A stretch of 37,242 nucleotides of DNA, taken from the NCBI GenBank assembly GCA_945906755.1, contig CAMDRJ010000009.1, positions 1-37,242 of the forward strand. Direction: 5' to 3'. The notes beneath the pieces were generated by a model. It had not been told where the DNA came from. It saw only the letters and a list, made by a program, of their open reading frames with translations, and did no database searches. Below are positions 1-37,242 of this stretch, piece by piece (position 1 is the stretch's first letter; every line of letters begins with the position of its first letter). The DNA comes from Klebsiella pneumoniae (GTDB taxonomy: Bacteria; Pseudomonadota; Gammaproteobacteria; Burkholderiales; SG8-39). The translations under genes were made by a program, and so were the position numbers.

Positions 1-23
1 CGGGAGAGCAACTGTGTCGAGAA

Positions 24-1013
24 TCAAGCCGTTTTTAATGAATCTTTGGTCTGTTGATAATTCGCTTGCCATGGCTTTCCCGACTTGATGATGGCATTGA
101 TGATGATCAGCAGTTTGTGCATGCACGCCACGATCGCCACCTTGGGCAGCTTGCCCGCGCTGATCAGGCGCGCGTGGAAAGCAGCGATTGCCCGATCGTG
201 TTTGATCGCGCTTAGGGTGGCCATGTATAGCGTGGCGCGAACTTGGGCACGCCCGCCCCAGATCGCGCGCTTGCCCCGATACTTGCCGCTGTCGTGGTTC
301 AACGGGGCCACGCCCACCAACTTGCTGATCTGGCGGGCGCTGATTGTGCCAAGCTCGCTCACCATGCTCATCAAGACCGCCTTGGTCACCAGAGCCACGC
401 CTTTCAGACCCACCAGCAAGTCCACCTTTTCCTTGAAGTGCGCCGCCAAGTGCTTGCCGGCATCGGCATCGATTTTCGCAATGTGTTTGTCCAGCACTTT
501 AAGGACCGCATTGATGCTCTTGCGCTGCGAGCGGTGGCACTCGGCGAGGCGATTGTGCTCGGCCACACGCATGCCCACCAGTTGCGTACGACGCACCATT
601 AACGCTTGCAATGCCAGCTGCGCCTCATCGGGCAGACGCATCAGCATGCGCTCGCGCCGATCGCTGGTATGCAACGTACAGACGAACTGGCGCAGCGCCT
701 GCGCATCGATGCTGTCGGTCTTGCTCAGATACCCCAAGGACTTGGCAAAATCGCGTGCCTGGCGCGGATTGACCACCATCACGGCAAAGCTGGCCATGCA
801 CAAGGCCAACCCCGCACGGCGCTCCAACCCGCCGGTGGCCTCCAACACCACCAGAGCCAGGCGCTCCTTCAGCGGATCCAGATACGCGAGCAACTCGCCC
901 AGCCCCTCATCGCTATTGGCAAAGGCTCGAGTCTTGCCTTGCGCTTCGATCGCAACTTCCAAGCTGTCCTTGGATACATCGATGCCTACAAACACCGGTT
1001 CAGAGACGTTCAT
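24..1013 (-). CDS. IS110-family transposase (DEDD RuvC-like N-terminus plus Transposase_20-like C-terminus), apparently intact
   Basis: GIDVSKD, LEATGG and KTDSIDAQ acidic motifs; C-terminal LVGVAPLNHDSGKYRGKRAIWGGRAQVRATLYMATLSA with the conserved Ser; start MNVSEP at 1013 preceded by AAGGAAGG. Confidence 0.93.
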   Translation of the reverse strand: MNVSEPVFVGIDVSKDSLEVAIEAQGKTRAFANSDEGLGELLAYLDPLKERLALVVLEATGGLERRAGLALCMASFAVMVVNPRQARDFAKSLGYLSKTDSIDAQALRQFVCTLHTSDRRERMLMRLPDEAQLALQALMVRRTQLVGMRVAEHNRLAECHRSQRKSINAVLKVLDKHIAKIDADAGKHLAAHFKEKVDLLVGLKGVALVTKAVLMSMVSELGTISARQISKLVGVAPLNHDSGKYRGKRAIWGGRAQVRATLYMATLSAIKHDRAIAAFHARLISAGKLPKVAIVACMHKLLIIINAIIKSGKPWQANYQQTKDSLKTA

Positions 1014-1270
1014 TAGTGCCCTTCCTTGTAAATACGCGGTCCCATCAACTGGGCCAACCAGCAACTGTTCGGGCTATGAACAAACGGTGAATCGAGCACG
1101 CCAAAAGCTCTCCCGCGGGATTCACTCCCTGAGGGCCAACGGGCTATGCTCGACTCTCCCAACCGATCCTTCCGGACATCGCACGACCCCGCATCGCCCA
1201 GCTCGCTATGACTGCCTTGGCTCGGCAATGCAGTTCCAACGCTTAACCACTCTATCAAACGGAATTCGCC
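1014..1270 (-). ncRNA. candidate IS110 bridge-RNA region (non-coding leader upstream of the transposase)
   Basis: About 260 nt of non-coding DNA directly upstream of an IS110-group transposase, where bridge RNAs are known to be encoded; contains the inverted repeat tcgagca/tgctcga (1092-1098/1147-1153) and duplicated blocks GGGCCAAC and GGGCTATG. Exact RNA ends are not determined. Confidence 0.5.
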
Positions 1271-1280
1271 TTCATGCCTC

Positions 1281-1350
1281 GCACTTACCCACAGGGGCAC
1301 AGGGGCCTGTGCGTGGGGCGCCGATCCCCTGTGCCCCTGTGGATAAGTGC
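1281..1350. repeat. long imperfect palindrome (25-bp arms, 1 mismatch, 20-nt loop), REP-like
   Basis: gcacttacccacaggggcacagggg (1281-1305) versus cccctgtgcccctgtggataagtgc (1326-1350): inverted complements with one mismatch. Confidence 0.9.
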
Positions 1351-1462
1351 TGCAAATTTGCATCTTGTGAACCCCCTTCAAACTTCCAAAACTCAGCATA
1401 CAAGGGGAGCGGAGAGAAATTGGGCGTTTCAACGATCAATGGCACCCCTCGTGAGACACCCA

Positions 1463-2470
1463 CTAAGTCGAAACGTTGTAATACGCCCGATACCACGCAA
1501 CAAAGCGCCCGATGCCCTCTTCGATCGAGGTACTCGGTGCAAAGCCGGTAATGGCATTCAAGTCATCGATATCAGCGTAGGTGGCCTGCACGTCACCTGG
1601 CTGCATCGGTTTCATGATCTTGATCGCTTCGCGACCGAGTGCCTGCTCAAGGACTTCGATAAACCGCATCAGCGGCACCGGATTGTTGTTGCCGATGTTG
1701 TAGACGCGAAACGGTGCGTGGCTCGAAGCGGGATCGCTGGTCTGGAAACCGGGACGCGCCACCGGCACGATCGGCAACAGCCGCACCACCCCCTCCACGA
1801 TGTCATCGACAAACGTGAAGTCCCGCTGCATGTTGCCGTGATTGAAGATCTGGATCGGTTCGCCCTGCAGGATCGCTTTGGTGAACAAGAAGAGCGACAT
1901 GTCAGGACGCCCCCAGGGACCGTACACGGTAAAGAACCGCAGCCCGGAGACGGGGATACCGAACAGGTGACTGTAGGTATGCGCCATCAATTCGTTGGCG
2001 CGCTTGGTGGCCGCGTACAGGCTGACCGGATGGTTAGCCGAATCATGCTCGCTGAACGGCAGTTTTGAATTGGCGCCATAGACACTTGAGCTTGACGCGT
2101 AGATCAAATGTTCGATGCCATGATGCCGGCACATCTCAAGCACATTGAGAAATCCGGTGATGTTGGCGTCGATATAGTCTTGCGGCGCATTGAACGAATG
2201 GCGCACGCCCGCTTGCGCGGCCAGATGCACGATACGGCGAATGCTGTGCTCAGCGAACAACGTTTTCATTGCGGCGGCTTCGGCGATTTCCACCCGCTTG
2301 AATGTGAATTTGGGATGCGGCAAAAGGCGCGCCAAGCGGTCTTGCTTTAGCTTTGGGTCGTAATACGCATTGAGATTGTCGATGCCGATCACGGTGTCGC
2401 CGGCGGCCAACAGACGCTCCACCAGATGCATCCCGATAAACCCGGCGGCACCGGTCACAAGCGTGGTCAT
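1463..2470 (-). CDS. NAD-dependent sugar epimerase, UDP-glucuronate 4-epimerase/CapI-like
   Basis: MTTLVTGAAGFIGMHLVERLLAAGDTVIGIDNLNAYYDPKLKQ glycine-rich NAD site; SVYGAN and YAATKRANE (YxxxK) motifs; FTVYGPWGRPDM. Confidence 0.92.
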   Translation of the reverse strand: MTTLVTGAAGFIGMHLVERLLAAGDTVIGIDNLNAYYDPKLKQDRLARLLPHPKFTFKRVEIAEAAAMKTLFAEHSIRRIVHLAAQAGVRHSFNAPQDYIDANITGFLNVLEMCRHHGIEHLIYASSSSVYGANSKLPFSEHDSANHPVSLYAATKRANELMAHTYSHLFGIPVSGLRFFTVYGPWGRPDMSLFLFTKAILQGEPIQIFNHGNMQRDFTFVDDIVEGVVRLLPIVPVARPGFQTSDPASSHAPFRVYNIGNNNPVPLMRFIEVLEQALGREAIKIMKPMQPGDVQATYADIDDLNAITGFAPSTSIEEGIGRFVAWYRAYYNVST

Positions 2471-3189
2471 GGCTTCTCGCCAAATGCCTGCGATACCGTC
2501 CCCGGGCATGCCGGTGGGCACGCGTCTACGCCCACCAGACCAACAACAGGTTGCCCAAAACCTTCACGCGCACGCCAGCCCGGATCTTTGAGGAAAAGAT
2601 TCGTCACCATGCCGCCTGGGTCGTAGTTGGGCCATGGCCGACCCGGATACTTCTTCGTGAATTCATCATGGATGTCTTTGCCGGTCTTGTACCACGGCAC
2701 CTTGCTCATATAGCGTTTGAGCGATTGCCATCGCCATCCGGTGTCTTTTGCGTCCGGCCAAACTTCGTCGCCGTGTTTAATATTCCATGCGGGATCGAGC
2801 AGCCAAGCCTCTTTGCCGAGCACGTCACCAAAAAAGAAGATCCGGCCGTCGCGAATGATGAATTCCGTTGGGTCATGGCCAAGCTTGATTCCGAAGGCGG
2901 CGCCGCTCGAACAATACGCGCCGTATTCCGGAAAATACTTCGCGGGCTCTTTCTCGAATGCCGCACGATTGGCTTCGCTGGCAAAGTAGAAGGTGACGCC
3001 ATCATAGTCTGCGCGAATGGTGGGAAAGCCGCGCGTTGGATTGCCTGCGGTGAAATACGCCACCGGATCGTGTCCAAGCAGCATCAAATCTTCGCCTTGT
3101 GCGCCGCGCATGGTGGCGTACCGCGTGCCGCATCCGGCGACCGTGGCGCTCAACAACATCAATATGATCAAACGTGCCAGTGCTCGCAT
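2467..3189 (-). CDS. YHS-domain lipoprotein (paralog 1)
   Basis: Signal with lipobox ATVAGC; GHDPVAYFT...FASEANRAAFEKEPAKYFPEYGAYC YHS-type core; start at 3189; ATGA overlap with the epimerase start. Confidence 0.85.
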   Translation of the reverse strand: MRALARLIILMLLSATVAGCGTRYATMRGAQGEDLMLLGHDPVAYFTAGNPTRGFPTIRADYDGVTFYFASEANRAAFEKEPAKYFPEYGAYCSSGAAFGIKLGHDPTEFIIRDGRIFFFGDVLGKEAWLLDPAWNIKHGDEVWPDAKDTGWRWQSLKRYMSKVPWYKTGKDIHDEFTKKYPGRPWPNYDPGGMVTNLFLKDPGWRAREGFGQPVVGLVGVDACPPACPGTVSQAFGEKP

Positions 3190-3214
3190 TGGGTCCTCAT
3201 TGAAGGCGATCGTG

Positions 3215-4237
3215 TCAAATCTGCGCAGATTGTCTGGCGCGGGCAAGCGCGACGCGCCCACTGACCGCATCGCTTACCTGAAAACGAGGGCCCATTCTAA
3301 TGCGGTCGAGATAAGACTCGTAGGCAGGCGACCCGGCTGGCCAATTGGCGAGGAAGCGCTTGATCCAGGCGGTCTGATCGTAGTGAACGGGGATGGCATC
3401 GAATCGCACGCCACCGAGGTCAATACCGTACAGACTGTTGGAAGGCAGGGTGCGATCGACCGCAATGCGCGTGATGACACCGTAAGTTGTGCCGGCAAAG
3501 TTCGGCATGCCGGCCGCCCCGTTGTTGATGATGAGACGCGCCTGGCCATCGACCATGTAGTCTTTGGCGATCGGCAGACACGTATGGGTGCTGGCGAATG
3601 CGCAGACCTTGGCAGCGCGAAAGAATTCCGCGATCGTTTCGACGGGTGTAAGAACGCTAGACGACGACTCGCCCGACGCGCATGCATTGCCCGCGACGAG
3701 TTGCTCCTGTGCGAACGACCAGCCCGCCAACGACTCTGCATCGCCATGCACCACACCCACGCGCGCTTCGCCGATCTGAATTGTGAGCGCCAACGGCAAT
3801 GCATCCAATGCACAGCAAATGTCTGGCATACCCGCCGCCACCGACTGCAAGCTCGTCATGAGCGCATTCGAACGGTCCACCGTCGCTGCATCCACATAGT
3901 CCGGATAATTGCATCCGCAACCACTGCCCGAGGGAGCGCCGATTTCCGCTTCGACATTGCCCTTGATTGCGATGTGGCCAAGCACGGTTTCGTTCAGCAA
4001 GCGAAAGCCGGATGTATCCACATTGAACCAGTTGAAATCCCCGTTGAAGACGAGTGACACGCGCCGCCCTGCGCGAAGTTCTTCGTCTCGCATCCGCTGA
4101 ATCGTGCGCAAGGCTTCCGGGTTGCAGTACAACCCACCGACGATGTACACCGTCTCTTCGACCTGTGACGCCGGCCCACTAAACAAGGTCGGGGAATAGC
4201 GATAGTGGAGCGGGCAGGACTGACCAGGTGAATTCAT
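3215..4237 (-). CDS. metallophosphoesterase-like protein (divergent)
   Basis: Ordered motifs VFNGDFNWF, IKGNVEAEIG, VGVVHGDAES and STHTCLP resemble calcineurin-like phosphoesterase blocks; the expected first DxH is replaced by GGLYCN. Confidence 0.6.
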   Translation of the reverse strand: MNSPGQSCPLHYRYSPTLFSGPASQVEETVYIVGGLYCNPEALRTIQRMRDEELRAGRRVSLVFNGDFNWFNVDTSGFRLLNETVLGHIAIKGNVEAEIGAPSGSGCGCNYPDYVDAATVDRSNALMTSLQSVAAGMPDICCALDALPLALTIQIGEARVGVVHGDAESLAGWSFAQEQLVAGNACASGESSSSVLTPVETIAEFFRAAKVCAFASTHTCLPIAKDYMVDGQARLIINNGAAGMPNFAGTTYGVITRIAVDRTLPSNSLYGIDLGGVRFDAIPVHYDQTAWIKRFLANWPAGSPAYESYLDRIRMGPRFQVSDAVSGRVALARARQSAQI

Positions 4238-4379
4238 CGGCGTGATGCGTTGTCATACGTGGGATGGATCTGCTGCGCGCCAATGTGCCACATCCGATAC
4301 ATCTCGTCGCCTGTTTCGCGCGTATAGAATATCGAATGAAAGCGGGTTGTCTTCTTTCGGTACAAAAAGGGCGTTGCGA

Positions 4380-5333
4380 ATGTCGGAAGCAATACGCGAG
4401 CGAGTGATGCCGATCACCGTGCGAAAGTTCGTCGATCCGGCCGTCACTGCAAAAGGGGAACGCCGCGCCAAGGTCACCCTCGGTTCGCTTGATACGCTAT
4501 GGATCAACACCGGCACCCTCTGCAATCTGGCCTGCGAGCATTGCTATATTGAATCGACGCCCACCAACGATCGATTGGCGTATCTCACGGCAGACGAGGT
4601 AGCCGCCTACCTTGACGAAGCGCGACAGCTTGGCACGCAGCTGATCGGCTTCACTGGCGGTGAACCTTTCATGAATCCTGCGTTCATAGTGATGCTTGAA
4701 GACGCGCTGTCGCGTGGCTTTGATGTCATCGTACTTACCAACGCGATGCGCCCGATGATGAAGGTCAAGGCAGCGCTGCTGGCGCTTCGCGGGGCGTATG
4801 GCGCAAAACTGGTGATCCGCGTATCGCTCGATCACTACACGCGCGAATGGCATGAACAGGAGCGCGGGAAGCGCTCATGGAAACCAAGCATCGACGGCCT
4901 GAAATGGCTCAAAGCCAATGGGTTCAAGCTGAATGTGGCAGGAAGGCTGTTCTCGGGGGAACCTGAGCCGGTCGTGCGCGCCGGATTCGCGCGACTATTC
5001 GAAGCGGAGGCGATTGCCGTCAATGCGAATGATGCCGGTGAACTCGTGCTCTTTCCGGAAATGGACGTCAATATCGACGTGCCGGAAATCACCGAGGCCT
5101 GCTGGGGCATCCTGCATAAGACACCCGCCGATGTGATGTGCGCGTCGTCACGCATGATCGTCAAGCGAAAAGGCGAGAGCCGCCCATCGGTAGTCGCCTG
5201 CACATTGCTGCCCTACGACCCGCAATTTGAATTGGGCCACACGCTCGCGGATTCGAAAAAAGAGGTTGCGCTCAATCACCCCCACTGCGCGAAATTCTGC
5301 GTGCTGGGTGGCGCGAGTTGCGGCGGCAACTAA
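4380..5333 (+). CDS. radical SAM protein with SPASM-like C-terminal cysteines
   Basis: CNLACEHCY (CxxxCxxC), GFTGGEPFMNP; C-terminal MCASSRM...VVACTLLPYDPQFELG...CAKFCVLGGASC. Start uncertain (4380 or 4407). Confidence 0.87.
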   Translation: MSEAIRERVMPITVRKFVDPAVTAKGERRAKVTLGSLDTLWINTGTLCNLACEHCYIESTPTNDRLAYLTADEVAAYLDEARQLGTQLIGFTGGEPFMNPAFIVMLEDALSRGFDVIVLTNAMRPMMKVKAALLALRGAYGAKLVIRVSLDHYTREWHEQERGKRSWKPSIDGLKWLKANGFKLNVAGRLFSGEPEPVVRAGFARLFEAEAIAVNANDAGELVLFPEMDVNIDVPEITEACWGILHKTPADVMCASSRMIVKRKGESRPSVVACTLLPYDPQFELGHTLADSKKEVALNHPHCAKFCVLGGASCGGN

Positions 5334-5905
5334 TCGGGGCGCGTCAGCGACAGAAACTCGTTGCGCAGCGCGTGATTGTTCTGCAGATTGCCCAGCATCG
5401 CCGAGGTCACCGTCTCTTCGCCCGGCACCGCAACGCCGCGCGATTCCATGCACATATGGCGGCAACGAATGATGACGCCGACCGCCTGTGGGCGCAGATG
5501 AAGAAGAAGTGATTCGGCGATCTGTTGCGTGAGACGCTCCTGCACTTGCAAACGCGCTGCGAAGCAATTCACCAGCCGGGTGAGTTTTGAGAGCCCGACG
5601 ATGTGACCATTCGGCAAATAACCGATCGCCGCGTGTCCGAAGAAGGGCGCCAAGTGATGCTCGCAGTGGGAGTACACCGGAATCTTCCGCACCACGATAA
5701 GCTCGTTGTAATGCTCGCTGCCGTCCTCGAACATCTTGAGAATCGAGGCGGGGTCTTCCTGGTAGCCGCGCGTCCAATGCGCCCAGGCTTTTCTCACCCG
5801 CTCCGGCGTTTCAACCAGACCCTGACGGTCGGGGTCCTCGCCGAGGGTGCGCAGCAATCGCTTCCAGTCAGCGTTACCAAAAGCGTCAGATTTGGCGGTA
5901 GTCAT
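5330..5905 (-). CDS. folE: GTP cyclohydrolase I
   Basis: KIPVYSHCEHHLAPFFGHAAIGYLPNGHIVGLSKLTRLVNCFAARLQVQERLTQQIAE; CRHMCMESRGV zinc/active-site motifs. Confidence 0.96.
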   Translation of the reverse strand: MTTAKSDAFGNADWKRLLRTLGEDPDRQGLVETPERVRKAWAHWTRGYQEDPASILKMFEDGSEHYNELIVVRKIPVYSHCEHHLAPFFGHAAIGYLPNGHIVGLSKLTRLVNCFAARLQVQERLTQQIAESLLLHLRPQAVGVIIRCRHMCMESRGVAVPGEETVTSAMLGNLQNNHALRNEFLSLTRPD

Positions 5906-5934
5906 CGTTTAATTGGTCGAATGATCTTTAATCC

Positions 5935-6501
5935 CTAGCTTTTCTTCGCCTGGCGAGCCTGCCATTCGGCCTCAAGATCCTTGCCGGTTTTGTAGTGCGG
6001 CACCTTGAAGAAGACCCGCCAATAGGAATGGAAGAATGCGCTTGAGATATTGCTCATTTCCGTCTTCCAATAACCATCGCCCAATTCGATGTTTTTCTTC
6101 TCGTCCATCTCCCAGTACTTGCGGGAATCCGGACCACTGAACACGAAAAGGCGCCCGTCGACGATTTTGTAAGCGCTCGCACCACCACCCAACAAAATGC
6201 TATAGGGAGCGCCGTTTGCGCAGTAGCCGCCATATTGCGGTGCGTATGTTGCGGGCGCCTTGGTGAACAGCTCGCGATTGGCGGCATTGGCGAATCGATA
6301 GGTTCCGCCATCCCACTCCGCGGTGATGCTCGGATCACCCTTAATTGGGCTTGGGCCGGTGTGATAAGACACCGGATCGTTACCTGCGAGCATTGCCTTG
6401 CCGCCCGCGCCATCGCTTAGCATGTTGCGCGTAGCGCAGCCGGAAGCGAGCACCAGCAACGCGCCCACAACGAGGAACTTCATCCAACGATTCGCTTGCA
6501 T
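5935..6501 (-). CDS. YHS-domain lipoprotein (paralog 2)
   Basis: Lipobox LASGC; GNDPVSYH...FANAANRELFTKAPATYAPQYGGYCANG; shares VPxYKTGKD with paralog 1. Confidence 0.86.
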   Translation of the reverse strand: MQANRWMKFLVVGALLVLASGCATRNMLSDGAGGKAMLAGNDPVSYHTGPSPIKGDPSITAEWDGGTYRFANAANRELFTKAPATYAPQYGGYCANGAPYSILLGGGASAYKIVDGRLFVFSGPDSRKYWEMDEKKNIELGDGYWKTEMSNISSAFFHSYWRVFFKVPHYKTGKDLEAEWQARQAKKS

Positions 6502-6707
6502 TGTGAATCCTTCAAGTCATGCGTGAGCGTGATTGTACCGGTGAACCGGCCGATGACTGCTGCAGGCGCGATCTGAATCTGTCGCCGCAGCCGTTGCATG
6601 GGTACCAGTCGTTCGAGACGGCTATACTCAGCAACCACGCGCGGGGTCGCATAGCCATAGCGAATCTATCCACTCCCACCCCCGTGCAGATTCCTCTAGC
6701 ATGACGA

Positions 6708-8627
6708 ATGAATCCACGCCGCCTCCTCGCCTTTCTTCATGATCTGATTGCCTCTGCACTGGCGTGGGTGTTGGCGTATTTGCTGCGATTCAATTTCGAG
6801 ATCCCAGCCGACTTCGAGGCGGTGCTGGTCACCAATATTGGTATCGTCGTCGTGATACAGGCGATGATTTTCTATGCGTTTGGTCTGTACCGCGGCGTGT
6901 GGCGATTCGCGAGTCTTCCAGACCTCAGGCGAATCATCATGGCGGCCGGCACGTGCGCGCTGGCGACGCCCACTGCACTCGCCCTGAGCCTCAGCTTGCA
7001 GGGTGTCCCGCGATCCATTCTGGTGCTCGACCCTATCTTGTTGATGCTTATTCTTGCCGGCAGCCGCATCGCGTACCGGGTCTGGAAAGAAGGCAATCTT
7101 GTCTCATTGCGATCGCTCGATGGCAAGTATGTTTTGATCCTTGGCGGCGGTGATGCTGCCGAGATGCTGCTGCGCACGCTTGCCACGAATCGCGAATGGC
7201 GCGCGGTTGGACTGCTCGATGATTCGATTCGCCGGCATGGTGCGCTTATTCGAGGCGTCCCAGTGCTTGGCGCACTCGACACCATCGCCAAGCACGCTGC
7301 GCACTTCGGCGTCAAACACGCGATCGTCGCCATGCCCTCGGCGCTCCCCTCGGAGCGTCGGCGCGCAGTTCAGCTGGCAACCGCAGCAGGACTGTCCGTC
7401 CTTACAGTTCCAGCGATGGCGGATTTGGTGAGCGGCAAAGTCTCGGTGTCGGAGGTCCGCCGCGTGGATGTCGAAGACTTGCTCGGGCGCGAACAAGTGC
7501 AGCTCGACGATGCGGGCATTCGCAGCTACTTGAGTGGCAAGACCGCGATGGTGACGGGCGCGGGCGGCTCGATCGGGTCGGAGCTTTGCCGGCAGATTGC
7601 GCGCTACGCGCCACGCGCGCTGGTGTTCTTCGAGGCGAGCGAATTCGCGCTCTACCGAATGGAACAGGAGTTCCGCGCGAATCACCCCGACTTGCCCATC
7701 ATTTGTATTGCGGGTGACGTGCGCGATGCGAAGCGCATCGAATCGATCATCGCGAAGCATTCGCCCGATGTCATTTTCCATGCCGCCGCGTACAAACACG
7801 TCCCGTTGATGGAAGAACACAACGCCTGGGAAGCCGTGCGAAACAACGTGCTGGGAACACTCACTGTCGCCGACGCCGCCGCACGAGCCGGTGTCGGCAA
7901 ATTCGTAATGGTCTCGACCGACAAGGCGGTCAATCCCGTCAACGTGATGGGCGCAACCAAACGACTAGCGGAGATGATCTGCCAGTCGCTGCAACAAAGT
8001 GCGACCACCCGTTTTGTCATGGTGCGCTTCGGCAATGTGCTTGGCAGCGCGGGTAGCGTCATTCCGAAATTTCGCGAACAGATCGCGGCGGGCGGCCCGG
8101 TCACCGTCACCCATCCGGACATTCAGCGTTACTTCATGTCGATTCCGGAAGCCAGTCTACTCACCATGCAGGCCGGCGCAATGGGCGCCGGCGGCGAGAT
8201 CTTCGTGCTCGACATGGGCGAGCCGGTGAAGATTGTCGATCTCGCGCGCGACATGATTCGCCTCTCCGGATTTTCGGAGCGCGATATAAAAATCGCGTTC
8301 ACTGGCCTGCGCCCCGGCGAGAAGCTGTTCGAGGAATTACTCGCCGATAGCGAGACAAGCCTAGCGACACCGCATCCGAAATTGCGCATCGCCAAGGCGC
8401 GTGCGGCCGGGAAAGAAGAATGGCTGGAAGCATTGCGGCGCTGGCTGGCGCAGTCGCCGGTCAACGATGACGCGGTTGTGAGAGAAGAGTTGGTTCGGTG
8501 GGTGCCGGAGTATGTGGCGATGCAAAATGCGGCGCCACGCGTACAAGAGGAAAACGGGGCGTTGCGCAGTACCGCGGCATCGATCGCTACCGTGAACAAC
8601 ATTGGCGTAGCGGTCGTGCGCCTGTGA
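6708..8627 (+). CDS. membrane nucleoside-diphosphate-sugar epimerase/dehydratase (CapD/WbpM/PglF-type)
   Basis: N-terminal hydrophobic segments, CoA-binding-like region, TGAGGSIGSELCRQIARYAP, HAAAYKHVPLMEEH, RFGNVLGSAGSVIPKFREQI, GLRPGEKLFEELL. Confidence 0.94.
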   Translation: MNPRRLLAFLHDLIASALAWVLAYLLRFNFEIPADFEAVLVTNIGIVVVIQAMIFYAFGLYRGVWRFASLPDLRRIIMAAGTCALATPTALALSLSLQGVPRSILVLDPILLMLILAGSRIAYRVWKEGNLVSLRSLDGKYVLILGGGDAAEMLLRTLATNREWRAVGLLDDSIRRHGALIRGVPVLGALDTIAKHAAHFGVKHAIVAMPSALPSERRRAVQLATAAGLSVLTVPAMADLVSGKVSVSEVRRVDVEDLLGREQVQLDDAGIRSYLSGKTAMVTGAGGSIGSELCRQIARYAPRALVFFEASEFALYRMEQEFRANHPDLPIICIAGDVRDAKRIESIIAKHSPDVIFHAAAYKHVPLMEEHNAWEAVRNNVLGTLTVADAAARAGVGKFVMVSTDKAVNPVNVMGATKRLAEMICQSLQQSATTRFVMVRFGNVLGSAGSVIPKFREQIAAGGPVTVTHPDIQRYFMSIPEASLLTMQAGAMGAGGEIFVLDMGEPVKIVDLARDMIRLSGFSERDIKIAFTGLRPGEKLFEELLADSETSLATPHPKLRIAKARAAGKEEWLEALRRWLAQSPVNDDAVVREELVRWVPEYVAMQNAAPRVQEENGALRSTAASIATVNNIGVAVVRL

Positions 8628-8648
8628 CAACGGCCCACCCCGAACTCG

Positions 8649-9824
8649 TTACGGTCGCCTCCTCGCGTCCCGAGCCTTATGCTCGGCAAGCCACGCCACC
8701 AAGTGCGCCGCGATGCGCTCTGAAGCACGCCCGTCCCAAAACTTCGGTACGCGCCCGCCCTTGCCGCCGGCGCGAAGGATCTCATCGACGAGGCGAAGAA
8801 TCAGTACACGGTCGGCACCCACCAGCGTGTTGGATCCTTCGTCGATCGTAATCGGACGCTCGGTGTTATCGCGCATCGTCAGACAGGGAACCGCAAGTGC
8901 AGTTGTTTCTTCCTGGATGCCGCCTGAATCGGTGAGGACCAGCAAGGCGCCATCCATCAGTCCCAGCATTTCCAAATAGCCCTGCGGCGGCAAGCATGCG
9001 ATCCGTGCCGACGCCAGCGCCGATGTGAGCCCGAACCGCTCAATATTCGCGCGAGTGCGTGGATGCAATGGCCAAATAAGCGGTACGCGCCTGCTCACTT
9101 CGACCAGCGTGCCGATCGCCGCACGCAGAGCCCCCACGTCATCAACATTGGACGGGCGATGCAGTGTCACCACGCCATAGCCCTTGCACTTGCCAAATAA
9201 CGACGGATCGATGTTTCCCTTCGACAAGGTCTGCGCGACCGGAATCGCTCTGGCCCGACTTGAGAGCAATGAATCGATCATCACATTGCCGACGAAGTGC
9301 ACACGATCAGCGCCAATGCCTTCCCGAGTGAGGTTGCCAAGCGCTGTCTCCCCGGTCGTGTAAAGAACATCGGAAATCTGGTCGGTGAGGATGCGATTGA
9401 TCTCCTCTGGCATCGCGCGATCAAAGCTACGCAGCCCAGCCTCGACGTGCACCACTGGAACCTGTTTCTTGGCCGCCACGAGTGCGCATGCGATCGTTGA
9501 ATTGACATCGCCGACAACCACGACGCAGCTGGGTTTGTGGGCATCCACGACCGGCTCGAATCGGCGCATGACCTCGGCCGTTTGCACTGCATGCGATGCC
9601 GATCCGACTTCCAGATTGACATCTGGATTAGGCAACGCGAGGTCTTGAAAAAGCTGATCGCTCATCGCTGCGTCGTAGTGCTGACCGGTGTGTACGAGCA
9701 GCGCTTTCGGCGCACCGGCTTGTGCACCCAGCGCACGCAGGATCGGCGCCATCTTCATGAAGTTCGGCCGCGCACCGACGATGCAAAGGATGGGGCGGGA
9801 TTCGTGTCCTGGTACTGTCATCAT
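8649..9824 (-). CDS. wecB: UDP-N-acetylglucosamine 2-epimerase (non-hydrolysing)
   Basis: IVGARPNFMKMAPILRAL, VHTGQHYD, VVGDVNST, HVEAGLRSFDRAMPEEINR, TDSGGIQEE motifs. Confidence 0.95.
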   Translation of the reverse strand: MMTVPGHESRPILCIVGARPNFMKMAPILRALGAQAGAPKALLVHTGQHYDAAMSDQLFQDLALPNPDVNLEVGSASHAVQTAEVMRRFEPVVDAHKPSCVVVVGDVNSTIACALVAAKKQVPVVHVEAGLRSFDRAMPEEINRILTDQISDVLYTTGETALGNLTREGIGADRVHFVGNVMIDSLLSSRARAIPVAQTLSKGNIDPSLFGKCKGYGVVTLHRPSNVDDVGALRAAIGTLVEVSRRVPLIWPLHPRTRANIERFGLTSALASARIACLPPQGYLEMLGLMDGALLVLTDSGGIQEETTALAVPCLTMRDNTERPITIDEGSNTLVGADRVLILRLVDEILRAGGKGGRVPKFWDGRASERIAAHLVAWLAEHKARDARRRP

Positions 9825-9976
9825 TGAATCGCTCTGACTCCTGAAGCCAATGCTTCATCCACTGATTGGGATGGCGCCGTTTCCACATACCGGACTGTTG
9901 CTGGCCGCACCACACACGCTGCGGCAAGCATCGCGGCAAGGACCACTGCCGCCGCCGTTCGAATAATCGATTTCAT
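9821..9976 (-). CDS. 51-aa small lipoprotein-like protein overlapping the wecB start
   Basis: Not in the ORF track (<60 aa). Translation MKSIIRTAAAVVLAAMLAAACVVRPATVRYVETAPSQSVDEALASGVRAIQ*; GAGGAG Shine-Dalgarno 7 nt upstream; stop overlaps the wecB start (CAATGATG). Confidence 0.7.
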   Translation of the reverse strand: MKSIIRTAAAVVLAAMLAAACVVRPATVRYVETAPSQSVDEALASGVRAIQ

Positions 9977-10200
9977 GTTGCTCCTCAATGCGGCCGGGTT
10001 CGAGAGCGATCAGCGCCGACACGATCAATCTGCGATCGCGCATTGCGGCGGGGACGCCTTGATCCTAGACGCCGTGATCCTAGACGATTTGATCGTGGCG
10101 GTACCGTCTGGAGAAAGCAGATTCGCGAAGTAATCAACCCGATGCCGAAAATCGCGCCGAAGAAAAATTCGTCGGCGCTATTGGCGATCTAAAGTGTGAT

Positions 10201-10219
10201 CGCGCGTAGCGGACGCGCG
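10201..10219 (-). terminator. stem-loop just after livF (possible terminator)
   Basis: CGCGCGT-agcgg-ACGCGCG perfect 7-bp stem located 2 nt beyond the livF stop codon; no clear U-tract. Confidence 0.45.
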
Positions 10220-10221
10220 GC

Positions 10222-10866
10222 TCAGCCCGCCACAATGCTGCCGCGCTCGATGACGAACTTGCGATCAAGCAGTGGCGCGACGTGGATGTCGTTCGACTCG
10301 GCCACCAGTACCGATTCGCCCTTCTTTTTCAGGTCGGACATGATCTCGACCATGCGCTGCGCAAATACCGGCGCGATGCCTTCGCTTGGCTCATCAAGCA
10401 TCAAGAGGCGCGTGCCCGCCATCAGCGCGCGGGCGAAGGCAACGAACTTTTGTTGTCCGCCGGAAAGCTCGGTAGCACCGCGCATACGAAAGGCCTTCAC
10501 CTCCGGCATGAGCTGATAGATCCACTCGAGACGTTGCTGAGCGTCCTTGGCACCGGTGGTCCAGGTCGGCAACAAGATGTTTTCTTCGGCGGTCAGGGCG
10601 GGCACCAGGCGCCGGTCTTCCGGCATGAAACCGATGCCAAGATGCGCGCGCCGGTGTGGGGCTTCCTTGCCAAGATCCGCGCCATTGAACGACAACGTAC
10701 CGCTACGTGCTGCCAACGCACCCATAACAGCACGCATCAGGGTAGTCTTGCCGGCGCCATTGCGGCCGATCAGCCCGCACATGGTGCCCGCTGGCACTTC
10801 GAGATTGATATCGCGCAGGATCTGCGTGGGGCCGATATCGACGGCAAGGCCTGCGAGCTTAAGCAT
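10222..10866 (-). CDS. livF: branched-chain/amide-type ABC transporter ATP-binding protein
   Basis: GRNGAGKTTLM Walker A; LSGGQQKFVAFARALM signature; LLMLDEPSEGIAP Walker B typical of LivF. Confidence 0.93.
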   Translation of the reverse strand: MLKLAGLAVDIGPTQILRDINLEVPAGTMCGLIGRNGAGKTTLMRAVMGALAARSGTLSFNGADLGKEAPHRRAHLGIGFMPEDRRLVPALTAEENILLPTWTTGAKDAQQRLEWIYQLMPEVKAFRMRGATELSGGQQKFVAFARALMAGTRLLMLDEPSEGIAPVFAQRMVEIMSDLKKKGESVLVAESNDIHVAPLLDRKFVIERGSIVAG

Positions 10867-11635
10867 GCGCCGGACCCCGTGTGCGGTGATGCTCTTGACC
10901 GATGACGAATTCCTTCACCTTGGGATCTTGGAGTGCCACCGCGGCCGGGGCATCGCAGATGATTTCGCCTTGATAGAACGCGAGCACGCGGCTTACATAG
11001 CGTTCGACGATCTCCATGTCGTGCTCGATGAACAGCACGGTGGTCTTTTCTTCGCGCAGCGCCGCCATGATGATGTCCATGATGCCGAATTTCTCTTCGA
11101 CGCTGATGCCACTGGTTGGCTCATCGAGCATCAGGAGCTTTGGTTTGCGCACGGTGGCCATCGCGATGTCCAGCAGCTTTCGCACGCCTTGGGGCAGTGC
11201 AGTGGCGCGCACATCGCGATACTCGCTGATCCGGTAACGCGCCAATTGCGCTTCGACGCGTTGGGTGCGCGCGGCATTTTCGATGTTACGCAGCAAACCC
11301 CAGCCGCGTTCTTCGGCAATGCCATAGGCGATCAGCATGTTCTCGAAAACAGTTTCGGAGGTAAATACCTGCGCCACCTGGAACGAGCGGCAAACGCCCA
11401 GCTTGGTGATGTCGCGGGGCTTCAAGCCGACGATATTCTTGCCGAGGAACTCGATCGCGCCCGCCGAGGGCTTGAGGTAGCCGGTCACCATGTTGACGAA
11501 CGTGGTCTTGCCGGCGCCATTGGCACCGATGACGCCAATCGTTTCGCCTTCGGCGATATTGACGTTGATGTTGGCGGCCGCGACCACACCGCCGAAGGTC
11601 TTGTGCAAATCGCGGACATCGAGCACGGTACTCAT
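10859..11635 (-). CDS. livG: branched-chain/amide-type ABC transporter ATP-binding protein
   Basis: MSTVLDVRDLHKTFGGVVAAANIN; GANGAGKTTFVN; LMLDEPTSG; C-terminal IGQEH LivG-like. Confidence 0.93.
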   Translation of the reverse strand: MSTVLDVRDLHKTFGGVVAAANINVNIAEGETIGVIGANGAGKTTFVNMVTGYLKPSAGAIEFLGKNIVGLKPRDITKLGVCRSFQVAQVFTSETVFENMLIAYGIAEERGWGLLRNIENAARTQRVEAQLARYRISEYRDVRATALPQGVRKLLDIAMATVRKPKLLMLDEPTSGISVEEKFGIMDIIMAALREEKTTVLFIEHDMEIVERYVSRVLAFYQGEIICDAPAAVALQDPKVKEFVIGQEHHRTRGPAHA

Positions 11636-12582
11636 GACGTCTTGGCATTCCGCAGCCGCGCCATCACCGACCACAACCCGTTCGGCAGGAACATGATGAT
11701 GAGCAGCAACGCGCCACCCATAATCAATTGCCAGAGTTTCGGCGAATATTGGAACGCGAGACTCCGAATGATTTCGAACACGAACGCGCCGATGTAAGTA
11801 GCCGCGACATTCCCCGTGCCGCTCAAGATCGTGATGAAGACGAACTCACCCGAGACGGTCCAGTAAGCCATTGAATCCGGATCGACGATGCCAACCGTCA
11901 TGCCCATCAACACGCCACCGAAACCGGCGAGCAATGCGGAGATCACGTACTTCACATGCACAGCGCGGTGCGCCGAGTAACCGAGATATTCGAGCCGGAT
12001 TTCATTTTCGCGCACGGCGGTGCTCATCGCGCCCAAGGTCGACTTCATGTAGAGATGCACCGCAACCGAGAAAAGCCAGGTCAGCACGATCGCGAAGAAG
12101 TAGATCGCAAGCTTGCTTTGATCGCCGGCGAACACCATGCCGAAGAATCGCGGTGCGGCGATCGACAGGCCATCGGTGCTGCCCAATGCTTCGGTTTTGG
12201 CGAGCAAGCCCCACAGCACCATCGAAAACGCCATGTTGAGCAGCGCAAAGAAAATGCCGCGATATTGGCGCAGCAAAAATCCAAGCAGGAAGGCGAGCAC
12301 GCCGCTTGCGATCAATCCGGCGGCGACCATCGCAAATGCATCATTCACGATCATGCGCTGCATGAAGACCGCGCCATAGGCGCCCGCCGCGAAATACAAC
12401 GCATGGCCGAAAGAAATCAAGCCGGTGCGCCAGAGCACCAGCAGGCCAAGCGCCACCGCACCGCGCGCAAAGCTCTGCAAGAAGATGAAGAGCATCCAAT
12501 TCGGAATCAATGCGGCCAACACCGCCAATACGACGGCGGCAATCGACAATCCGATGACGGTGCGATCGGCAAGGCGGTTCAT
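11632..12582 (-). CDS. livM: branched-chain/amide-type ABC transporter permease
   Basis: Multi-TM protein; HALYFAAGAYGAVFM, ENEIRLEYLGYSAHRAVHVKYVISALLAGFGGVL motif. Confidence 0.92.
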   Translation of the reverse strand: MNRLADRTVIGLSIAAVVLAVLAALIPNWMLFIFLQSFARGAVALGLLVLWRTGLISFGHALYFAAGAYGAVFMQRMIVNDAFAMVAAGLIASGVLAFLLGFLLRQYRGIFFALLNMAFSMVLWGLLAKTEALGSTDGLSIAAPRFFGMVFAGDQSKLAIYFFAIVLTWLFSVAVHLYMKSTLGAMSTAVRENEIRLEYLGYSAHRAVHVKYVISALLAGFGGVLMGMTVGIVDPDSMAYWTVSGEFVFITILSGTGNVAATYIGAFVFEIIRSLAFQYSPKLWQLIMGGALLLIIMFLPNGLWSVMARLRNAKTS

Positions 12583-13475
12583 ATCTTCCTCGCCTTCACT
12601 GGCACGAACAGGCCTTCCGGACGGAAGATCAGCACGCCGGCCATGATGATGTAGATCACGAACAACTCAATCGACGGCAACAGATGCACCGCCGCCGCGC
12701 GCGAAATGCCGACGATCACCGCACCAATCAGCGCGCCGGGAATGCTGCCCATACCGCCGATCACCACCACGGCAAACGCGATGACGATGACCTCAACGCC
12801 GATCCCGGGCAACACCGAAATGGTCGGTGCGAGGTAAGCACCGCCCAGTGCCGCAAGGATGGAACCAAGGATGAACGTGGTGAGAAATACCGCAGTCACG
12901 TTGATGCCCATGGCGCGGCTCACTTCACGATCGTAAATCACCGCAAGCAGCATCTTGCCCCAGGTGGTGCGACGCAGCGCGTACCAAAGCGACAGCGCCA
13001 ACACGCCTGAAATCGCGATCATCGACAGATTGTAATTATCGAATTTGAGCCCGGCGATTTGCGTAGCGCCCAGCTCCTGCACCGGTTGCACGGCGTAATA
13101 AGGATCGGTGCCCCAGATAAGAAGGATCACATCCTCCAAGGCGAGGAATGCCGCGAACGTCGCGAGCACCACGATGTGTTCATCGCGATCGTACAAATAC
13201 TTGAGGAGACAACGCTCGATGATCAATCCGAGCACGATGCCGACGACTGCCGCCGACACCACGATAATGAGAAAGCCGCCGTATGCGGGCCATCCAGCCT
13301 TGTACCAGGCGCCGATCAGCATGGCGGCCAGATACGCGCCGAACGCGAAGAACGAACCGTGCGCCGTGTTGAGAACGCGCTGGACACCGAAGATGACGGT
13401 AAGCCCTACCGCCACCATGAACAGGTAAGACGCGTAGACAAGCCCGTCGACCAGAATAACTGCGAGCAATTGCAC
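12579..13475 (-). CDS. livH: branched-chain/amide-type ABC transporter permease
   Basis: LTVIFGVQRVLNTAHGSFFAFGAY; AVVVIGGMGSIPGALIGAVIVG. Confidence 0.93.
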   Translation of the reverse strand: MQLLAVILVDGLVYASYLFMVAVGLTVIFGVQRVLNTAHGSFFAFGAYLAAMLIGAWYKAGWPAYGGFLIIVVSAAVVGIVLGLIIERCLLKYLYDRDEHIVVLATFAAFLALEDVILLIWGTDPYYAVQPVQELGATQIAGLKFDNYNLSMIAISGVLALSLWYALRRTTWGKMLLAVIYDREVSRAMGINVTAVFLTTFILGSILAALGGAYLAPTISVLPGIGVEVIVIAFAVVVIGGMGSIPGALIGAVIVGISRAAAVHLLPSIELFVIYIIMAGVLIFRPEGLFVPVKARKI

Positions 13476-13524
13476 GAAGTGAGCCTTGCGAGTGAAGCGC
13501 GAATAGTGAGCTACAGGAGCTTCA

Positions 13525-13547
13525 CCGGAAGCGGGACGCGCTTCCGG
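13525..13547. repeat. perfect 9-bp stem-loop in the SBP-livH spacer
   Basis: ccggaagcg-ggacg-cgcttccgg. Confidence 0.8.
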
Positions 13548-13580
13548 ATCGGCGTACCTGCGTTAGTTCTTAACTGAACA

Positions 13581-13596
13581 AGGGGGCTCGCCCCCT
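13581..13596. repeat. GC-rich stem-loop in the SBP-livH spacer
   Basis: agggggctcgccccct, self-complementary (AGGGGGC/GCCCCCT). Confidence 0.75.
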
Positions 13597-13620
13597 CGTA
13601 ACTCCCTGAATAGATGGGCA

Positions 13621-13650
13621 CGCTGATTGCGCGGGATAGCTTAATCAGCG
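13621..13650. repeat. 8-bp perfect inverted repeat in the SBP-livH spacer
   Basis: cgctgatt (13621-13628) and aatcagcg (13643-13650). Confidence 0.8.
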
Positions 13651-13702
13651 CTTCCTTAGTTCTTCCGCTGCGGGTGTACGGTGCGGCAAGCCGCGGCCCG
13701 TT

Positions 13703-15034
13703 CTAGCACTTCGCGCCTTTAATGCCGGCCTTGATCCACTCGGTGGAATCGTGCGCGTCGGCCGGGGGATTCACGCAGTCGGCCGGATAGGTGACAACGT
13801 CTCTTACCATCGGCTCGTTCAATTTCATATCCCAGGAGAGAATGCCCCACATATCTTCGGTCACGGCTTGGTGACCTTTGCTCAGCGACATCCGCACCGT
13901 GCCGGCAAGCGAGGTGAAGGTTGCACCACGCAGAGCGGTAATCACTTGATCGGTACTGGGGAACTTGCCGCCGTTGGCCGCCTGCGCGCGGTCATACGCA
14001 TATTTGGCCCCGAGCACGCCTTGCACATATTGATAGGCCGCTTGCGACGGCTGCTCCTTGAAGCGTGCGCGGTATTCGCGTTGGAACCACACGTTGAGGG
14101 GCGATTTGTTGAGTTCGGTCGAGGCATAGATGCCGTACGGCCCGCGCGCGCCAACCAGCGAACCCATCGGGAACTGCTTGCCGAGGCGATAGACCGCGGA
14201 ATCGCCAACCGTGAAGAGGAACAGCTTGTTATCGAACAGCCCGCGCGGCTGCCCCTGGAAAATCAATGATTCGATATCGCCACCCCATACGCTGGAGTGC
14301 ACGATCTGCTCGGGCGCGCGCAGCATCGCCGAGATTTCCGAACCGAACTGGCCACCGAATAGTTTCGGAAACTGCGGCGCGGTCGTCTGGATCATCTTGG
14401 GCGCCAGCACTTTCATCGACATATCGAAGTCACGCCAGGAATCCTGACCCCAGGCGTAGTTCGGATTGACCCCGGTGTAGCCGTTCTTGTCGCCATACTT
14501 GGCCACGACATACCGGGCCAGCGACAGATTGCTCGCGACCGCATGGTTCATGGTGCGGAACACGTACTTCGGTTCTTTCACCAATTCTTCGAAAACCCGC
14601 GGCGTACCGCAGATCGTAAGCAGCGTGAGAACCTTCAGCTCTTCGGCGACCGGCGCGACGGCGGAACAGCTGCCTGAAGAGACGTAGCCCACCACGATAT
14701 CGACGTTCTCTTTTTGCACCTTGTTGCGCAGTTCGGCGACCTGCTTGGTATTGCCGCCCGACTCGTCATAGATCAGGGTCTTGACGCGCGCACCGCCCAT
14801 GCCTTTGGTGTTGTAGGGGGCCGGCATCGTGCCGGCATTGATCGCATCGATGACCAGTTCGACGCCCTGCTTGCCGGGCACGCCGAAGGCAGGACCGCCC
14901 GCGCCGGTCGTAAAGGTGGGCACCGCCATGGTGATTTCGTCTTTGGCGAGCGCACTGCCCGATCCCATCACCAGCGCCGTAACGAGCGAAGCGCCCAGCG
15001 CGCGTGTGATGCCCCGAAACTTAAGCGTATGCAT
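13703..15034 (-). CDS. Liv-type ABC transporter periplasmic substrate-binding protein
   Basis: Signal peptide MHTLKFRGITRALGASLVTALVMGSGSALA; KQGVELVIDAIN..KTLIYDESGGNTKQVAELRNKV; first gene of the liv operon; strong AAGGAGG upstream. Confidence 0.9.
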   Translation of the reverse strand: MHTLKFRGITRALGASLVTALVMGSGSALAKDEITMAVPTFTTGAGGPAFGVPGKQGVELVIDAINAGTMPAPYNTKGMGGARVKTLIYDESGGNTKQVAELRNKVQKENVDIVVGYVSSGSCSAVAPVAEELKVLTLLTICGTPRVFEELVKEPKYVFRTMNHAVASNLSLARYVVAKYGDKNGYTGVNPNYAWGQDSWRDFDMSMKVLAPKMIQTTAPQFPKLFGGQFGSEISAMLRAPEQIVHSSVWGGDIESLIFQGQPRGLFDNKLFLFTVGDSAVYRLGKQFPMGSLVGARGPYGIYASTELNKSPLNVWFQREYRARFKEQPSQAAYQYVQGVLGAKYAYDRAQAANGGKFPSTDQVITALRGATFTSLAGTVRMSLSKGHQAVTEDMWGILSWDMKLNEPMVRDVVTYPADCVNPPADAHDSTEWIKAGIKGAKC

Positions 15035-15165
15035 TCCATCCTCCTTAAAGACCTGCTTGAATCGCCGAAGACTATCACTTGCCGGGATGGTCTGTCACTC
15101 GGGAGACAATGAGGATCGCCTTTGCGCCGCTTCGCGCCAATGCTGCGATGCACCGTTGCACGGCC

Positions 15166-15189
15166 CTTGGTGTCTTGGCGCCTTGGTGG
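15166..15189 (+). repeat. three tandem 8-bp units CTTGGTGT/CTTGGCGC/CTTGGTGG
   Basis: Read directly; followed by TTCAA. Confidence 0.75.
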
Positions 15190-15220
15190 TTCAATAGGGC
15201 CGACAGTAGCACCGGGGAAA

Positions 15221-16399
15221 ATGATGAACGACCTACAGCAACGCGAAGCAATGATCGAGCGCGCCAAAGCCATGGTGCCGGCACTACGCGAGCGTGCCTC
15301 CCAGGCAGAAAAGGATCGCGCCATCGCCCGCGCGACCCACGAGGCATTCATCGAGGCGGGGTTTTATCGTATTCATCAGCCCAAGCGCTTTGGCGGGTTT
15401 GAGATGGATCTGTCGATGATGATCGATCTCGCCGCGGAACTAGGCCGCGGTTGCGGGTCGAGTTGCTGGATCTTCACCAATCTGGCGATCCAGAATTTCA
15501 TTCTTGGCATGCACTATCCCAAGACGCAGGAAGAAGTGTGGGGAACGCGGGGCGACGGATTGATCGCGTCATCGTTTCCGGCCAAAGGCGGCAAGGCCCG
15601 CAAGGCGGACGGCGGCATCATCGTCGATGGACTCTGGAGCTTCGCAAGCGGCGTCGATTTCGCGGACTGGAACAATCTGCAAGTGTTCGTGCCACAGGAA
15701 AGCGGGCCGCCGCAGCACCGGTTTGCGTTGGCGCCAAAGTCTGACTACACGGTGGTCGACGATTGGTTCTCGGGTGGACTCGCCGGCACCGGCAGCCGTT
15801 CGATCCGCTTCGACAACTGTTTCATTCCAGATCACCGAACGCTACCCAGCACATTAATCATGGGTGGCGCAACGCCCGGCAGCGCTGCCAATCCCTCGCC
15901 GCTTTATCGAATCCCGCCTCTCACCATCGGCACCAAGGTGTTCGGCGGGCCGGCACTTGGTATTGCGCGCGGCGCACTCGAAGACATAACAAACGAAATG
16001 CGCACCCGGAAGAACGTCGCCGGCATCGCCATGAGCGAACTGCCGACCGTGCAGGTGCGCGTGGCCGAGGCGGGGGCCGAAATCGAAGCGGCGTGGGCCT
16101 TGCTCATCAAGGACTGCCATGATGCGTTCGCCCTCGCCGCCAGCGGCAAGGTCCCCGAGATCGATCAACGTGCCAGGTGGCGGCTCAACAATGCCTTTGC
16201 CGGGCAACTTTGCTTGCGCGCGGTAGAACGGCTGCACCCGCTGGTGGGCGCGCGGGGGCTGGAGGCCGACAGCCCGTTCCAACGCGCCTGGCGCGACATT
16301 CACGCAGCGGTGCTGCAGATCACGATGTCGTGGGACATCCAGTCGGTGAATGCGGGCCGCATCCGGTTTGGGCTGCCGTCGATGGATCCACGGGTTTAG
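15221..16399 (+). CDS. acyl-CoA-dehydrogenase-fold flavin-dependent monooxygenase/hydroxylase
   Basis: MMNDLQQREAMIERAKAMVPALRERA...HEAFIEAGFYRIHQPKRFGGFEMDLSMMIDLAAELGRGCGSSCWI, HpaB-C2/DszC/HsaA-type pattern; WSFASGVDFADW. Confidence 0.82.
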   Translation: MMNDLQQREAMIERAKAMVPALRERASQAEKDRAIARATHEAFIEAGFYRIHQPKRFGGFEMDLSMMIDLAAELGRGCGSSCWIFTNLAIQNFILGMHYPKTQEEVWGTRGDGLIASSFPAKGGKARKADGGIIVDGLWSFASGVDFADWNNLQVFVPQESGPPQHRFALAPKSDYTVVDDWFSGGLAGTGSRSIRFDNCFIPDHRTLPSTLIMGGATPGSAANPSPLYRIPPLTIGTKVFGGPALGIARGALEDITNEMRTRKNVAGIAMSELPTVQVRVAEAGAEIEAAWALLIKDCHDAFALAASGKVPEIDQRARWRLNNAFAGQLCLRAVERLHPLVGARGLEADSPFQRAWRDIHAAVLQITMSWDIQSVNAGRIRFGLPSMDPRV

Positions 16400-16459
16400 G
16401 GAATGCGGTGCGTGCCCGGCGCTTCATTTGCGAACGCGGCGATCGACTAGGAATACGCC

Positions 16460-18082
16460 GTGGCGACATCACCTGAGGAGCATGTTCCAGTCTTGATTGT
16501 CGGGGGCGGTCCGGTTGGACTCTCGCTCGCGATCGATCTTGCGTGGCGGGGCGTCGCCTGCATGCTGGTCGAGCGGCGCGATGGATCGATTCCATTGCCG
16601 AAGATGAACGGCGTCAATGCGCGCACGATGGAGTTCTGCCGCCGTTGGGGTCTTGCCGATCGTGTGCGCAATGGGGGTTGGCCGCGCGACTATCCGCGCC
16701 GCATGCAGTACGTGACCAATCTGCGCAGCCCGCCGCTGCACGTCATCGACTTCGGGACCGATGCGGATCGCAAGCCCGCAGCCACGACGCCTGAGCATTT
16801 TCAACGCTGCCCGCAGACGTGGTTCGATCCAATTCTCCGTGAGCACGCCGCCAGTTTCACGACGAATCGCCTGCTCTATCGTACGAACCTCGATCGGTTC
16901 GAGGATCGTGGGGATGTCGTCATCGCCAGCCTCACCGATCGCGAAACCGGCCGGCAGCGCAATATCGCCGCGGATTATCTGGTCGCGTGCGATGGCGCCA
17001 AAAGCGGCGTGCGCGAGGCGCTTGGCATCACCATGGACGGTTCGCCGCAACTCAGCTTCGAGATCAACGTCTATTTTGAGTGTGCCCAGGTATTCCAGCC
17101 AGGAGAACGGCCGTCGGTCATGAGCTGGCTGTTCGGGCCGCAGGGCATGTGGGGCACGCTATCGGCCATCGATGGCCGCAGCTTGTGGCGTCTCTGGCTC
17201 TCGCGGATGCCAGAGGATACCGATCTCGAAACCTTTGATGGTGCGCAATATGTTCGCGAGGCGATCGGGGCTCATGTGCCATTCAAGATCGTTGGCATGC
17301 TGCCCTGGCAACGCCAACAGCGCGTGGCCAACGAGTTCCGGCGCGGACGCGTGTTTCTTTGCGGCGATGCGTTGCACAACCAAACGCCCACCGGTGGATT
17401 CGGCATGAATACCGGCATCCAGGATGCGGTGGACCTTGCCTGGAAAATTCAAGGCGTGCGGGAAGGTTGGGCACCGGAACGCATTTTCGATAGCTACCAG
17501 ATCGAGCGCCGGCCGGTGGCGGTGCGCAATGTCGACGAGGCGACGTTTACCTTCTCAAAGTTTCTGTCGGTGCCCGCATTGCCCGCGCTATGTGAACCGG
17601 GCGCGAATGGGGATGCGGCACGTGCGCAATTGCAACGCCATTTTACCCAGCACGAGTTCGAACGCGAATACAAGAACGAAGGCATCGTGCTCGGTTACCG
17701 CTACGAGGACTCCCCGCTCTGCGTTCCCGACGGTACGCCCGTGCCGCCCTACCCAGCCATGACGTACACGCCCACTGCGCGGCCCGGCGCACGCGCACCC
17801 CATGCGGTACTCGCTGATGGCCGCTCGACCCTTGATCTATTTGGTCGGACGTTCGTGCTGCTGCGGTTGGGATCGCGACCACCGGACGCTGACAGTCTGG
17901 TGCGCGCCGCCGCCAACCGACGGGTTCCGCTTGAAGTCGTCAATGTTCCCGAGCCACATGTGCTCGCGCTCTATGAGCAACCATTGGTAATGGTTAGGCC
18001 AGATGGGCATGTTGCGTGGCGGGGCGCAAGCGTACCGTCCGATCCCCTACCAATCATCGACACGCTACGAGGTGCCAATTGA
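16460..18082 (+). CDS. class A FAD-dependent aromatic monooxygenase (MhpA/TfdB-like)
   Basis: VLIVGGGPVGLSLAIDLAWRGVACMLVERR; DYLVACDGAKSGVREALGI; FLCGDALHNQTPTGGFGMNTGIQDAVDLAWK. Confidence 0.92.
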   Translation: MATSPEEHVPVLIVGGGPVGLSLAIDLAWRGVACMLVERRDGSIPLPKMNGVNARTMEFCRRWGLADRVRNGGWPRDYPRRMQYVTNLRSPPLHVIDFGTDADRKPAATTPEHFQRCPQTWFDPILREHAASFTTNRLLYRTNLDRFEDRGDVVIASLTDRETGRQRNIAADYLVACDGAKSGVREALGITMDGSPQLSFEINVYFECAQVFQPGERPSVMSWLFGPQGMWGTLSAIDGRSLWRLWLSRMPEDTDLETFDGAQYVREAIGAHVPFKIVGMLPWQRQQRVANEFRRGRVFLCGDALHNQTPTGGFGMNTGIQDAVDLAWKIQGVREGWAPERIFDSYQIERRPVAVRNVDEATFTFSKFLSVPALPALCEPGANGDAARAQLQRHFTQHEFEREYKNEGIVLGYRYEDSPLCVPDGTPVPPYPAMTYTPTARPGARAPHAVLADGRSTLDLFGRTFVLLRLGSRPPDADSLVRAAANRRVPLEVVNVPEPHVLALYEQPLVMVRPDGHVAWRGASVPSDPLPIIDTLRGAN

Positions 18083-19074
18083 AGATCCCTGAAATCGTCA
18101 GCCGTTCGCAGCAATGGATGGCAAGGTGTGCTGCGATCGCCGGCATCGTGTTGGCGTCGGCAGCATGGGCGCAAGGCTATCCGTCGAAACCGGTGCGGCT
18201 CATCATGCCCTTTCCGCCCGGCGGGCCGACGGATGCCGCGGGGCGACTGATCGCGCAAAAGCTAGGCGAACTAATCGGCCAGCAGGTGGTGGTCGAAACG
18301 CGCGCGGGGGCAAGTGGCGTTCCGGGTACGGAAGCGGGTGCGAAGGCGACGCCGGACGGCTACACACTGATCTATGGAACGACTTCGACCTTCAGCATCC
18401 TGCCCACGCTGTCGAAGAACCTGCCCTACGATCCGCATCGCTCGTTCACGCCGATCAGCATGGTGGTGCGCGGGCCGATCCTGATGGTGATCAATGCCAA
18501 TGTTCCGGCGCAAACCCTGCGCGAGTTCATCGCACTCGCCAAGGCGCAACCCAATTCGATCAACTACGCCTCCGCCGGGAGCGGGACGGTGCCGCATCTT
18601 GCTGCCGAACTCTTCAAGACCCTCGCGCAGGTGGAGTTGACGCATGTGCCCTACAAGGGTTCAGGCCCCGCGCAAGCCGATTTGATCGCAGGCCGCATTC
18701 AAGTCATGTTCGATGCGGTGGCACCGCTCGCACCGAACATTCGTGCCGGCAAACTGCGCGCGCTGGTCATCGCGAATCGCGAGCGTCTTGATGTGATGCC
18801 GGATGTCCCGAACGCGGTTGAAGCAGGCTTGCCGCAATTTGAGATGGGCCTATGGAACGGCATCCTCGCCCCGGCGGGAACACCGCGCGACATCGTCATG
18901 CTGCTGAACGGTGCGATTCTCAAGGCGCTCGCGGATCCAACGTTGATCGAAGCGATGGCGCGCTTTGCGTTGGTTACGGCCGGCGGCTCGCCAGAAGCGC
19001 TTGCAACGGCGATTGGCGTCGAGATTGAGCGCTGGGCGCAGGCAATCAAGGTTTCCGGCGCGAAGCTCGAGTAG
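18079..19074 (+). CDS. TctC/Bug-family tripartite tricarboxylate transporter substrate-binding protein (no TctAB nearby)
   Basis: YPSKPVRLIMPFPPGGPTDAAGRLIAQKLGE; YASAGSGTVPHLAAELFK; VPYKGSGPAQADLIAGRIQVMFD. TTG start at 18079 (overlapping the upstream stop) or ATG at 18118. Confidence 0.92.
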   Translation: MKIPEIVSRSQQWMARCAAIAGIVLASAAWAQGYPSKPVRLIMPFPPGGPTDAAGRLIAQKLGELIGQQVVVETRAGASGVPGTEAGAKATPDGYTLIYGTTSTFSILPTLSKNLPYDPHRSFTPISMVVRGPILMVINANVPAQTLREFIALAKAQPNSINYASAGSGTVPHLAAELFKTLAQVELTHVPYKGSGPAQADLIAGRIQVMFDAVAPLAPNIRAGKLRALVIANRERLDVMPDVPNAVEAGLPQFEMGLWNGILAPAGTPRDIVMLLNGAILKALADPTLIEAMARFALVTAGGSPEALATAIGVEIERWAQAIKVSGAKLE

Positions 19075-19318
19075 GCACGCGGCGCGGATCGCAACGGCCC
19101 TTGCTGCGAATGAGAATGGCGGCTTTCCCATTTACAAAGAATTTTGGATTCTTATGGCGATATCATCGGCGAATCGTTCAGGGCTCGCGCTGATGCGTCG
19201 TAGCGCGAGCGCGCCTGCTCGGCCAGCGGACATCCGGCGCCATCAACGGCAATCAGTCTCGCCCGCACTGGATGCATGCTATATAAGCGATAGCGCCGCC
19301 TGCATCCGGCGAAATGCC

Positions 19319-20356
19319 ATGTCAATCCCAACGGAGCGAACCTTGATACCAACTTGGATCACCCGCATAGCCATGTCCGTTGCGACAATACTGTTCGCGG
19401 CCACTGTCGTTGCCCAACCCATGACCGTGCGCTTTGGGTCGGTCGGTGGAGCCACCGATGCCGGTGTCTATATTGCCGATGAGCTTGGCTATTTCAAGGA
19501 TGCAGGCCTTACCATCGACATGCAGCGCATGAGCAACGCGCCCTCCCTCACTGCGGCGATTGCCACTAATCAGCTCGATGTGGCAGGCATTTCGATCACG
19601 CCTGGCCTCTATACGGCGATTCAGCAATCCTTGAATCTGCGCATCGTCGGCGACAAGCAGAGCATCCGCCCGGGATTTTCCGCCACGCGCGTCGTGGTGA
19701 AGCCGGAACTCGTCAAAGCAACCGAGGCCGAGACGATCAAAGGCCTCAAAGGCAAGAAGTTCGCGATCAGCTCGAAGGCCGCGGCGGTCTACATGCTGCT
19801 GCACGCCCTGCTCGCCAAACACGGCATGACACTGGCCGACCTTCAGGTGGTCGAGCTTGCCTATCCGAACATGTTGGCCGCGATGGCAAGCGGAGCGGTC
19901 GATGCCGCCATGAACCTCGAGCCGTTCCTCTCGCAAACGGTACAGGCGGGCGTTGGCAAGGTGGTTCACGACCTTATCGAGTTGATCCCCGATCGCAACG
20001 CATCGATCGTCCCGCTGGTCTACAGCGAAAACTTCGCCAAAAGCCCCGCCGCGCAACGCTTCATGACCGCCTATATGAAAGGCGTGCGGGTCTACAACGA
20101 CGCGTTCGGCGCCAATCGCGACAAGGAGCGCATCATCGATGTCATCGCCCGACGCGGCAAGATCGATCCGAAGGTCATCCGGGAAGGCTTCACTGCGGGC
20201 CTAGATCCCAATCAAGGTGTGAACATTGCGGCGCTCGAAGCCTTCCAGAAGTTCTTCGTCGCGCAGAACATGATCCGAACGCCGGTCGATGTGACTCGGA
20301 TCGTCGATACGTCGTTCGCAAAGGCGGCGATTCAAGCGCTTGGTCCGTATCAGTAG
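19319..20356 (+). CDS. NMT1/SsuA-like ABC transporter substrate-binding protein
   Basis: Signal peptide ending VVAQP; RFGSVGGATDAGVYIADELGYFKDAGLTIDMQRM; precedes matching ATPase and permease. Confidence 0.88.
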   Translation: MSIPTERTLIPTWITRIAMSVATILFAATVVAQPMTVRFGSVGGATDAGVYIADELGYFKDAGLTIDMQRMSNAPSLTAAIATNQLDVAGISITPGLYTAIQQSLNLRIVGDKQSIRPGFSATRVVVKPELVKATEAETIKGLKGKKFAISSKAAAVYMLLHALLAKHGMTLADLQVVELAYPNMLAAMASGAVDAAMNLEPFLSQTVQAGVGKVVHDLIELIPDRNASIVPLVYSENFAKSPAAQRFMTAYMKGVRVYNDAFGANRDKERIIDVIARRGKIDPKVIREGFTAGLDPNQGVNIAALEAFQKFFVAQNMIRTPVDVTRIVDTSFAKAAIQALGPYQ

Positions 20357-20380
20357 CGTTTCGCGCATAGCGCATTGACC

Positions 20381-21253
20381 ATGCAGGATGCTTTGGGCAA
20401 CCCATCGTTGCGCCTGCGCGATGTGCGCAAGGTGTTTCTCACGCGCAGGGGCCAGGCGGTCAATGCACTTGCCGGCGTGTCGCTCGACGTCGGGCACCAC
20501 GAAGTGGTCGCCGTGCTGGGTCCAAGCGGCTGCGGCAAAAGTACATTGCTTCGCATCCTCGCCGGCCTCGACGATGTCTACGACGGAACCATCGACTGGC
20601 ATGGCGCGGGAGAGCGCACGCCACGGGATGCCGATCGACTGCGCAGCGCTACCGTATTCCAAACGGATTCGACGCTGCCTTGGATGACGGTCGATGAGAA
20701 TCTTCGGATTGGTATGGCCGGCTTGACGATCGATCGTGTCACCCGAGACCAGCGTATCGACCGTTATCTCGAACTCGTCGGTCTGGCCGATTTCAGACGC
20801 GCGTATCCGCACGAGCTGTCGGGCGGCATGCGCCAGCGGGTTGCGATCGCACGCGCTCTGGCGACCGAGCCGCTGCTGCTCCTGATGGATGAGCCGCTTG
20901 CCGCACTCGATGCCCAAACGCGTTTGGTGATGCAGCAGGAACTGCTCGGCATCTGGGCGGCGACCCGCTCGACCGTGGTGTATGTGACCCACGATATCGC
21001 CGAAGCGCTGGCGCTGGCCGATCGTGTGGTGGTCATGTCGGCGCGACCTGGTCGCATCAAAAGCATTCATACCGTGCCTTTCGATCGTGCGCGCGACGTG
21101 ATCGAAATGCGCCGGCATCCGGCGTTTCGCGAGTTGGAAGTCAATCTGTGGAAATCGGTGGCCGAAGAAGTGGGCGATCGATTGGGCATCGGCGCGGATC
21201 GCGCCGTCATCGCAACCAAAGTACCCCATGGCGGCATCGCCCATGACGTTTGA
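20381..21253 (+). CDS. SsuB/TauB-like ABC transporter ATP-binding protein
   Basis: [73 protein letters not shown]. Confidence 0.94.
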
Positions 21254-22070
21254 GACCACCGCCATGCATGCCATCGTGGCGAAAATTCACGCCACGCAAC
21301 GACGGCAAGCCGTCATGCGGGTCGTACTGGGTCTTGGCTTACCGCTGGCCTTGTTTGCGCTGTGGGAAATTCTCGCGCGTACTGGGGTGATCGATCAGCG
21401 GTTCTTTCCACCGCCAAGCCGCATCGTTACCACGACCATCGAGACCCTTGGCAACGCCAATGATCGCGGGCAACTTTTTAGCGATCTCGTGTCAACGCTC
21501 GCGCGCTTATCGGTTGGCTTCGTGCTCGGCGCACTGATCGGCATCCTCGCCGGTGTGTTGATGGGCCTGTACACACCCATCCGGTTCGCACTTGGGCCGA
21601 TGATCTACGCGACCTTCCCGACGCCCAAGATCGCGATCTTTCCGCTCTTGATCGTCATCTTCGGGATCGGCAACGGCAGCAAGATGGCGCTGGTGACCCT
21701 CGGCGTATTCTTCATGACGTGCATGAGTACGCTGTCGGGCGTGCTCTATGCGAATCCGATCTACCAAGACGTCGCACAGGCCTTTCGCCTGCCGACCTGG
21801 ACACGATGGACGCGGGTCATCATCCCGTCCGCATTGCCTGCGATCGTCACCGGGCTCAAGCTCGGGCTGGGCCAGGCATTGATTCTTGTGGTCTCGGCGG
21901 AGTTCGTTTCTTCCCAGGACGGGCTCGGACATTTCATCTGGAATTCCTGGCAGGTGCTCGACATTCCGCGCATGTTCATGGGGCTCGTGATCGTGGGCAT
22001 CATCGGCGGCTGTGCGGTGCTGGCAGGCGATATGCTGGAGCGGCGCCTGATTCCATGGGCCAAGCAATGA
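21243..22070 (+). CDS. SsuC/TauC-like ABC transporter permease
   Basis: PLALFALWEILARTGVIDQRFFPPPSRI; AQAFRLPTWTRWTRVIIPSALPAIVTGLKLGLGQALILVVSAEF EAA-type motif. Start uncertain. Confidence 0.92.
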   Translation: MTFETTAMHAIVAKIHATQRRQAVMRVVLGLGLPLALFALWEILARTGVIDQRFFPPPSRIVTTTIETLGNANDRGQLFSDLVSTLARLSVGFVLGALIGILAGVLMGLYTPIRFALGPMIYATFPTPKIAIFPLLIVIFGIGNGSKMALVTLGVFFMTCMSTLSGVLYANPIYQDVAQAFRLPTWTRWTRVIIPSALPAIVTGLKLGLGQALILVVSAEFVSSQDGLGHFIWNSWQVLDIPRMFMGLVIVGIIGGCAVLAGDMLERRLIPWAKQ

Positions 22071-22092
22071 GCATCTTGAAAAGGCGATGTGC

Positions 22093-23235
22093 ATGACCAA
22101 GAGACCTCTATCGGTCGCGATCGTCGGCGCCGGCATCGGCGGACTCGCCGCGGCCGCATGCCTGCGACAGAACGGCATCAACGCCACCATCTATGAGCAG
22201 GCAAGCCGGTTTACCCGCGTGGGCGCCGGCATCCAGATGAGTCCGAATGCGATGCGCGTGTTGCGTGCGATGGGCTTGGAAGATTACTTGCGAAGCATTG
22301 CATTCACGCCAACTTCATTTCTCAACCGGGAATGGAATACCGGTGCGGTGACCAATGACCACCCGCTCGGGGCCGCGGCGGAAGAGCGATTCGGCGCACC
22401 GTATCTGCTCATGCATCGGGCTGATCTGCACGAGGCGATCGCCTCGACGGTGCCGGAATCCGCAGTGCTGCGCGGCCGTAAGCTCACCGGCGTGGAGCAA
22501 GACGCCGAGCGCGCAACATTGCGATTCGAGGATGGCTCGACGGCCAGCGCCGATGTGGTGATCGGTGCCGATGGCGTGCATTCCTTGGTCCGTGAATGGA
22601 TGCTCGGTGCGGAAAACCCGCGCTGGACCGGTCGTGTTGCCTATCGCACGACATTTCCCGCCGCGCTGTTAGGCGGCATGGAGATCGACACCGCATGCAC
22701 CAAGTGGTGGGGACCGGACCGTCATATCGTCACCTACTACACCACCGCGGCGCGCGACGAGGTGTATTTCGTGACGAGTCAACCCGAGCCGGTCGAATGG
22801 ATGACCCGCGAATCGTGGTCGGCAACCGGCGATCTCACGGTGCTGCGCGAGGCATTCGCAGGCTTTCATCCGCAGGTTCAGCAATTTCTTGCGGCCTGCC
22901 CGCAGGTCCACAAGTGGGTGCTGCTTGAGCGTGATCCGCTGCCGAAGTGGTGCGAGGGGCGCGTCACCTTGCTGGGCGATGCCTGCCATCCGATGACGCC
23001 TTACATGGCGCAAGGCGCGGCGACCTCTCTCGAAGACGCGGCCGTGCTATCCCGCTGTCTAGCCGATATTGATGCGGATGGCGTCCCCGCCGCGTTGAAG
23101 CGCTTCGAATCGCACCGCCTGCCCCGCACCGCCGAAGTGCAGCGTTCCTCGCATACCAACACCTGGATGCAACGTCGCACCGATCCGGCATGGGTGTATG
23201 GATACGATGCCTGGACCGCTAACCTCGATGGCTGA
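22093..23235 (+). CDS. FAD-dependent monooxygenase, 6-hydroxynicotinate 3-monooxygenase (NicC)/salicylate hydroxylase-like
   Basis: VAIVGAGIGGLAAAACLRQNGINATIYEQASRFTRVGAGIQMSPNAMRVLR; KWWGPDRHIVTYYTTAARDEVYFVT; LLGDACHPMTPYMAQGAATSLEDAAVL; C-terminal DPAWVYGYDAW resembles NicC. Substrate not proven. Confidence 0.85.
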   Translation: MTKRPLSVAIVGAGIGGLAAAACLRQNGINATIYEQASRFTRVGAGIQMSPNAMRVLRAMGLEDYLRSIAFTPTSFLNREWNTGAVTNDHPLGAAAEERFGAPYLLMHRADLHEAIASTVPESAVLRGRKLTGVEQDAERATLRFEDGSTASADVVIGADGVHSLVREWMLGAENPRWTGRVAYRTTFPAALLGGMEIDTACTKWWGPDRHIVTYYTTAARDEVYFVTSQPEPVEWMTRESWSATGDLTVLREAFAGFHPQVQQFLAACPQVHKWVLLERDPLPKWCEGRVTLLGDACHPMTPYMAQGAATSLEDAAVLSRCLADIDADGVPAALKRFESHRLPRTAEVQRSSHTNTWMQRRTDPAWVYGYDAWTANLDG

Positions 23236-23261
23236 TTCGCGCTGACCTGTGCTGCGCCCGC

Positions 23262-25322
23262 CTATGCTCGCCTTTCCCCCGGTGCGATCGGTGTATCAAT
23301 CCCGCGCAACCGCACGGTATCGCCCGCCACAACGCCCAACACCTGGCGCCCAAATGCATCCATTGGGAAGGCATCGGCCGGCGCGCTCTCGTCGAGCTTG
23401 ACCCATGCCCGGAGCGGCGCGGGATGTCGGCCGAGTAATTCAATCAACTGATTCGATCGCACGCCAAGACGTTGTGCCGTCGCGTTACGCATGCGCAACA
23501 CGCGATGCCGGCCTTTGATGCCTTCATAGGGTGGGGATTCGTCGGCGATGATCGGCAGTCTGACGATCGCACTCGCTAACTGCGCGCGCAGACTCGTCGT
23601 GCCGTCCTGATCGACCCCACCGTCGCGATCGAAGGCGACGCCGTACGCCGACCGCGCGCACGCCTCTGAAACGTATCCCGCGCTCACATCGGCTGCGACC
23701 CGCGCGGGTTCGCGCACCAACGGATCGCCATAGCCGCCACCGCCCGCCGATTGCAGGATGAATACCGAATCGCGGCGCAGGCGCACGCCGGTGGCCTTGC
23801 CCGGCGTGACGAGCGGCACATCCTGCCCGTTCGCGCGGATCGATACGCTCACCGGCGCGGCGCTTGCGCCGCCACCGACGCCATACGGCGGGACCACCGC
23901 TCGATCACTCAAGACCGAGTACACCGCCTCGTCACCTGCCAGCCGAATTTCTCTATGTAGACCGAGCCCACCGCGCATGCGACCCGCCCCGCCTGAATCG
24001 ACGCGCAGTGCGCTTTTCTCCACGACGATCGGCATATCGGTTTCCAGTGACTCCGCGTTGTGAATCGAGCGAATGTTGCCGAAATCGACATTGACATAGA
24101 CGCTCGATCCATCGGCTTCAGCGAAGCCGCCGTTGCCGCCTGCGGGGGCCTCGTAGTAGACGTACGAACGATTGCGACGCGCGTCGCGCCCACCCATCGA
24201 GCTTGGAAATGAGGTGCCGCAGAGATCGCCCGACACCAAATCAGGCGCCACTTGCGCAAGGCAACCCAGCATCACCGACACCGCGCGCTTACGCACTTCA
24301 CCATGTGCGCCGGCCGGTGCATCCGCACGCACATCGACGATCGATGCCTCGGGTGCCTTGAGCGTGATCGGTCGAAACGCGCCTTGATTCACCGCGCCAC
24401 CCGGGTCGAGCGTCGATTTCAGCGCGACGAAGACACCTGCACCGACGACCGCAAGCGATGAATTGACCACGCCCGGTACCTGCGGATTGCTGCCCGCGAA
24501 ATCAGCCGTCACCCCATCACCGGCGATGGTCAATGCCAAACGCATCAATACCGGATCAAAACGCCCTTCGTCGTAGTACTCCAGATAGTCCTCATACACA
24601 TAGGTCCCGGCGGGCAAGGTACGGATGCGGCTGCGCATGCGTGCCTCGCTGCGATTGAGGTTGATCGCGAGACATTCGAGCACGGTATCGAGCCCATATT
24701 TGCCAAACAGTTTATGCAGGCGTTGCTCGGCCGCGCGAACCGCACCCAACATGGCGTTGAGATCGCCTTTACGGTCCTCGGGTAAGCGCATATTCGCTTC
24801 GATCAGGCGCATCACCGCTTTGTTCGGCTGGCCGCGTTCGTACAGCTTGATCGGCGGCATGCGCAGGCCCTCTTGATAAATATTGGTCGAGAGCCCGGAG
24901 TAACTGCCCGGGGTCGCACCACCCACATCGGCCCAGTGCGAACGCACGGCCGGCAACATCACCAGCTGATCGCCTGCGAACACCGGATAGAGCAGCGTCA
25001 CATCATTGAGATGCGTGCCGCCGCGATAGGAATCGTTGAGGAGAATGATGTCGCCCGGATGGATATCGTTCTCGAAGTCTTCCATCGCGCAGCGCACCGA
25101 CCAAGGCATCGGCATGACATGACCCGGATGATCGTTCGACTGCGCCACCATCTCCGCTTTAGCATTGAACAGCGCGCAGGAAAAATCATCCATCTCATAG
25201 ATCACCGGCGAATAGGAAGCGCGAATGATCGAAGCGCGCATCTCACGCACGACTGCGATCAACGACTCACAGACGACTTCGAGCGTGATGGGGTCAACCG
25301 CGGGATCGATCGCGCTATTCAT
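23262..25322 (-). CDS. hydantoinase B/5-oxoprolinase-type subunit with a C-terminal extension
   Basis: MNSAIDPAVDPITLEVVCESLIAVVREMRASIIRASYSPVIYEMDDFSCALFN; HPGDIILLNDSYRGGTHLNDVTL; SAGGGGYGDPLVREP. Confidence 0.94.
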   Translation of the reverse strand: MNSAIDPAVDPITLEVVCESLIAVVREMRASIIRASYSPVIYEMDDFSCALFNAKAEMVAQSNDHPGHVMPMPWSVRCAMEDFENDIHPGDIILLNDSYRGGTHLNDVTLLYPVFAGDQLVMLPAVRSHWADVGGATPGSYSGLSTNIYQEGLRMPPIKLYERGQPNKAVMRLIEANMRLPEDRKGDLNAMLGAVRAAEQRLHKLFGKYGLDTVLECLAINLNRSEARMRSRIRTLPAGTYVYEDYLEYYDEGRFDPVLMRLALTIAGDGVTADFAGSNPQVPGVVNSSLAVVGAGVFVALKSTLDPGGAVNQGAFRPITLKAPEASIVDVRADAPAGAHGEVRKRAVSVMLGCLAQVAPDLVSGDLCGTSFPSSMGGRDARRNRSYVYYEAPAGGNGGFAEADGSSVYVNVDFGNIRSIHNAESLETDMPIVVEKSALRVDSGGAGRMRGGLGLHREIRLAGDEAVYSVLSDRAVVPPYGVGGGASAAPVSVSIRANGQDVPLVTPGKATGVRLRRDSVFILQSAGGGGYGDPLVREPARVAADVSAGYVSEACARSAYGVAFDRDGGVDQDGTTSLRAQLASAIVRLPIIADESPPYEGIKGRHRVLRMRNATAQRLGVRSNQLIELLGRHPAPLRAWVKLDESAPADAFPMDAFGRQVLGVVAGDTVRLRGIDTPIAPGERRA

Positions 25323-27337
25323 TGCACGCTCCTTCTCAAATGCAACTCGCCCACACTGCCAACTTCCACTCGCCAATCGGGCGGCACGATCGTCACCGCA
25401 CCCATTTCCTCGATGATAACCGGACCCACGATCCGCGCATTACGTGGTAGCTCGTCGCGTGCATACACCGGCACTTTATAGGGATGGCCCGCAAACCAGA
25501 CTTGGCGTGAACCTGCCGCCGCGAGGGAGCCTGTGACCGTCCACTCGCCAAGCTTCGGTTTGGCGACCCGCCCAATCGCCGTGACGCGCAAACTCACGAT
25601 CTCGATCGGATCGGCCGCGCGATAACCGTAGCGCCGTTCATGTGCCGCATGAAACAGCGATGCAAGCGTCGCCGCATCCGGTGTCTTCTCGGGCAGACGC
25701 ACGATGAGATCCCATGATTGGCCGACATAACGCATGCCGGCACTGCGCTGCAACGACACATCCCCCGCGGGCAATCCTTCTTCAATCATTGCGCTACGTG
25801 CCGCCGCTTCGATCTGCAGGAACGCGTCTTCGACGCCTACCAGCTCGCCATCGATCAAGGCCGCGCGATGGGTGCGCAGATGATCATGGCGAACATCGGA
25901 GATCAGCGCACCGAATGCGCAGAAATTACCCGGGCGAAGTGGCACCAGGACATGCGCGATCTCCAGTTCTTCGGCAATGAATGCGGCATGCATCGGACCG
26001 GCGCCACCAAACGCGACGAGCGTGAAATCCCGCGGGTCGTAGCCCTTTGATACCGAAATTTCCTTGATTGCACTGACCATGCGCGCCACCGCAATCCGAA
26101 TGATGCCTTCGGCAGCGCGTGGCAAGTCGAGCGAATCGAACACCGCCACGATGCGCTGCACCGCTTGCTGCGCCAAGGACTCGTCAAGCGCGACGGTCCC
26201 GGCAAGTTTGAGCGAAGAGGCCAGACGGCCGATCGCAAGATTGGCATCGGTGACGGTAGGCTCAACGCCCCCTTTGCCGTAACACGCGGGTCCCGGCACC
26301 GCCCCTGCGCTCTTCGGTCCCACCTTAAGGATGTTACCGGTGTCGACCCACGCAATGCTCCCGCCACCTGCGCCGACCGAGTTGATCTCGATCTGCGGCG
26401 TGCGTACCGGCAGCCCATCGATGAATTGCTCGGAGGTGAGCGGCACATTCAAGTCTTCGATCAGGCAAACATCCGTACTCGTGCCACCCATATCGTACGT
26501 AATCAAATTACGCACGCCGACCAGTCCACCGAGATGGATCGCCGCCGCCACACCACCTGCCGGACCGGAGAGCACGGTATGCACCGGAAAGCGCGCCGCG
26601 CGTTCCGCTGTTTCGATGCCGCCGCTCGAGGCCATCAGATGCACCGCGCCACGATAGCCGCGCTCCCGCATTAGGCGACTCAACTCGCCAAGATATCGCG
26701 CAGTGAGTGGCCCAATGTAGGCATTCAACACGGTGGTGTTGAAGCGCTCGTATTCGCGCATCTCAGGCAGGATCTCCGCCGAATGGCAAACGAACCAGTC
26801 GGGCAGCGCCGCACGCAGAATCTTCACGGCGGCTTCCTCATGCGCGCCATTGAGATAGCTATGCAGGAAGCAAACCGTCAATGCCGCAGGTGGTTCGGTG
26901 CGTAGACGCTCGGCAATCCGACGGATCTCATCCAAATCAAGCGCGCGCAGCACGCTGCCATCGACCAACACACGTTCGTCCACTTCGATGACGCGTTGAC
27001 GTGGCACGAGCGATGCGGGTTTCAGCGTCTTGATGTCGTACAGCACGGTCCGGTTGGTGCGCGCGATTTCGAGCGTGTCGCGAAAGCCCTTGGTTGTGAT
27101 TACCCAGACCGGTGCGCCGCGCCGTTCGAGAATTGCGTTAGTACCGATCGTGACGCCATGCACGAACCGGTCGGTGGTGGCGAGATCAACCCCGTTACGA
27201 TCCATCGCTGCCAGCACGCCACCAGCGGGCGCATGGGGCGTGGAGGGCGCCTTCGCCCAGGCGAGTTCGCCACTCTGATCATCGTAATAAACCGCATCGG
27301 TAAAGGTGCCACCGACATCGACGCCGACCATGCGCAT
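25319..27337 (-). CDS. hydantoinase A/5-oxoprolinase-type subunit
   Basis: MRMVGVDVGGTFTDAVYYDD; VHGVTIGTNAILERRGAPVWVITTKGFRDTLEIAR; YDMGGTSTDVCLI; FGGAGPMHA. Confidence 0.95.
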   Translation of the reverse strand: MRMVGVDVGGTFTDAVYYDDQSGELAWAKAPSTPHAPAGGVLAAMDRNGVDLATTDRFVHGVTIGTNAILERRGAPVWVITTKGFRDTLEIARTNRTVLYDIKTLKPASLVPRQRVIEVDERVLVDGSVLRALDLDEIRRIAERLRTEPPAALTVCFLHSYLNGAHEEAAVKILRAALPDWFVCHSAEILPEMREYERFNTTVLNAYIGPLTARYLGELSRLMRERGYRGAVHLMASSGGIETAERAARFPVHTVLSGPAGGVAAAIHLGGLVGVRNLITYDMGGTSTDVCLIEDLNVPLTSEQFIDGLPVRTPQIEINSVGAGGGSIAWVDTGNILKVGPKSAGAVPGPACYGKGGVEPTVTDANLAIGRLASSLKLAGTVALDESLAQQAVQRIVAVFDSLDLPRAAEGIIRIAVARMVSAIKEISVSKGYDPRDFTLVAFGGAGPMHAAFIAEELEIAHVLVPLRPGNFCAFGALISDVRHDHLRTHRAALIDGELVGVEDAFLQIEAAARSAMIEEGLPAGDVSLQRSAGMRYVGQSWDLIVRLPEKTPDAATLASLFHAAHERRYGYRAADPIEIVSLRVTAIGRVAKPKLGEWTVTGSLAAAGSRQVWFAGHPYKVPVYARDELPRNARIVGPVIIEEMGAVTIVPPDWRVEVGSVGELHLRRSVQ

Positions 27338-27362
27338 GCGCTGCTTCCTTCCGGATGGATAA

Positions 27363-28136
27363 CTATCGACCGCTGAACACGGGCTTTCGCTTTGCTTTCA
27401 TCGCGGCGAGTCCTTCGCGCAAATCTTCGCTGCCATAAATAGCCGCGTAATGCGTCGCCGCTACGCTTGCCAGCGTGTCGGTGCGGCCAACCGCCTGCGC
27501 CAATTGCTTGGCAGCCGTCACCGCAAGTGGGGCATTGGTGGCAATTTCATCAGCGAGCGCATCGACCGCAGCATCGAGTCCGTCACGCGGCACCACGATA
27601 TCCACCAGGCCCCAGCGCTCCGCCTCCGCGGCACTGAGTCGCCTGCCACTTGCGAGCAGCAACTTCGCGCGCGATGCACCAACATGATTGACGAGCAGCG
27701 CGTGTTCCGGCGCGCTCAGCATGAGACCAATGCGCGCAGCCGGCACGCCGAAGCTTGCGCTATCGCTGGCGACGCGGACATCACACGCCAACGCCAAGAG
27801 ACATCCTCCGCCGATGGCATGGGCTTGAATGCGCGCGATGACGGGTTTGCGCGAGCGTTCAAGGGCGTCATAGAGCTGCGTCACCATCGCATCGTAAGTC
27901 ACCGCCTGCCGCGGCGTGGCGATTGCGCCCAGTTCATCGAGATCGGCGCCGGATGCAAACGCCCGGTCGCCAGCACCGGTCAGCACGATGACGCGTACTT
28001 GCGCATTAGCATTCGCCTCAGCGATCGCTACTTGCAAGTCTTCGATTGTCGCCAGTGCGATCGCGTTGCGTTTTTCCGGCCGGTTAATCGTGACGCGCGC
28101 AATGTGATCAACAAACTCGATGGCAACATGTTGCAT
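27363..28136 (-). CDS. enoyl-CoA hydratase/isomerase-family protein
   Basis: RVTINRPEKRNAIAL; DRAFASGADLDELG; IQAHAIGGGCLLALACDVRVAS. Confidence 0.92.
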   Translation of the reverse strand: MQHVAIEFVDHIARVTINRPEKRNAIALATIEDLQVAIAEANANAQVRVIVLTGAGDRAFASGADLDELGAIATPRQAVTYDAMVTQLYDALERSRKPVIARIQAHAIGGGCLLALACDVRVASDSASFGVPAARIGLMLSAPEHALLVNHVGASRAKLLLASGRRLSAAEAERWGLVDIVVPRDGLDAAVDALADEIATNAPLAVTAAKQLAQAVGRTDTLASVAATHYAAIYGSEDLREGLAAMKAKRKPVFSGR

Positions 28137-28151
28137 CGCGCGCTCCGTTGG

Positions 28152-28799
28152 CTAAAGCCTGCCGCGCAACTTCGCAACGCGCGCACGACGCGCCGGTGCA
28201 AAGGCCGCATCGCCTGTCCACTCATAAAGCGCCCGCGTCACATCAAAATGCGCGGCGAGTCCGGTCCGTTCGAGTAATGCGATCGGCCCTTCCGGATAGC
28301 CAAGGCCCATTTTCAAGGTGGCGTCCAGATCGGCGGCGCTCGCCAAGCGTTCATCCAGACGACGCAGCGCCGCGTTCAAATACGGGCGAATGAGCCGATT
28401 GACGATGCGTCCTGGTACATCAGCGCAGACTGCCACCTTGAATCCAAACGATTCGAACAGCGACTTGCATGCTGTAAGTGCCGCAGGCGATGTTTGCGGC
28501 TGCTTGACCAACTCGATCAAATTCGATGGCTCGGCGTTGCCCATACGAAACCGCGCAAACCCAAGCACGTTCGAGCCTTCTTCGCCGCGCGCTTCACCGG
28601 TATGCACACCAAGACATTCTTCACCGAGTTCGACAAGAATCGCTGAGCACTGCTCGCGGTTGACACTTTGCGTGAAAGCCTCACCCGCACGAGCACCGAT
28701 GTGGACGTGAATGTCGCCAGTGGGGATGGCACCGGTAACGAGTGCGTGGGCCGCGGGGAAGGATCGACTGTCACCCGTTTGAATGATTCGGTGTGCCAT
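28152..28799 (-). CDS. 3-hydroxyacyl-CoA dehydrogenase-like protein lacking a recognisable NAD-binding N-terminus
   Basis: VPGRIVNRLIRPYLNAALRRLDERLASAADLDATLKMGLGYPEGPIALLERTGL matches the HCDH C-terminal pattern; no GxGxxG at the N-terminus. Confidence 0.75.
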   Translation of the reverse strand: MAHRIIQTGDSRSFPAAHALVTGAIPTGDIHVHIGARAGEAFTQSVNREQCSAILVELGEECLGVHTGEARGEEGSNVLGFARFRMGNAEPSNLIELVKQPQTSPAALTACKSLFESFGFKVAVCADVPGRIVNRLIRPYLNAALRRLDERLASAADLDATLKMGLGYPEGPIALLERTGLAAHFDVTRALYEWTGDAAFAPARRARVAKLRGRL

Positions 28800-28804
28800 A
28801 GCGT

Positions 28805-29683
28805 CTACGCTCCGAACATCGCGTCGCGTTCATATTGGAAGAAGCCACGCCCGGACTTGCGCCCGAGACGGCCCGCTGCGATCATCCGCTTCACCAGTGC
28901 CGGGCAGGTCGCTCTCGGTTCATGGGTCAGCCCATGCATGGCATCGCATAGCAGCACCTGGGTATCCATGCCAATCAGATCCAGCAATTCCATCGGACCC
29001 ATTGCATAACCCATGGCAGTCTTGATCGCAAGATCGATATCGGCCGGCTCGGCAATGCCTGCTTCGACCATGCGGATCGCGTCGTTATTGAACGGGATCA
29101 GAAAATAATTCAACACGAAGCCCGGGCTATCCTGCGTGCGCACCGGCTTCTGGCCAAGTGCTTCACAAAATTTCCATGCCGCATCGAATGCCTCAGGCTT
29201 GGTATTCATGCCGGGCGACATTTCGACGAGCTTCATCAATTGCGCTGGTAAACAAAAATGCATGCCGACGAAGCGATCATCGCGGCCGGTGCCGCCCGCA
29301 ATTTCGGTGATCGAGATCGTCGAGGTGTTGGATGCGAAGATCGTATGCGCGGGGCAGACGCGGTTAAGCGCAGCGAATAACTCGTGTTTGACGCGTAAAT
29401 CTTCGAACACCGCCTCGATGACAAGATCGCAGGCCGCCAGGTCTTCAAGCCGCGTGGTCGGCAGCAAGTCCGCCATGATGCGATCGACCTGCGCTTGCGT
29501 CAGTTTGTTGCGCTTGACGGAACTCGCAAAGAACCCGGCCTGCTGCGCAAGCGCACGCTCAAGCTGCTTCGCGTTGGTGTCATAGAGCAGCGTGCGAAAT
29601 CCGGCGCGCGCGGCAACGATTGCAATGCCTGCACCCATCGTCCCGGCACCAGCGATTCCGACAGTTTTGATTTCCGACATCAT
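28805..29683 (-). CDS. 3-hydroxybutyryl-CoA dehydrogenase
   Basis: TVGIAGAGTMGAGIAIVAARAGFRTLLYD; FASNTSTISITEIA; DSPGFVLNYFLIPFNNDAIRMVEAGIA. Confidence 0.94.
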   Translation of the reverse strand: MMSEIKTVGIAGAGTMGAGIAIVAARAGFRTLLYDTNAKQLERALAQQAGFFASSVKRNKLTQAQVDRIMADLLPTTRLEDLAACDLVIEAVFEDLRVKHELFAALNRVCPAHTIFASNTSTISITEIAGGTGRDDRFVGMHFCLPAQLMKLVEMSPGMNTKPEAFDAAWKFCEALGQKPVRTQDSPGFVLNYFLIPFNNDAIRMVEAGIAEPADIDLAIKTAMGYAMGPMELLDLIGMDTQVLLCDAMHGLTHEPRATCPALVKRMIAAGRLGRKSGRGFFQYERDAMFGA

Positions 29684-29726
29684 GCAATCTCGTGGTTTCG
29701 TAGGAGAGCAAGGATACGGCGAGCCG

Positions 29727-30902
29727 CTATCGTCCGCCCTTATCGATAAAACTGCGGCCGATCAATTGGCGATGAATCTGATTGGTGCCTTCCCAGATCT
29801 GCGTGATCTTGGCATCGCGCATCAATCGCTCGACACGGTAATCTTTGCAGTATCCATAGCCGCCGTGCAGCTGCACGGCCTCGGTGCTGATCCGCATCGC
29901 CAAGTCAGAAGCACGCATCTTCAGCATCGATGCCTCAATCCCAATATCAGATTCACCCGCATCGATCAGCCGCGCGACATGCCATAACCACGCCTCGCAC
30001 ATCGCCAAATCGGTTGCGAGGTCAGCCAGCAAGAATTGGATGCCCTGGAATTCGATGATCTTGCGGCCGGACTGCTTACGCGTATTGATATAGGCCACCG
30101 CATCTTCATAGGCGGCGCGCGCGATGCCAAGCGCATGCGCCGCGACGCTCGGGCGCGATTTGTTGAGTGACGCGAGCAGAATGGCGAGCCCCTCGCCCGG
30201 CCCGCCTAATAAATTCGTGCGCGGTACGCGGCAAGCATCGAATGCCAAGGTCGCGGTGCCCGATGCGCGCGTGCCCATCTTGTCTTCGGTGCGCACGATC
30301 CGCAGACCCGGCGTGTTCTTTTCGAGGATGAGAACGGTGATGGCGCGCTTCGGATCATCGATTTCCGACCACTTGCCGAACAAGACATAGAGATCGGCGA
30401 CATCGCCATTCGAAATAAAGATCTTGCCGCCGTCGATGACGATCGCATCGCCATCGGGACGAAAACGCGTACGCATGCCTGTCGCATCCGACCCGGCCTC
30501 AGGCTCGGTGATTGTGAGTGCGGCCAGCCCGCCTTTTGCCATCACCGGCAGAAAGCGCTGCTTGAGCTGTTCCGAGCCAAGATCGATGACCGGCTTGATC
30601 GCATGAAAATTGGTCGCCCAAATGATGCCGGTGGCGGCACAGGCTTTCGATATCTCGCGCACGCATTCGAGGTACGCCGCATAGGAGACGGGCGCGCCAC
30701 CATACGCCTCGGGAATGAACATCTGGTTGAGGCCGAGTGCGTTGATCGCGGCGACATTGTCCCAGGGGAATGCGGCGCTGGCATCGTATTGCGCTGCGCG
30801 CGGGGCGATTTTCTCGCGCGCCAACTGCCGGACGCTTTCAATCAGCATGCGATCTTCGTCGGCAAACGAGACGCTTGCATCCAGCCGATTGAAAACCTTC
30901 AT
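29727..30902 (-). CDS. acyl-CoA dehydrogenase
   Basis: LAALTITEPEAGSDATGMRTRF; KIFISNGDVADLYVLF; VQLHGGYGYCKDYRVERLMRDAKITQIWEGTNQIHRQLIGR. Confidence 0.95.
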   Translation of the reverse strand: MKVFNRLDASVSFADEDRMLIESVRQLAREKIAPRAAQYDASAAFPWDNVAAINALGLNQMFIPEAYGGAPVSYAAYLECVREISKACAATGIIWATNFHAIKPVIDLGSEQLKQRFLPVMAKGGLAALTITEPEAGSDATGMRTRFRPDGDAIVIDGGKIFISNGDVADLYVLFGKWSEIDDPKRAITVLILEKNTPGLRIVRTEDKMGTRASGTATLAFDACRVPRTNLLGGPGEGLAILLASLNKSRPSVAAHALGIARAAYEDAVAYINTRKQSGRKIIEFQGIQFLLADLATDLAMCEAWLWHVARLIDAGESDIGIEASMLKMRASDLAMRISTEAVQLHGGYGYCKDYRVERLMRDAKITQIWEGTNQIHRQLIGRSFIDKGGR

Positions 30903-32575
30903 GGCGCATCCTTCGGCGCTACCCAGCGTACCGGCGCGGGCTTAATACGCCCGCTCTTTAGCCATTCGATGAGTTCCCGCTTTAGCACCTTGCCGCTCGC
31001 GGTCAATGGGTACACCTCCATCTGGAGGTAGTACTCCGGCATGTCGTACTTCGACAACCCAGAGGCGGCAAGATGCGCGAGCACCGCATCGCCTGAGAGC
31101 ACCACCCCATGCGAGGCGATGATCGTGAGGCACACCCTCTCGCCCAGCCGGTCATCGGGCATCGGGATGGCAGCGGCGACGCGAATGTCCGGATGCTTTT
31201 TCGCATGGTCCTCGATCTGGCTTGGATAGATGTTGCGGCCACCGCGGATGATCATATCTTTCTTCCGCCCGACGATCTCCAGGTTGCCATTCGCATCAAA
31301 GCGGCCAAGGTCCCCCGACATGAACCAGCCATGGCGATTGAACGATTGCTCGGTCGCCGCCTGATTGTCGAAATAGCCGAGCATGAGCACGCCGCCCCGC
31401 CCGCCGATTTCACCAATTTCGCCCGGACCTACCTCGATATCGTTGTTGTCCGCGTTCCACAACTTCACTTCGTAGCCGTGACCGGCCTTGCCGCAGGTCG
31501 CGGTGATCGTATTCTCATCATCGGTGGGCAGCGTGTACTGATGCGAGCTGTTCTCGGTCATGCCATAGATGTTCTGCGGCTTAATCCCAAGCGAGAGAAA
31601 GCTCTGCGCGGTAGCGGGTGGAATGGTGGAGCCGGCCATATAGAACACCTTCACCGCCCCGAGTTGCTGCAATCCGCGCGTCTTCATCTCCGCAATGATG
31701 TCGATCGCATGCGTCGGCACGCCCATGACATAGGTCGCACCGCTCTCGATGATCCAATCAATCGGCCGTTTGCCAGGAGGCGCGTCATTCACCACCAACT
31801 CCATGCCGGCCACCAGCATTTGCACCAACGCGACAGTGGCAATGTGATGCGAAAGCGGCGAGAGCGAATAGACGATCGTACGGACATCGTGATGCCAATC
31901 GCGCACCATCGCGCGCGCATTGGCGAGCAGGGTATTGTCCGAATGCAAGACGCCCTTCGGCCGGCCGGTGGTGCCGGACGTAAAGGCGAGATAGACGATT
32001 TTGTCGGGGTCTTCAATAACGGGAGATTGTGCCGTAACGCTCGCCATCGGCTGCGGAAACGGCTGCGTACCTTCCATGCCTTCCATGCCTGCCGGCGCAT
32101 CGAGCACGAACACGTTCTTGAGTGACGCGACCGCATTAGCGCGCTGAAAAATATTTTCCGCTTTCGCATCCGCCCCGTAGCCTGGCTGCGCGAACAGCGT
32201 GACGGCTGACAATCGCTCCATCAAGGTAACGACTTCGGCGACCGTGTAGTTCTGATGCAGGCTTGGATTGCAGACGTAGCCGTTGCGCGAACACGCGAGA
32301 AACACGATGGTTGCTTCAACGCGATTCGGCAACCAAACGCAAACACGATCGCCCTGTCGCAGGCCCTTTGCATCGAGCGTATGCGCAACCGCATCGACCC
32401 AGCGTCGCAGCGCGGACCAGGTGAGGCGCCGACGCGAATCACGCAGCGCAAAAGCATCGGGCCGCGTCGCCGCGTGATGGGCAAGACGCGTGTACATGGT
32501 GTCTGGCTGCCAAACGCCCGTGGCGTAGTAGGCGCGCGCCGCACTCGGGTTGTGAAGCGTGAGAAGAGTGTTCAT
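30899..32575 (-). CDS. AMP-forming acyl-CoA synthetase/ligase
   Basis: YLAFTSGTTGRPKGVLHSDN; YGMTENSSHQ; WFMSGDLGRFDANGNLEIVGRKKDMIIRGGRNIYPSQIE; GKVLKRELIEW. Track ORF extends upstream; MNTLL start at 32575. Confidence 0.94.
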   Translation of the reverse strand: MNTLLTLHNPSAARAYYATGVWQPDTMYTRLAHHAATRPDAFALRDSRRRLTWSALRRWVDAVAHTLDAKGLRQGDRVCVWLPNRVEATIVFLACSRNGYVCNPSLHQNYTVAEVVTLMERLSAVTLFAQPGYGADAKAENIFQRANAVASLKNVFVLDAPAGMEGMEGTQPFPQPMASVTAQSPVIEDPDKIVYLAFTSGTTGRPKGVLHSDNTLLANARAMVRDWHHDVRTIVYSLSPLSHHIATVALVQMLVAGMELVVNDAPPGKRPIDWIIESGATYVMGVPTHAIDIIAEMKTRGLQQLGAVKVFYMAGSTIPPATAQSFLSLGIKPQNIYGMTENSSHQYTLPTDDENTITATCGKAGHGYEVKLWNADNNDIEVGPGEIGEIGGRGGVLMLGYFDNQAATEQSFNRHGWFMSGDLGRFDANGNLEIVGRKKDMIIRGGRNIYPSQIEDHAKKHPDIRVAAAIPMPDDRLGERVCLTIIASHGVVLSGDAVLAHLAASGLSKYDMPEYYLQMEVYPLTASGKVLKRELIEWLKSGRIKPAPVRWVAPKDAP

Positions 32576-32597
32576 ACAGTGCGAGTTGGGTCTAAGG

Positions 32598-33377
32598 CTA
32601 ATGCCCAAATGTCGAGGGATCGGGTTTGCGCCGTTCGGCAAACGATTTCGACAGCTCCTTTGACTCGTCGGTGTCGAGGTACTGCCTGAGCAGGAGATCA
32701 TGCGCCATACGCGATAGGCCCGCCACGCCGCCATGCCGCGCATTGAATGCCGCCTTCACCGAAGCGAGCGCGAACGAACCGCGGTCGGCGATTTCAAGCG
32801 CCCATTGCCGGGTTTCTGCGCGCAGTTGGTCATCGGGCACCACGCGATTAATGAGTCCGAGCGACAACGCCTCAGCGGACGATATCTTCGGGTTATGGAA
32901 CCACATCTCCTTCGCCTTCTTCTTGCCCACGAGGTCTTCGAGATACCAGGTGCCGTAACCCGCATCAAAGCTGCCCATCATCGGCCCGACCTGGCGGAAC
33001 ACCGCGCTTTCTTTGGCAATCGTGAGATCGCAGACCATCTGCAAAACATTGCCTCCACCCACCGCAAATCCATTGACCGAGGCAATCACCGGTTTTTGCA
33101 GCCGCTCGATCGATTCGTACATTTCAAGGGTCGGTAGCACGCCCGCATACATCATCGTGTCTTCCATGCCGTCTTTGCGGCCACCGATGCAAAAGAATTT
33201 TTCGCCCGCACCCGTGATCACCAGCACCCGCGTGCGCGTTTCGCGGCGGATGTCATTGATGCAATCGCGAATCTCATGACACATGGTGGCGTTGAACATA
33301 TTGCCGTCATCGGGGCGATTAAGCGTAATCGTGCCGATCGGGCCGTCTTCGGCATAGAGAATGGTTTGAAACGACAT
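32598..33377 (-). CDS. crotonase-family protein, BadI/MenB-like
   Basis: VNGFAVGGGNVLQMVCDLTIAKESAVFRQVGPMMGSFDAGYGTWYLEDLVGKKKAKEMW and YLDTDESKE strongly resemble BadI/MenB signatures. Confidence 0.82.
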   Translation of the reverse strand: MSFQTILYAEDGPIGTITLNRPDDGNMFNATMCHEIRDCINDIRRETRTRVLVITGAGEKFFCIGGRKDGMEDTMMYAGVLPTLEMYESIERLQKPVIASVNGFAVGGGNVLQMVCDLTIAKESAVFRQVGPMMGSFDAGYGTWYLEDLVGKKKAKEMWFHNPKISSAEALSLGLINRVVPDDQLRAETRQWALEIADRGSFALASVKAAFNARHGGVAGLSRMAHDLLLRQYLDTDESKELSKSFAERRKPDPSTFGH

Positions 33378-33422
33378 GACGATTGCCTGGATAAACGATG
33401 GAGAACGAGTTTAGCGCACCCC

Positions 33423-34655
33423 TTAAACTATTCCCTTCGCCCGCAATGTTTGAATCACATCGTCCGCGATGCCCGCTTCACGCAGGATCGCCTCGCTTTG
33501 CTCACCAAGGCGCGGCGGACGCATCCGCAGCGTGTCGCTTGAACCATCGACATGCATGCCAAGTCCCACCTGCGGAATCGGTTCGCCTTCGGTATCGATG
33601 CGATAGAAGAGGCCGCGGTCGATCAATGCTGGATCGGCTGCGACCTGATCAACACGATTGATCGGCCCGGCCGGCACGCCTGCTTTGTCGAAGAGCGCAA
33701 GCCAATACGCGCGCGGCTTGGTGAGGAGAAGCGTCTGAATGCGTGCGGCCAATTCAGCGCGCACGGCACGACGTCCGACGTTGGTCGCGTAACGCGGATC
33801 GCTGCCAAGTTCGGCGTTACCGGTGGCATCACAGAAACGCCGGAATAGATTGTCGTTGCCAAGCCCAAGCGTAATCGGCTCGTCTTTCGTCTGGAACACC
33901 TGATAGACCGCGATCACGCTGTCCTTCGCGCCGGATCGCCTGGGCACATCGCCCGAACCGAGGTAGGTCACGATGCGGGAGGACATGAAGCGCGTCATGC
34001 TTTCCACCAGCGCGGCATCGATCAGATGGCCTTGACCGGTCCGCCCGCGATGGAAGAGCGCACAGGCGGTGGCGAGCGCCACATCCATTCCACTCAATAC
34101 ATCGGCGGCGGGTGCGCCGACTTTCTGCGGATCTTGCGCCAGCTCGCCGGTGAGATCCATGACGCTGCTGTAGCCCTCGGCGATCAAGTCGTAACAGGGG
34201 CGCTCGGCGCGCGGACCTTCCAGGCCAAAGCCCGTGAGCGAAACGAATATGAGGCTTGGATTGACTGCCGTTAGGCTCGCGTGATCGATCTTTAGTTTCT
34301 TTTGCACGCGCGGCAGCGCATTGGTGATCACGACATCCGCCGATTTGACCAGCGCATGAAGCGCGGCGAGACCTTCCGGTTGCGAGAAATCGAGCGTTAG
34401 GCTCCGCTTGTTGCGATTCACGGAGAGAAACCACAACGACTCGCCATCGAGAAAGGGCGGCCCCCATACGCGGGAATCATCACCCACTCCCGGCTTTTCA
34501 ATTTTGACGATATCGGCGCCGAAATCGCCGAGCAGCATCGTTGCGTAGGGCCCGGCGATGGAGGTCGTGAGATCGATGACGCGCACACCTTCGAGCAGGC
34601 GCATGCCGTCGCCGGGTCGTTTGGCAGGCAGATGATGAACGGGTAACATGACCAT
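33423..34655 (-). CDS. CaiB/BaiF-family CoA-transferase
   Basis: LLEGVRVIDLTTSIAGPYATMLLGDFGADIVKIEKPGVGDDSRVWGPPF; NRNKRSLTLDFSQPEG. Start 34655 or 34649. Confidence 0.94.
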   Translation of the reverse strand: MVMLPVHHLPAKRPGDGMRLLEGVRVIDLTTSIAGPYATMLLGDFGADIVKIEKPGVGDDSRVWGPPFLDGESLWFLSVNRNKRSLTLDFSQPEGLAALHALVKSADVVITNALPRVQKKLKIDHASLTAVNPSLIFVSLTGFGLEGPRAERPCYDLIAEGYSSVMDLTGELAQDPQKVGAPAADVLSGMDVALATACALFHRGRTGQGHLIDAALVESMTRFMSSRIVTYLGSGDVPRRSGAKDSVIAVYQVFQTKDEPITLGLGNDNLFRRFCDATGNAELGSDPRYATNVGRRAVRAELAARIQTLLLTKPRAYWLALFDKAGVPAGPINRVDQVAADPALIDRGLFYRIDTEGEPIPQVGLGMHVDGSSDTLRMRPPRLGEQSEAILREAGIADDVIQTLRAKGIV

Positions 34656-34724
34656 CCTTTTGATCGTTGACACATTCGAACAGGTATCCTGATCGATTCT
34701 GTCGTAGTTCATGGAACTCCGCGC

Positions 34725-35354
34725 ATGACCGCACTGCTGGCGATTTGGCATGACGTCGAGCCAAGCGTCGTCGCCGCCTATGACGCCTGGTATGACGAAG
34801 AGCATTTTCCCGAGCGCCTGAGCTGTCCGGATTTCATCAACGGGCAGCGGTACCGGGCCATCGATGCGAACACGACGCCGCAATATCTCGCGTTCTACGA
34901 GGTGGCATCGCTTGATGCATTGACCTCGCCCACTTACCGCAGCCGCTTGGAAAATCCAACCGAGCGAACAAAGAAGGTGATCGCGGGATTTCGTAATTCG
35001 ATCCGCGGCGCCTGCCGTGTGCGATTCGATATGGGGACAGGCGCGGGCCTCTTCTGCGCAACGCTCGCGCTGGATGGCGCCAAATCGGCTGGCCGCTTAA
35101 CGCAGATGGCCGAAACGATTGCGAAGCGAACCGGTGTGAACCGAATGCGGATTATCGAAGGCGACGCAGCGGCGACCGGACCGGTCACTGCCGAACAGCG
35201 CCTGCGCGGACAACTCGATCGACCCGTGCCGTTGACCGCGATCGTCGAAATGGACACCGATGCTGACCTCGGTTGCATTGGTGCGCTGCACCCCGCTCCA
35301 GGCGAAGTGGTCCGTCGTTACCGGCGATTGCGGTTTGCGCTGGCACCCAAGTAG
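34725..35354 (+). CDS. conserved protein of the EthD/dimeric alpha-beta barrel-like type
   Basis: YDAWYDEEHFPERLSCPDFINGQRYRAIDANTTPQYLAFYEVASLDALTSPTYRSRLENPTE. Confidence 0.6.
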   Translation: MTALLAIWHDVEPSVVAAYDAWYDEEHFPERLSCPDFINGQRYRAIDANTTPQYLAFYEVASLDALTSPTYRSRLENPTERTKKVIAGFRNSIRGACRVRFDMGTGAGLFCATLALDGAKSAGRLTQMAETIAKRTGVNRMRIIEGDAAATGPVTAEQRLRGQLDRPVPLTAIVEMDTDADLGCIGALHPAPGEVVRRYRRLRFALAPK

Positions 35355-35414
35355 TTCCGCTACGAGCACACCGCGAACCCGACGATGATCACATCCGCCG
35401 CGCACCGATAGGTC

Positions 35415-36251
35415 GTGACCCTTCGCGCCTATCTTTACGCCCTTGGAGCGATTGCATTATGGAGCACGCTCGCCTGGCTTAGCGTCGAGCTTGCCAAGGT
35501 CCCGCCGTTTCTGCTGTTGGGTACCGCGCTACTGATCGGCGCGACACCCGGCCTGGCAAACATTCGTCGGTGGCGCGTCCCGCTCCCCACTCTCGCGCTT
35601 GGCGTGTTCGGCCTATTCGGTTTTCACCTACTCCTGTTTCTTGCCCTGCGGCTCGCCCCACCCGTCGAGGCAAATTTGGTGAATTACCTGTGGCCACTCC
35701 TCATCGTCTTACTAAGTCCGCTGTTGCTACGTGAATCGCACCTCACGCGATCTCAGATTGGCGCCGGGCTCCTTGGCTGCATTGGTGCGGGCATCCTGAT
35801 CGCAGGCAACATCGATCCATCGGCCCCACGCAATCTGGTTGGATTTGCCTTCGCGCTCGGTTCGGCCCTCACCTGGGCCGTATATTCCCTGCTCACCAAG
35901 CGCGTCGCGCCGTTTTCCAGCGCGGCGGTCGGTGGATTCTGTGTGGTGTCAGGCGTACTTGCGATCGCATGCCACGCATTGTTTGAGCCGGGCCATGTGT
36001 TTCAGTCGCGCGAGATCTGGCTCCTCATCGCCATTGGGATTGGCCCGATGGGTGCGGCGTTCTACCTATGGGATGCCGCTATCAAGGAGGGCGATCCGCG
36101 CATCATCGGCACGCTGGCTTATCTGACGCCGTTGCTCTCAACAGGCCTTCTGCTCGTAGCCGGATATGGCGAATGGACCGTGCGATTCGGGGTCGCGGCG
36201 GTCATGATCGTGGGTGCGGCGGTGTGGGCGGGACGGACGGAGCGCGATTGA
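35415..36251 (+). CDS. EamA/DMT-family transporter (YddG-like)
   Basis: Roughly ten hydrophobic segments; PPVEANLVNYLWPLLIVLLSPLLLRE; LTWAVYSLLTKRVA; GTG start. Confidence 0.85.
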   Translation: MTLRAYLYALGAIALWSTLAWLSVELAKVPPFLLLGTALLIGATPGLANIRRWRVPLPTLALGVFGLFGFHLLLFLALRLAPPVEANLVNYLWPLLIVLLSPLLLRESHLTRSQIGAGLLGCIGAGILIAGNIDPSAPRNLVGFAFALGSALTWAVYSLLTKRVAPFSSAAVGGFCVVSGVLAIACHALFEPGHVFQSREIWLLIAIGIGPMGAAFYLWDAAIKEGDPRIIGTLAYLTPLLSTGLLLVAGYGEWTVRFGVAAVMIVGAAVWAGRTERD

Positions 36252-36303
36252 TGTCGGACCCGTAGCGATGGCGGATGGTCCGCGGATGACACAGAGCGAA
36301 GCG

Positions 36304-36672
36304 CTAGCCCGATCGTGCCGCGCGAGTCGGTTTTTTGGCGCTTTTTTGTTTCCGCGCCTCGATCGCGGCAAGGCCCGCAAGTTCGACTGAAAGGTGGTCG
36401 GGGAAATCCGCGATCAGGCGAAGCCGTCCGCCCATCGCCTCGACGTAATCGCGGAGGGTTGAGATCAGGAGATCGCTGCGCTTTTCGAGCCGCGATATGC
36501 CCTCCTGTCCGATTCCAAGCGTTTCGGCGATTTTTTCCTGCGTCAAAGCCATCGCCTGACGAAGTTCCGCGAGCGCCATTTCTTCCGCGATCAAAGCGCG
36601 GGCACGCGCTTCGACGTTCCGGCGGCGAACCGGCGCGAGCTGGCCCATTTTCTGTCGCAGTGTCTTTGCCAT
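36304..36672 (-). CDS. XRE-type HTH antitoxin (HigA-like)
   Basis: RQAMALTQEKIAETLGIGQEGISRLEKRSDLLISTLRDYVEAMGGRLRLIADFPD. Confidence 0.88.
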   Translation of the reverse strand: MAKTLRQKMGQLAPVRRRNVEARARALIAEEMALAELRQAMALTQEKIAETLGIGQEGISRLEKRSDLLISTLRDYVEAMGGRLRLIADFPDHLSVELAGLAAIEARKQKSAKKPTRAARSG

Positions 36673-36674
36673 GA

Positions 36675-37037
36675 CTATCTCCGTTTCTCTTTAAGTGAGG
36701 CCAGATGAGCGTCGAATCGGTCATCAGCCTTGCGAATAAGCCGCATGTAGAACCGCTTCTGATTCGCTCCCGCTTTGTCACCCGCTACGAGCAGGATTGC
36801 GTTGCGCTTCGGGTCGAACGCGAAGGCAACGCGCCAAACCCCGTTTGCGGCATCGAACCGCAGCTCCTTCATGTTCACGTGGCGCGACGCCTTGAGCGTG
36901 TCGACACGAGGCCGCCCCAGACCAGGCCCGAAAGTACTCAACAGGTTGGCGTGCGCCAGAATCTCGTCCTGCACCGTCTCTGGCAGTCCGCCGAAATCGA
37001 CATCAAAATCGTCGTGGAATAGCACGGTCCAAGGCAT
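36675..37037 (-). CDS. RelE/HigB-like toxin (phage Gp49-like family)
   Basis: ARVNMKELR-type core (LKASRHVNMKELRFDAANGVWRVAFAFDPKRNAILLVAGDKAG..QKRFYMRLIRKADDRFDAHL); paired with the HTH gene. Confidence 0.87.
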   Translation of the reverse strand: MPWTVLFHDDFDVDFGGLPETVQDEILAHANLLSTFGPGLGRPRVDTLKASRHVNMKELRFDAANGVWRVAFAFDPKRNAILLVAGDKAGANQKRFYMRLIRKADDRFDAHLASLKEKRR

Positions 37038-37075
37038 GCGTCAGTATGCCATAAAAGACATATGTTCTGAACAAC

Positions 37076-37087
37076 CTTGTGCACAAG
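37076..37087. promoter_or_regulatory. perfect 12-bp palindrome upstream of the toxin-antitoxin pair (candidate operator)
   Basis: cttgtgcacaag about 40 bp upstream of the toxin start. Confidence 0.35.
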
Positions 37088-37182
37088 AAAAGACAACCTG
37101 ATTAGCAATGAAACTCCGCCGGCTCACGTGGCGAGCTAGCGGGTAGTTGAAGATGGGGGCCTTCCCGACGAGGAGGTACCCC

Positions 37183-37242
37183 ATGCCGATGAATCGTATC
37201 CAGTTTCAACCCGGGCTTTCGCTGACAGAGTTTATGGAACAG
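37183..37242 (+). CDS. N-terminus of a probable IS1595-family transposase, cut by the window end
   Basis: atgccgatgaat... translates to MPMNRIQFQPGLSLTEFMEQ, open to the last base; resembles IS1595 transposase starts; GAGGAGG upstream. Not in the ORF track. Confidence 0.7.
   Translation, partial: MPMNRIQFQPGLSLTEFMEQ

Follow-up and report, generated by a model that had tools for sequence, protein, structure and literature searches.

A complete IS110-group insertion sequence whose left non-coding end very probably encodes a bridge RNA

Among known systems the nearest is IS621 of E. coli (IS110 group) with its 177-nt bridge RNA (PMC11208160; PMC11208158), and structures of the IS621 and ISCro4 (PDB 9t56) recombinases have both been solved. 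In the IS1111 group, the seekRNA likewise works with a DEDD recombinase, but there the RNA usually lies downstream of the gene and the subterminal repeats are long (PMC11187229). PMC1525189 records that IS110 elements insert into REP elements, and REP elements are also given as IS110 insertion sites in PMC11208160. ISPpu9 is another insertion sequence that lies in REP sequences, and its folded 5′ transposase leader is reported to be able to hide the ribosome site (PMC8450116). The window (the whole 37,242-nt stretch of DNA analysed here) contains, to judge from its sequence, a complete insertion sequence of the IS110 group whose left non-coding end very probably encodes a bridge RNA. RNAs of this kind are already known and the window's member is new; the main claim confirms published knowledge.

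The recombinase gene, which the initial annotation had called an intact transposase, is indeed so.

24..1013, minus strand: IS110-family recombinase (transposase), 329 amino acids, intact (NF033542, PF01548, PF02371; conserved catalytic residues)

It starts with the ATG at 1013, and its product has the DEDD RuvC domain and the Tnp domain with its catalytic serine (PF01548, PF02371, NF033542). Residues D12, E58, D100, D103, and S242 are invariant among its relatives and correspond by position to D11, E60, D102, D105, and S241 of IS621 (PMC11208158). The closest solved recombinase by sequence is that of ISCro4 (124 bits with phmmer), whereas IS621 is a distant relative at 118 bits. Scans of genome contigs and viral contigs with the single protein found no relatives, and an alignment query was required there; the closest of the relatives used below have 41–60% recombinase identity.

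The source assembly is at draft level, with 381 contigs, several of which end inside copies of the element. Five left flanks part just before CTTGTATGCTGAG, and the right flanks part after ACACAGTTGCT; this divergence places the element between 1404 and 9, and each end has a CT core.

9..1404, minus strand: whole IS110-group element, left-end core included and right-end core excluded (copies elsewhere in this genome have divergent flanks on both sides)
1403..1404, minus strand: left-end core CT (divergent flanks of copies)
7..8, minus strand: right-end core CT (divergent flanks of copies)
1405..1411, minus strand: left target flank of the window copy, CGCTCCC
1..6, minus strand: right target flank of the window copy, CTCCCG, truncated where the contig ends

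The non-coding leader that had been noticed before the start codon is therefore real but longer than the roughly 260 nt first given (it runs for about 390 nt, to the core at 1404–1403), and no element boundary falls inside the 1014–1270 region where it had been placed. The stop codon lies about 15 nt from the right end and the RNA is upstream of the gene, so that the long non-coding end with an RNA 3′ of the gene that marks the IS1111 group is absent. The right flanks of the copies read CTCCCGC (CTCCCGT in one of the five), a short loop, and GGGG, which together make the arm of a palindromic repeat, and CCCTCTCCCGCnnGGGG occurs uninterrupted four times in the genome; by their sequence the targets are REP-like repeats. 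The near-identical element ends at several distinct genomic sites suggest recent movement. One contig start (L006, G000:C80:1-202) fuses an internal stretch of the element to a right end of opposite orientation; the copy is rearranged, or the assembly is in error there. Sugar-nucleotide genes adjoin the element in the window (1463–9824), comprising an NAD-dependent epimerase (1463–2521), a Polysacc_synt_2 protein (6708–8627), and a UDP-GlcNAc 2-epimerase (8649–9824); farther along are branched-chain amino acid transport permease and binding protein genes (11632–15034) and neighboring hydantoinase/oxoprolinase B-type and A-type genes (23262–27337).

The hairpin in the leader is where the initial annotation had put it: the inverted repeat tcgagca/tgctcga lies exactly at 1092–1098 and 1147–1153, and the minus-strand hairpin GGGA-GTGAA-TCCC that it encloses is at 1129–1117. 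The stem is longer than first noted (11 bp plus 3 bp), and the whole hairpin, which does belong to the putative bridge RNA, makes up only its target-binding loop; the donor-binding loop sits between it and the start codon, which is itself taken into the donor-loop basal stem.

1008..1157 (about), minus strand: bridge RNA core (covariation; covariance model)
1089..1156, minus strand: target-binding loop; outer stem 1156–1146/1099–1089, inner stem 1144–1142/1102–1100, hairpin 1129–1126/1120–1117
1008..1085, minus strand: donor-binding loop; basal stem 1085–1078/1015–1008, second stem 1073–1071/1021–1019, hairpin 1059–1050/1044–1038

The leaders of relatives align with that of the window, and covariation among 18 related elements, which had been proposed as a check on the fold, bears it out. 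In the target-loop stem 13 of 14 pairs have changed on both sides and 92.9% of cells are paired; in the donor-loop basal stem the figures are 7 of 8 pairs and 93.1%, and in the fold as a whole double changes occur in 24 of 36 pairs. With a covariation score of 0.500, the fold exceeds the shuffled control (0.192), which ignores relatedness, and the slid controls, which preserve it and reach 0.116 at most. The donor-loop hairpin (helix 5) is weaker, with 63% paired. For the basal stem, two alternative registers had been scored earlier and gave a poorer fit (50.0% and 33.3% paired, versus 93.1% for the one kept); the kept register is the RNAalifold proposal on the same alignment, so that the slid control is somewhat favorable for that helix. 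The target-loop stem result is independent of this choice. Folding of the core as a single sequence (a 162-nt segment) gives z = −1.2, which is not distinguishable from chance; it is the comparative covariation, not single-sequence folding, that sets the hairpin apart. That unexceptional z value is what could be said for a chance fold, or for a piece of the host target repeat, but the compensatory changes refute a chance fold and the hairpin is internal to the element, about 250 nt from its boundary, which leaves such an explanation with a negligible probability.

A covariance model (R1) was built from the same 18 elements, with IS621 outside the training set. At E < 0.001 it detects the RNA in 85 sources out of 91, including 67 of the 73 non-training sources (a few of these 67 being duplicate elements). 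The bridge RNA of IS621, which is proven by experiment, scores 39.8 bits with it, immediately ahead of the IS621 gene, and a relative with 83% identity scores 36.0 bits. Rfam had no matching family for the window or for the relatives' leaders. In an Acidovorax contig (L062:2194-2494), the bridge RNA match is cut at the donor-loop hairpin and followed by an N, a second left end, and a full bridge RNA; this double left end is possibly a scaffold join.

The two loops contain the candidate guides, those for the target being:

1132..1140, minus strand: left target guide region GTTGGCCCT, ending in core CT (alignment position relative to relatives)
1108..1116, minus strand: right target guide GCGGGAGAG, complement of CTCTCCCGC (flank matches)
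1107, minus strand: putative handshake base C, which would pair with the donor G before the core (position relative to IS621; invariant C in the alignment)

The right guide GCGGGAGAG is the reverse complement of CT plus CTCCCGC. Read from the window copy and compared with the flanks of all copies, it matches the right flank at 7 of 7 bases in four other copies, 6 of 7 in one, and all 6 known bases in the window copy. The left guide matches its own left flanks weakly (2–4 of 5 bases), and target choice by this element may thus rest mainly on the right guide. Among relatives, both guides follow the sites in which the elements lie. The 34 distinct right guides match 4.29 of 5 bases of their own flanks, compared with 1.53 (sd 0.19) when shuffled, and the left guides match 3.74 of 5, compared with 2.35 (sd 0.11), a one-base shift of register being allowed equally in real and shuffled sets; none of 20,000 shuffles reached the real value for either guide. 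Each distinct guide was represented once, which removes relatedness only in part, and the test is not circular, since right ends were placed by the donor guide and not by the target guide. In an Accumulibacter element (L064:1220-1367), the right target guide GTGGGTTAG matches its own right flank at 1 of 5 bases, unlike its close relatives, possibly because the guide changed recently or the flank was rearranged.

The donor-binding loop contains sequences that correspond to the ends of the element itself, and the joined ends in turn contain a predicted promoter.

1060..1068, minus strand: left donor guide ACAGTTGCT, identical to the right end (15–7)
1025..1033, minus strand: right donor guide ATTTACAAG, which pairs with left-end CTTGTAT with two bases bulged as in IS621
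22..27, minus strand: −35 half of the junction promoter, TTGATT, overlapping the stop codon
1395..1400, minus strand: −10 half of the junction promoter, TATGCT (sequence of the joined ends)

The pairing of AUUUACAAG with CTTGTAT is discontinuous in the IS621 manner. Joining of the ends yields TTGATT-17-TATGCT, and at a spacing of exactly 17 a −35-like hexamer is present in 49 of the 60 elements whose two ends were both located, whereas the remaining spacings in the 12–22 range have 0–6 each; promoter spacing played no part in locating the ends.

It might be argued that this is a bridge RNA by descent in an element that no longer functions in guiding, in view of the weak left guide match and of a second handshake base, U at 1106, which is unpaired with the donor where most close relatives have an A that would pair. 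The recombinase and the stems are intact, however, the right guide and both donor guides are perfect, and the near-identical ends at distinct sites speak for recent movement, so that loss of function appears unlikely. A different proposal is that the leader has no guide role and is a structured 5′ untranslated region for control of transposase translation, as reported for ISPpu9. The position of the start codon within the donor-loop basal stem and the folded ISPpu9 leader (PMC8450116) lend it some appeal, but regulation alone gives no reason for loop bases to track each element's own target flank, for donor guides to equal the element ends, or for the match of the IS621 RNA to the model; we consider it very improbable in this exclusive form, and regulatory and guide roles may coexist. 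The initial annotation's identification of the leader as an IS110 bridge RNA is thus upheld by its position, the covarying two-loop fold, the guide matches to target flanks and to the element's ends, the joint variation of guides and targets among relatives, the junction promoter, and the IS621 model match.

With the leader read as a bridge RNA, the following cycle can be proposed. By homology with IS621, the element would excise as a circle, and its joined ends would form the TTGATT-17-TATGCT promoter, from which the leader, the bridge RNA, and the recombinase gene would be transcribed. The RNA would be bound by the recombinase, and its target-binding loop should pair with a REP-like repeat around CT, the left guide with the bottom strand and the right guide GCGGGAGAG with top-strand CTCTCCCGC. 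The donor-binding loop should pair with the joined ends of the element itself (ACAGTTG-CT-TGTAT), after which the recombinase would cut and exchange strands beside CT.

Comparison with IS621 shows that the two share a left-end RNA immediately upstream of the gene, the order of target-binding and then donor-binding loop, the CT core, a right donor guide of the form AUUUxCAAG with the same bulge, the junction promoter, REP-like targets, and the covariance model match. The right target guide of the window element is longer, however, and at IS621 position 161 it has A, which makes a standard pair, in place of the G161 of IS621, which makes a non-canonical one; a G161-to-A change in IS621 was designed by Hiraizumi and colleagues (PMC11208158). 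Given the likeness to IS621, it is plausible that the guides of the window element could be reprogrammed, as had been suggested at the outset.

The single unusual feature is upstream of the bridge RNA, where the window element has several predicted hairpins, one of them of 25 bp, in a 235-nt leader and IS621 has a short 5′ stem-loop, of which no counterpart was recognized in the window element.

1158..1392, minus strand: leader of 235 nt with strong folding (z = −5.5), lying between promoter and bridge RNA
1281..1350, no strand assigned: 25-bp inverted repeat inside the leader (1350–1326/1305–1281), present only in copies of the element

The palindrome at 1281–1350 was considered as a host repeat outside the element and this was ruled out, since it lies inside the element and only in its copies. 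One of its arms contains a DnaA-box-like sequence, TTATCCACA, that matches the DnaA-box consensus perfectly. IS110-group elements of Betaproteobacteria such as L058 and L062 (recombinases 58–61% identical) have a nearly identical donor loop, ends, and core and a similar target guide, but their leaders are about 30 nt long and lack the large hairpin. Among relatives generally, leaders are short (0–81 nt), of a small middle class (97–99 nt), or long (150–274 nt), and the long ones are strongly folded (L041 excepted). On the recombinase tree, the long class requires seven changes, at least five of them forced by well supported branches, and the leader hairpins are unlike in sequence from lineage to lineage. 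Seven relatives have a common branched leader structure before the bridge RNA (GGCTGTGGAGCTTGTGGGC ... GTCCACAAATCCACAGCC) with double changes in 13 pairs, and a search of Rfam gave no match for it:

L071:2186-2350: branched leader before the bridge RNA
L054:1685-1850: branched leader before the bridge RNA
L078:2182-2350: branched leader before the bridge RNA
L073:2179-2364: branched leader before the bridge RNA
L105:1332-1481: branched leader before the bridge RNA
L090:1638-1792: branched leader before the bridge RNA
L075:2169-2363: branched leader before the bridge RNA

We offer, tentatively and with more doubt than confidence, the idea that a large hairpin leader is a functional module that IS110 elements have repeatedly gained or lost with unrelated sequences, in the form of a 25-bp hairpin in the window element and of branched structures in other lineages. 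A part in RNA stability, in processing, or in control of transcription or translation would be a guess.

The element thus adds an IS110 system distant from IS621 whose recombinase, ends, core, target, and four guides can all be read, with a long right target guide and, as its natural base, the A that was engineered into the IS621 RNA. IS110 systems of this kind are candidate bridge-recombinase tools, and the recurrent gain or loss of hairpin leaders raises the question of how bridge RNAs are made or controlled.
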